IMG/VR virus record: IMGVR_UViG_3300038701_001252 | Coordinates: 1-42,281 of that record | Length of the DNA stretch: 42,281 nucleotides | From: a virus | Direction: 5' to 3' (one strand) | Shown here: in pieces, positions 1 to 42,281 of the stretch | Layout of the letters: every line of letters starts with the position of its first letter | Numbering within the stretch: position 1 is the stretch's first letter | Notes under the pieces: generated by a model | Database searches by the model: none | Seen by the model: the letters and a program-made list of their open reading frames with translations, nothing else | What the model was told of the DNA's origin: nothing | Program-made: the position numbers and the translations under genes

Positions 1-126
1 TAGAGGAGCCGCAAAAGAATGGGCTACAAAGACATCTGGGACTGTAGACACTACTGAATATTCAGCAAAGCATTACGCTAATGCTGCTGCAGCAAGTGCT
101 AGTGATGCCGCCGCCGCAGCAGCTGC
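1..126. repeat. Terminal direct overlap, left copy
   Basis: The first 126 bases are identical to 42154-42279. The last two bases of the window (42280-42281, TC) differ from the bases that follow this copy (127-128, CA). Both copies are in the same reading frame of one fibre gene, so joining them gives an uninterrupted gene. The simplest reading is that the contig represents a circular or circularly permuted genome of about 42,153 bp. A true terminal repeat or an expanded intragenic repeat is possible but less likely. Confidence 0.9.
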
Positions 127-2476
127 CAGTCAATGGAGTGATGTTGTTTATGTCGATAATTCTGATTCACCTGTCTCCATTTCAGATTCTGATACTGGAA
201 CACTGTACTCAGTTGATACTTCTGGCGGCGCTGTTACTTTTAACCTTCCTGCAATAAGCGCATTGACTCTATCCTCTGCATGGTCGATAGGCATAAAAAA
301 AACAACCAGTGACTCAAATGACATAACAGTAAACAGAAATGGCACAGACACCATTGACGGTAACACTTCCAAAGTTATCAGCAGACAGTATCAAGGAGCT
401 TCTTTTGTGCCTGATTCAGATGGCACCCCTGATGATTGGACTTCTTTAGGTTTTGGAGAGGTGCCAATTGATGGGGCAATAGTTGGGACTACTGATACTC
501 AGGTGTTAACAAACAAAACTTTTGACGATGAAGTTGTAATGAAGGAGATAGCCACTCCCTCTACTCCAGCTTCAGGATACAAAGCCATCTACCCAAAGGC
601 CGATGGCAAACTCTACACTTTAAACGATGCAGGCGAAGAGGTTGAAGTCGGCTCTGGCGGCTCAGGGCAGGGTGCTATCAACTACATTAAGAACCCTAAC
701 TTTGAAGTCAATGAAGATGATGTTGTCGATTCCGGTGCTGATATTACAATTGGTCTAGATTCCTCAACTCCACTTAGGGGCACTCAATCACTAGAGGTCA
801 CAATTGCTTCAACGGCCTCAACGGCTGATTTCTTTGACATTGAGATGGATGACTTAGCTGAGGCTGATCTTGGTAAGCCCATGTTCATAAGCTTCGATGT
901 TAGAACCGATGCTAACTATACAGCCGACGATGTTCAGTTTGTGCTTAGAGACTTTGATGCTGGAGAGGATATCTTGTTTTATGGCGGCAATAGCTCGGGC
1001 TCAGGAAAATTAGGTGCGGCGAGTACAGCAACAAAGTTCAAGGCTGTCGCCTACATAAATAACACAAGTAATTCATTCTCACTCAGAGGAAATGTATTAA
1101 GCGCTCCTTCTAGTGATGCGGTGATAACACTCGATAACATTGAGGTCGGTCCTCAGGCTTTGATTGATTCTCCGATTGTTAGTGACTGGATTGATTTTAC
1201 TCCAACTGGAACTTGGACTACTAACTCAACCTATACTGGTCAGTATAGGCGAGTAGGAGATACGGCAGAAATACACTATAAGGTAGCGCTAAGTGGTGGT
1301 GGACCAAACTCTTCTGTTTTGCGTTTCTCTCCACCGCCAGGACTAACTCCTGACACATTAAAGATGAGCCTTATTTCAAACGAAAGCGCTGTGGGCGAAG
1401 GACATGTTTTAAACTTTGGTTCTGCAAGATACAATACATTTGTTCATTATACAGATTCAACTGGAGACTTTCTTGTTAAAGTTGGAGATGCGTCATCTAC
1501 CTATGAAACAAGCACTAACGTTACCGAGAGTGTTCCGGTGTCTTTTGGCAGTACAGACTCCGTAGAGGTGACAGTAAGAGTCCCTATAGAGGAGTGGGCA
1601 AATCAGTCTGCGGTGCTTTCTGATAAAGAGCTTCTTAATGAAACAATTAAATTTAGAGCAACATTAAGCGCGGTGCAAAGCGTAATGTCAGCATCAAGTA
1701 CAGTTATCGAGTTTGACGAAACTGATTTTGATAAAGTCGGTGGGTTTAACGATGTAACGCATATCTACACTGTTCCCAAAACTGGATACTATTTGGTAAA
1801 TGCTGGAGTTTATTACAACAACGTAACGGCAAATGAAGCAATTAGTTTTTTAATTCAACAAAACGGTTCAACAATGTCTGGCGGTTTTGCTAGGGCAGCA
1901 AGTGCCACCGACAACGGAAATTTAAAAATTAACGATATAAAGTTTTTAAATAAAGGCGATGAAATTAGGGCTGTTATTGACTCTACAGCAGATACTTCTT
2001 ATGAAGTGCAAAACGCTCAGCATTTAACTTATTTTGCTTTAGCAGAGCTTCCCGATCTCACAGTGTATTCAGTTTATGGGGAACCACTAAAAACACAGAC
2101 AAAGTTTTTGACAGCTGACATAACGTCAAACACAACTATGTCGGATCTGACATTTAGTAAGTTGACGATTGGTCAGTGGTATAAGGTCCATTTACAGGTT
2201 AGAATTTCTACTACTTCTGGATCAGATAACGTAAACGTTGATATAACTCATGACTCATCAACTATTGGTAGGGCTTCTTCTGGGCTTAATGCTTCAGCTG
2301 GAGTCGTCGCAAGTACGGAGAATACTGATATAGAATTCCAGGCTACAGCTACTTCTTTGACGTTTGTATCTGATTCAGTTGGTGCAAGCTCTGCAATCGA
2401 AGGCAATAGTTCAAAAACTAAAACATGGGCTGAGTTGTCAGAGATACAGCCTAAACAAGAAACGAATGCGTGGTAA
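1..2476 (+). CDS. Tail fibre protein, C-terminal part (continues from 41468)
   Basis: Open in frame from base 2, so it continues the gene that starts at 41468. Joined across the 126-bp overlap it encodes about 1053 residues. This part starts with an alanine-rich stretch that includes an EWATK...YSAKHYA unit typical of podovirus fibre shafts. A jelly-roll, carbohydrate-binding-module-like domain follows (about residues 455-612 of the joined protein). A C1q/TNF-like domain (about 779-911) carries the YTVP-x-x-GYY signature, and another beta-rich domain ends the protein. These trimeric, sugar-binding folds suggest receptor recognition at the cell surface. The lysis genes follow after 23 bp with a good SD. 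Domain calls rest on reading motifs; fibre identity is solid. Confidence 0.85.
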   Translation, partial: RGAAKEWATKTSGTVDTTEYSAKHYANAAAASASDAAAAAAASQWSDVVYVDNSDSPVSISDSDTGTLYSVDTSGGAVTFNLPAISALTLSSAWSIGIKKTTSDSNDITVNRNGTDTIDGNTSKVISRQYQGASFVPDSDGTPDDWTSLGFGEVPIDGAIVGTTDTQVLTNKTFDDEVVMKEIATPSTPASGYKAIYPKADGKLYTLNDAGEEVEVGSGGSGQGAINYIKNPNFEVNEDDVVDSGADITIGLDSSTPLRGTQSLEVTIASTASTADFFDIEMDDLAEADLGKPMFISFDVRTDANYTADDVQFVLRDFDAGEDILFYGGNSSGSGKLGAASTATKFKAVAYINNTSNSFSLRGNVLSAPSSDAVITLDNIEVGPQALIDSPIVSDWIDFTPTGTWTTNSTYTGQYRRVGDTAEIHYKVALSGGGPNSSVLRFSPPPGLTPDTLKMSLISNESAVGEGHVLNFGSARYNTFVHYTDSTGDFLVKVGDASSTYETSTNVTESVPVSFGSTDSVEVTVRVPIEEWANQSAVLSDKELLNETIKFRATLSAVQSVMSASSTVIEFDETDFDKVGGFNDVTHIYTVPKTGYYLVNAGVYYNNVTANEAISFLIQQNGSTMSGGFARAASATDNGNLKINDIKFLNKGDEIRAVIDSTADTSYEVQNAQHLTYFALAELPDLTVYSVYGEPLKTQTKFLTADITSNTTMSDLTFSKLTIGQWYKVHLQVRISTTSGSDNVNVDITHDSSTIGRASSGLNASAGVVASTENTDIEFQATATSLTFVSDSVGASSAIEGNSSKTKTWAELSEIQPKQETNAW

Positions 2477-2499
2477 CATCAAAAATAAGGAGATAAGAA

Positions 2500-2697
2500 A
2501 TGGGATTAAGAGAAGAATTAGGCGGCAAATTAGAGGACATGTTAAACAAAGCTATCGACAACATTAGTCTAGAAGACCTTAAGGCGAAGCTTCATAAGGA
2601 AGTTGACAAGATTGTTGATGAGCACATCGGCACACTTACATACAAACTAAAAGCTGATGTTATAGACCTAATCGACGGTGAAGACGATATCAAGTAA
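2500..2697 (+). CDS. Small amphipathic helical protein of unknown function
   Basis: 65 residues with a strong SD (AAGGAGATAAG) before ATG. It has no signal peptide or membrane segment. Almost the whole chain is predicted helical with alternating charged and hydrophobic residues. It opens the cassette between tail fibre and endolysin and its stop codon overlaps the next start (TAATG), so the two are probably translationally coupled. I do not recognise the family. The position suggests a lysis-associated or small virion protein, which is inference only. Confidence 0.65.
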   Translation: MGLREELGGKLEDMLNKAIDNISLEDLKAKLHKEVDKIVDEHIGTLTYKLKADVIDLIDGEDDIK

Positions 2698-2900
2698 TGA
2701 TTGATAGAATTATAATTTCTTTATCTGGCAAGCTAATCGATATGCTTGCTAAATACATTGAGGGCCTTGGTGAGAAGTACAGGGATCGCAAAGAACTAGA
2801 AAGAGAAAAGGAACAAAGGCTTGAGGAAATTAAAAAAGCACAGAGCAAGGTTGATCGCATTAAGTCTGCTTTGGATATTCTTAACAGTCGCTCTAAGTAG
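2697..2900 (+). CDS. Coiled-coil protein, possible lysis accessory
   Basis: 67 residues starting in the TAATG overlap with the previous gene. The N-terminal 25 residues are amphipathic (IIISL, MLAKYI) and not a clear membrane helix. The remainder is highly charged and coiled-coil-like (residues about 28-60). Its last 80 bases also encode, in another frame, the signal peptide of the lipoprotein at 2821. That nesting resembles Rz/Rz1 spanin pairs, but the lack of an obvious N-terminal membrane anchor argues against a standard i-spanin. Function unknown. Confidence 0.6.
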   Translation: MIDRIIISLSGKLIDMLAKYIEGLGEKYRDRKELEREKEQRLEEIKKAQSKVDRIKSALDILNSRSK

Positions 2901-3135
2901 TTGCGTTAGATTCCCCAAAAGACCTAACGGCTTTGTGTATCATGTAGATACTAAGTCCGGTGTAGCGTATCAGTTCTCAGTTCCACAAACTGCCAGGGGT
3001 GACTTTAAGTATACAGGCAAAAACTTGTCGATTGAAAAAATGGATAAGTTTTTTTGCGTAAGTCCTTCATATCAGCTTGATTTACAGTTCTGGGTTCAAG
3101 ACGTAGTAGACATTTCAAAGAAGAGGTGTGAATGA
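2821..3135 (+). CDS. Lipoprotein, candidate o-spanin
   Basis: 104 residues from a TTG start with AAGGA 8 nt upstream. The N-terminus is a textbook lipoprotein signal: basic RKLKKHRAR, a hydrophobic core, then lipobox LSSC with Cys at residue 28, so the mature protein should be lipidated. The start lies inside the preceding coiled-coil gene in a different frame, as Rz1 lies inside Rz. The mature part is longer than classical Rz1, is not proline-rich, and has a late KMDKFFCVSP segment. Together with position just before the endolysin this suggests an outer-membrane lysis component. The lipoprotein call is firm; the spanin role is inference. Confidence 0.65.
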   Translation: MRKLKKHRARLIALSLLWIFLTVALSSCVRFPKRPNGFVYHVDTKSGVAYQFSVPQTARGDFKYTGKNLSIEKMDKFFCVSPSYQLDLQFWVQDVVDISKKRCE

Positions 3136-3413
3136 CACAGGATTTACTTGAGAAAATTATGCCCCAGCTTATTAGCCCAATGGCGGTGATTGCTATTGGA
3201 TATATTATTAAGTCGAAGCTTGGGCAGATCGACCAAATCTCGGCGCTTTTGGTTAAGCTTCAGGCTATAGAAGAAAAGATATCAGAGCTTAAAGTTAAAC
3301 TAGACTCAATGGATAAACATCGTGAAGAGTTTATTGTGTTGAAGTCTGAGGTTAAGACGCAGTGGCAAAGGTTTGATGAGCTAAAAGATAGGGTAAAGGG
3401 CATTCAGATATGA
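3132..3413 (+). CDS. Single-span membrane protein with coiled coil (holin or i-spanin candidate)
   Basis: 93 residues, overlapping the previous stop by 4 nt (ATGA). One hydrophobic helix near the N-terminus (about residues 12-29, LISPMAVIAIGYII) is followed by a long charged coiled coil (about 33-90, KLQAIEEKISELKVKL). This topology fits an i-spanin, and also some small phage holins with one span. It is the best membrane-protein candidate in the lysis cassette. It overlaps by 4 nt the small lipoprotein-like gene downstream, so the two may be a second spanin pair or a holin and its partner. Confidence 0.6.
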   Translation: MTQDLLEKIMPQLISPMAVIAIGYIIKSKLGQIDQISALLVKLQAIEEKISELKVKLDSMDKHREEFIVLKSEVKTQWQRFDELKDRVKGIQI

Positions 3414-3553
3414 AGCTTGTTTTCTTAATATTTTTTATGTTCATTTTAGCCTGCAACATACTTCAGTTAAGATCGTTTGCAGACATATATGGTAAATTAA
3501 AGGTGATAGAAAAGCGGCTTGATACCGTTGAAGTTTATAAGGGTTTGGAGTAG
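3410..3553 (+). CDS. Tiny lipoprotein-like or membrane peptide
   Basis: 47 residues, starting in an ATGA overlap with the upstream stop. The N-terminus MKLVFLIFFMFILAC is strongly hydrophobic and ends in an ILAC lipobox (Cys 15; Leu at -2 is unusual but tolerated). The rest is a short amphipathic helix. If lipidated it would be a second small outer-membrane lipoprotein in this cassette; otherwise it is a single-span inner-membrane peptide. The gene at 3557 starts 3 nt after its stop. Its coupling and tight packing support it as real. Confidence 0.55.
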   Translation: MKLVFLIFFMFILACNILQLRSFADIYGKLKVIEKRLDTVEVYKGLE

Positions 3554-3556
3554 GTA

Positions 3557-3973
3557 ATGGATATTAATTTAAATGAGAAGATAACAGACAACTTTAAGTG
3601 GCGTGAAATGCTTTACTGCCCTCAGTGGAATGTTCACGCATTTCCCCTTTCACAAATGCACAAGGAAAATATTATTGATGTTTGTGAAACACTTGAAAAT
3701 ATTCGAGACATTCTTAACTCCCCCCTTAAAATAACAAGTGGATACAGGCCGAGAAGGTATAATCAGTTGATCGGCGGTGCCGTGGAGTCGTATCACATGC
3801 AGGGATTAGCTGCAGATTTTATCCCAACAAAAGCCTCCGTTCATAAGGCTAAAATTGCACTAATTGAGTTTTTGCCTGACCTTCAATGCCGAATGGAAGA
3901 TAATGGCAAAGGCGGCTGGATTCATATTGATTTAGCAGCGCCTGGGCCTGGTGGTAGATTCTTTAAGCCATAG
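3557..3973 (+). CDS. Endolysin, M15-family peptidoglycan peptidase
   Basis: 138 residues with all hallmarks of the Peptidase_M15_3 fold: SGYRP (about 61-65), the zinc motif SYH-x-x-G-x-A-x-D with His80 and Asp87, and W-I-H-I-D with His123. These are the residues expected to bind zinc and cleave peptide cross-links or stem peptides in the cell wall (D,D-carboxypeptidase or L-Ala-D-Glu endopeptidase type). There is no signal peptide, so release should need a holin. It is the last gene of the rightward lysis cassette and meets the leftward lipoprotein gene tail to tail with no gap and no visible terminator. Confidence 0.88.
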   Translation: MDINLNEKITDNFKWREMLYCPQWNVHAFPLSQMHKENIIDVCETLENIRDILNSPLKITSGYRPRRYNQLIGGAVESYHMQGLAADFIPTKASVHKAKIALIEFLPDLQCRMEDNGKGGWIHIDLAAPGPGGRFFKP

Positions 3974-4336
3974 CTATTTAAGGTTATCAATAAGGGTTAC
4001 GCTAAACTCATTGTCAATCTCATCCACATCAAAAACAAAATGACTTAGATTACTAAACACCTTGCTGATGCAATACCTGCGCGTATTGAAGTATATTCCA
4101 TACGATCCATGCTCAAGTTCAAATTCAACATAGTCATCACCTTCTAGTGTTACGTCATGAAGTATGGTGTCTGGATCTTCTATATTGTAAACCTGTATCT
4201 CGTAAGAAGCTGAACAAGAGTTTACGTTGTACGAGGTTATATAGATATAGGACTTCTCATGGACAGTATCTGAGCCATTATTAGATTTACAGCCTACTGC
4301 GAATAATATAAGTATATATAAAATAGTATGTCTCAT
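3974..4336 (-). CDS. Lipoprotein of unknown function, end of leftward operon
   Basis: I place the start at 4336 because it gives a clean lipoprotein signal: MRHTILYILILFAVGC, lipobox AVGC with Cys16, and a TAGGG about 6 nt upstream. A start at 4387 would put 17 polar residues before the signal. The mature part (about 105 residues) looks beta-rich and has two further cysteines that could pair. It is last in the leftward early operon, opposite to the late genes, so it could be made early. Phages often use such lipoproteins to block re-infection (as T5 Llp does), but nothing in the sequence proves that role here. Confidence 0.65.
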   Translation of the reverse strand: MRHTILYILILFAVGCKSNNGSDTVHEKSYIYITSYNVNSCSASYEIQVYNIEDPDTILHDVTLEGDDYVEFELEHGSYGIYFNTRRYCISKVFSNLSHFVFDVDEIDNEFSVTLIDNLK

Positions 4337-4479
4337 GCATACCCTATCGGCGCGATTCGATAAAGCTTTAGTGCTAATTTGAGACAATATTTAAATAAAT
4401 GGACGGCTACCCCTCATCTCATCCTTGATACTGAAAGAGTAGCCTAGCGCCGCACATAAATCCATTATATGGAATAGTG

Positions 4480-4710
4480 CTAAATTTGCCCAGGCATAAT
4501 TATATTAGGATGCTCCTTTTTCCACGTTTCTTTTTCCATTGCCATTTGATATTTTCTAATAGCCGCTATTGCTACCCCTGCAACATTGTAAGCTTGTGTT
4601 GCTTCTTGAGGATCTTTCAGAACATCCCTTATCTGACTCGCTGCTGGTGTTACTGTAGTTGAGAATTTACCATTATCTAGATCCTCAATTATTATCTCTA
4701 TCCTTGCCAT
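4480..4710 (-). CDS. Conserved-looking small phage protein, unknown
   Basis: 76 residues with AAGGG upstream of ATG. It starts MARIEIIIEDLDNGKF, an opening I associate with small early-region phage proteins of unknown function. A helical middle segment (about 37-52, TQAYNVAGVAIAAIRKY) is followed by a charged tail. No membrane segment or metal motif. The 143-bp gap to the next leftward gene (4336) holds only a 24-codon ORF without an SD. Confidence 0.65.
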   Translation of the reverse strand: MARIEIIIEDLDNGKFSTTVTPAASQIRDVLKDPQEATQAYNVAGVAIAAIRKYQMAMEKETWKKEHPNIIMPGQI

Positions 4711-4837
4711 TTTCTTTTCCCTTCTTTGTGTATTCTCTTTTCCATTGAGCTTTTGATTTACATTTAATATTACAATACAGCGTATTATGATGCCTGTTTC
4801 TTAGTAACTTAAAACACCAACCGCATCTTTTATCCAC
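4685..4837 (-). CDS. Small zinc-ribbon-like protein
   Basis: 50 residues if translation starts at GTG 4837, inside the last codons of the upstream gene. It carries CGWC near the N-terminus and YCNIKC about 15 residues later, a treble-clef or zinc-ribbon arrangement, then a lysine-rich tail. Its 3' end overlaps the next gene by 26 nt. No clear SD is present, and overlap on both sides lowers confidence. The regular cysteine pattern is the main evidence that this frame is coding. Confidence 0.45.
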   Translation of the reverse strand: MDKRCGWCFKLLRNRHHNTLYCNIKCKSKAQWKREYTKKGKENGKDRDNN

Positions 4838-5111
4838 CGTATGTGGGGCCAAATGTTTCAGTGTGTTTGGAGTCGTTTAATGTCTCATCGCTTGCTCCCA
4901 ACATCTCATCGACTTGCTTTAGGGCTTCTTCGCAAATATCCTGATACCACATTTGGCTACATGGACTATCTGCCTTCGAATCACATATGTGCTCGTTTAT
5001 ACCTTCCAAAGCCCCATACAGAACCTCAACTATTTCTTTGAGGGAGTTTGCGCCAGCTAGGTGCGGCTCCAAAATCGTGGTTCTTTCGTGTGTACACTTT
5101 TCATCTTCCAT
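4830..5111 (-). CDS. Small early protein, unknown
   Basis: 93 residues from ATG 5111, chosen because a perfect AGGAGG ends 4 nt upstream; an upstream ATG at 5141 would add 10 residues and lie inside that SD context. The protein is acidic and mostly helical with five cysteines spread along it (Cys6, and CDS, CSQ, DIC contexts), not in a recognisable metal motif. It follows the 56-aa gene after 11 nt. I do not recognise the family. Confidence 0.6.
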   Translation of the reverse strand: MEDEKCTHERTTILEPHLAGANSLKEIVEVLYGALEGINEHICDSKADSPCSQMWYQDICEEALKQVDEMLGASDETLNDSKHTETFGPTYGG

Positions 5112-5122
5112 CACGCCTCCTG

Positions 5123-5293
5123 TTAATTTATAACACCACATATTTTCGCCACTTTTAACGCTATTTTGTATGACTCAGCATCCGTATTTTTTAATTCGGG
5201 ATTAGCTTCAAAGGCTTCAAGCTGAAACTTAACCTCAGCTATTCTTTTTGCTCGCTCCTCTTTGGAGTCGTTTTTTATGTATGATAAGTCCAT
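5123..5293 (-). CDS. Small helical protein, unknown
   Basis: 56 residues. ATG at 5293 is preceded by AAAAGGAA at suitable spacing. The protein is charged and helical (about residues 10-30, KEERAKRIAEVKFQLEAFEA) and ends in a short hydrophobic segment ALKVAKICGVI. It fills the space between two other leftward genes without overlap and continues the operon. Function unknown. Confidence 0.6.
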   Translation of the reverse strand: MDLSYIKNDSKEERAKRIAEVKFQLEAFEANPELKNTDAESYKIALKVAKICGVIN

Positions 5294-5320
5294 GTAAATT
5301 ATTCCTTTTCAGTGCTTTGC

Positions 5321-5346
5321 TTGTTAAGACTCTGCTATGGAGTCGG
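5321..5346. repeat. Direct repeat at a gene 3' end, copy 1
   Basis: This 26-bp segment matches 5565-5590 at 24 of 26 positions. On the leftward strand both copies encode the C-terminal residues DSIAES followed by TAA, so two successive reading frames end with the same sequence. See the finding on duplicated gene ends. Confidence 0.85.
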
Positions 5347-5554
5347 TATTGTTTTCAAGACTATCGGGCAATACGTTCACCAAAGAGTCTATCGCCCCAG
5401 CTTGAAAGCCAGAAAGTCCGATCTTTGGATATTCGCCGTACATTTTTTTAAATAACCCACCAACAACAACTGCTGCCGAATAGCCACACCCGCTATCATC
5501 TTGTAAGTTTGCAACTATGTGCTTTTCTATTTCTTCTTTTGTCCATTTTTTCAT
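5324..5554 (-). CDS. Small early protein, unknown
   Basis: 76 residues, with AAAGGA upstream of ATG. The N-terminal 20 residues are a charged helix (KKWTKEEIEKHIVANL). The middle (about 24-52) is a small hydrophobic region rich in Gly and Ala, GYSAAVVVGGLFKKMYG, too short and interrupted for a firm membrane call. The C-terminus TDSIAES is repeated at the end of the short ORF upstream (5568-5654). Family not recognised. Confidence 0.62.
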   Translation of the reverse strand: MKKWTKEEIEKHIVANLQDDSGCGYSAAVVVGGLFKKMYGEYPKIGLSGFQAGAIDSLVNVLPDSLENNTDSIAES

Positions 5555-5564
5555 ATCAAATCCT

Positions 5565-5590
5565 TTGTTAAGACTCTGCTATTGAGTCAG
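5565..5590. repeat. Direct repeat at a gene 3' end, copy 2
   Basis: Second copy of the 26-bp repeat at 5321-5346, with two mismatches. It forms the 3' end of a 28-codon leftward ORF and lies just ahead of the SD of the 76-aa gene. Confidence 0.85.
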
Positions 5591-5654
5591 TAAAAATTGC
5601 ATGAGTACGCTCGGTTAATTCTTGCAACCATGTGCCCGATTTATAGGAAGCCAT
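5568..5654 (-). CDS. Very short ORF ending in TDSIAES, possible gene remnant
   Basis: 28 residues (MASYKSGTWLQELTERTHAI, then FTDSIAES). The only SD-like sequence (GCAGG) touches the start codon, which is poor, so translation is doubtful. Its last seven residues equal those of the next gene downstream, and the DNA encoding them is duplicated. It may be a true small gene, or the tail left when a longer gene was deleted by recombination. Confidence 0.3.
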   Translation of the reverse strand: MASYKSGTWLQELTERTHAIFTDSIAES

Positions 5655-5690
5655 CCTGCGCTCATGCAAACCTAAAATGTTAAAATGTGG

Positions 5691-5918
5691 CTACTTAGCC
5701 TTACTTCTTTCCACAAAACCATTTCTGTAAATATAACAGTCAGGTATTAATACCCAAGCGCCTCTGTAATTTTCAGGTAAAGCGTCTCTATGTTGCTTTC
5801 TGCCTTTTTGCATTTCGGCATTATCAAATGACCAGCACTTCTTTTGACCACCCAAACCACAATGATAGTCCTCATTATAGCAACCATGACAGTCCGTTCT
5901 TTTGATTTTCCTGCTCAA
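5691..5918 (-). CDS. Cysteine-containing small protein, unknown
   Basis: 75 residues from a TTG start at 5918 supported by AAGGGG about 6 nt upstream. Four cysteines cluster in the first 28 residues (TDCHGCYNEDYHCG ... KKCW) with histidines between them, which looks like a small metal-binding knuckle, and a fifth occurs near residue 62. The remainder includes YRGAWVLIPDCYIYRNGF. Not recognised as a named family. A repeated 11-bp linker (TATGTTAATTA) lies just upstream. Confidence 0.6.
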   Translation of the reverse strand: MSRKIKRTDCHGCYNEDYHCGLGGQKKCWSFDNAEMQKGRKQHRDALPENYRGAWVLIPDCYIYRNGFVERSKAK

Positions 5919-5932
5919 TTCAAACCCCTTGC

Positions 5933-5943
5933 TATGTTAATTA
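5933..5943. repeat. Junction repeat TATGTTAATTA, copy A
   Basis: Exact 11-bp sequence also at 6101-6111 and 6364-6374. On the leftward strand it reads TAATTAACATA. This copy contains the stop codon of the 49-aa gene and sits just upstream of the SD of the 75-aa gene. Confidence 0.85.
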
Positions 5944-6090
5944 GTCGCTATCAATAGCAGTTAAAAGTTCACGGTTTCTTTTTACAAGATCATTCCACTC
6001 TTTTGCAGTTGGATAACCCCGAGTTCTATTCTGTTTGTCTATTAGATTAATTATTTCTAATGCAATTTTTAATTTTTTAGAGTCAGACAT
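5941..6090 (-). CDS. Small helical protein, unknown
   Basis: 49 residues; ATG at 6090 follows AAGGGGG at good spacing. It is predicted all-helical (MSDSKKLKIALEIINLIDKQ, then a GYPTAKEW turn, then EWNDLVKRNRELL), possibly a two-helix hairpin. It lies between two copies of the TATGTTAATTA junction repeat. Family not recognised. Confidence 0.6.
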   Translation of the reverse strand: MSDSKKLKIALEIINLIDKQNRTRGYPTAKEWNDLVKRNRELLTAIDSD

Positions 6091-6100
6091 GGGTCCCCCT

Positions 6101-6111
6101 TATGTTAATTA
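6101..6111. repeat. Junction repeat TATGTTAATTA, copy B
   Basis: Second exact copy of the 11-bp repeat, immediately upstream (on the leftward strand) of the SD of the 49-aa gene. Confidence 0.85.
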
Positions 6112-6155
6112 CCCGCCACAAACCATGTAAAGCTGTGGCTCATTTGTCTTGCCCA

Positions 6156-6338
6156 CTAGTTGCCCCTATTCCCAAGCGCCGCAGACACCTCGCTAAACAT
6201 CTTGGCTTGCGATCTATTTAACACCTGCATGTCGCTAATCTGAGATAATAGAAATTGATTGGTGCGCCTCAACGCCTCAAGCTCACTCTTCATTTTGTCA
6301 ACTTCACTTGGCTTTGCTACTTTTTTTGTTTCTGACAT
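6156..6338 (-). CDS. Small coiled-coil protein, unknown
   Basis: 60 residues; strong SD AAGGAG before ATG. After a short Lys-rich N-terminus it forms a continuous coiled coil (about residues 12-52, EVDKMKSELEALRRTNQFLL). No membrane segment. It may oligomerise, but nothing shows a partner. It is followed by 65 bp without an assignable gene, then junction-repeat copy B. Confidence 0.6.
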   Translation of the reverse strand: MSETKKVAKPSEVDKMKSELEALRRTNQFLLSQISDMQVLNRSQAKMFSEVSAALGNRGN

Positions 6339-6363
6339 TTTATTTCTCCTTGTTATGTTTTTA

Positions 6364-6374
6364 TATGTTAATTA
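6364..6374. repeat. Junction repeat TATGTTAATTA, copy C
   Basis: Third exact copy of the 11-bp repeat, here overlapping the TAA stop of a 38-codon leftward ORF and lying upstream of the SD of the 60-aa gene. Confidence 0.85.
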
Positions 6375-6399
6375 ACCACCGCCGGATCTGTTGGTGCTT

Positions 6400-6489
6400 T
6401 CACCAATCCAAGGGCAAGAATGGGCTCACCCCAACATAAACGCCCAGCAAAAAGCTCACCGCTGCTGTAAAAAATATTTCCCACTTCAT
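6400..6489 (-). CDS. 29-aa membrane peptide (alternative frame also open)
   Basis: ATG 6489 overlaps the stop of the upstream gene (ATGA), the coupling used across this operon. The peptide MKWEIFFTAAVSFLLGVYVG... is essentially one membrane helix. A second frame over the same bases, GTG 6484 to TAA 6368, encodes 38 residues (MGNIFYSSGELFAGRLCWGE...). I favour the first because of its coupled start, but only one may be real. The DNA also holds a 6-bp hairpin, TTGGTG-cttt-CACCAA, at 6391-6406. Confidence 0.4.
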   Translation of the reverse strand: MKWEIFFTAAVSFLLGVYVGVSPFLPLDW

Positions 6490-6809
6490 TTATGGTCCCT
6501 ATTAATTAAGTCCTCAGACCTGTTATATTCTGCGCCTTCAACTATTTCCAGCTTATGCTCTTCAAATTTTGGCCGAATCCATTCGGCTAAATCATCAAGT
6601 GAGGTTTCGAGCTCACTTTCTACAAACTCATTAGGGTAATACATGTGGCGCCCGCTTTTATTTTCGATTCGAACACCTTCGAACACAACATCATGTGTGT
6701 TATTGTATGCATTCCATTGAATATCACAAATGATGCTGACTCTGTAGCTGCTGTCTAAAGTACAAAAAGGACTCTCGAAGGCAGTCCCATGCCATGCATA
6801 TTCAGCCAT
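6486..6809 (-). CDS. Early protein of unknown function
   Basis: 107 residues. ATG lies within the last codons of the zinc-ribbon gene (8-nt overlap) with an AAGGTGGGG ribosome site inside that gene. The N-terminal half looks beta-rich (YRVSIICDIQWNAYNN, HDVVFEGVRIEN) and the C-terminal half acidic and helical (ESELETSLDDLAEWIRPKFEEH). No motif recognised. Its tight coupling on both sides supports it as a real operon member. Confidence 0.65.
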   Translation of the reverse strand: MAEYAWHGTAFESPFCTLDSSYRVSIICDIQWNAYNNTHDVVFEGVRIENKSGRHMYYPNEFVESELETSLDDLAEWIRPKFEEHKLEIVEGAEYNRSEDLINRDHK

Positions 6810-6936
6810 CTTTCCCCACCTTTTTTGATACTGTTGATTTACATTTGGGGCAGTTGTATAATTTTAAGTTATCCATTCTGCCAATATAATATTTCTCTAC
6901 CGTTTTAAAGGTATGTCCACAGCTGCATTTTTTCAT
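6802..6936 (-). CDS. Small zinc-ribbon protein
   Basis: 44 residues. Start overlaps the upstream stop (TAATG) and the end overlaps the next start by 8 nt, so it is locked between two operon genes. It has C-x-C (Cys4, Cys6) and, 22 residues later, C-x-x-C (Cys29, Cys32) with basic residues around them: a four-cysteine zinc ribbon. Such phage proteins usually bind DNA, RNA or a protein partner; the actual target cannot be told. Confidence 0.65.
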   Translation of the reverse strand: MKKCSCGHTFKTVEKYYIGRMDNLKLYNCPKCKSTVSKKVGKDG

Positions 6937-7157
6937 TATTCGCCACCTTCCATATATAGTTTTTCGTATGCTTCAACATTTTTAATTGGATACAAGACTG
7001 GAGATCTTTTTGATAATCCAAGCTTAATGTATTTAGGCCCCTTGTTATCTTTGCGCCACAGATACAGCGTCATGGGGTGCAGTCCCCACCTCTCTGCCAG
7101 CTGCTTTGTTGTTAGGTGTTTTTTTTGTGAGTCTCTTTTAGATGAGTTCTTACTCAT
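6936..7157 (-). CDS. Excisionase/MerR-like helix-turn-helix protein
   Basis: 73 residues. LTTKQLAERWGLHPMTLYLW (about 15-34) is a clear HTH of the HTH_17/Xis-like group, followed by the wing-like segment SPVLYPIKNVEAYEK. The start overlaps recT by 4 nt. These proteins act as excisionases or small regulators. With no integrase in the genome a directionality factor has no partner, so a role in transcription or in recruiting a replication or recombination complex is likelier here. Confidence 0.7.
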   Translation of the reverse strand: MSKNSSKRDSQKKHLTTKQLAERWGLHPMTLYLWRKDNKGPKYIKLGLSKRSPVLYPIKNVEAYEKLYMEGGE

Positions 7158-7984
7158 ATCGGAACCTCATCTTCAGAGACTGAATTATTGGCTGATGGCT
7201 GAACATTGATAACCTCGCCATCATCTGACTCCCCAACTAAGTCTCTCAGCCTGGATGACGTTTCAGCAGGACGCTCAGGCTCATTTATATTTTTCTCAGA
7301 CTCATTGGCTGACTTATCACTCTTTAGATCATAAAAATCATTATCACTATCCATGGCCATATCTAAGTCTGTACTGCTTGGCAGTCTTTTATAGAGTCTT
7401 TTAATGGCTGACTTACGAATCATTTCTGATCTAAAAGGCCCTTTCCACGGAGTGTTGTTACCTCTGGACGTTTTCTCAATAGCTAGAATATCTTCATTCG
7501 TTAAAACCTCAATATATGTTCCACCGTCTTTTGTTACAGCCATAGCGTAGACTGCTATTGTGTCTCCGCGCTCAGAAAATAAATTCGGTTTATGCTTTAT
7601 GTGCTCACCATCCGAATCAATCCAATATTCGAAATCATCATTTTTATAAACAATATTACTGTTTATGGATTTAATTTCACCTGAGTTTCTAGCTAGCTTC
7701 ATTAAGCCCTTAACCATAGGCATGAATTTAGCCTGATCCTTGAACGGCACAAGAGCCGCCTCCTCTCCATTAGGCATTAACCCTGCCTGACTACACTTAA
7801 CTAACTCTCCATATAGACTTCTGCGATCACATTTAAGTAATTGCGGGCTTGTCTGAATTGCCGTCATGGCTGTTCGTATAAACTTCTTTGGGTTTATGTG
7901 GCCTGGCAGTGCTTGTTTAAACTGATCTTCCATTTTCATCAGTGATGTTCTGATTTCATCTGCTGGCGATAATTGTTTGCTCAT
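7154..7984 (-). CDS. recT: RecT-family single-strand annealing protein
   Basis: 276 residues with the RecT signature through residues about 25-220: TAIQTSPQLLKCDRRSLYGE, QAGLMPNGEEAALVPF, and PWKGPFRSEMIRKSAIKRL, the conserved end of the annealing core. The last 60 residues are acidic and probably disordered. It anneals complementary single strands during phage recombination and possibly replication. Its start overlaps the YqaJ exonuclease gene (ATGA), the usual partner that makes the 3' overhangs RecT loads on. Confidence 0.9.
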   Translation of the reverse strand: MSKQLSPADEIRTSLMKMEDQFKQALPGHINPKKFIRTAMTAIQTSPQLLKCDRRSLYGELVKCSQAGLMPNGEEAALVPFKDQAKFMPMVKGLMKLARNSGEIKSINSNIVYKNDDFEYWIDSDGEHIKHKPNLFSERGDTIAVYAMAVTKDGGTYIEVLTNEDILAIEKTSRGNNTPWKGPFRSEMIRKSAIKRLYKRLPSSTDLDMAMDSDNDFYDLKSDKSANESEKNINEPERPAETSSRLRDLVGESDDGEVINVQPSANNSVSEDEVPI

Positions 7985-8949
7985 TTTGTCTCTCCCTTTT
8001 TCTTGTTTTTAAAAACCCTAAAGTTGCGATAGCTTTTCCTGGTAAAGCTTACCTGTGATTCACCGACAATGCCTGCAGATATAGAGAACCCATCTCCTTT
8101 GACTTTTTCAGCGTCTCCTATTTTCGTTAACAGCTCAGCTTTGATAGCTTCTTTTTCTTTTTTCATTTCTTTTTCTGCACTGGCAAATTTATTATAAAGC
8201 TCTACCAACAGTCCAATGTCATCATCTCCAACTGCATCAATGATTTTCCCAGGCTCAGCCATGTTATATAGTTCGCTTATAAATGCGGCATCACGTTTAA
8301 AGTCAATTTCTGGCGGCTGATTTTTATCTATAGAATCCCAGAACTTTTTAATTTCTTCTTTGATTCTTTTAATAACTTTTTCATCTCGAGTTCTCTTTAA
8401 TAGTCTATAGTCGTTGCCACCAACTAGTACGCCGATCCAAACAGTATCGAGTCCTGTGACCATGAGTTGTTGTTGAATTTGTATTTCATAATATGGAGGG
8501 GCCTCGATTAGTTCGCCATTATCATTCAGCGCCCACTTATCTTTAAACTGCAGGTAATCAATGTTTTTTATTTCAAGCAAAGCCTCTGTTGTTTTAACAA
8601 CAATGTTGGATATCTTCTCAGGTATGGCTATTAGGAAATCAAAACTAGAGCCTGTGCGTTCACCCTTGAGTCGTGCGTACTCTTTAAATGGCTTCATGAT
8701 CCAGCCGTTATCCTCGGCGATCCCCGCAGCGATGGCTGGCTCTAGATGCCTACCCCAGAACATGCGCTGGTTCTCATCTATGCTTACAATCGATCCATTC
8801 TTTTTTCTGTGCCACAGCTCAAATTTGGTGATCCATGGGCTTAGCCCGAATAGCGCCGCCACTTCGGTGCTGGAGACATCCTCAGATTTCATTTTAAGCC
8901 AGTGATCGTGCGAATCAGGCATGATTATTTCTAGGTTATTGGGCTTCAT
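7981..8949 (-). CDS. YqaJ-family viral exonuclease
   Basis: 322 residues of the lambda-exonuclease/YqaJ recombinase fold: SEDVSSTEVAALFGLSPW (about 22-39) near the N-terminus, an acidic active-site region with SSFDFLI and EIKN (the E-x-K of PD-(D/E)XK nucleases), and a Q-rich IQIQQQLMVTG helix. It should resect double-stranded ends 5' to 3' to feed RecT. The N-terminal Met could be at 8949 (4-nt overlap with the upstream stop, chosen) or nine codons later. The C-terminal third has a charged helical stretch. Confidence 0.88.
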   Translation of the reverse strand: MKPNNLEIIMPDSHDHWLKMKSEDVSSTEVAALFGLSPWITKFELWHRKKNGSIVSIDENQRMFWGRHLEPAIAAGIAEDNGWIMKPFKEYARLKGERTGSSFDFLIAIPEKISNIVVKTTEALLEIKNIDYLQFKDKWALNDNGELIEAPPYYEIQIQQQLMVTGLDTVWIGVLVGGNDYRLLKRTRDEKVIKRIKEEIKKFWDSIDKNQPPEIDFKRDAAFISELYNMAEPGKIIDAVGDDDIGLLVELYNKFASAEKEMKKEKEAIKAELLTKIGDAEKVKGDGFSISAGIVGESQVSFTRKSYRNFRVFKNKKKGETK

Positions 8950-9155
8950 TTTAGGAGTTCCTTATTATTTGTATTTATATATTCATTCACCTTCTCGCAT
9001 GGCAAATACCCCTCTCCTGGCACCTCTACGGCATAGCCATCAGGGCAGGTAACCTCAGCACAATTCCAGCCCATACAGTCATCCATTGCCGCTGTTGCTA
9101 AAATGTGAGCAAATATATATAGTAATACTGATGCTATTATTATTTTTTTAAACAC
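8946..9155 (-). CDS. Exported cysteine-rich small protein, first gene of leftward operon
   Basis: 69 residues from a GTG start with AGGGGG upstream. The N-terminus MFKKIIIASVLLYIFAHILA is a signal peptide or anchor, followed by a short domain with four cysteines (DDCMGWNC, VTCPDGY, LPCEK) that could form two disulfides outside the cytoplasm. It is the first product of the leftward early operon. I do not recognise a family. Its SD overlaps, on the other strand, the SD of the divergent 55-aa gene, with the two start codons only 22 bp apart. Confidence 0.65.
   Translation of the reverse strand: MFKKIIIASVLLYIFAHILATAAMDDCMGWNCAEVTCPDGYAVEVPGEGYLPCEKVNEYINTNNKELLK
9095..9123 (+). promoter_or_regulatory. 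Candidate rightward sigma70 promoter
   Basis: TTGCTA (9095-9100), 17-bp spacer, TATAGT (9118-9123), read on the plus strand inside the leftward gene at 8946-9155. It would start transcription near 9130 and serve the 55-aa gene at 9178. The -10 matches 5 of 6 consensus bases and the -35 matches 4 of 6. Confidence 0.4.
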
Positions 9156-9177
9156 TTAAACCCCCTGGAGTCTTAAG

Positions 9178-9345
9178 ATGGCCGAAAAAAAACGAAAAGA
9201 AAAATCCCTAATCGATAAAATTGCTGATAGCTACACTTCTGCGGCTAAAGCTGGATATCTCGGAACTAGAGCTGAAGTAACCGCTAAAGCTGGAAAGCGC
9301 CGAAAGCTTGGAACCCAACAGAAAAAGAAAAGCTATAGTAAGTAA
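9178..9345 (+). CDS. Small basic protein, unknown
   Basis: 55 residues with GGAG 7 nt before ATG. Very rich in Lys and Arg at both ends (MAEKKRKEKSLIDK ... KRRKLGTQQKKKSYSK), with a more neutral helical middle (SYTSAAKAGYLGTRAEVTAKAG). The composition suggests nucleic-acid binding. It lies alone between divergent operons and is predicted to be antisense to the long 5' leader of the leftward transcript, a position typical of small regulators. Function unknown. Confidence 0.6.
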   Translation: MAEKKRKEKSLIDKIADSYTSAAKAGYLGTRAEVTAKAGKRRKLGTQQKKKSYSK

Positions 9346-9382
9346 ACTCCTTTATATCTATTTATATTAAATTATATATAAA

Positions 9383-9411
9383 AATATAGCACCAGTAAAG
9401 TTAAATTTCAA
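9383..9411 (-). promoter_or_regulatory. Leftward early promoter
   Basis: Read on the minus strand: TTGAAA (9411-9406), 17-bp spacer, TATATT (9388-9383), in very AT-rich DNA. Transcription would start near 9376 and run through the 55-aa gene in antisense before reaching the first leftward gene at 9155, giving a leader of about 220 nt. This is the best sigma70-like match upstream of the leftward operon. Confidence 0.5.
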
Positions 9412-9478
9412 TTAATTTAAAATGACGTTCGCACTTGCGACATATTTACAAATTGACTAACTCGCCCAGTAAAAATTA

Positions 9479-9500
9479 CTCTCGTGTTTCAACATGAGAG
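9479..9500. promoter_or_regulatory. Dyad over RBS of the HTH gene, operator or RNA hairpin
   Basis: CTCTCGTGTT (9479-9488) and AACATGAGAG (9491-9500) form an inverted repeat with one mismatch, which in RNA is a G-U pair. The right arm runs into the ribosome site GAGAGGG of the gene at 9507. It could be the operator for the HTH protein encoded just downstream, or a hairpin hiding the RBS. A weaker -35-like TTGACT lies about 25 bp upstream. A smaller dyad, TCGC-actt-GCGA, also lies at 9429-9440. Confidence 0.55.
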
Positions 9501-9506
9501 GGCGCC

Positions 9507-9743
9507 ATGAAATTAACACCAGCAGATTACGTCATTAAAATTTTCGGGGGGGTCAGGGCAACAGCCAGAACACTCAACAGAACCCCCTCAACCATCTCAA
9601 AATGGAGGCATTATCAGTCTAAGTATGCACCAAAAGGCACTCTTCCAAGCAATGCAATACCTCAAATATTAAAAAAAGCACAAGAATTACAGCTAGATAT
9701 AACGGCTGAGGACCTTATTGAGGGGCGTGAGGTTGTTGAGTGA
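9507..9743 (+). CDS. Cro/YdaS-like helix-turn-helix regulator
   Basis: 78 residues. The HTH spans about 10-34 (VIKIFGGVRATARTLNRTPS, TISKW), followed by a loop and a PSNAIPQILKKAQELQL helix, the layout of small Cro- or YdaS-like phage regulators in which GG-x-R-A-x-A marks the first helix. It is the first gene of the rightward replication operon and is preceded by a dyad overlapping its RBS, which suggests autoregulation. No opposing CI-like repressor is visible. Its end overlaps the helicase start (GTGA). Confidence 0.75.
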   Translation: MKLTPADYVIKIFGGVRATARTLNRTPSTISKWRHYQSKYAPKGTLPSNAIPQILKKAQELQLDITAEDLIEGREVVE

Positions 9744-11125
9744 GTATTACCCTTAGGCCATATCAGTCTGATATTATTGATGAAACTCGTGATCTTATGC
9801 GCAGAGGGCATAAATCCATACTCATCCAGTTAGCTACAGGTGGCGGCAAAACGGCCATTGCCTCCTATATGCTAAAGCGTGCTGCTGAGAAAGGCCACAC
9901 AGCCTTTTTTAACTGCCATCGCAGGGAGCTTATAAAGCAGTCTCTCAGCACCTTAGATAAATTCGATGTTCCATGTGGCACAATCGCGGCTGGCTGGCCT
10001 TACAAAAAGTTCAATAAAGTATTCGTAGCCTCAGTCCCATCACTTGGCCGCCGCCTTAAAAGAGTCCCAAAACCATACTTAATATTCTGGGATGAGGCTC
10101 ACTACATCGGGGCTAAAACGTGGACTAATATATTTAAGTCATATCCAGATGCTTTTCACGTCTTGCTAACAGCAACACCAACACGCCTGGATGGTAAAGC
10201 CCTTGGTAACTATGCCTCTGCTATGGTTAGAGGGCCATCTATGAGAACTCTTATTGATCAAGGGCACCTGGCTGACTATAAAATATATGCTCCATCAAAA
10301 CCAGATCTCTCTGGTGTCCGCAGACAGATGGGTGATTTTAGAAAATCTGATCTCGATGACATCCTCATGAAGCCCACCATTGTTGGTAATGCTCTTAATG
10401 AATATAAAAAGTTTTGCTCTGGTAAAAAAGCTGTTGCGTTTTGTGTGTCCAGAAAACACTCACGTTTTGTAGTGGATTGCTTTAATCAATCAGGCATCGC
10501 GGCCAAACATGTAGATGGTGAAACTCCAACTTTTGAGCGCGATCAGGCTATTAGAGATTTCGCTGCTGGAAAAATTAAAGTTATGTCAAATGTGGACTTA
10601 TTTGGCTGTGGTTTTGACCTTCCCAGCATGGAGGCAATCATAGGTCTGCGACCAACTCAGTCATTATCTTTATATTTACAACAAGCTGGCAGGGTATTAA
10701 GACCTGCCCCAAACAAAAAACACGCTATAATTTTAGATCACGTAGGAAATGTTGAGCGGCATGGTTTGCCTGATGAAGATCGTGAATGGAGTTTGAAGGG
10801 GAGGTCCACCTCTAAAAACTCTAAACAGGAGCTAAACACGCCTGTTCGTATTTGTCAGTCATGCTTCGCCGCTCAACACCCTACACCTGTTTGCAAATAC
10901 TGTGGGGTTCCGTTCGAGGTTAAACATCGTGAAGTGGATGAGGTTGACGGCGAACTCTCTGAAATAGATACAGCTAAATTTAAAAGGAAAGCCCGATCTG
11001 AGCAAGGCAAGGCTCAAACCTTAGATGACCTCTATAAATTAGGTAAGCAGCGTGGCTATAAAAACCCCAGGGGCTGGGCCAAGCACATTTTTAATGCACG
11101 CCAGAGAAAGCGGTTAGGTGTTTAA
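9740..11125 (+). CDS. Superfamily 2 DNA/RNA helicase with zinc finger
   Basis: 461 residues, GTG start overlapping the previous stop by 4 nt. Helicase motifs in order: Q-like RPYQ (about 7-10), Walker A ATGGGKT (33-39), DEAH (about 118-121), TATP (about 144-147), and motif VI QQAGRVLRP (about 314-322), so the motor is complete. A C-x-x-C ... C-x-x-C knuckle follows at about 371-390. This Rad25/RecQ-like type is common in phage replication modules and moves along DNA using ATP. It is followed by a VRR-NUC nuclease and a primase, so it probably acts in replication or recombination. Confidence 0.88.
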   Translation: MSITLRPYQSDIIDETRDLMRRGHKSILIQLATGGGKTAIASYMLKRAAEKGHTAFFNCHRRELIKQSLSTLDKFDVPCGTIAAGWPYKKFNKVFVASVPSLGRRLKRVPKPYLIFWDEAHYIGAKTWTNIFKSYPDAFHVLLTATPTRLDGKALGNYASAMVRGPSMRTLIDQGHLADYKIYAPSKPDLSGVRRQMGDFRKSDLDDILMKPTIVGNALNEYKKFCSGKKAVAFCVSRKHSRFVVDCFNQSGIAAKHVDGETPTFERDQAIRDFAAGKIKVMSNVDLFGCGFDLPSMEAIIGLRPTQSLSLYLQQAGRVLRPAPNKKHAIILDHVGNVERHGLPDEDREWSLKGRSTSKNSKQELNTPVRICQSCFAAQHPTPVCKYCGVPFEVKHREVDEVDGELSEIDTAKFKRKARSEQGKAQTLDDLYKLGKQRGYKNPRGWAKHIFNARQRKRLGV

Positions 11126-11146
11126 TGGTAACTAAGCAGGTAAATC

Positions 11147-11542
11147 ATGGCAGCTAAAGAGCGTAACCTAATTAACGAATGCCTAAAAATATATACAGGG
11201 CAGGGCCATCGTTTATTTCGATGCAATACAGGTACGGCTTGGGCTGGCAAAACACGTCGCATAAATAAACCCACCACGTTAACACTAAATAAGGGTGATT
11301 TAATTATTCAAAACGCTAGACCTTTCACTACAGGCTGGCCCAAGGGAACACCTGACACTATTGGATTGACCTCAATTAAAGTAACTGAAAACATGGTAGG
11401 TTCCAGGATCGCGGTGTTCACAGCTTTTGAGATGAAGACTGGACGGCTCAAGCCTACACATGAGCAGATGAATTTTATTAAAATGGTAAACGAACTCGGC
11501 GGTATATCCAAAATCGTTCGAGATATTAACGATATTAAATAA
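11147..11542 (+). CDS. VRR-NUC domain nuclease
   Basis: 131 residues. It has the VRR-NUC layout: an N-terminal RCNTGTAWAG segment, GTPDTIG (the PD of the PD-(D/E)XK site), FEMKTG (the E-x-K), and Q-x-x-F-x-x-x-V-N-E-L-GG near the end. Phage stand-alone VRR-NUC proteins can cut branched DNA. Its place between the helicase and primase genes fits a replication or recombination role. The long insert between the first segment and the PD motif is normal for phage members. Confidence 0.8.
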   Translation: MAAKERNLINECLKIYTGQGHRLFRCNTGTAWAGKTRRINKPTTLTLNKGDLIIQNARPFTTGWPKGTPDTIGLTSIKVTENMVGSRIAVFTAFEMKTGRLKPTHEQMNFIKMVNELGGISKIVRDINDIK

Positions 11543-11562
11543 ACACCTATAAGGGGAACGAA

Positions 11563-11805
11563 ATGGCAATATCAGATAAAATGGCAGCAGCAAACAAAAT
11601 GGCAACATCAAAACCACCAAAACTACTCTATATAAACAAACGCAAACCCACTCGCAAGGTTAGCAATAGAACGTTTAACCCAGAGACTGTCTACCCTGCA
11701 CATACAGCACCTAGAGAGGATCTTGATGCCTATTTATCTATGGCTGATTTTCAGCGTGCTCTTAATGATAAGGAATATGCTGAGCAGATTCTCAACTTAT
11801 TATAG
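11563..11805 (+). CDS. Small protein of unknown function
   Basis: 80 residues with AGGGGAACG before ATG. The first 35 residues are basic and probably flexible (KMAAANKMATSKPPKLLYIN, KRKPTRK). The C-terminal half has a short acidic helical module (REDLDAYLSMADFQRALNDK). It sits between the nuclease and primase genes in the same rightward operon. I do not recognise the family; a replication accessory or DNA-binding role is a guess from context. Confidence 0.6.
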   Translation: MAISDKMAAANKMATSKPPKLLYINKRKPTRKVSNRTFNPETVYPAHTAPREDLDAYLSMADFQRALNDKEYAEQILNLL

Positions 11806-11849
11806 TTTTTATTTTTAATACGTTTATATTTTTTTGATGGGGATACTTC

Positions 11850-14258
11850 GTGGCGAACAACACTATTGGCAATAACTCTGGCGGCACCAGCTCTACTGGT
11901 AATAAAAACTCTGGCAACAAAACCAGCGGCAATAATAAAATGGATTTCAAGCAGCTGGCTAACAATCTACTGCAGAATCAATCGGTACTTTTGCCGAGCT
12001 GGCTGCCTGGAGGTAAACTTAATGGCAGAGAATACGAGTGTGGTAATCTGTCTGGAACGGCTGGATCGTCGTTAAAAGTTAATACAGAGACAGGTGTGTG
12101 GGCTGACTTCGCTACAGGTGAAAAAGGTTCTGACTTAATCTCTCTGTATTCAGCGATTAAAAACATTAAACAATCAGAAGCCTACCGTGAACTCGAGCAC
12201 TACATCACGTCACGGCCTACTCTTCCTCCTGTTAAAAAGCCAAGCCCACCTAAGTCGATTAAAATCACTAAGCCGCCTAGCTCTGCCACACCACCGCCTT
12301 TTGATGAGAACACTATACGATATGAGTACAGAGATATTAATGGTGAACTTATATATATAGTTAACCGCTATGAGAAAAACGGTAAAAAACAATTCTATCC
12401 CCTGTCTTGGGATTCTATATCAAACTCTTGGATTAAAAAAACTCAGCCAGAGCCGCGTCCTTTATATGGTCTGTGGAGATTAAAAGACTCGACCAAACCC
12501 ATCCTTATAGTTGAAGGGGAAAAGGCTCATGACGCTGCTCACGAGTTTGCTGGTAAAACTTATGACGTAATCACATGGAGTGGTGGGACTAATGCTCATA
12601 AGAGACATGATTGGTCTCCTGTGTATGATAAAAACATTTTAATCTGGCCTGATGCTGATGATCCAGGTCGCGATGCTGCTACCAGTATAGCTGAGCATCT
12701 ATTAATGAAATGTAAATCGGTTAAGATCCTCGATGTATCCGATTTTAATTCAGGCAAGGACGCTGCAGATTTTCCGTTTAAGTCTGTTAAGGATTTTATT
12801 GAATGGGGTAAGCCGAGGGCGAGACTCATCGAGCTACCTGAACCTGAGCCCGCACCCACGCCTGAACCAGTCCGTGACATACCCCCACCTCCTGAGCCAC
12901 CACTGGAGCTCACCCGCGCCCAGAATACAGCTGTGGAGATGGTACAAAACGAAATGGATCACTCGCCTCATAAATACGCTAAAATCTGGGATAAACTTGG
13001 TGTTACGTGGAGTGAGTCTACAGGGAACCCACATTATAATGTTAACAACACGATATCTATTCTTGAAAACGACAAACGACTGTCTGGCCGCGTATGGTGG
13101 GACACGTTCCATCAGAAATACTATACAACACTGGATAATAAAACCCCTCAAGAGTGGGCTGATAAATACGACATTAAAATTATGAGGTATATGCAGAAAC
13201 ACCTAGGATTAATCAGGTGCTCAAAACAGATGGTTCAGGACGCGGTGCTACTATATGCTCAGGAGAACCCTAAAAACGAGCCTCTGGACTGGTTTAAGAC
13301 TCTTAAATGGGATGCCACACCTAGAGTATCTAATTTTTTCCATGAATACTTAGGGGCTGAGCAGTCTGAATACACTGAGGCTGTATCGAGAAACTTCTGG
13401 CTATCTATGGTGGCCAGGATATTCACCCCAGGCTGTAAGGCCGATAACATGGTGATACTCGAGGGCAAGCAGGGCGCGTTTAAATCCACGGCTTTATCTA
13501 TTATTGGAGGTAAATGGTATGTTGAGACCAATGAATCACCTAACTCGAAAGACTTTTTTCAATGCCTGCAGGGTAATCTTATTGTTGAAATTGCTGAGCT
13601 GGATTCGTTTAATAAGGCTGAGCGTAATACCATTAAAAAGGTCATCTCAACAGCCAAGGATCGATACAGACCACCATATGGACGCACCCCACAGGACTTC
13701 CCACGGCAATCTATTTTTGTAGGTACAACTAACGAGGACGCCTATCTAAACGATCCCACAGGAGCGCGTAGGTTCTGGCCTGTTACTATAAATGATATAA
13801 ATACATCAGCATTAAAAAGCGATCGTGAGCAGCTATTTGCTGAGGCTGTGTATCTATTCAGGCAAGGTGTTAAGTGGCATGAGGTTCCTAAATCAGCCAA
13901 GGATGAGCAGGAGAAACGCAGAGATTCAGATATCTGGGAAGAGATTATTGCTGAATATCTGGAGTCTGACGCTGCCAGGATTAAGGGATATGTGACCATT
14001 AGAGAGATCGCAATTAACTGTCTTAAGTTCGATTATGATCGATTGACAAAGCCTGTCAAAAATAGAATCGGAGCCATATTGCGCGGTCCGTTAGAGTGTG
14101 AATCTAAGCCCAGAAAAATGCCAGGATCACGGTTCAGTGAGAGACATTTTTTTGTGGAAAAAAGTGGATACCAACTTTCCCTAAATTCTGAACACGCATC
14201 TTTTAGTCACGACGTGCCAAAACGTGTTTCTGTCCCAAATTACGCACCGAATAAATAA
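11850..14258 (+). CDS. Primase-helicase: Toprim plus VapE-type ATPase
   Basis: 802 residues from a GTG start. The first 30 are low-complexity (Asn, Gly, Ser, Thr). A primase-like N-terminal region (about 45-120) is followed by a Toprim domain with VEGEKAHDAA and WPDADDPGRDA (about 220-290). After a proline-rich linker (about 330-350) comes a virulence-associated-E (VapE) P-loop domain, with Walker A GKQGAFKST (about 538-546) and downstream IAELD and FVGTTNEDAYLND motifs. Such fused proteins prime and unwind DNA in phages and satellites. A terminator and an iteron-rich AT-rich region lie directly downstream, which fits a replication protein acting at a nearby origin. Confidence 0.88.
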   Translation: MANNTIGNNSGGTSSTGNKNSGNKTSGNNKMDFKQLANNLLQNQSVLLPSWLPGGKLNGREYECGNLSGTAGSSLKVNTETGVWADFATGEKGSDLISLYSAIKNIKQSEAYRELEHYITSRPTLPPVKKPSPPKSIKITKPPSSATPPPFDENTIRYEYRDINGELIYIVNRYEKNGKKQFYPLSWDSISNSWIKKTQPEPRPLYGLWRLKDSTKPILIVEGEKAHDAAHEFAGKTYDVITWSGGTNAHKRHDWSPVYDKNILIWPDADDPGRDAATSIAEHLLMKCKSVKILDVSDFNSGKDAADFPFKSVKDFIEWGKPRARLIELPEPEPAPTPEPVRDIPPPPEPPLELTRAQNTAVEMVQNEMDHSPHKYAKIWDKLGVTWSESTGNPHYNVNNTISILENDKRLSGRVWWDTFHQKYYTTLDNKTPQEWADKYDIKIMRYMQKHLGLIRCSKQMVQDAVLLYAQENPKNEPLDWFKTLKWDATPRVSNFFHEYLGAEQSEYTEAVSRNFWLSMVARIFTPGCKADNMVILEGKQGAFKSTALSIIGGKWYVETNESPNSKDFFQCLQGNLIVEIAELDSFNKAERNTIKKVISTAKDRYRPPYGRTPQDFPRQSIFVGTTNEDAYLNDPTGARRFWPVTINDINTSALKSDREQLFAEAVYLFRQGVKWHEVPKSAKDEQEKRRDSDIWEEIIAEYLESDAARIKGYVTIREIAINCLKFDYDRLTKPVKNRIGAILRGPLECESKPRKMPGSRFSERHFFVEKSGYQLSLNSEHASFSHDVPKRVSVPNYAPNK

Positions 14259-14287
14259 AATCAAAAATAAATGCCTATAATTTTAGC

Positions 14288-14325
14288 AGACACGATGCGT
14301 TGAGATTGTGTCTACCGTTTTTTTT
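14288..14325 (+). terminator. Rho-independent terminator after the primase gene
   Basis: Stem AGACACGAT (14288-14296) and ATTGTGTCT (14305-14313), 9 bp with one G-U pair and an 8-nt loop, followed by ACCG and eight T (14318-14325). It would end transcription of the rightward replication operon. The stem is A/T-rich and so of moderate strength. Confidence 0.65.
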
Positions 14326-14565
14326 GGGGGGTTAGTAGCCTGTTAGTAGTCATGGTTAGTAGCCAGGATACTACTGTAATACCACCTACTTATAACATAT
14401 ACTACTATGTCTACTAACTATATATATAAACTTTAGGTAGGGTGTACATGCATAAATGGGTTGTTACCCTGTTAACAAACATGCATTTGCGTTTTGCTCC
14501 TGGGCATATTATAGGAAAAGTAAGTAGCCTTAGTAGTCAGTAGCCAATAACGAGGAGTGTAAATT
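14326..14565. other. Candidate replication origin: iterons and AT-rich DNA
   Basis: The 307-bp gap after the primase gene holds no gene. After the terminator it carries copies of GTTAGTAGYC: 14331-14340, 14342-14351, 14355-14364 (direct), 14409-14418 (inverted, GTCTACTAAC), and CTTAGTAGTC at 14529-14538 flanked by partial TAAGTAGCC (14521-14529) and AGTAGCC (14539-14545). Between them is an AT-rich stretch (14391-14434) and an inverted repeat TTGTTA/TAACAA (14461-14466 and 14473-14478) flanked by two ACATGCAT. Iterons, an easily melted segment and a neighbouring primase gene are the usual parts of an origin. An operator array is the alternative. Confidence 0.5.
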
Positions 14566-14958
14566 ATGAAATTTAAGGGTAAACAATTCTGGATTTACGG
14601 CGACATATTAGATCACCTGTTTGAACATCATGGATGGAATAAAGAGAAAGATTTTGGTACATCTTTACGCATTGCACTAGGCATACCTGAGCCAGCACCT
14701 AAGGAAAGCAAGAGAGTTAAGAAGGATCGACTAGATCCTATGGGGCCACTAGATCCACTCGACGATGAGCGCCGCAAATACCACTTCCATGACATGTCTG
14801 TTGGTGATTCAAAAATATTCCCACATCACGTCACTAAGTATGGGGTTGTAAACAATCGTACAATTATCCAGGCCGCGAAAAGATATGGTCGCCGCAACAA
14901 CATGAAGTTTAGACATAAGTTTTTAGTGGAGGGCCTTCGCGTGACGCGTGTGGTTTAA
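14566..14958 (+). CDS. Conserved-looking phage protein, possible DNA-binding
   Basis: 130 residues with GAGGAG before ATG. The N-terminal part is a helical domain (LDHLFEHHGWNKEKDF ... SLRIALGIP), the middle is a charged linker with DPMGPLDPLDD, and the C-terminal 60 residues (HDMSVGDSKIFPHHV ... AAKRYGRRNNMKFRHKF) are basic and look like a small nucleic-acid-binding domain found in phage early proteins. Lying next to the iteron region, it might bind there. I cannot assign a known function. Confidence 0.6.
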   Translation: MKFKGKQFWIYGDILDHLFEHHGWNKEKDFGTSLRIALGIPEPAPKESKRVKKDRLDPMGPLDPLDDERRKYHFHDMSVGDSKIFPHHVTKYGVVNNRTIIQAAKRYGRRNNMKFRHKFLVEGLRVTRVV

Positions 14959-14970
14959 TCGCCGATATAA

Positions 14971-14997
14971 TAAAAAAAACCCCGACCGAAATCGGGG
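14971..14997 (-). terminator. Terminator oriented leftward
   Basis: CCCCGA (14980-14985) and TCGGGG (14992-14997) form a G/C stem with a 6-nt loop. On the minus strand the stem is followed by eight T (the A run 14972-14979 on plus). On the plus strand no T run follows. It should therefore stop leftward transcription, although genes on both sides are rightward. Confidence 0.6.
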
Positions 14998-15091
14998 CTA
15001 CAACTATTGAACATCCTTAGCAAGGTACTTCTGGCCCTGTAATGATAATAAACTTTTTGCTTAAATCAAATAAATATTTAATATTATATCT

Positions 15092-15610
15092 ATGATAAAG
15101 CATTTCCCAGACTCTGAGAAAAACCTGCTAAGCCTCCAGGCCAATCCTGAGGAGACAACATCCACACTCTATCGGCATATAGCCTCTGGTGGCGATATCA
15201 TGGGGCTATGCGATATCTTTAAGGTTAACTACGCAGACTTTATGTTTTGGTTCAGGAAGGATAGTGAGAGATCTAAGGTCCTAGACACAGCCTTTACTGA
15301 TCGTAATGAGTGGTTCAAAGAGACTGTGCTCTCAGAGGCCCGTAAGCTGGCTACATTTGACGCTCGTGAGGTATTTGATGATGAGGGCAAGGTTAAAGAT
15401 CCAAGCGAATGGAGCGATGCTGTGGCCTCAATGGTGGCTAACATGTCTGTAACTTATGATGGGGATGGGAATCCCACATATAAAGTAACCATGTGGAAAA
15501 AAGAGAAGGCTCTTGAATTACTCGGCAAGTCAATCAAGATGTTTATTGATCGCATCGATCATTCTGGGAAGATGAGTCTTGAGGATTTAGTGACAAAAAG
15601 CTACGAATAG
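15092..15610 (+). CDS. terS: Terminase small subunit
   Basis: 172 residues. The N-terminal half (about 1-60) is a helical HTH-like DNA-recognition region. The C-terminal half matches phage small terminases: FDAREVFDDEGKVKDPSEWS, then KVTMWKKEKALELLGKSIKM, FIDRIDHSG, SLEDLV. It should recognise the packaging site and regulate the large subunit. No good SD precedes ATG 15092, and I see no better start. Unusually, the large-subunit gene is not next to it: a 4.5-kb adhesin block intervenes. Confidence 0.78.
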   Translation: MIKHFPDSEKNLLSLQANPEETTSTLYRHIASGGDIMGLCDIFKVNYADFMFWFRKDSERSKVLDTAFTDRNEWFKETVLSEARKLATFDAREVFDDEGKVKDPSEWSDAVASMVANMSVTYDGDGNPTYKVTMWKKEKALELLGKSIKMFIDRIDHSGKMSLEDLVTKSYE

Positions 15611-15615
15611 ATATT

Positions 15616-15622
15616 CGGGGGG
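15616..15622 (+). promoter_or_regulatory. Unusual RBS-like leader TCGGGGGG
   Basis: A TCGGGGG(G) run ends exactly 6 nt before the TTG start at 15629. The same sequence and spacing precede the starts at 21926 and 41468. It differs from the AGGAGG-type sites used elsewhere in this genome. Confidence 0.5.
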
Positions 15623-15628
15623 ATTGAC

Positions 15629-15934
15629 TTGGGGAATAGCACTAAAATACATGCGCTTAATGAAACGGCTGACTCCAATATTACAGCTGAAACTATCGGC
15701 ACAGAGCGCGGCATAAACGTAGCCCCAATGGCGTTGACTACCAGGGTTGACACTACTTCTGAATCAGACGTTATTTATATCGGTAGCGCAAGCCCTGGGT
15801 CCGCAACATCCGAAGCCGTTTGGCAGATAATAAAAATAACAATTTCTAGCGGTGATGTTTCTATAATATACGCAAATGGCGAAAAGAATTTTAATAATAT
15901 TTGGGATAGTAGAACGGGGCTTAGTTATTCATGA
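15629..15934 (+). CDS. Small tail-associated protein, unknown
   Basis: 101 residues from TTG 15629, chosen for the G-run leader 6 nt upstream. The sequence (DVIYIGSASPGSATSEAVWQ, then YANGEKNFNNIWDSRTGLSYS) resembles small beta-rich proteins encoded just before fibre or tail-tip genes in many phages. Its stop overlaps the start of the 1143-aa fibre-like gene by 4 nt, so the two are probably coupled. It begins a block with more C- and G-ending codons than its neighbours. Confidence 0.6.
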   Translation: MGNSTKIHALNETADSNITAETIGTERGINVAPMALTTRVDTTSESDVIYIGSASPGSATSEAVWQIIKITISSGDVSIIYANGEKNFNNIWDSRTGLSYS

Positions 15935-18900
15935 GTGATTTTAAATTAGTTAAACTACTAGACGAGCTCGGGATAAACATAAACATCGACAACGATGGCT
16001 TGCTTCATAAATTCGATGCCACCGCCGATCCGACAGTTACCGACGATACGGCTGCGGGTTACGGAGTCGGTTCTCGCTGGGTGAATGTCACAAGCGATGA
16101 GGCATTTGTGCTTGTTGACGCGACAAACGGTGCGGCTGTATGGCAGAGCACTACCTCTAGTAGTACAGATATAAATGCTAAGGTATCTAGTAACGACACT
16201 ACGACTGGTTTTTTAGAAGACAAAATAGTAGCTGGCACGAACGTTACTGTGACTACGTTGAATGACGGCGCTAACGAAACGCTAGAGATTAGCTCTTCGG
16301 GCGGTGGCGCCTCACCACTAACGACTAAGGGTGATCTATACACTTACGACACGGACGACGCGAGGCTGGGTGTTGGTTCTAACGGCGAAGTGTTAATCGC
16401 TGACTCTGCCGAAACGACAGGTCTTCGCTGGGGTGCCGTTTCAACAACTGATGAGCTTCTTAAAGTTTCAAGTAACGACACCACAGCCGGATACTTAGAA
16501 GATAAAATTGTAAGCGCAAACAATAGAATCTCTGTCTCCACTTTGAATGACGGCGGCGATGAGGATCTACAGCTTACATTAAATGAAGGGAATATCGATC
16601 ATGATGCCCTTACGAATACACATAATCTTACGACAGATATTGACCATAATACGATAACTAATAATCACAACCTGACTACAGATATAGATCATGACACAAT
16701 CACCAACACGCATAACTTAACTACTGATATAGATCACAATGCTTTAACGAATTACGATGTAGGTCAGCACAGAGTAATAAATGACGCTGGTACAAGCGCG
16801 ACAGAGCTTTGGTCTGCGAGCAAGATAGACACCGAGCTTTCTGGTAAAGCCGACACTTCACACACTCATAGCACCTCGGACATAACATCTGGCACGTTTG
16901 CTGACGCAAGGATCTCTGAGAGTAGCGTCACTCAGCACGAGGCCGCTATAGATCATGATGCCTTATCTAACTTTGTGGCGAATGAGCATATTGATTGGAC
17001 GCAGGCGGGTGCAGGCACCATACACGCATCTAACTATGTTGATAATGACACAATTTATACGCATCCAAATCACACAGGCGAGGTTACATCAACTGGTGAC
17101 GGTGCGCAGGTCTTAGACCCAACTGCTATATCAAATAAAACATTAGTTACAGCCGTTTCAGGGGACATGGTTTTAATAGAAGACGCGACAGACGGACTAT
17201 TAAAGCGTGTTAATGCCAATGACTTTTTAAGTGGCGGCGGGATTACAACTATTGACGCTGCTACAGATACTGATTTCACATCACTGGCAGAAGGCGAAAC
17301 TATGCGCTGGGACAACAGTGCTAGTGATTGGATAAACACAAGCCAGATATTAATCGGCGATGACACTATTGCCCTGACTCCAACGGCTCCAGGCACTAAC
17401 CCTTACTCTGTGGTTGTAGACGGCGCTGGCACTAACTTAGTTGAAAACGCAATATTTGAAAATAACATAACTGACTTTTGGAGTGCTGAACTAACTCCCA
17501 CGCTTACTTACAACACTACTGAGCAGTACATAGGTAGCGGGTGTTTAGAAATAGATACTAACGTTATAAACGAGGGCGTAAGAAGCGATGCTATTACGGT
17601 TAGCTCAAACACTGATTATGTTTATTCTATCTGGATCAAGGGAGCAGTAGGCGACGAGGACGTTTATATCGGCGTGGACTTAGACTCTACGGGTATTTTA
17701 AACGCTGTCTCAGACAATGTTTTTGCGGACAGCTTTGTAATTATCAATCCTGTCACCACTGGCTGGCAGAGAGTATTTTTTCCATTCACAACGGGCGGCA
17801 GTGATACAAGTGCTGAGCTCTTGATTCGATCAAGATCTGGTGACACTCAAAAGTTTTATGTGGACGCCGTACAGCTAGAGCAGAAGGACGCTCCGGCATC
17901 AAGTGACGAAGTGAACGCCCCGACCACCTTTATATCTGGTGACATGGGCGAGGGGTATAGTTGGTCTGGAACGGCTTATAACAGCACGGCCTCAAGAACT
18001 GCGGGCGCTAAGTTCCTATCCCCAATTACGGGCGGCAGGGGAAACTTTGCCATAAGAGAAGACGGGACTATAGCGAGATTTTTTGCAGACGCTGGTGAGA
18101 ACCAGTGGGGTGACTTTGGGAATGTAATTGAGCCTAACTTTCCGTTTACATTTAATGGCAACATCAAGAGTAACGTAACGACGAGCGGTGTGTCGGCAGG
18201 TGTTGTGAACATACAAAACCTAGCAGACGGTAATGCCCTGAGTGTTTATTCAGAAAATACCACAGCATCAACCTTGGTTGTCTCGGGGCCATCGGCTACT
18301 TCGGGAAATATTTTAGCAATATTTGCTCCGGCGGACCTAACAAACTTTACTGGCTCCTTTTTGACCTTCAGTGGTAAAGCCCAAGACGCAGAAATGTACC
18401 AATTCAAAAGGGACTTTGTTCAAAACGGAGCCTTAAGTTTTCAGTATGGAAAAGATGTAATCACTTATGGCGGGGGTTCGCAAACATCTACGGCTAGGGT
18501 TTTGGCTGGCACTGTTTCGGCGACCAATGGTAGCCCCACAGTTACTGGTTCTGGGTTTTTAACAGACTTTAGGCGTGGCCAAGCCATAGATATAAACGGA
18601 ACGATTTACTCAATCGCCTCAATAGAAAGTGATACGTCTTTAACTCTTACTAGTAATTATGGTCAAGCAACCAATGCGGCCCGCCCATATGATGGCTTAA
18701 CCGCGCAATATGCCCCACCGACTCTACAGCTTGAGGGCGCTTACGCTTACCACGGATCTACAGGCACAATCACCGGGGATTTTCTTTACGGTGTTTATGC
18801 CTCGGGCGGCAACGGACATTTAAGAGTTTTAAAGTCTTCTACTCGCGGCGCTGCGGCCAATCCAACTGCCGATGGCCAGGGTGACGGTATCGTCACATCT

Positions 18901-19362
18901 AGAGTAGTTGATAACTCAACAACTAGTATTTCTGCAAGCTCATCTGAGACCACGGTTGTGTCTGGCTACACGATACCAGCTTACGAGTTAAGAGACGGCA
19001 CGATGTTTAGGCTTAAGTTTTCAGGCAGCATGACAACGCTTGCTACGTCTACGACTATAACCTGGCGATTGAAGCTTGGTGGTAACACTATACTTACCTC
19101 ACCAGCTCAACAATCTGGCTCTACTGCGGCCTTAGAGTTTAAGGGAGAGATTGAGTTTGTTGGGACCTCAGACACAGCACAGAGATCCTCTATAAGCGTT
19201 ATGGGAAAAAACACTGGCACAGGCGCAGCTCTTACACACGGCATGGTTCACTATGAAACAGGCTCGGTTGATATGAGAATTGATAGAGCGCTTACGCTTA
19301 CAGCTCAGTTCTCGGATGGCTCTAGCATGGATGTTTACTTTAAAACACTGGAGATAATGTAA
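15931..19362 (+). CDS. Fibre-like adhesin / receptor-binding protein
   Basis: 1143 residues of mostly beta, fibre-like sequence. Two related segments with KVSSNDTT-x-G-(F/Y)-LEDKIV start near residues 82 and 177. Three 15-residue repeats of IDH(D/N)xxTNxHNLTTD and a partial fourth follow (about 223-250+). A carbohydrate-binding-module-like jelly roll lies at about 500-650 (WIKGAVGDEDVYIGVDLDS, FYVDAVQLEQ), a GTVSATNGSPTVTGSG module near 859, and a beta-rich C-terminal head from about 1020. It lacks the T7 gp17 N-terminal domain, so how it attaches is unclear; the 101-aa partner may help. It is the centre of an adhesin block between the terminase genes. Confidence 0.75.
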   Translation: MSDFKLVKLLDELGININIDNDGLLHKFDATADPTVTDDTAAGYGVGSRWVNVTSDEAFVLVDATNGAAVWQSTTSSSTDINAKVSSNDTTTGFLEDKIVAGTNVTVTTLNDGANETLEISSSGGGASPLTTKGDLYTYDTDDARLGVGSNGEVLIADSAETTGLRWGAVSTTDELLKVSSNDTTAGYLEDKIVSANNRISVSTLNDGGDEDLQLTLNEGNIDHDALTNTHNLTTDIDHNTITNNHNLTTDIDHDTITNTHNLTTDIDHNALTNYDVGQHRVINDAGTSATELWSASKIDTELSGKADTSHTHSTSDITSGTFADARISESSVTQHEAAIDHDALSNFVANEHIDWTQAGAGTIHASNYVDNDTIYTHPNHTGEVTSTGDGAQVLDPTAISNKTLVTAVSGDMVLIEDATDGLLKRVNANDFLSGGGITTIDAATDTDFTSLAEGETMRWDNSASDWINTSQILIGDDTIALTPTAPGTNPYSVVVDGAGTNLVENAIFENNITDFWSAELTPTLTYNTTEQYIGSGCLEIDTNVINEGVRSDAITVSSNTDYVYSIWIKGAVGDEDVYIGVDLDSTGILNAVSDNVFADSFVIINPVTTGWQRVFFPFTTGGSDTSAELLIRSRSGDTQKFYVDAVQLEQKDAPASSDEVNAPTTFISGDMGEGYSWSGTAYNSTASRTAGAKFLSPITGGRGNFAIREDGTIARFFADAGENQWGDFGNVIEPNFPFTFNGNIKSNVTTSGVSAGVVNIQNLADGNALSVYSENTTASTLVVSGPSATSGNILAIFAPADLTNFTGSFLTFSGKAQDAEMYQFKRDFVQNGALSFQYGKDVITYGGGSQTSTARVLAGTVSATNGSPTVTGSGFLTDFRRGQAIDINGTIYSIASIESDTSLTLTSNYGQATNAARPYDGLTAQYAPPTLQLEGAYAYHGSTGTITGDFLYGVYASGGNGHLRVLKSSTRGAAANPTADGQGDGIVTSRVVDNSTTSISASSSETTVVSGYTIPAYELRDGTMFRLKFSGSMTTLATSTTITWRLKLGGNTILTSPAQQSGSTAALEFKGEIEFVGTSDTAQRSSISVMGKNTGTGAALTHGMVHYETGSVDMRIDRALTLTAQFSDGSSMDVYFKTLEIM
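16597..16755 (+). repeat. Protein-level tandem repeat in fibre gene
   Basis: Three tandem 45-nt units and a partial fourth encode IDHxxxTNxHNLTTD. Between units 2 and 3, 13 of 15 residues are identical but only 4 of those 13 use the same codon. The regularly spaced histidines could bind a metal along the fibre shaft, as HxH motifs do in T4 gp37; this is inference. Confidence 0.75.
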
Positions 19363-20102
19363 TGGCAATAGACTTAGATCAGCTGGAAATAAGAATTGGC
19401 GAAAAGTCTGGAGCGGGGCGAACGAACCCTATCCGTTACGATGGGCCATCACTTACGGATGTATCTATTGTTGATGCCAAGGTAAAAAGTAGCCCTTGCG
19501 TTGCGATGAGGTGGCTAAAGGACAACTCTGACTATTCATTTGAAACCTTTGTTAGGCTCTCAGATTCTTCGGGCTGGCAAGGCGTTGTAATAAATAATAA
19601 GAACGACGGTTCTCTTTATAAAAAAATAGAAGTACCAATGAGGGGTGGCGAAGCATCAAGCCCACCGAGCCAGATATATATTAACAATTGGAAAATACTT
19701 TCTGAGGCCATCGACACCGTGAGTGGTGATTTAGATTTTGATGCTATGGAGACTCGGTTACTTCAAGACGTTGGTCAGGGCAATAACCCTATAGGTTACG
19801 GCGGCGGCTCGCTTGCTGGCGTGCCACTGGCTCAGGCTGGGGTGATGCGGAGTCCATGTCGAGCTCTTAGGTGGATGAGTGATAACTCTGAATATAGATA
19901 TGAAACGTTGGTTAAACTAAGTGACTTAGGTGGATCTCAGGGCATGTATGTTTACAGCAAAGAAGACGATTCATTAATTAGAAGCATAGGGAACCCAATG
20001 GGCGGCGGCCCGAACGACGATCCAGAGAGAAGAATATATAAAGATAATACGGCGATTATACTACAGGGTGTTTCATTAATTTACGAAAGTTTACAGGGGT
20101 AG
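19362..20102 (+). CDS. Tandemly duplicated two-domain protein, adhesin block
   Basis: 246 residues made of two copies of one domain of about 110 residues with a period of about 120: residues 5-113 and 126-233. Shared positions include NPI-x-Y, SPC-x-A-x-RW, DNS-x-Y-x-(F/Y)-ET, (R/K)LSD-x-x-G, a P-M-x-GG loop and a final IY-x-(N/D)N. Both copies keep one cysteine (46 and 166). The start overlaps the fibre gene stop (TAATG). I do not recognise the fold. Context suggests a fibre-tip, chaperone or receptor-binding subunit. Confidence 0.65.
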   Translation: MAIDLDQLEIRIGEKSGAGRTNPIRYDGPSLTDVSIVDAKVKSSPCVAMRWLKDNSDYSFETFVRLSDSSGWQGVVINNKNDGSLYKKIEVPMRGGEASSPPSQIYINNWKILSEAIDTVSGDLDFDAMETRLLQDVGQGNNPIGYGGGSLAGVPLAQAGVMRSPCRALRWMSDNSEYRYETLVKLSDLGGSQGMYVYSKEDDSLIRSIGNPMGGGPNDDPERRIYKDNTAIILQGVSLIYESLQG

Positions 20103-20104
20103 TT

Positions 20105-20329
20105 ATGGATAGATGTCCGCTTTGTTATACAGAAAAAGTAAATAATAAATGTCAGCCTTGTGACATTCACCTGAATGATTGGGAGTGGACGATGCTTGAG
20201 GCTGATACATATAGGAAGGTGATAAGTCACTTATATGATAGCAAAGATGATGGGCGCAGGAGAGAGCGAGCGCGGTGTAGAATTGCTTTAAAAAACATAA
20301 GTGGTATGGCCAAAGAAAATCTAACATGA
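20105..20329 (+). CDS. Small zinc-ribbon-like protein, unknown
   Basis: 74 residues. CPLC near the N-terminus and CQPC about 10 residues later form a compact zinc knuckle, followed by HLNDWEWTMLEADTYRKVIS and a basic, helical C-terminus. It starts 2 nt after the duplicated adhesin gene and overlaps the large terminase start by 4 nt (ATGA). That coupling suggests expression with packaging genes. Family not recognised. Confidence 0.6.
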   Translation: MDRCPLCYTEKVNNKCQPCDIHLNDWEWTMLEADTYRKVISHLYDSKDDGRRRERARCRIALKNISGMAKENLT

Positions 20330-21807
20330 GAGGCCGAGAGCTGATTAAAAAGTGGAGGGATGATCCGTGCAGCTTTGTAAGAGAAAACTTTGGTGTAAAT
20401 CCTGATGTTTGGCAGGAAAAAGCCATTATCGCTTTTGCCAATAAGGAAAATAAAATATTTAGATTGTCATTACAGGCGTGCGCGGGGCCAGGAAAATCTG
20501 CCCTACTCGCCTGGATGGGCTGGTGGTTTCTATTATGCTGTGGTGAGAAAGGAACTCACCCTAAGGGTGCAGCGATATCTATCACTCAAGACAACTTAAA
20601 AGATAACTTATGGTCTGAATTGTCTAAGTGGCAGCAGAGGTCTAAGACTTTAACTGATTTATTCACATGGACCAAACAGAGGATATTTTCTAAGGATCAT
20701 CCTGAGACTTGGTTTCTTTCGGCTCGATCATTTTCAAAGACTGCGAACAGTGAAGAGCAGGGTCGGGTTCTATCTGGTGTTCACAGTAAATATGTTTTGT
20801 TTTTAATAGATGAGTCTGGGGATATTCCACCAACTGTTTTGAAGGCTGTTGAGCAGGCGTTTAGTACTGCAGATAAAGAGTTTGGTCGTGTTATCCAGGC
20901 TGGGAACCCAACATCTCAGGATGGAATGTTGTATGCGGCTCAATCACAGCTAGCAGATGAGTGGCATGTTGTTCGTATTACTGGAGATCCAGATGATCCA
21001 GATCGTTCACCTCGTATTGATATCGAGTGGGCACGCCAGCAGATAGCGACTTATGGTAAAAATGATCCATGGGTTATGAGTTATATCCTTGGGCGATTTC
21101 CTGAGTCAGGCATTAATACATTGCTAAGTGTTGATGATGTTGAAGATTCTATGTCTCGTAATTTATTGATTACTGACTATGATTGGTCACAGAAAAGATT
21201 AGGCGTTGATGTTGCCAGGTTTGGAATGGATTCGACTATATTGTTCCCACGCCAGGGATTGAGGGCCTATAATTATGTCGAGATGAGGGGTGCGACTAAC
21301 CCTGAGATTGCTGCTCGAGTAGCAAGAGCTAAACATGACTGGGGCGCTGAGAATGAGTTTGTTGATGGCACTGGTGGTTTTGGAGCAGGTGTTGTAGATG
21401 CATTAAATCAGGCAGGTCACTCTCCTTTTGAAATTCATTTTAGTGCTAAGGCGAGTAAGCCCAGGTATTTTAATAAGAGAGCTGAGATGTGGTTTGAAAT
21501 GGCCGACTGGGTGAAACGTGGTGGTGTTTTGCCTAAATGTAATATTCTTAAAAAAGAATTAACCAGTCCTACGTATTCGTTTAAGAATGGTAAATTAATT
21601 CTGGAGCCAAAAGAAAAAATAAAAGAAAGGCTGGGCTTTTCTACAGATCGTAGTGATGCTTTATGTTTAACGTTTGCTCATCCAGATTTGCCTAAGAAAA
21701 GCTCTATTCTTGGTCGACTCGGCAATAGTTTCGATAAGGTAGTTAGTGATTACGATCCCTTGGAGGAGAGCTCAGGTCGAGTTGTTCATGACTTTGAGCC
21801 AACATAA
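20326..21807 (+). CDS. terL: Terminase large subunit (ATPase and nuclease)
   Basis: 493 residues. The motor has Walker A CAGPGKSA (about 51-58) and Walker B VLFLIDE (about 157-163) with the catalytic glutamate. The RNase-H-like nuclease shows its acidic residues in GVDVARFG (about 293), FVDGTGGFG (about 344) and TDRSDAL (about 438). It pumps DNA into the prohead through the portal and cuts it. The start overlaps the upstream zinc-ribbon gene by 4 nt. A strong promoter-like sequence starts at the base after its stop. Confidence 0.93.
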   Translation: MRGRELIKKWRDDPCSFVRENFGVNPDVWQEKAIIAFANKENKIFRLSLQACAGPGKSALLAWMGWWFLLCCGEKGTHPKGAAISITQDNLKDNLWSELSKWQQRSKTLTDLFTWTKQRIFSKDHPETWFLSARSFSKTANSEEQGRVLSGVHSKYVLFLIDESGDIPPTVLKAVEQAFSTADKEFGRVIQAGNPTSQDGMLYAAQSQLADEWHVVRITGDPDDPDRSPRIDIEWARQQIATYGKNDPWVMSYILGRFPESGINTLLSVDDVEDSMSRNLLITDYDWSQKRLGVDVARFGMDSTILFPRQGLRAYNYVEMRGATNPEIAARVARAKHDWGAENEFVDGTGGFGAGVVDALNQAGHSPFEIHFSAKASKPRYFNKRAEMWFEMADWVKRGGVLPKCNILKKELTSPTYSFKNGKLILEPKEKIKERLGFSTDRSDALCLTFAHPDLPKKSSILGRLGNSFDKVVSDYDPLEESSGRVVHDFEPT

Positions 21808-21837
21808 ATGACATAATTCTCGTATAATTGATATAAT
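21808..21837 (+). promoter_or_regulatory. Sigma70-like promoter of the morphogenesis operon
   Basis: ATGACA (21808-21813, 5 of 6), 18-bp spacer, then a perfect TATAAT (21832-21837). A second perfect TATAAT lies at 21823-21828. Transcription would start near 21844, about 80 nt before the GNAT gene, and could drive the head and tail genes. Confidence 0.6.
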
Positions 21838-21847
21838 GCATCTGCTA

Positions 21848-21860
21848 AACTAGACTAGTT
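21848..21860. promoter_or_regulatory. Dyad just downstream of the promoter, possible operator
   Basis: AACTAG-A-CTAGTT is a perfect 13-bp inverted repeat about 4-16 nt downstream of the predicted start site. That place suits a repressor site. It is A/T-rich and short, so chance occurrence is possible. Confidence 0.4.
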
Positions 21861-21912
21861 CGCATATCCGACACTCTTGAATTTTAAATAGAATAGTTCG
21901 ATAGTAATGTTA

Positions 21913-21919
21913 TCGGGGG
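21913..21919 (+). promoter_or_regulatory. Unusual RBS-like leader TCGGGGG
   Basis: Second instance of TCGGGGG located exactly 6 nt before a start codon, again a TTG (21926). Confidence 0.5.
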
Positions 21920-21925
21920 TTTCTA

Positions 21926-22375
21926 TTGTCTTTTTCAATTCGTCAAGCGGAGGAAAAATATCTTTCGCAGATCAAACATGAACTAAAGCTTTTCTCAGAG
22001 TTTTACAATAGTAAGCACAGTTTATATCCTAATGAAGATTATTTAAATGATGGCTTGAGTGAGTTTTTCAAGAATCATTTATTTTTAATTGCAGTCGATT
22101 CTGAGGATAAAGTTTTAGGTTTGATATCAGGACTCATCGCTCCCCACATCTATAACCCATCGTTAAGCGTACTGACTGAATCGTTTTGGTGGGTTAACCC
22201 AGAATATAGAAACTCTCGAGTAGGATATGCATTGCTTGATGCTTTTATAGAGCATGGAAAGAAAAACTGTGATTGGATCATTACGACCTTAGAGGACGAG
22301 AGTCCTGTTAAGGACAGTGTGTTTACTGAACGTGGCTTCTCCTTTAAAGAGAAGTCATTTTTGATGGAGGTTTAG
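21926..22375 (+). CDS. GNAT-fold acetyltransferase-like protein
   Basis: 149 residues from a TTG start. It shows the GNAT core: FLIAVDSEDKVLGLISGLIA, then WWVNPEYRNSRVGYALLDAF (about 91-110), the acetyl-CoA-binding motif A, although the usual Q/R-x-x-G-x-G/A is altered to RNSRVGYA. GNAT-like proteins commonly occur at this position in podovirus head modules (T7 gp13 is related), where they may be virion or assembly factors. It is first behind the strong promoter at 21808. Substrate and activity are unknown. Confidence 0.75.
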   Translation: MSFSIRQAEEKYLSQIKHELKLFSEFYNSKHSLYPNEDYLNDGLSEFFKNHLFLIAVDSEDKVLGLISGLIAPHIYNPSLSVLTESFWWVNPEYRNSRVGYALLDAFIEHGKKNCDWIITTLEDESPVKDSVFTERGFSFKEKSFLMEV

Positions 22376-22378
22376 TTT

Positions 22379-22711
22379 ATGGCAGCAGCGTCTACAGTTT
22401 TAACGGCTATTGGAACAGGATTAGGTATTGGTGCTGTTAAGAAAACAATTGATGATGTGAACGATGGCAACAAAGCTGCTAAAGAAGAGACTGCTAAACT
22501 TCGCAAACAAAAAGAAAAAGAAATGAGAGACGTTAAGAAGCGTAAAGCTTTTGAGAAGTTATCTGATAAAAAGACTGCTGCTCGTGACTCAGCTTATGGG
22601 GCGCAGGCGTCTAAAAGAATGTCAGCTGGTAGATCTACTGGTCAGGCAAACTCAACATCCACAGCAGGAGCCACAGGGCTTGGTGGATCTAAAACATTAC
22701 TAGGGGCTTAA
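22379..22711 (+). CDS. Small basic virion-module protein
   Basis: 110 residues. A Gly/Ala-rich hydrophobic N-terminus (AIGTGLGIGAV) is followed by a strongly charged Lys/Glu helix (about 28-60) and a flexible Gly/Ser/Thr/Ala tail. It lies between the GNAT gene (3 nt) and the portal gene (4 nt). I know proteins of this make-up upstream of podovirus portals, but their function is not established. Confidence 0.6.
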   Translation: MAAASTVLTAIGTGLGIGAVKKTIDDVNDGNKAAKEETAKLRKQKEKEMRDVKKRKAFEKLSDKKTAARDSAYGAQASKRMSAGRSTGQANSTSTAGATGLGGSKTLLGA

Positions 22712-22715
22712 GTTA

Positions 22716-24455
22716 ATGGAAGGAAGATATAGTCAAAATATTTTTAGTCGCAGATCAAGGTATGAGCATTTGCGTGCTCAGCTTGATGATGAACAGGCTT
22801 CATTTGTTCCGCACTGGACTGAGATTACAGATTATATGTCCCCTCGTAGGCCTAGATTCTCACTTGAGGATAATAACCGTGGTGATCGTAGAAACACTAA
22901 GATCAGAGACATCACTGGTACTTTTGCGCTAAGGACATTAAGGTCTGGAATGATGGCAGGTATTACCAACCCTGCACGTCCTTGGTTTAAGTTATCTGCA
23001 TCAGATTATGAGCTTGAAAAGAATGAAGCTGTTAAGATGTGGCTACATCGACAGACTAAAAGAATGAGTTCTGTATTTTTAAAGTCGAACTTATATAATG
23101 TATTGCCGAACGTCTATACAGATATGGGATCAGTTGGGACTTCTGCTGTATTAGTTGAGGAAGATTTTGATGAAGTTGTAAGGTTTTATCAGGTACCATT
23201 GGGTGAGTTTAAGTTAGCTAATGACGAAAAGATGCGCGTGAGAGTTTTCATGCGTGAGTTTAAGCTAACTGTTCGCCAGGTCGTTAGTAAGTATGGTGTT
23301 GATCCTCGGAACCCAGGAAAAATAAACTGGGATAATATTTCAGCTAAAGTTAAGAATCTATATGAAAATGGCAATCAGGAGGCTTGGGTTTATATCTGTC
23401 ATGTGATTGAGCCTAACTTAAATTACGATCCTGAAAAATTAGAGAGTAAATATAAAAAGTACGTGTCTGTTTATTACGAGAAGGGTTTCGCAGGTAGATC
23501 GAACAACAATAACTACATGTGGGGCGCTGATCAGCATAAGTTTCTATCAGAGCAGGGCTATGATTATTTTCCAATACTGGCTCCAAGGTGGAGCGTTTTA
23601 GGAAGTGATGTGTATGCCACAGACTGCCCTGGGATGGACGCTCTTGGTGATATAAAGCAGCTTCAGGCTGGTGAGAAAAGATCACTACAGGGCATTGAGA
23701 AAAACATTAACCCGCCTTTGAAGGGGCCAGCTTCATTAAGGGGCAAGAGAGTATCTTCGCTGCCTGGTGATATTACCTATACCGATGATACTCAGGGGTT
23801 GAGTTCTCTTTATGACATTAGGTTTGACGTAAATGGTTTGGAGCAAAAACAGCAGCAAGTCAGGCAGAGAATCAGTAAAGCGTTTTATGAAGATCTATTT
23901 TTAATGCTAGCTAACAGTGACCGAAGGCAGATTACAGCTACTGAGATTGAAGAGCGGCATGAAGAGAAGTTATTGGCCTTAGGGCCAGTATTAGAGCAGC
24001 TGAATCAGGATTTATTAGACCCGTTAATAGATATTGTATTTACGATTATGGAAAAGCAAGGTTTGATCGAAGAGCCCCCAGAGGAGTTATCTGGTAAGGA
24101 CTTAAAGGTTGAGTACGTTTCAATCATGGCTCAAGCTCAGAAGTTAGTTGGCCTCGGTGCTCATGAGAGATTCATGGGAATAGTTGGTCAGGTGGCATCG
24201 TTTAATCCAGATGTATTAAAGAAGGTTGATGTTAACACATTTATCGATGAAGTCGGAGAGATCACTAGTGTTGCCCCAGGTATTGTTAGGCCTACTGATG
24301 TAGTAGAGGCTGAGAAAGCTGCTGAGAAGCAGGCTATGCAGCAACAGATGCAGATGGAGCAGTTAGGTCAGGCAGCACAGGCGGCCAATCAATTAGCTAG
24401 TGCTGATGTTGATGGTGAGAATGCTCTGACGGCTATTGCTGGAGGTCTGTCGTGA
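22716..24455 (+). CDS. Portal (head-to-tail connector) protein
   Basis: 579 residues, the length and sequence of the podovirus head-tail connector family: RYEHLRAQLDDEQASFVPHW, TDYMSPRRPRF, RTLRSGMMAGITNPARPWF in the N-terminal quarter, the YQVPLGEFKLAND segment in the wing, and an LRGKRV/Q-rich C-terminal crown (MQQQMQMEQLGQAAQAANQ). It forms the dodecameric ring for DNA passage. The downstream gene starts with GTG inside its end (4-nt overlap, good GGAGG). Confidence 0.93.
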   Translation: MEGRYSQNIFSRRSRYEHLRAQLDDEQASFVPHWTEITDYMSPRRPRFSLEDNNRGDRRNTKIRDITGTFALRTLRSGMMAGITNPARPWFKLSASDYELEKNEAVKMWLHRQTKRMSSVFLKSNLYNVLPNVYTDMGSVGTSAVLVEEDFDEVVRFYQVPLGEFKLANDEKMRVRVFMREFKLTVRQVVSKYGVDPRNPGKINWDNISAKVKNLYENGNQEAWVYICHVIEPNLNYDPEKLESKYKKYVSVYYEKGFAGRSNNNNYMWGADQHKFLSEQGYDYFPILAPRWSVLGSDVYATDCPGMDALGDIKQLQAGEKRSLQGIEKNINPPLKGPASLRGKRVSSLPGDITYTDDTQGLSSLYDIRFDVNGLEQKQQQVRQRISKAFYEDLFLMLANSDRRQITATEIEERHEEKLLALGPVLEQLNQDLLDPLIDIVFTIMEKQGLIEEPPEELSGKDLKVEYVSIMAQAQKLVGLGAHERFMGIVGQVASFNPDVLKKVDVNTFIDEVGEITSVAPGIVRPTDVVEAEKAAEKQAMQQQMQMEQLGQAAQAANQLASADVDGENALTAIAGGLS

Positions 24456-24787
24456 ATAAAAATGTTGTTAAGAACGCATCTGACAAAAGGCAAGTTGATT
24501 ACGTTGCTAAGAATGAGCGCAGGGAAGATCGCGTTTATTCAGAGGATTTAGAATACATATTAAAGACTCCACAAGGTCGCAACGTTCTATGGAGACTCAT
24601 GGGTGATTGCAATATATTTAAAACAGCGTGGAGTAATGACGGTAAATTAATACATAAAAATATCGGCAAGCAGGAGCTTGGCCAGAAGTTACTAGCTGAT
24701 ATAACTGCTGTTGATGAGAAATATTTTTTTCAAATGATGAAAGAAAACTATAAAGGAAATGGGGAGCTAGATGACATCGCAAGATAA
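24452..24787 (+). CDS. Bbp19-like small head-module protein
   Basis: 111 residues from GTG. The stretch DLEYILKTPQGRNVLWRLMG, then NIFKTAWSNDG, IGKQELGQKLLADI, YFFQMMKEN matches the family called Bbp19 after the Bordetella phage BPP-1 protein encoded between portal and scaffold. Function is not known. It overlaps both neighbours (4 nt with portal, 17 nt with scaffold), supporting co-translation. Confidence 0.7.
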   Translation: MNKNVVKNASDKRQVDYVAKNERREDRVYSEDLEYILKTPQGRNVLWRLMGDCNIFKTAWSNDGKLIHKNIGKQELGQKLLADITAVDEKYFFQMMKENYKGNGELDDIAR

Positions 24788-25508
24788 CACAGAAGATGTA
24801 ACAGAAGATATCAACATTGGTTCACAATCAGATGGTGAATCATCAGAACAGGTAGATCCACAGGCTGAGCTTGCAAATAAAATGTATGCTGAAGAGTCTG
24901 ATAAGGGAGAGCCTGAGGCTGAGGATAAGCCAGAAGAGGTTGAACAAAAGGATGAAGAAGAAGGTGATGAAGAGTCTGATGAGTCAGATGATAAGGATTC
25001 TGATGGTGATAAGTCTGAGGATGAAAAGGATTCTGACGATAAGGAAGAGCCAGAAGATTATGAATTGGCAAAGCCTGAGGATTCGCTTTTAACTGACGCT
25101 GACATGGAGAGGATTGCTGCCTTTAGTAAACAGCAAGGACTCAGTAAGGAAGCTGCAGAAATGCTCGTGAAAGAGCAGAGTGAGTACGCGCAGAGTTTTC
25201 AAGATAAACAACAAGAGACATTTGAAAACGTTAAGTCTGACTGGGTGAAAGCATCTAAGTCGGATAAAGAAATTGGTGGCGATAATTTAGCAGAAAACGT
25301 TGAGCTAGCAAGACGTGCTGCTGAGAGATTCGGTACTGATCAGTTTTTAAAAGATCTTAAAGTTACTGGCTTTGGAAATCATCCAGAAGTTATTAGAGTA
25401 TTTTCCAGGATTGGTCGAGTAATGGAGTCATCAGACTTTGTTAAGACTGGATCAGTTGCTGGTGGAGAACTAACTCGTGAAGAAAAATTTTACGGTAAAC
25501 AAGATTAA
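24771..25508 (+). CDS. Scaffolding protein
   Basis: 245 residues. The N-terminal 100 are extremely acidic (long runs of Asp, Glu, Ser, Lys). A helical middle follows (AFSKQQGLSKEAAEMLVKEQ), then a C-terminal segment with ARRAAERFGTDQFLKDLKVT and ending near GGELTREEKFYGKQ. This is the profile of T7/epsilon15-type scaffolds, placed between portal and coat. It directs prohead assembly and is then removed. The acidic part is disordered. Confidence 0.85.
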   Translation: MTSQDNTEDVTEDINIGSQSDGESSEQVDPQAELANKMYAEESDKGEPEAEDKPEEVEQKDEEEGDEESDESDDKDSDGDKSEDEKDSDDKEEPEDYELAKPEDSLLTDADMERIAAFSKQQGLSKEAAEMLVKEQSEYAQSFQDKQQETFENVKSDWVKASKSDKEIGGDNLAENVELARRAAERFGTDQFLKDLKVTGFGNHPEVIRVFSRIGRVMESSDFVKTGSVAGGELTREEKFYGKQD

Positions 25509-25520
25509 AGGAGATAAAAA

Positions 25521-26525
25521 ATGGCTACATTAGGTTCAAATGTACTTACCCTTGCTGATTGGGCGAAACGCTTAGATCCAGATGGAAAAGTACCTGATAT
25601 TGTAGAGATGTTAAGTGAAACAAACGAAATTTTAGATGACATGTTGTTTATGGAAGGTAACCTTCCGACTGGTCACAGAACTAACGTTCGTACTGGTTTG
25701 CCAACTGTTGCATGGAAATTGATTAACCAAGGTGTGACTCCTAGTAAATCAACTACTGCTCAGATTGATGAAGCATGTGCGATCATGGAAGCATGGTCAG
25801 AAGTTGATAAGGATCTAGCTGAGTTAAACGGTAACACTGCGGCTTTCAGATTATCTGAAGCTCAAGCGTTTATTGAGGCTATGAACCAAGAGCAGGCGTC
25901 TACACTATTCTATGGTGACCAGACTACAGCTCCAGAAGAGTTCACAGGTTTAGCGCCACGTTTCAGCGCCCTTTCAAGTTCAGCTAACTCAGATAACGTT
26001 TTATCTGGTGGCGGTTCTGGTTCTGATAACGCATCAATTTACTTGGTGTGCTGGGGATCTAACTCTGTTCACGGTATCTTCCCTAAAGGATCTAAAGCGG
26101 GTCTTGACCATGTAAACCATGGAGAAGTTACTATTCAAGATAGCACTGGAGTTGGTACAAGCCGCTTAAGAGTTTATCAAGATCAGTTCAGATGGAAGTG
26201 TGGTATTGCATTGAAGGACTGGAGATATGTAGTTCGTATAGCGAACATTGATATTTCTGACCTTATTGCAAACAGTGGTTCTCAAGCGAACTTAATTAAC
26301 TTGATGATCAAAGCTATCCACAGAATCCCAAGCTTGAACATGGGCAAGTGCGCGTTCTACATGAACAGAACTTGTTTTCAAATGCTTGATATTCAAAGAA
26401 GAGACGATGTTGCAGCAGCTGGTATGCAGTACAAAGAAGTTGATGGTAAATTGGTGCCAAGCTTCAGAGGTATTCCAATCAGAAAAGTTGATGCATTGTT
26501 AGAAACTGAAGCGACTGTATCGTAA
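25521..26525 (+). CDS. Major capsid protein (epsilon15 gp7 / Bbp17 type)
   Basis: 334 residues, close to the 335 of epsilon15 gp7. Typical segments: LTLADWAKRLDPDGKVPDIV at the start, FMEGNLPTGHRTNVRTGLP, and near the end KCAFYMNRTCFQMLDIQRR and FRGIPIRKVDALL. This is an HK97-fold coat of the group cemented by a separate protein, whose gene follows. It has a near-perfect ribosome site (AAGGAGAT) and, unlike neighbours, more C-ending codons, both fitting high expression. Confidence 0.92.
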   Translation: MATLGSNVLTLADWAKRLDPDGKVPDIVEMLSETNEILDDMLFMEGNLPTGHRTNVRTGLPTVAWKLINQGVTPSKSTTAQIDEACAIMEAWSEVDKDLAELNGNTAAFRLSEAQAFIEAMNQEQASTLFYGDQTTAPEEFTGLAPRFSALSSSANSDNVLSGGGSGSDNASIYLVCWGSNSVHGIFPKGSKAGLDHVNHGEVTIQDSTGVGTSRLRVYQDQFRWKCGIALKDWRYVVRIANIDISDLIANSGSQANLINLMIKAIHRIPSLNMGKCAFYMNRTCFQMLDIQRRDDVAAAGMQYKEVDGKLVPSFRGIPIRKVDALLETEATVS

Positions 26526-26552
26526 TTAAAATTTAATTAAAGGAGATTTAAA

Positions 26553-26987
26553 ATGATTTTAGACGGTCAAAATTTAATGTCAGATGCTCAAGCCCTAACA
26601 TCTACTGCGGCATCTACAAACGTAATTGATTTAGGTGCTGACAACAATGTTGGTATCGGTGAGGCTATGGCTGTAGTTGTCCAATTGGACGTTGCTGCTG
26701 ATGATGCAGATGCTGATGAGACTTATGTTGTTGCGGTTCAAACGGATGATAACGCGGCTTTTTCAAGTGCTGCATCTGTTGGATCTATAACTATTGCAGC
26801 GGGTGATGCTGCTGGAACTCGTTATAGTTTCTTGCTACCGAAAGATACATCAATGGAGAGATACTTAAGACTTAACTATACTCTTGGTGGAACATCCCCA
26901 TCAGTAACAGTTACTTCTTTCTTAATCCCAGCTGACGGTCTTGAGGCGTATGTTTCATACCCTAAAGGTTACACTATTAGCGGTTAA
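26553..26987 (+). CDS. Capsid cement/decoration protein (Bbp16 type)
   Basis: 144 residues with AAGGAG before ATG. Beta-rich: MILDGQNLMSDAQALTSTAA, then VVVQLDVAADDADADETYVV, SFLLPKDTSMERYLRLNYTL, and PADGLEAYVSYPKGYTI at the end. It matches the Bbp16 family of BPP-1-like phages, which clamps the coat lattice. It directly follows the coat gene and is followed by a strong terminator, so coat and cement probably share abundant transcripts. Confidence 0.85.
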   Translation: MILDGQNLMSDAQALTSTAASTNVIDLGADNNVGIGEAMAVVVQLDVAADDADADETYVVAVQTDDNAAFSSAASVGSITIAAGDAAGTRYSFLLPKDTSMERYLRLNYTLGGTSPSVTVTSFLIPADGLEAYVSYPKGYTISG

Positions 26988-26995
26988 TAAATTCT

Positions 26996-27026
26996 GGCGT
27001 GTAGGGATATCTCTGCACGCCTTTTT
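26996..27026 (+). terminator. Terminator after the cement gene
   Basis: GGCGTGTA (26996-27003) pairs with TGCACGCC (27014-27021, one G-U pair), and the inner GGG and CTC extend the stem. TTTTT follows at 27022-27026. It probably reduces transcription into the tail genes, keeping coat and cement higher. Confidence 0.8.
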
Positions 27027-27043
27027 ACGGAGAGGATTTTAAA

Positions 27044-27286
27044 ATGAAAAAAAGATTAAAAGTTATACCAATGAGATTAGGTTATTATAAGCACGCACGC
27101 AGATATCCTAAGGGGCATGCTAAGTATGCAGGACCATTCTATATGGATGAAGAGGAGTTTTATCGTGTAGATCGAGATGGTAAAAGTCACCCTTGTTCAT
27201 GGGTTGTATTGGCTGATGAATATGAAGAGCCAGAAGTTGAAGAATATGAAGATGAAGTAATGGCAGAATCGGATGACGTAATTTAA
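27044..27286 (+). CDS. Small head-to-tail module protein, unknown
   Basis: 80 residues with GGAGAGGA before ATG. A basic N-terminal half (MKKRLKVIPMRLGYYKHARR) is followed by EEFYRVDRDGKSHPCSWVVL, and the last 20 residues are acidic (EEPEVEEYEDEVM). The middle resembles a small beta domain. It is the first gene after the terminator, before the tail adaptor. Not recognised beyond its position in podovirus structural modules. Confidence 0.6.
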   Translation: MKKRLKVIPMRLGYYKHARRYPKGHAKYAGPFYMDEEEFYRVDRDGKSHPCSWVVLADEYEEPEVEEYEDEVMAESDDVI

Positions 27287-27299
27287 CTGAGGTTTAGAG

Positions 27300-27914
27300 A
27301 TGGCTACAAAAACCAATATCTGCAACATGGCAATCGCTCACTTGGGAACAGGTGACTTAATAGGTAATGTCGATACAGATACGACTGTTGAGGGCGTTAC
27401 TTGTAATTTGTTTTATGATGATGCCAGAAGAAAAGTGTTGGCTGACTGTCCATGGTCTTTCGCTCGTAAGGAGCAGGCTTTGGGATTAGTGGCCACCTTG
27501 AGTGATACAGATGCTGATGCTGAGTGGACTTATAGCTACAGGTATCCATCTGACTGTGTTGATTTTTTAAGAATTAAAAGCGGTATCAGGCAGGACACTA
27601 GGCAATCTCGAGTTCCATATAAAATATTAAAAGATGAATCTGGAAAGTTAATTTATTCAGATGAACAAAACGCTCAAGGCGAATATACTATTGACGTTGA
27701 AACGGCTAGTTTTTATCCATCTGATTTTGTATTAGCATTTTCGTATAAGCTGGCAGAGTTAATAGCTCCAGTCTTAGCTAAGGGAAATACTGGAGTTAAG
27801 AGAGAGATGATGCAATTTTACTTAGCTGAGATTTCAAATGCCATGAATAACAATAGAAACGAAGATCAACCTGGGGAAAAACCAGTGAGTGAATTTGAAA
27901 GGGTTAGGGACTAA
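27300..27914 (+). CDS. Tail tubular protein A-like adaptor
   Basis: 204 residues of the T7 gp11/tail tubular A type: NICNMAIAHLGTGDLIGNVD at the start, CNLFYDDARRKVLADCPWSF, the YRYPSDCVDFLRI core, and LAFSYKLAELIAPVLAKG near the C-terminus. It forms the ring under the portal that connects to the nozzle. SD GAGG precedes ATG. Family length is normal. Confidence 0.9.
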   Translation: MATKTNICNMAIAHLGTGDLIGNVDTDTTVEGVTCNLFYDDARRKVLADCPWSFARKEQALGLVATLSDTDADAEWTYSYRYPSDCVDFLRIKSGIRQDTRQSRVPYKILKDESGKLIYSDEQNAQGEYTIDVETASFYPSDFVLAFSYKLAELIAPVLAKGNTGVKREMMQFYLAEISNAMNNNRNEDQPGEKPVSEFERVRD

Positions 27915-27915
27915 C

Positions 27916-28236
27916 ATGAAAGATATGAGTATATCTATCCAAGAAAAAAAAGAGGAGTCATCTCCATCCGTTGTTGATGATAAGCCACGATATCCATATG
28001 GTTTAAAGATTCATTTTGATCCTAAGTCATTTGATAAACTAGGCCTAGAAGGCGCTCCGAAGGTTGGAGAGAAGTTTATGATGATGGCTATGGTGGAAGT
28101 GTGTGATGTTCATCAGGAGAAAATGGCCGACGATGTTCCAGAGATCGGTGTTGGTATGCAGATCACTAGTCTTGAATTAAAAGAATCTGAAAAAGAAAAA
28201 AGCACAGAAGATAAACTGTATGGAGACATGGATTAA
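27916..28236 (+). CDS. Capsid-staple-like small protein
   Basis: 106 residues from ATG 27916, chosen over an in-frame GTG at 27889 that lies inside the adaptor gene; AGGGA lies about 7 nt upstream. The core YPYGLKIHFDPKSFDKLGLE, then PKVGEKFMMMAMVEVCDVH resembles proteins annotated as capsid staple in other phages, flanked by flexible charged tails. I rely on recalled motif similarity, so the name is tentative. The stop overlaps the nozzle start (TAATG). Confidence 0.6.
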   Translation: MKDMSISIQEKKEESSPSVVDDKPRYPYGLKIHFDPKSFDKLGLEGAPKVGEKFMMMAMVEVCDVHQEKMADDVPEIGVGMQITSLELKESEKEKSTEDKLYGDMD

Positions 28237-31200
28237 TGTCCACATTTATTCAGCGTAGTTTTGTAGGTGGCGTTATAGATCCTAGCTTGTATGCCAGGAC
28301 TGACACAGCTAAATATCAAAACGGTGCCAGAACAATAAGAAATTGTTTTGTAAAGAGATCTGGCGGCGCTGAGATGAGGCCTGGAACTAAGTTTATTTCT
28401 GAGGTTAAAGACTCATCAAGAAAAACAAGAATAATACCGTTCATAAACAATTTAGGTTCGGCATATTTAATTGAGTTGGGGCACAAAACACTCAGGGTTT
28501 TCTCAGATGACTCCATATCTAATTTTCCAACTATTGGTCTTGCTGCAGCATCAAAGGCAAACCCATGTTCTATAACTGTTGATGGATATCATAATTTCGT
28601 AACTGGTGATCGAGTTTATATTTCTGGTGTTTCAGGGATGACTGAGCTTAACGACAATTATTATGATATTACTGTAACTAGCTCTAATACATTTACTCTT
28701 GATAATACGGATTCATCAGCCTATACGACATATACAAGTGGCGGTACTGTTGGTGCTATAAACGAGTTTACAACTTCTTTTATTGAAAGTGATTTATTTA
28801 AAATAGGATACAGTCAGGACGGGAATAGCATGACTCTGACTCATCCAGATAGGCCGATCTTAGAGCTTACTGAAAATAGTGGTTACTTTAATGTATCTAC
28901 ATTTAGCGTAACTCCAGGGCAGGCAGCTGTTAATGATCTTGGTGTCAGTTCTCTCGGCACTGGAAGTACATTTATTTATCATATCACTGCGGTTAATGAA
29001 GAGACTTTTGAGGAGAGCTTGGCTGACACCTTTACTTTAAGTAATAAGGGTGAGCCTGATGCTAATAACCATACGTTAAGCTGGACAGAAGTTGCAGGAG
29101 CTGGTGAGTACAATATTTATTTAGAGTCTAATGGCGTTCCAGGATTAATAGGCATTGCCAGGGGAGATGAATTTATAAATGATGGTGCTGTACAGCCAGA
29201 CACTAGCATTACTCCTCCTACGGATTTTGATCCATTCTCATCTCAGAACTATCCATCAACATCTGTTTTTTATCAGCAACGTAGGCTTTTCGCTAATACA
29301 GATAGTTCTCCTAATGGTTTCTGGGGCTCTAAGATCGGGGCATTTAGTAACTTTACCTACTCAAGTCCACTGACTGATGGAGATGCTATTATAGCTAGTA
29401 TTAACGGTGGTGGGTTAAACGAAATAAAACACATGATCGACATAGGAAGGCTTGTTATTTTAACATCTGGTGGTGAGTGGTCTGCTGATACCGATGTTTT
29501 AACTCCTACTAGCTTGAACCTTAGAAAATATACTTCATACGGAAGTGGTACTTTAAAGCCTATAATTATAGGTGAGACGGCTCTTTTTGTTCAAAACAAT
29601 CAGTCTATTATTAGGGATTTAACATTTAATTTTAATGTAAGTGGATATAGCGGTAATGACTTAACAACGTTCTCTTCACATATTTTCGATGGCTACAGCT
29701 TGGTTGATTGGGCTTACCAGAAAAATCCACATAGCATAGTGTGGGCTGTTAGAGATGATGGCTCGCTTCTGGGCTTGACGTATTTAAAAGAACAAAATGT
29801 TCTAGCGTGGCATGTTCATGATATGTTTGGAGATGAGGAGCTTGATCCTTTTCAGTTTGAATCATATGCGCTATCTACTCAAAGGGGCACGTCACACAAC
29901 AGCAATGTTACTGGTGCTAACTATGATCAGTATGGTCAGGTTATTGAGCTTGGAAATTTCAGTATTGATGTTGACACTTTTAAGTGTAATCTGGCTGATG
30001 CGTCTAACAACATATCTGGAGATATGTATTTAAAAATATATGATGTTGATGCTAATAACGAGCCGATTGGATCGGCTTTATTTACAAGTGATGCTGTTGA
30101 TTCTGCAAGTATTCATGGGGCGCCATACACCGAAGTGACATTTTCATTTTCATCAAGCGTGATTCTAACTGGAAATAAGAATTATGCTTTTGTTGTTGAT
30201 TTTACAGGCATTACTTATTCAGGTGGTGTTATCGCAGTTCAGCTTAGAGGCGGCAATGCAATCGGCACTCCTGGGTTAAGGTATGACGTTGGTGGCGCGG
30301 CATGGGATGTTAATGATTCATTTGATTTTTCATTTATATTGACTGGCCAACAGTTAACACCAATCGATGACTCCAGAGTCGGACCAAGAATTGAGAGTAT
30401 TTGCACTCTGCCAGACGGTCAGGAGGATTCAGTTTATATGGTCGTTCGCAGAGTTATCGATGGCTCTGAGGTTAGATACATAGAAAAAATGAATAAAATG
30501 AAGGTCGAAGATTATAGAGATCATATATATATGGACTCGGCACTGTCATACGATGGTAGGAATGGTGACTCTACTAGAACCATGACTTTGTCAGGTGGTA
30601 CTAATTGGACGTATGATGAGGATTTAACGTTAACATGTAGCTCATCTTTTTTTGATTCTGGAGATGTTGGAAATAGAATTGATTTAGTAGATTCTGATGG
30701 TGTTCCGCTGAGGTGTACTATTATTGCCTATACGTCTGCTACAGTAGTTACAGTTAATCCGAATAAGACGGTCCCAAGTGATTTAAGGAGTTCTGCTCAG
30801 GCAGTATGGACTGAGTCCGTGGACACGTTCTCAGGGCTTGATCATTTAGAGGGCAAAAGTGTATGCGTTTATGGAGATGGGTTTGTTGTAGCGAGTCCTA
30901 ATAACTCTGACTATGACGCTGTTATGGTTAGCGGTGGCTCAATCACGCTAGACCAGCCTTATGGAGTTGTTCATGTTGGCCTTCCTTACATAGCTGACAT
31001 TGAGCCCCTTGATATTGAGTTTAGCGGCGAAGAGACATTAATTGATAAAAACAAAAACACGACTGGCTTACATTTATACGTTGAGGATACTCGTGGTATT
31101 TTCGCTGGAGCTAAGCCTCCTGAGGATGATCAGACAGATCCACTAGATGGGCTGACTGAATTTAAGCCTAGAACTGATGAGACTTATGATGAGCCTCCAG

Positions 31201-31340
31201 AGTTAACGACTGGTATTATAGATATTAATATTAAATCAAGATTCACTACACATGGCAGATTGTTTATTAGGCAGATAGATCCAATACCTATGACTGTGTT
31301 GGCTATCGCTAGGTCTGGATTTTATCCGAGGAGTAGATAG
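28236..31340 (+). CDS. Tail tubular protein B-like nozzle protein
   Basis: 1034 residues. The N-terminus SFVGGVIDPSLYARTDTAKY, then NGARTIRNCFVKRSGGAEMR, PGTKFI is the hallmark of podovirus nozzle/stabilisation proteins. The middle includes SVFYQQRRLFANTDSSPN and LVILTSGGEWSADTDV, which are also typical. It is longer than T7 gp12 (794), with an inserted beta domain at about 550-700 (DQYGQVIELGNFSIDVDTFK) that could bind the surface. It forms the tube tip through which DNA and core proteins leave. Confidence 0.9.
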   Translation: MSTFIQRSFVGGVIDPSLYARTDTAKYQNGARTIRNCFVKRSGGAEMRPGTKFISEVKDSSRKTRIIPFINNLGSAYLIELGHKTLRVFSDDSISNFPTIGLAAASKANPCSITVDGYHNFVTGDRVYISGVSGMTELNDNYYDITVTSSNTFTLDNTDSSAYTTYTSGGTVGAINEFTTSFIESDLFKIGYSQDGNSMTLTHPDRPILELTENSGYFNVSTFSVTPGQAAVNDLGVSSLGTGSTFIYHITAVNEETFEESLADTFTLSNKGEPDANNHTLSWTEVAGAGEYNIYLESNGVPGLIGIARGDEFINDGAVQPDTSITPPTDFDPFSSQNYPSTSVFYQQRRLFANTDSSPNGFWGSKIGAFSNFTYSSPLTDGDAIIASINGGGLNEIKHMIDIGRLVILTSGGEWSADTDVLTPTSLNLRKYTSYGSGTLKPIIIGETALFVQNNQSIIRDLTFNFNVSGYSGNDLTTFSSHIFDGYSLVDWAYQKNPHSIVWAVRDDGSLLGLTYLKEQNVLAWHVHDMFGDEELDPFQFESYALSTQRGTSHNSNVTGANYDQYGQVIELGNFSIDVDTFKCNLADASNNISGDMYLKIYDVDANNEPIGSALFTSDAVDSASIHGAPYTEVTFSFSSSVILTGNKNYAFVVDFTGITYSGGVIAVQLRGGNAIGTPGLRYDVGGAAWDVNDSFDFSFILTGQQLTPIDDSRVGPRIESICTLPDGQEDSVYMVVRRVIDGSEVRYIEKMNKMKVEDYRDHIYMDSALSYDGRNGDSTRTMTLSGGTNWTYDEDLTLTCSSSFFDSGDVGNRIDLVDSDGVPLRCTIIAYTSATVVTVNPNKTVPSDLRSSAQAVWTESVDTFSGLDHLEGKSVCVYGDGFVVASPNNSDYDAVMVSGGSITLDQPYGVVHVGLPYIADIEPLDIEFSGEETLIDKNKNTTGLHLYVEDTRGIFAGAKPPEDDQTDPLDGLTEFKPRTDETYDEPPELTTGIIDINIKSRFTTHGRLFIRQIDPIPMTVLAIARSGFYPRSR

Positions 31341-31808
31341 ATGGCAGCAGCAGCAGCACTTGCAGGATTACAGCTATTAGGTGGAGCGGCAGAGGGCGAA
31401 GGCGCTCAGAGGTCAGCTAATTTTCAGGCTGATCAAGCGGAGGTCAGCGCCCAGTTTGCAGAAATGAATGCCGTTGATGCTATAGCTCGTGGTGATGAAG
31501 ATGCAGAGAAATATCAGGAGCATTTAAGAAAAACAAAAGGTGCTCAGCGTGCGGCATTAGCGGCTCAGGGTATTAACGTTGATGTTGGAACGGCCTCGGC
31601 TGTTCAGAAAGATACTAGTAGAATAGCCATGGAAGATATCGCTACTATTAAAAATAATGCGTGGAGAGAGTCTTTTGGATTTAAGCAGGAGGCTTCATCG
31701 CTGAGATCACAGGCTAACTTTACTAGAATTGAAGGGCGAACAAAAAAGGCCACTAGTTTATTAACAAGTGGTGCTGCAGGATTAAATACATTTTTAAATA
31801 ACAGTTGA
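31341..31808 (+). CDS. Internal virion (ejection core) protein, T7 gp14-like
   Basis: 155 residues. Ala/Gly-rich hydrophobic N-terminus (about 1-20), then a helical domain with the typical HLRKTKGAQRAALAAQGINV, TASAVQKDTSR and a basic C-terminal helix. Small core proteins of this type leave the head first and form the outer-membrane channel in T7. The next two genes encode the larger core partners. Confidence 0.8.
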   Translation: MAAAAALAGLQLLGGAAEGEGAQRSANFQADQAEVSAQFAEMNAVDAIARGDEDAEKYQEHLRKTKGAQRAALAAQGINVDVGTASAVQKDTSRIAMEDIATIKNNAWRESFGFKQEASSLRSQANFTRIEGRTKKATSLLTSGAAGLNTFLNNS

Positions 31809-31818
31809 GGGGTTATAG

Positions 31819-33498
31819 ATGCCAAAGGTTCCAGAGTTAAATAGGTCGGTTTCTACTCGTGCCTTAAACTTACAAAACAAAGAAGTGCGCGCATCAGAGA
31901 CGGCTTTCGGTGGAGGTCCTGGTGTTCAGAGGGCTATTGGTGCCGTCAGTGGTTTAATAGAAACTCAAAAGAATCAGGCTGATGATGCTCAATTTAAAGA
32001 AGCTGCGGCTGAGATTTCAAAGAGAGAGACTGAATCTTTATATGGTGAGAACGGAGCTTTAAGAAAAAAGGGCAAAGACTCGTTTGAATCATACGATCCC
32101 ACAATGAAGGGGTTTGATGATTCTGTTAACGAGTTAAAGCAAAATTATAACCCAAGAGTTCAGCGGCGTATTGATGAATATAAGCTTAGATCTAAAGGTA
32201 ATCTCGATAAAGCCATTCAGAGACATATGTTTTCCGAGGGCCAGAAGTATGAAACTCAGGCTACAAAAAGTTTAGTAAAAAATGAGCAGAATGCAGCTAT
32301 CGAAAACTTTAATGATCCAGATCGAATATGGAGTTCATTGAATGCTCAGGTATTGGCTATTGGAAATGAAGCTAATAATAAAGGCTGGGATGAGGACACA
32401 AAAGATCTTGAGATTGGCAAGGCCATTGGTCAAACCCATTACGGTGTAATTAGTAAGATGGTTAATGGTGGCGCTGATCAGGAGGCTGTTGAACATTATG
32501 AGAAAAATAAAAAAACTATCCCTGGAGATTATCGACAGCAGATTGAAAAGGTTTTGGACGTTGGAAAGCTCAGGGGAGAGTCTCAGCGTGCTGCGGACGA
32601 TATTGTTAATAAGAATGAAAGCCTATCAACAGCTCTTGAGTCAGCGAGATCAATCGAAGATCCAAAGAAAAGAGATGAAGTTGTAAGAAGAGTTAAGCAG
32701 CAATTCTCAGATAGAAAAAGCGCAGAACGTTTTGATCAAGAGAGAACGTTTGAGGCGTTCAATGATATTTTAGTTAAAGAGAATGGAAATCTAGATGCAT
32801 TGCCTGCAGCACAGCTAACGGATTTAACAGCAAGCCAGGAGCGCAATTTAAAGGATTATGCTAGGAAGCTTAGATCTGGGGAGCAAATAGAAAGAAACTC
32901 AGCTGAGTATTATGACTTGTTAACAATGGCATCAAGCCCAGCTACTCGTAATAAGTTTTTGCAAACCAACTTAAGAGATCCTAAGTATTTAAATAGTATA
33001 AATTCATCACAATTAAGCGAGTTAATGAAAACTCAAGTTGCTGCTCGCAAGGGTGACTCTAAGACTAATAAGTTATTAGACGGTATTCAAACTAAAAACA
33101 GTATTATTAATGGAGCTCTTGATGCGGCTGAGATTGAGTATGGAAAGTCTGCGAACAAAGAAAATAATGAGAAGGCTAACAAGTTTAGAAGTGCTGTTGA
33201 TAAGCTAGTTACTGAGCAGCAGGATAAACTTGGTAGAGAGCTTACGAATGAGGAAGTCAGAGACATAACTGAAAACTTGATGGTAGAGGTTGTAACTGAT
33301 GATGGCTGGTTTGTTGATACCAAAAAGAAAGTTTTTGAATTGAAGGCAGAGGAATCTGGAGAGGTTAAGTTTTCAGAGATACCAGCTAGAGATAAAGAAG
33401 AGATTTCTGCAATATTACGCAAGATGAATAAGCCAGTTAATAACGAGAATATTCAAGCAATGTATATTGCTAAGTTGAACAGATTGAGGTCGAAATAG
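31819..33498 (+). CDS. Internal virion (ejection core) protein, T7 gp15-like
   Basis: 559 residues, almost all helical and highly charged, beginning VPELNRSVSTRALNLQNKEV. Repeated Lys/Glu-rich helices and no catalytic motif fit a T7 gp15-type periplasmic tunnel subunit. It is located where gp15 is in T7, between the small core protein and the giant protein. Starts 10 nt after the previous gene and ends directly before the next. Confidence 0.78.
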   Translation: MPKVPELNRSVSTRALNLQNKEVRASETAFGGGPGVQRAIGAVSGLIETQKNQADDAQFKEAAAEISKRETESLYGENGALRKKGKDSFESYDPTMKGFDDSVNELKQNYNPRVQRRIDEYKLRSKGNLDKAIQRHMFSEGQKYETQATKSLVKNEQNAAIENFNDPDRIWSSLNAQVLAIGNEANNKGWDEDTKDLEIGKAIGQTHYGVISKMVNGGADQEAVEHYEKNKKTIPGDYRQQIEKVLDVGKLRGESQRAADDIVNKNESLSTALESARSIEDPKKRDEVVRRVKQQFSDRKSAERFDQERTFEAFNDILVKENGNLDALPAAQLTDLTASQERNLKDYARKLRSGEQIERNSAEYYDLLTMASSPATRNKFLQTNLRDPKYLNSINSSQLSELMKTQVAARKGDSKTNKLLDGIQTKNSIINGALDAAEIEYGKSANKENNEKANKFRSAVDKLVTEQQDKLGRELTNEEVRDITENLMVEVVTDDGWFVDTKKKVFELKAEESGEVKFSEIPARDKEEISAILRKMNKPVNNENIQAMYIAKLNRLRSK

Positions 33499-36400
33499 AT
33501 GGCATCTGAATATGAAGAAATTGCTTTAACTTTGTTTGATAAAGAAGCGCAGGCTAGTGAGAACGTAAACACTCAGCCTGCGCCACAACAGGAGTCGAGT
33601 ACCGAATATGAATCGATTGCTACTGATCTATTCGGTAATCCAGAGCAGAACTTTAAACAATCTGCATTTGCTGCATCTAGGAAAGACTCTGGACGGATGG
33701 CTGAGGCTGTTAAGCTATCCAAGGATTTTAACTTACCGCCCGAATTTGTTGAGAGAAATTTAGACTCATTAAGAGAAAAAAGGTCTCAGCAAACTGATTT
33801 AGATTACGAGCGAATTGCAATGGAGTCTCCAGAGCTTTCTGACTGGTTAAGCAATCCAGTGAATGCGACTGTTGGCAAGAATGATGTAAATAATTTGCAG
33901 AAGGTTACTAAAAATAAAAATAGAATAAAGCCATACAATGATGAAGAGTGGCTAGATGCTGGTGGAGCTTTTGAGAGTGGCATGAATAACTTAGCCTCGA
34001 GCAGTGTTCATGTGGCTCATGCCTATGGGATGATTGATGCTGATACTGCAGCTGAAATTGTTGCTGCTAGAAATAAGGCGGCTCAAGATGCTAGAGAGCA
34101 GGCTCCTAGTTTTGCAAAAGAATATTCAAGAGTTTTGGAAAAAGAAGGTGGCGACATTGATAAGGCTGTTAACCAGTTTTTAGGTGGGGCTGAAGAGTAT
34201 AGGAAAGGCGAGATATTTAATGCCTTAAAAGAGTTCACAGTTGGTGGAGCCAAGACTGTTGGAGAGACTTTAGATTTTATTGGTGCAGCTACTGTGATGA
34301 GGCCGAGGGGTTTTATTAGATCAAGCATTGAGCAGGTGGCTAATATGGCTCCTAGTTTAGTAACTGGGTTTGCTGGGGCTAAGGTGGGCGCTACAGGTGG
34401 TGCTGCTATTGGTTCTGCGGCTCCTGGTATCGGGACTGCTGCTGGAGCTACAGTTGGGGGAATAGGCGGGTTTGTTGCTGGATCGTTTGCTGGTGGAGTT
34501 GGTGTTGAAGTTGGTGCATGGTTTAACCAAGAGCTTTCTGAGCGCGGCATAGATATAACGAATGCTCAGGAAATTAAGCAGGCCTATTCAAATAAAAAAT
34601 TAATGGCTCAGATTTTAAAAGAAGCTGAGAGAAAAGGTGTTACCACAGCTGGTGTTGATGCTGCATTTAACCTGTTCGCCGGTAAATTTTTAAAAGGCGC
34701 TAAGGGTGCAAAACTGTCTGGAAAAGCTAAGGCTGTTGCGAAGGAAGCTACTGTTCAAACAGTTGGTGAATCGGCTTCAGAATTTGCAGGCCAGGTCGCA
34801 GCTCGTGATGGTGACTTAGGTAAAGTAAGTTATGGAGACGTTGTAGCTGAAGGTATTTTAAGTTTAGGAACATCTGCTGGTGACGTTGTAATTGGTGGAG
34901 CTGTAAGATCCGTTAGGGAACAATACAGTCAGGATACAGTTGATGCCGCTGAGGAAATTTCAGTTGATAGAAACAGGGCTATGCAGGCTATTGAAGAGTC
35001 TCATGCTATTAAAGAGATGGCTGATGCTGCTATTGATTCTAAGACTCGTGAATTATCCCCTGAGGTATTTTCTGACTTAGTTGGAGATGAGCAGCAAGTT
35101 TATTTTCAAAATAATGAGTGGGATGAATACTGGAAATCTAAAGGCGAGTCACCAGTTAAAATGGCAGAAGAGCTGTTAGGTATAGATAGCTATAATGACG
35201 CGGTGGAGACTGGGCGTGACATTGAAATCGCTGCTAGTGAGATATTATCTAAGCTTGAAGACAAAGAGCAGTTTGATGATCTCATGGGAATACTCAGAAC
35301 TCAGCCTGATGGTATGACCTACACTGAGGCCAGTGAGTTTTTACAATCCATGCCAGAGACTATGAAAGAGTTATCTGAGGAGGCTGTTGAAAAGCAGGAC
35401 TTTATTGATCAAGCTGAAAAGTCAGCTCGTGAAATTCAGAAGCAAGTTGAGCAACAGTTGGTCGCGGCTGGTAGGAGTAAAGTTGAAGCGGCTCCTATTG
35501 CAGAGTTTTATAGAGTTTTAGGTATTCGTAACAGTCAAGATCCTCAGGAGTTGTTTAAAAAGTATGGGTTGAATATTCAGAAGGTTGATGGGGATGTTAC
35601 GGCTAGTGGGGATGTTTTATATCAGAAAGAAACTGATCCGCTAGGATTCTATTCTAAATTAAACAGTACCGTTGTAGAAATGGACTTCAAGTCAATCCCA
35701 AGTAAAGACCTAGCAAGCCGTTTAAAGAAAACCGATGGCCTTAAAAAAGAAGAGCTTGAGTGGACTGGTGTTATTGACTGGCTTGAGGCTGAATCTCGTA
35801 AGGTTAGTAAGGAAGAAGTCGCTGAGTTTTTAAATGGTGGTGGGGTTCAGATTGAGGAGGTTACTTTATCTGAGGCTAGTGAGTCTGATGAGCGCGGTGA
35901 ATACGACATAAGAGAAGTTGAAGATGATGATGGGGGAATTGTTTATGCTGTTGAAGATTGGGCTGGAAATGATATTGAAGTATTTGATAACGAAACTGAA
36001 GCTGAAGATTATATAGAAAGTCTTGTAAGCGAGGCTATGCCTACAAAATTCGAGGACTACTCCCTCCCAGGCGGCGAGAATTATCGTGAGGTTTTGTTGA
36101 CGTTGCCTCCTGTTGAGGTTGATCCAGGAACACTGAGCAGGCTCGAAGTAGACTATGAGGATATGCAGGCTCAAGCACAGAGAGCTGCAAAAGAAAAGGC
36201 CGATATAATCTTAGAGTTTTCAACTTTGTTTGCAAAAGAAAATGCAGACATGAGTGATGAAGCTCGCAGGATGATGTTTAAAGAGGTCAGGAATAAGATT
36301 GAATTTGCTGGTGAGGGAAGAAATCGACCAGAGGTTGACGAAAATCAACAGAGGTCTGTTGATGAATTTATGGAGTCTGATCAGTTCAGCGATGAATTAA

Positions 36401-39400
36401 AGCAGCTTTTTATGGAGGCTGTCATTGCCACAAAAAAGGAAACTGGCCTTAGCTTTCAAGAATATACCATGAGCAGCGAATTAAGAGATGCAAGGAAGAA
36501 TAAAAGCGCAAAGAACTACACCTCCTCCCACTGGGACCAAGAAAACGTCCTAGCCCACATGCGCTTAAGTGATCGTGTAGATAGTAATGGAAAGAAAACA
36601 TTATTGATTGATGAGATACAGAGTGACTGGCATCAGGAGGGGCGGAAGAAGGGGTATAAACAAGCTTCGATTGATGCTGATGTTATTGAATTTCTAAGAA
36701 ACGAAACAGATGGATTGCTTGATAAATTAATTGATAAGTATAGCTTAGAAGGTCCTGACTATAGAAGTAAAATTCAGGATATAGCCAATCAACAACGTGA
36801 TGGAGTCCCAAACGCCCCCTTCAAACAATCAGATGCCTGGGCCATGCTCGTATTTAAACGCGCCTTAAGAATGGCAGCAGAGCAAGGTTATGATGCTGTA
36901 GCGTGGACGCCTGGGGATGTTCAGGCTGAGCGGTATGATTTAAGTAAAAAGATAAGTAAGGTTTCTTACGATTCGCAAACAAAAACATTGGTGGCCGTTG
37001 ATCTAAATGGAACTCCTGTTATGACAGAATCGGTAGAAGAAAATAAAATTGACGATTATGTTGGGAAAGATGTTGCTGAAAAACTAGTAAATTCTGAGCC
37101 TAATGAGAGTGGCATTAAATCTATTGAGGGCGATGGCCTTAAAGTCGGCGGCGAAGGCATGAAAGCCTTCTACGATAAAATGCTACCTAAAGCTGTAGGT
37201 AAGTATATTAAGAAGCTTGATAAGTCTGCGAAGGTGGGGGTTGATTCTGTTGATGCTGGTGAGCGTGAGATAAGCGCAAGAGATGAAAAGTATGACGAAC
37301 TCAGGAAAGACATTAAAGGATTTTCGATTGATGACTTTAAAGTTGATGAATCAATATCTGACGAAGATAGAACTGTTTATAAGGTGCCAGCCTCTAATAG
37401 ATATTATACAGTTCAGCACTACAACAATGATAGTGTGGTTTACACAAATGAAGATGCTGATATCTATGGCGAGAGATTCAAGTCTGTAGATAAGTTTAAA
37501 GAAGTAATGTTTGGTGACATGACAGACAGGTCGGCCACCCAGCAAGTCTGGCACCTCCCAATAACAGAAAAACTAAAAGCAGAAGTCCTATCAGGACAGA
37601 CATTATTTCAAGATGACAAAAAGGGTTTCATAACAAAAGGCCCAACAGATTTCTTTAATAACATTACATTATTGAGAAAGGCAGATAAGTCTACTTTCTT
37701 GCATGAGTCTGGGCATTACTTTTTAGAAATACTAAAGGATATGTCAGCGCTTGATAATACTAGCCAAGAGATTAAGGATGACTTTCAAGGCATTCTTGAG
37801 TGGCTAGGTGTTGAGTCAGCAGATCAGATAGAAGTTGAGCATCATGAAAAGTGGGCGCGTGGTTTTGAGGCTTACTTAAGAGAGGGCAAGGCTCCATCTG
37901 ATAAATTAAGAAAAGCGTTTAATACGTTTAAGGTTTGGTTGACTCAGGTTTATAAGAACTTAAGGCAGCTTAATGTTGAGCTATCTCCAGATGTTAAAGA
38001 CATTATGAATAGAATGCTAGCGACTCAGGGGGAGATTGACGCCGCCAGAAAAGAGATGCGTGATGAGCCTCTGTTTACAGATCCAATAGCTGCAGGGATG
38101 AGTGAAGCTCAGGCTCAAAAATATCGTGATGCTCAGGGCATGGCTATGATCGCAGCTCAAGAGAAGCTACAAAAGAAACTCATGCGTGATCGTGAGAGAA
38201 AATTAAAATTAAAAAAGAAACCTATAAGAGATGAGATAACAAAGCAGGTAAATGAAGAGCGCGTATTTGATGCCATAAGTATCCTTAAAAAGGGTGTTCA
38301 TGCTGATGGTGCTGAATTGGGTGATGGTATCTCTGCCATTAAACTTGATAAGTCTGAGTTTGAAAAAAGGTTCCCACAGTTTAAAGGTAATCGAAATTTT
38401 TACGGCATGTTCTCATCTGAGAATACAGTCCCTATGGATATGGCAGCATCGATGTTAAATTACGCTAGTACTCAGGATATGGCTGTAGAAATAGCAAACG
38501 CTCCTAAGAAGCAAGACTATATTAACTCGCTGACTGAACAGAGGTTAAGTGAGATAGCTGATGATTTATTGAATAAGGATGTGATCGCAGTTGAGGCGAT
38601 GATGGACTACCATAATGAGGATCGAATGAAAAAGATCCGCATGGAGTATGAGCACATTGCCAGCAACAATAAGGGTGTTTCTAGGGAGATCACTCGTAGG
38701 GTTTCAAAAAGGCCGACTCCTCAGAAGCAAATTAAAGATCTTGCGATTAAATCTATTAATAATATGCCAGTTGGTAAATTAAAGCCTAACACATATCGAT
38801 TAGCTGAGAGACGTTTTGCAAAACTCGCAGGCCAGGAGTTAGCCAGGGGTGATGTTCAGGCAGCATTTGAAGCTAAGGAAAAAGAGCTATTCAATTATGA
38901 ATTATATCGTGCTGCTGTAGAGGCTAAGCAGACTGTTGATAAAAAGGTTAAAGATACTAAGAAGTTTTTTAAGAAGGATGAGGATTTAGCTAAAACTCGT
39001 GAGCTTGATTTTATAAATGCAGCTCGTGCAGTTCTGTCACGCTATGGTATTGGCAGAGCTAAGAATGATCCAATGGCTTACCTTGGTAAGATGAAGGAGT
39101 ATAACCCTGATGCTTATGAGACTGTAAGTTCTATTATTGTCGGTGTTATGGACGATCCAGATAACTATAAGAATATTGAGTATTCTAAGTTTAAGGATGT
39201 GATGGAGTCTATCCAGGCATTATGGGATTTATCTCGTGATGTTAAGACTGTTGATGTTGACGGCGTAAAGTATGAAATATCAAAAGCTGTAGAAGAAATG
39301 TCAGCTGATATGCAGAAATTTATTAAGCCTAAAGCTAAAGAAAAATATAACAGAACGGCTACTGATCTTGAGAAGATGAAGGTTGGTCTTTTAAGCGTAA

Positions 39401-41421
39401 AGGCTTTAGTTCAAAGATACGAGTCCTGGATTGACATTATGGACCTTGGTGATGTCAGGGGTTCGTTTAGGAAGTTTTTATTTACTAATATTTCTGAGGC
39501 TGTTGATAAGTTTGAAGTTCAGAACACTCAGTATAAGAAGCGAATACTAGAACTATCTGCACCAATAAAAGAAAATATGGATCTGACTAAGCCTATTCAG
39601 GCTGATGAGATTGGTTTTGAATTTAAAAACAAAGCTGAATTATTGGGAGCATTGATACACACTGGGAACGAATCGAACCTTAAGAAATTATTAGTTGGTT
39701 ACGGATGGGGCGAGCTTGATGAGAATGGAGACTTGATCCGAAGTAATTGGGATAAGTTTATTTCTCGAATGCAGTCTGAAGGTGTATTAACAAAAGAAGA
39801 TTATGATTATGTTCAGTCTCTTTGGGATCTGATGGAGGAGATTAAGCCTCAGGCTCAGAAGGCCCATAAGAAGGTGTTTGGATTTTATTTCGATGAGATT
39901 ACCCATAAAGAATTTGAAACCCCATTTGGTACCTATAGAGGTGGATATGCACCAGCCAAGGTTGATCCATTCGCTGTTACTGATATAGCTCGTAGGTCTG
40001 AGCTTGAGGAGTTTACAAAAAGCAATACAGCGTTTAACTGGCCAGCTGCTGGTGGTCGTGGGTTTACTAAATCTAGGGTTGAAAATTTTAATAAGCCATT
40101 AAATTTAAACATCGGTTTGGTTGGCAGGCATGTAGAGGACGCATTAAGGTTTGCTATTGTTAAGCCAGCAGTTGTTGACGCTGCTAAAATATCAGTGAAC
40201 CAAGAGTTTAAAACAGCGATGGGTGAGTTAGATCCTGTGGCGATTGATCAGATTATAAAGCCTGCTCTAAATAGAGCTGATAAAAACACTATACAGAATA
40301 CTGATCCTAGCAAGAACAGGGTTATGGGAGGCATTGGTAGGTTTCTTAAAAGTAGCGCCAGTGCTCAATTAATGTTCGCAAACGTGGTGAATACAGTGGA
40401 GCAGTTTGCAGGTTTTGGAATATCGGCTACAAAAATTAGCCCTCGGTATATAGCAAGGTCTGGGTTTAAATTTATGTCGAACCCTAAGCAGATGTCTGCT
40501 GACATTGCCGAATTATCTCCAGCTATGAGAACACGCTCTGATGAGCAGATGTTTGAGATTCAGAAGCAAGCTCGAGATATATTTAGTGAGAAAAACAATT
40601 ATACTAAAATGAAAGACTGGCTTACTAAACACACATATTTTCTACAGGCCTTTACTCAGAACATTGTTGATAGCATCACATGGCAGGCTAGTTATGATGA
40701 GTCTGTGGCCTCTGGATTAACTAACAAGGAAGCTATTAGAAAAGCTGACAGTGACGTTAGAACTACTCAATCATCGAGAAGATCGTTTGATGTTAGTAAT
40801 TTAGAGACCAATGAGACTCTGCAGTTCTTCCAGATGTTTATGAACTTTTTTAATATGCTGGCTAATGTAAATCATGCCAATTTCAGCAAGCTTTATTATG
40901 AAGATATTGGAATGAAAAAGAAATTCGCTAAGGGTTTATATTTATATATGGCAGGGTTTGCTGGTGTTGCCATATTTAGTGGGGCGCTCAGGAAGATGGC
41001 CGCTGGTGGTTTAGATGCTGATGATGATGATGAGTATTTAGATGATCTTTATGATGTATTAATTGGATCACAGATTGATCTAGGGCTAGCTATGATGCCT
41101 GTCGCGGGGCCAGCTATAAATGCTGGTATAAATAGGTATAACGATAAATGGTATGATGATCGAGTTTCAGCATCACCTGCAATGTCTGCTTTAACAACTG
41201 TTGTAGGGGCACCTGCTGGATTATTCGACAAGGATGGAGACCTTAGGAAGCAAGGTGTGCGGGATGGATTTACGGCACTTGGTATTTTAACTGGTATGCC
41301 ATTAAGGCCAATATCTAAGCCAATTACATATTTAATGGACGTAAGTTCAGGTGATGCTGATCCAACTGGGCCTATTGACTTTACGCGTGGTCTAGTTACA
41401 GGAAAACCTGGAGTTGAGTGA
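33499..41421 (+). CDS. Giant polyvalent ejection protein with zincin motif
   Basis: 2640 residues, 19% of the genome. Disordered N-terminus; glycine-zipper membrane-like region at about 283-340 (GFAGAKVGATGGAAIGSAAP); helical linker; polyvalent-protein associated domain at about 850-1375 with blocks YSLPGGENYREVLLTLP, NVLAHMRL, EIQSDWHQEGRKKGY, VPNAPFK and GEGMKAFYDKMLP; a zincin-like HESGH at 1402-1406; coiled-coil regions; and a C-terminal large polyvalent-associated domain ending in a hydrophobic segment (LYLYMAGFAGVAIFSGAL). By position it replaces T7 gp16, but I see no lysozyme or transglycosylase motif. It is probably injected with the DNA, carrying several effector activities. Five sub-segments have unusual codon use (see findings). 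Confidence 0.8.
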   Translation: MASEYEEIALTLFDKEAQASENVNTQPAPQQESSTEYESIATDLFGNPEQNFKQSAFAASRKDSGRMAEAVKLSKDFNLPPEFVERNLDSLREKRSQQTDLDYERIAMESPELSDWLSNPVNATVGKNDVNNLQKVTKNKNRIKPYNDEEWLDAGGAFESGMNNLASSSVHVAHAYGMIDADTAAEIVAARNKAAQDAREQAPSFAKEYSRVLEKEGGDIDKAVNQFLGGAEEYRKGEIFNALKEFTVGGAKTVGETLDFIGAATVMRPRGFIRSSIEQVANMAPSLVTGFAGAKVGATGGAAIGSAAPGIGTAAGATVGGIGGFVAGSFAGGVGVEVGAWFNQELSERGIDITNAQEIKQAYSNKKLMAQILKEAERKGVTTAGVDAAFNLFAGKFLKGAKGAKLSGKAKAVAKEATVQTVGESASEFAGQVAARDGDLGKVSYGDVVAEGILSLGTSAGDVVIGGAVRSVREQYSQDTVDAAEEISVDRNRAMQAIEESHAIKEMADAAIDSKTRELSPEVFSDLVGDEQQVYFQNNEWDEYWKSKGESPVKMAEELLGIDSYNDAVETGRDIEIAASEILSKLEDKEQFDDLMGILRTQPDGMTYTEASEFLQSMPETMKELSEEAVEKQDFIDQAEKSAREIQKQVEQQLVAAGRSKVEAAPIAEFYRVLGIRNSQDPQELFKKYGLNIQKVDGDVTASGDVLYQKETDPLGFYSKLNSTVVEMDFKSIPSKDLASRLKKTDGLKKEELEWTGVIDWLEAESRKVSKEEVAEFLNGGGVQIEEVTLSEASESDERGEYDIREVEDDDGGIVYAVEDWAGNDIEVFDNETEAEDYIESLVSEAMPTKFEDYSLPGGENYREVLLTLPPVEVDPGTLSRLEVDYEDMQAQAQRAAKEKADIILEFSTLFAKENADMSDEARRMMFKEVRNKIEFAGEGRNRPEVDENQQRSVDEFMESDQFSDELKQLFMEAVIATKKETGLSFQEYTMSSELRDARKNKSAKNYTSSHWDQENVLAHMRLSDRVDSNGKKTLLIDEIQSDWHQEGRKKGYKQASIDADVIEFLRNETDGLLDKLIDKYSLEGPDYRSKIQDIANQQRDGVPNAPFKQSDAWAMLVFKRALRMAAEQGYDAVAWTPGDVQAERYDLSKKISKVSYDSQTKTLVAVDLNGTPVMTESVEENKIDDYVGKDVAEKLVNSEPNESGIKSIEGDGLKVGGEGMKAFYDKMLPKAVGKYIKKLDKSAKVGVDSVDAGEREISARDEKYDELRKDIKGFSIDDFKVDESISDEDRTVYKVPASNRYYTVQHYNNDSVVYTNEDADIYGERFKSVDKFKEVMFGDMTDRSATQQVWHLPITEKLKAEVLSGQTLFQDDKKGFITKGPTDFFNNITLLRKADKSTFLHESGHYFLEILKDMSALDNTSQEIKDDFQGILEWLGVESADQIEVEHHEKWARGFEAYLREGKAPSDKLRKAFNTFKVWLTQVYKNLRQLNVELSPDVKDIMNRMLATQGEIDAARKEMRDEPLFTDPIAAGMSEAQAQKYRDAQGMAMIAAQEKLQKKLMRDRERKLKLKKKPIRDEITKQVNEERVFDAISILKKGVHADGAELGDGISAIKLDKSEFEKRFPQFKGNRNFYGMFSSENTVPMDMAASMLNYASTQDMAVEIANAPKKQDYINSLTEQRLSEIADDLLNKDVIAVEAMMDYHNEDRMKKIRMEYEHIASNNKGVSREITRRVSKRPTPQKQIKDLAIKSINNMPVGKLKPNTYRLAERRFAKLAGQELARGDVQAAFEAKEKELFNYELYRAAVEAKQTVDKKVKDTKKFFKKDEDLAKTRELDFINAARAVLSRYGIGRAKNDPMAYLGKMKEYNPDAYETVSSIIVGVMDDPDNYKNIEYSKFKDVMESIQALWDLSRDVKTVDVDGVKYEISKAVEEMSADMQKFIKPKAKEKYNRTATDLEKMKVGLLSVKALVQRYESWIDIMDLGDVRGSFRKFLFTNISEAVDKFEVQNTQYKKRILELSAPIKENMDLTKPIQADEIGFEFKNKAELLGALIHTGNESNLKKLLVGYGWGELDENGDLIRSNWDKFISRMQSEGVLTKEDYDYVQSLWDLMEEIKPQAQKAHKKVFGFYFDEITHKEFETPFGTYRGGYAPAKVDPFAVTDIARRSELEEFTKSNTAFNWPAAGGRGFTKSRVENFNKPLNLNIGLVGRHVEDALRFAIVKPAVVDAAKISVNQEFKTAMGELDPVAIDQIIKPALNRADKNTIQNTDPSKNRVMGGIGRFLKSSASAQLMFANVVNTVEQFAGFGISATKISPRYIARSGFKFMSNPKQMSADIAELSPAMRTRSDEQMFEIQKQARDIFSEKNNYTKMKDWLTKHTYFLQAFTQNIVDSITWQASYDESVASGLTNKEAIRKADSDVRTTQSSRRSFDVSNLETNETLQFFQMFMNFFNMLANVNHANFSKLYYEDIGMKKKFAKGLYLYMAGFAGVAIFSGALRKMAAGGLDADDDDEYLDDLYDVLIGSQIDLGLAMMPVAGPAINAGINRYNDKWYDDRVSASPAMSALTTVVGAPAGLFDKDGDLRKQGVRDGFTALGILTGMPLRPISKPITYLMDVSSGDADPTGPIDFTRGLVTGKPGVE

Positions 41422-41454
41422 CGAATGATTTTTAATTTTATAAGATTTAATAAA

Positions 41455-41461
41455 TCGGGGG
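41455..41461 (+). promoter_or_regulatory. Unusual RBS-like leader TCGGGGG
   Basis: Third instance of TCGGGGG exactly 6 nt before a start codon, here ATG 41468 of the tail fibre. The 46-bp gap before the gene is otherwise AT-rich and shows no terminator. Confidence 0.5.
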
Positions 41462-41467
41462 AAATAA

Positions 41468-42281
41468 ATGGGATTAGATTCTACCACAAATAGAAATGAC
41501 TATACTGGCAACGGTGCTGTTTCAGTTTACGCATACGGTTTTAAAATACTTAACCAGTCGCACCTGTTAGTTACTGTTAAGGATACTGACGATGTAGAAA
41601 CTCAGTTAACGATAACCACAGATTACACTGTTGATGGTGTTGGATCTAGTAGCGGAGGTAACGTTACCTTAGTTGATTCAAGTCAAGATTGGCTAGATGC
41701 TGAGGGAGATTTGAAGACTGGATATTCTCTTAGTATTAGAAGGGTAGTCCCATTAACTCAAGACACAGATATAAGAAACCAATCTAGTTATTATTCTGAA
41801 ACTCACGAGGATGCTTTTGATTATTCTATGATGGCTGACCAGCAGCAGCAGGATGAGATTGATAGGTCGGTGAAGTCTCCAGAGACCTTGCCAGCAAGTG
41901 CGTTTGATCCATCTCTTCCTAGCGGAATAGACACTGCAAATGTTTCATTAATCGTAAATCCAACTGGTGACGCGTTTATTGTTGGGCCTACTGCAGATGA
42001 AATATCTGGGGCCAATGCCTCTGCTATAGCTGCTGATGCCAGTGCTACACTATCAGAGCAGTGGGCTACAAAAGATGATGGCATTGTGGATACCACTGAC
42101 TATTCTTCTAAGGCCTGGGCTGTGGGTGGAACAGATGTCACCGATACAGCATCTAGAGGAGCCGCAAAAGAATGGGCTACAAAGACATCTGGGACTGTAG
42201 ACACTACTGAATATTCAGCAAAGCATTACGCTAATGCTGCTGCAGCAAGTGCTAGTGATGCCGCCGCCGCAGCAGCTGCTC
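41468..42281 (+). CDS. Tail fibre protein, N-terminal part (continues at base 1)
   Basis: Starts at ATG 41468 and stays open to the window end. Residues 1-140 are the T7 gp17-like N-terminal domain (NDYTGNGAVSVYAYGFKILN, TDYTVDGVG, RRVVPLTQDTDIRNQSSYY, EDAFDYSMM), which clips fibre trimers to the tail. Then come repeats with (Q/E)WATK-x-x-G-x-VDTT-(D/E)-YS-(A/S)-K and Ala-rich shaft segments. Base 42154 equals base 1, where the rest of the gene is found; joined length is 686 plus 2476 nt, 1053 codons and a stop. The last two bases deviate from the left copy. Confidence 0.9.
   Translation, partial: MGLDSTTNRNDYTGNGAVSVYAYGFKILNQSHLLVTVKDTDDVETQLTITTDYTVDGVGSSSGGNVTLVDSSQDWLDAEGDLKTGYSLSIRRVVPLTQDTDIRNQSSYYSETHEDAFDYSMMADQQQQDEIDRSVKSPETLPASAFDPSLPSGIDTANVSLIVNPTGDAFIVGPTADEISGANASAIAADASATLSEQWATKDDGIVDTTDYSSKAWAVGGTDVTDTASRGAAKEWATKTSGTVDTTEYSAKHYANAAAASASDAAAAAAA
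42154..42279. repeat. Terminal direct overlap, right copy
   Basis: Exact copy of bases 1-126. See the left-copy entry; the overlap lies in the Ala-rich shaft of the fibre gene. Confidence 0.9.

Follow-up and report, generated by a model that had tools for sequence, protein, structure and literature searches.

The question raised by this locus is what role, if any, a dense cluster of short repeats plays between the gene of a primase-helicase and a small orphan gene in a viral genome. The window, by which we mean the whole stretch of DNA analysed (42,281 nucleotides), is the IMG/VR virus contig IMGVR_UViG_3300038701_001252. It carries virion and packaging genes of its own (portal, major head, tail and terminase); the portal is epsilon15-like, and TerL has about 43% identity to the TerL proteins of Xanthomonas phage CP2 and related phages, while a DNA-level similarity search against phages gave no match to the window. 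RecT and YqaJ are encoded leftward, and Cro-like, DEAD-box helicase, VRR-NUC-like (our own reading) and Toprim+VapE proteins rightward. The small Cro-like protein (9507-9743) has a carph-isopro domain (NF046037, 1.2e-11) and is encoded at the point where the genes diverge in direction. Elsewhere in the window, 3557-3973 gave a weak match, far under the cut-off, to the peptidoglycan endopeptidase MepK (1.8e-4) and is possibly an endolysin, and a 2640-aa ORF fills the right end (33499-41421), residues 1-834 of which match no NCBIfam model. Judged from its sequence, the region 14330-14545 is best explained as a putative phage replication origin of the SaPI/PICI type, of the kind served by a self-loading helicase, a reading to which we give a probability of about 85%.

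The first-pass annotation had described three direct copies of GTTAGTAGYC, one inverted copy and a second cluster of related units. The direct copies were confirmed as exact matches (starting at 14331, 14342 and 14355, with a spacing of 11 and 13 bases), and the second cluster was recovered as one-mismatch copies at 14520, 14529 and 14536. An inverted copy with one mismatch does lie at 14409-14418, but it is part of a block of four inverted units. AGTAG occurs ten times within 14334-14543 (about 210 bases) in a strict block order of three direct units, four inverted units, a repeat-free gap and three direct units (Table 1). The array begins 72 bases past the VapE stop codon and its right block ends 20 bases ahead of the start codon of the 130-aa gene. 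The unit forms only this one cluster in the window, a record that is possibly incomplete, and no other pentamer is as densely clustered anywhere in it.

Table 1. Positions of the proposed origin elements and the features around them in the window
Feature	Positions	Strand	Remarks
Toprim + VapE primase-helicase gene, 802 aa	11850..14258	+	Proposed self-loading initiator
Intrinsic-terminator-like hairpin with T run	14288..14325	+	Hairpin 14288-14313; between primase gene and array
Outer-left iteron block, three units	14330..14364	+	AGTAG at 14334, 14345, 14358
Inner-left iteron block, four inverted units	14366..14418	-	CTACT at 14371, 14386, 14402, 14411
Repeat-free core, A+T 65%	14419..14519		Proposed melting region; starts with TATATATATAA; 13-base alternating purine-pyrimidine run
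Right iteron block, three units	14520..14545	+	AGTAG at 14523, 14532, 14539; opposite orientation to inner-left block
130-aa orphan gene	14566..14958	+	Array neighbour, downstream
Second terminator-like hairpin	14978-14999	minus-strand reading	Past the 130-aa gene

That such a cluster could be a functionless product of chance or of low-complexity sequence is hardly credible. One further exact copy of the 10-mer is found elsewhere in the window (at 1216), and tandem copies were met in 9 unrelated viral contigs, none of them near a VapE gene; the sharing of the 10-mer with other viruses was put down to coincidence. Against chance, 200 dinucleotide shuffles gave a mean maximum of 3.6 AGTAG units and a highest value of 6, none reaching the observed ten, and the density of the 8-mer CTACTAAC (four copies per 100 bp) was reached by 0 of 60 such shuffles. 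The strict orientation of the blocks and the repetition of the layout in other loci speak against it as well. Not every property ascribed to the region held up equally. The AT-rich segment is present and its excess is real, but modest in the core (A+T is 65% within the gap, 74% across 14365-14430 and 58.7% overall), and the central inverted repeat, considered as a cruciform, showed no excess folding stability (z-score 0.16). GC skew had also been proposed as a check, with a minimum elsewhere named as counting against an origin; the cumulative minimum does lie away from the array, at 10311, but skew follows gene strand here and is weak, non-decisive evidence.

The array was said to follow a Toprim/VapE primase gene, and this was borne out by Pfam matches of the 802-aa protein to VapE-like (5.8e-76) and Toprim (8.3e-5) families. 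Its VapE half shows homology with the self-loading Rep helicases of SaPIs, matching 7pds both by sequence (E 1.2e-43) and by structure (Z 26.7 over 286 residues, the C-terminal domain included). The 7pds entry, a structure with dsDNA, is listed as PriRep1, 'Similar to D. nodosus vapE', which we take to be the SaPI1 Rep protein, the PDB listing being silent on this. No close relatives were found by a search with the single primase sequence. In the AF2 model (pLDDT 84.8) the C-terminal end consists of two helices (HTH) and a two-stranded beta wing, and we propose to read this part (about residues 694-770) as a winged helix and candidate iteron reader. In the mechanism that we envisage, the winged helix would bind the AGTAG iterons, and two oppositely oriented helicase rings would assemble on the inverted blocks flanking the core and melt it. 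Bidirectional replication would then start from the melted segment, for which the fused Toprim domain would make the primers.

If the array belongs with the VapE gene, it might be expected past such genes in other genomes. Scanning by VapE alignment yielded 80 viral loci (best segment up to 48% identical). In a non-redundant set of 34 loci, an array was scored where at least five exact copies of a 7-mer per 400 bp lay just past the VapE gene and equalled the maximum of the locus. Arrays were found in 18 of the 34, the window counted, or in 17 without L025, which looks like low-complexity repeats. The units differ from locus to locus (GGTAACA in L014, GTAGAAC in L015, GGTTACA in L017, AGGTGGC in L021, GGGTAAC in L023, TGGGACA in L027, GGAAACA in L031 and GGTGACA in L090) and the layouts resemble that of the window: four minus and three plus units, a gap of 103 and three minus units in the window; two plus and three minus, 92 and two plus in L014; two plus and five minus, 59 and four plus in L017; and one minus, two plus and three minus, 73 and six plus in L023. 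In three further loci (L009, L080 and L091) iteron-like arrays were seen farther away, 2-3 kb past the VapE gene (GGTGACA seven times, GGTAACA ten times and GTCCCAA eight times, respectively).

Since the hypothesis grew out of this first panel, the fairer test is a second panel of 80 loci from bacterial genomes, independent of the idea's formation, which left 62 non-redundant loci. Here an array was present in 41 of the 62 and was strictly the densest cluster of the locus in 35, compared with 7.0 expected from the share of windows alone. Orientation across the gap could be scored in 36 arrays, which had two or more units to either side of the largest gap; when the two nearest units per side were compared, 31 arrays were inverted, two had the same orientation and three were mixed; by our own expectation, independent random orientations would give an inverted arrangement in one of eight. 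No array was detected at the post-VapE position in about half of the loci of the first panel and about a third of those of the second. The architecture of an array past the VapE gene is thus conserved among phages and prophages, and since the loci of the second panel are non-independent through shared descent, this result shows conserved architecture and not function by itself. With the layout recurring 3' of VapE genes and the homology to SaPI Rep, the earlier suggestion of an origin beside the primase has become the best-supported reading.

The surroundings of the array could also suggest a role in transcription, as an operator or promoter region that is bound by a phage regulator and controls the late genes (terminase and virion) together with the 130-aa gene. 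The array is located between two terminator-like hairpins (three such hairpins in the region vs 1.0 expected from shuffles), with the 130-aa gene next in line downstream, and a Q-like gene is often near the same place in related phages, being found between primase and array in L026-L028 (our own reading). Such a role is nevertheless unlikely, as no sigma-70-like promoter was found within the array, and opposed blocks around a gap of 50-115 bp suit an origin better. Moreover, the arrays stay with the VapE gene whereas their downstream neighbour varies; by our own gene readings it is terS-like in L015 and L016 and an unrelated gene in L017. As for the 130-aa protein, family and relative searches, the locus panel included, detected no family or relative, no evidence was found tying it to the array, and its single-sequence structure model was unusable (pLDDT 43.6). 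The role once suggested for it was not upheld, arrays occurring without it, and its gene probably lies outside the origin proper.

The terminase small subunit gene, which starts at 15092, about 550 bases downstream of the array, raises another alternative, namely that the array is a pac site at which DNA packaging is initiated by the small terminase. Pac sites can lie near the small terminase gene. This we hold to be very improbable, given that the arrays follow VapE genes whatever comes next and also occur in a PICI with a D5-type Pri-Rep, and that in one clade a residue of VapE matches the unit. The small terminase gene is itself separated from the large one (20326) by three ORFs at 15629-20102, one of them of 1143 aa and fibre-like in look, an unusual gap for a packaging pair.

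The clade in question consists of the Pseudomonas-type loci (L027-L086, the GHW[GS]KPEQ group), in which a wing residue, R or K, matches a base of the unit in 53 of 53 loci, R going with TGGGAC in 35 and K with TAGGAC or TTGGAC in 18. This column was the best of all columns, the next reaching a normalised mutual information of 0.78. On the tree three changes of R/K are needed, and since one change alone is forced by well-supported branches, shared ancestry may account for the agreement. The clade is distant from the window, and the R/K rule could not be carried over, the aligned residue there being E by our own reading. A partial Mantel-type correlation of the unit with the C-terminal domain vs the core gave 0.308 vs -0.149, values that are small and confounded. 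Tentatively, and at somewhat under even odds, the unit may be free to drift, being read by a few residues of the winged helix in the initiator's C-terminal domain, and origin specificity might then be readable from the protein sequence.

The PICI origin is known to be situated immediately 3' of the initiator gene and always has an AT-rich region with an iteron set on either side, and the pri-rep-ori of EcCICFT073 is functional in vivo (PMC6092414). SaPI origins likewise follow rep directly on its 3' side and have two iteron sets around an AT-rich core, and the C-terminal domain of SaPI Rep recognises these iterons, apparently as two hexamers (PMC7581432). Examining EcCICFT073 as a yardstick, we found GGTAGA blocks past Pri-Rep (two minus, one plus and three minus units, then, across the gap, two plus, one minus and two plus). 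The window shares with EcCICFT073, SaPIbov1 and SaPI1 the order of an initiator helicase gene followed by two iteron sets around an AT-rich core: its array lies immediately 3' of the initiator gene, its opposed blocks enclose an AT-richer gap (about 101-107 bases), and its initiator has homologues in the SaPI Rep helicases. The window differs in its unit, AGTAG, and in its primase part, which is Toprim, whereas the primases of SaPIbov1 and SaPI5 are of the AEP family (PMC7581432); the Pri-Rep of EcCICFT073 is D5-type and not VapE. Whereas a PICI is a satellite, the window represents a full phage that has genes for portal, capsid and terminase. It fits the origin type but, having its own virion genes, is no PICI, and dependence as a satellite on the virion proteins of a helper was ruled out. 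The statement that no phage origin with this unit had been described is true of the unit, but the origin type is already a known one (PICI/SaPI).

More remote parallels can be drawn. A lambda-type origin, with iterons inside the initiator gene, was ruled out, all ten units lying past the VapE stop and outside the initiator coding sequence. Like the window, satellite phage P4 has a primase-helicase fusion (alpha) and short iterons. P4 depends on ori and crr as two distinct cis sites, whereas the window, whose record is possibly incomplete, has the unit in a single cluster. The PICI Pri-Rep is distantly homologous to P4 alpha (PMC6092414). In SCCmec, binding assays showed the Cch2 helicase to bind, through its C-terminal domain, the direct repeats that immediately follow its gene (PMC7581432), but there are only three iterons, the helicase is D5-type and the element is a mobile cassette rather than a phage. 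The Streptococcus thermophilus phage Sfi21 has a short noncoding origin element in its replication module, as given in PMC6356513 citing Foley 1998, and the likeness drawn here is confined to this.

The locus provides a concrete candidate origin for the large and mostly untested group of phages bearing VapE. It links the replication of phages with that of satellites, and the two may compete for origins or share them. In addition, the covariation of a single residue with a single base in one clade opens origin recognition to a single-substitution approach in vitro.

Follow-up and report, generated by a model that had tools for sequence, protein, structure and literature searches.

What is the role of a small protein, built from two copies of one domain, that a phage encodes directly downstream of its fibre gene? 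The window analyzed here, the whole 42,281-nucleotide stretch of virus record IMGVR_UViG_3300038701_001252, carries on its plus strand an ATG-initiated open reading frame (19362..20102) for such a protein, with 246 aa and a pI of 4.7. It consists of two homologous halves of ~118 residues each, delimited by half-versus-half alignment (copy 1, residues 3-120, 19368..19721, +; copy 2, residues 124-240, 19731..20081, +). In a local alignment the halves are identical at 49/117 positions (42%), and the score of 240 lies 41 SD above that obtained with shuffled versions of half 2 (28.3 ± 5.1, maximum 53, n = 1000). A sequence-only reading of the locus had claimed such a two-copy architecture, and both the alignment and its details hold: NPI-x-Y, SPC-x-A-x-RW, DNS-x-Y, ET, LSD, M-x-GG and IY are present in both halves, each of which retains one cysteine. 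The domain alignment further shows conserved Gly-rich loops (YGGG and MGGG) and a conserved N-terminal NPI-x-Y-x-GG region. The DNA of the halves is alignable over one 46-base stretch only, and this near-complete loss of similarity suggests that the duplication is old.

That reading had also found no family to which the domain belongs, which was borne out at the thresholds used. The whole protein matched nothing in Pfam or PHROGs at E 0.001, in NCBIfam or PADLOC at E 1, or among PDB sequences at E 10. Four domain copies likewise found nothing in Pfam at E 10, while one of the four gave a chance-level match (E 0.18) to a PHROGs family of unknown function, and a domain profile returned a single, unrelated PDB sequence (E 1.7). 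At the level of sequence, the domain family is absent from the libraries searched (Pfam, PHROGs, NCBIfam, PADLOC and PDB sequences). Relatives were first found, in a viral contig collection, with one type of query only, a two-row alignment of the halves; a four-row alignment recovered the same two viral contigs and nothing in a genome contig collection, where a piece of the fibre found nothing either. A single-sequence search of the viral collection with the window protein, a phage tblastn with the window protein and with the single-domain and Cys proteins of G002 (both described below), and a plasmid search with the G002 single domain were all negative. Scans of this kind depend on short conserved peptides and may overlook distant relatives.

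The two relatives obtained by this half-profile search, which had been proposed as a check on the duplication, are both single-domain proteins encoded 3' of a fibre gene. They have 125 aa in record G001 (contig L082, 41,878 bases) and 121 aa in record G002 (contig L083, 55,910 bases), come from the same metagenome (3300049489) and share the pI of 4.7. A one-domain form of the protein therefore exists. Identity is 71.9% between the singles and 49.1-53.4% between a single and either window half; with even rates, the duplication would date back about as far as the divergence from these relatives, or further. The singles agree at 87 positions, of which 51 are retained in half 1, 54 in half 2 and 38 in both (31.7 expected if the halves were independent). 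Positions kept by one half only are not clustered (p 0.67), and we rejected subfunctionalisation of the halves.

In each of these phages the domain gene is part of a larger unit. The window fibre gene (15931..19362, +) encodes 1143 aa, and the domain gene is followed by a gene for a 74-aa protein (20105..20329, +) with CPLCY...C..CD cysteines, which is zinc-ribbon-like by motif. The adhesin-block setting assumed from sequence alone is thus borne out, with a fibre gene directly 5' in the window and in both single-domain relatives, and the order fibre, domain protein, Cys-x2-Cys protein recurs in 3/3 phages with a complete distal fibre; in a fourth contig, L202, the fibre is present and the contig ends inside it. 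The fibres differ in length (1143 aa in the window, 833 and 950 aa in the others) and have their distal ~700 aa in common (residues ~442-1143 of the window fibre), while the Cys proteins have 74-98 aa and the pattern CPLCY...C..C. G001 and G002 are 71.2% identical in the distal fibre, 71.9% in the domain and 68.1% in the Cys protein; the corresponding values for the window against G001 and G002 are 53.6-55.2%, 49.1-53.4% and 53.4-54.1%. When the ORFs of all three were compared, the cassette genes were the only strong matches. Other matches to the window were a helicase-like one (25.7% over 152 aa) and one of 38% over 73 aa, and those between G001 and G002 covered 45 aa, 111 aa and a small pre-fibre gene (36.7% over 49 aa); antisense ORFs within the fibre gene also match, as a mere mirror of the fibre.

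The boundaries of the shared block fall within genes. Scored in 60-column blocks that contain 15 or more aligned residues, the other fibres are 7-35% identical to that of the window up to alignment column 480 and 27-76% identical beyond it. This rise places the start of the block inside the fibre gene, and DNA similarity between G001 and G002 starts inside the fibre and ends inside the Cys gene. Reading frames are tightly packed: the fibre stop and domain start of the window overlap in TAATG, with GGAG upstream, the domain stop and Cys-protein start of G002 overlap in ATGA, and the Cys-protein stop of the window overlaps the start of the terminase large subunit (TerL) gene. The cassette has a G+C content of 0.456, against 0.413 for the window. 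Promoter-like sites numbered 9 (10.7 expected) and terminator-like sites 8 (4.0 expected). Judged from these comparisons, the fibre, domain and Cys genes are a mobile adhesion cassette of otherwise almost unrelated phages. Two family assignments for the Cys proteins were rejected, DUF5767 for the 74-aa protein (19.9 bits, cut-off 26.9) and GrpE for its G002 relative (19.4 bits, cut-off 212).

The domain gene is known from n = 3 records, two of them from one metagenome. Among the six-frame ORFs of 184 loci of relatives of the window phage or its fibre, neither the domain (0/184) nor the Cys protein (0/184) was found, in a search that recovered the window's own copies of both. The domain was found in 0/50 full records in a search without a positive control, and in 1/26 records when G001 was included as positive control, the one being G001 itself.

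The G001 contig calls for some care. It contains two copies of the domain end and Cys-protein gene (L195:1-290 and L196:16617-16906), with the Cys genes identical over 117 bases and then diverging, and it has two TerL genes. The contig is probably chimeric, or else a recombinant with its junction at the cassette, and its apparent chimerism means that the right-hand neighbours of the cassette may belong to another phage. The two versions of the Cys gene point to a further phage with a Cys protein upstream of its TerL. Behind the second copy, which lies where the contig begins, come genes of head-completion and tail type as judged by order alone, among which a 595-aa gene taken for the tape measure found no match.

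The cassette does not occupy one fixed place. In the window it lies between the genes for the terminase small subunit (TerS, 15092..15610, +) and TerL (20326..21807, +). In G001 two small genes separate it from an upstream gene for a major capsid protein, which shares 28-29% identity with annotated major capsid proteins. Two small genes likewise separate the L202 fibre from an upstream gene with 45% identity to a 631-aa gene of G001. That 631-aa gene, for which no match was found, follows the right-hand TerL of G001, itself confirmed by annotated relatives, and by position only would encode the portal. In G002 small genes and an endolysin-like gene are nearby, and the cassette is not beside identified head genes. 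About 0.7 kb before the G002 fibre gene is a 213-aa ORF (L083:1074-1715), which by eye resembles a GIY-YIG endonuclease and could bear on cassette mobility.

Elsewhere in the window, the portal is ~44% identical to that of epsilon15, and a GNAT acetyltransferase gene (21926-22375) lies between TerL and portal, near the head genes. A 737-aa protein (263-2476) with a weak C1q match (E 0.00044, below cut-off) and a match to phrog_15750 is a possible second adhesin. Genes for a RecT-like annealing protein and a RecE-like exonuclease are found on the minus strand (7154-8949), and a 2640-aa protein with the large polyvalent protein domain LPD22 (33499-41421) takes up almost a fifth of the window.

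Do the accessory genes belong to the slot before TerL or to the fibre? We surveyed 49 distinct TerL loci, the window included, each with at least 2.5 kb upstream, using as TerS queries the window TerS and an L077 gene taken as TerS by position. A TerS-like gene occurs within 5.2 kb in 18/49 loci (the window's own TerS is just beyond that distance), and 10 of these 18 TerS-TerL gaps hold no plus-strand ORF of at least 45 aa in the gene list. In one of the 18, L077, the gap is occupied by a 492-aa gene that matches tail spikes and virion proteins. This relative of the window phage thus has a fibre-like gene in the same TerS-TerL slot (L077:2631-4567) without accessory genes, and the C-terminal domain of this shorter fibre is distantly like that of the window fibre (E 1.2e-4; 9.7e-4 in a larger set), suggesting that this end domain alone needs no accessory. 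Two further loci with no recognised TerS carry large genes directly before TerL, one of 411 aa matching one family of unknown function (L048) and one of 538 aa matching tail-fibre families (L011). As none of these three adhesin-like or large genes comes with accessories, the accessories appear to follow the fibre type and not the slot.

A fourth gene may belong to the cassette in some phages. Small proteins of 73-100 aa are encoded directly or a short way before the fibre (L202:3265-3567, L083:2214-2435, L082:5196-5483, L077:2631-2903), and weak matches link those of G001 and G002 (the 36.7% match noted above) and those of G002 and L202 (43% over 44 aa), whereas that of L077 was likened by eye only. 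These sequence matches support a fourth cassette gene for G001, G002 and L202. The window has a 101-aa protein in the same position (15629..15934, +), for which, at 14-26% identity to its counterparts, the idea is not supported. Small pre-fibre proteins (73-101 aa) are possible candidates for a fibre base or anchor.

Our best explanation, which we hold tentatively and at slightly less than even confidence, is that the 246-aa protein is a fibre-specific accessory of the mobile cassette, most likely a folding or capping cofactor in fibre assembly. The block that runs from inside the fibre to the accessory genes, its fixed order and its overlapping or abutting frames favour such a cofactor, being together the pattern that would be expected if the partner must match the distal fibre. 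In 3/3 phages the domain gene lies directly 3' of its cognate fibre gene and is exchanged with the distal part, as a fibre chaperone gene would be. The cofactor would be translated immediately after the fibre, through translational coupling, would bind the conserved distal part and help the fibre to fold or oligomerise, and may remain as a transient cap. In the window its gene has undergone an internal duplication, so that a single chain carries two domains where the relatives have one, with a possible effect on stoichiometry. Among the options raised by the sequence-only reading (bivalent binding, a novel fibre tip, or a chaperone), chaperone is the best.

Fibre modules of this general kind are documented in other phages. 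Alteromonas phages of different families are described as sharing a tail fibre and its cognate downstream chaperone (PMC10579305), and the Pam3 chaperone gp25 as binding the distal fibre in a 3:3 complex (PMC9608196). Like the Alteromonas A5/V22/P24 module of tail fibre and DUF4376 chaperone, the cassette is a block of fibre and small partner that crosses families; the A5 and V22 fibres are described as most alike at the C-terminus, as the window cassette shares its distal fibre, and the partner varies in size in both modules (PMC10579305). Unlike that module, which lies in the tail region, the window cassette sits among head and terminase genes, and its domain protein has no Pfam match, is predicted to have an alpha-beta-beta-beta-alpha fold and is internally duplicated. 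Against the cofactor, the fibre chaperones compared here (Mu Tfa, Pam3 gp25, A5 gp9/V22 gp27 and the intramolecular chaperones of K1F and T5) have helical trimerisation parts or other folds. Fibre chaperone families are present in Pfam, NCBIfam and PHROGs. A sequence match to a chaperone family of the Tfa or DUF4376 type was not obtained in Pfam at E 10, in NCBIfam at E 1 or in PHROGs, and no fibre chaperone was among the 50 matches listed in each structure search.

An AlphaFold2 model of the domain from four sequences (pLDDT 74.3, pTM 0.64) has an N-terminal helix, low-confidence residues 12-23 running into NPI-x-Y-x-GG, a helix at 43-52, strands at 57-64, 69-76 and 82-89, and a helix at 98-120. 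The domain is therefore predicted to adopt an alpha-beta-beta-beta-alpha arrangement, a common small fold, and the novel fold suggested from sequence alone is not supported. The full-length model has the same element order in both halves at a pLDDT of 49.9; the expectation that both halves share one fold thus stands for secondary-structure order, and beyond that it depends on this low-confidence model.

The nearest solved fold among the matches listed is T7 Gp1.2, an inhibitor of the E. coli dGTPase, and this finding, like the small number of carriers and the L077 fibre that has no accessory, argues against the cofactor. The predicted domain superposes on it over 73-74 residues at an rmsd of 2.3-2.5 Å, with a VIA Z of 8.3 that is near the best Z of 7-8 usual for models without a clear match; the next VIA entry outside Gp1.2 has a Z of 6.0. 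Foldseek also finds Gp1.2 (E 0.032, from the pLDDT 74 model), and an annotated dGTPase inhibitor tops a viral structure library (E 4.4e-3). On this view the protein would inhibit a host enzyme or defence system in the manner of Gp1.2, and its gene would simply be carried with that of the fibre; lower-ranked VIA matches to two phage proteins that act on host defences, RAZR-bound Gp77 (Z 4.6) and SPO1 Acb4 (Z 4.5), fit such a role. We nevertheless consider it unlikely: sequence identity to Gp1.2 is 8%, the domain profile misses Gp1.2 among PDB sequences although its structures are in the PDB, the fold is common, with dsRBDs and HPF in the same match list, and the window domain differs in its extra N-terminal NPI-x-Y-x-GG region and its duplication. 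The gene context of Gp1.2 also differs from that of the cassette. A free rider would not be expected to stay in one gene order beside the same distal fibre when the three phages are otherwise unrelated. PADLOC gave no match, which bears little on counter-defence since PADLOC holds defence proteins. The same linkage weighs against an accessory of unrelated function (superinfection exclusion, regulation or dsRBD-like nucleic-acid binding) that is merely linked to the fibre. We regard this as improbable, even with dsRBD-like arrangements among the VIA matches at Z 4-6; the acidic pI of 4.7 also argues against nucleic-acid binding, as far as overall pI can tell.

Alternatively, the protein could be a structural part of the adhesin, sitting at the tip or base of the fibre in the virion, where the duplication would provide two binding or docking sites per chain. 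Its gene is directly 3' of, and co-transferred with, a fibre gene encoding a carbohydrate-binding domain, and the conserved YGGG and MGGG loops are compatible with such a role. Tips that set host range are usually the most variable part, whereas the domain and the distal fibre are conserved to the same degree, which counts against a tip, and no tip adhesin or lectin fold was among the matches listed, so that this role seems fairly unlikely to us.

Whether the fibre itself is borne by the tail or the head affects the reading of the whole cassette. The window fibre contains a carbohydrate-binding/GTA head-spike-fibre domain (17416..17901, +; NF048003 at residues 496-657, Pfam CBM_4_9 at residues 502-634), and 4/4 cassette-type fibres pass the NCBIfam GTA_spike_fiber cut-off of 36 bits (window 53.8, G001 39.1, G002 49.1, L202 53.2). 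Given these matches and the gene positions, the possibility that the cassette fibre is a capsid spike, and not a tail fibre, has to be taken seriously. The head spikes of RcGTA are described as binding the capsule and as made up of a pentameric base with a flexible fibre (PMC7296036, PMC10218006). These spikes consist of the base Rcc01079 and the fibre Rcc01080, and the cassette resembles them in the GTA_spike_fiber matches of its fibres and, for the window and G001, in its position beside genes of the head or of packaging. It differs in having two extra downstream genes, in small upstream proteins that are only candidates for a base, and in fibres of 833-1143 aa, compared with the 325 aa given for the RcGTA fibre (PMC7296036, PMC10218006). 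In all three fibres searched for CBM_4_9, this domain coincides with GTA_spike_fiber, so the latter match could indicate that the fibre binds sugar, and not where it is located. Two observations speak against a head spike: PHROGs labels part of the window fibre "tail fiber", and its residues 859-926 show similarity to a distal tail protein (single-sequence E 0.018, profile E 2e-4). The cassette as a transferable capsid-spike module, in which a long sugar-binding head fibre with its dedicated, hitherto undescribed folding partner (duplicated in the window) and Cys-x2-Cys protein would be inserted among head and packaging genes and exchanged among unrelated phages, is a possibility that we hold to be rather unlikely.

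Taken together, our findings describe a family of small proteins that the searched libraries lack, with a testable partner in its fibre. If the protein is a chaperone, it would bring a new fold to fibre-assembly proteins, and its one-domain and two-domain forms would offer a natural comparison for stoichiometry. If the fibre is a head spike, capsid adhesins would move between unrelated phages as self-contained modules, and such head-borne exchange, beside tail-fibre swapping, would bear on how phages change their adhesion targets.
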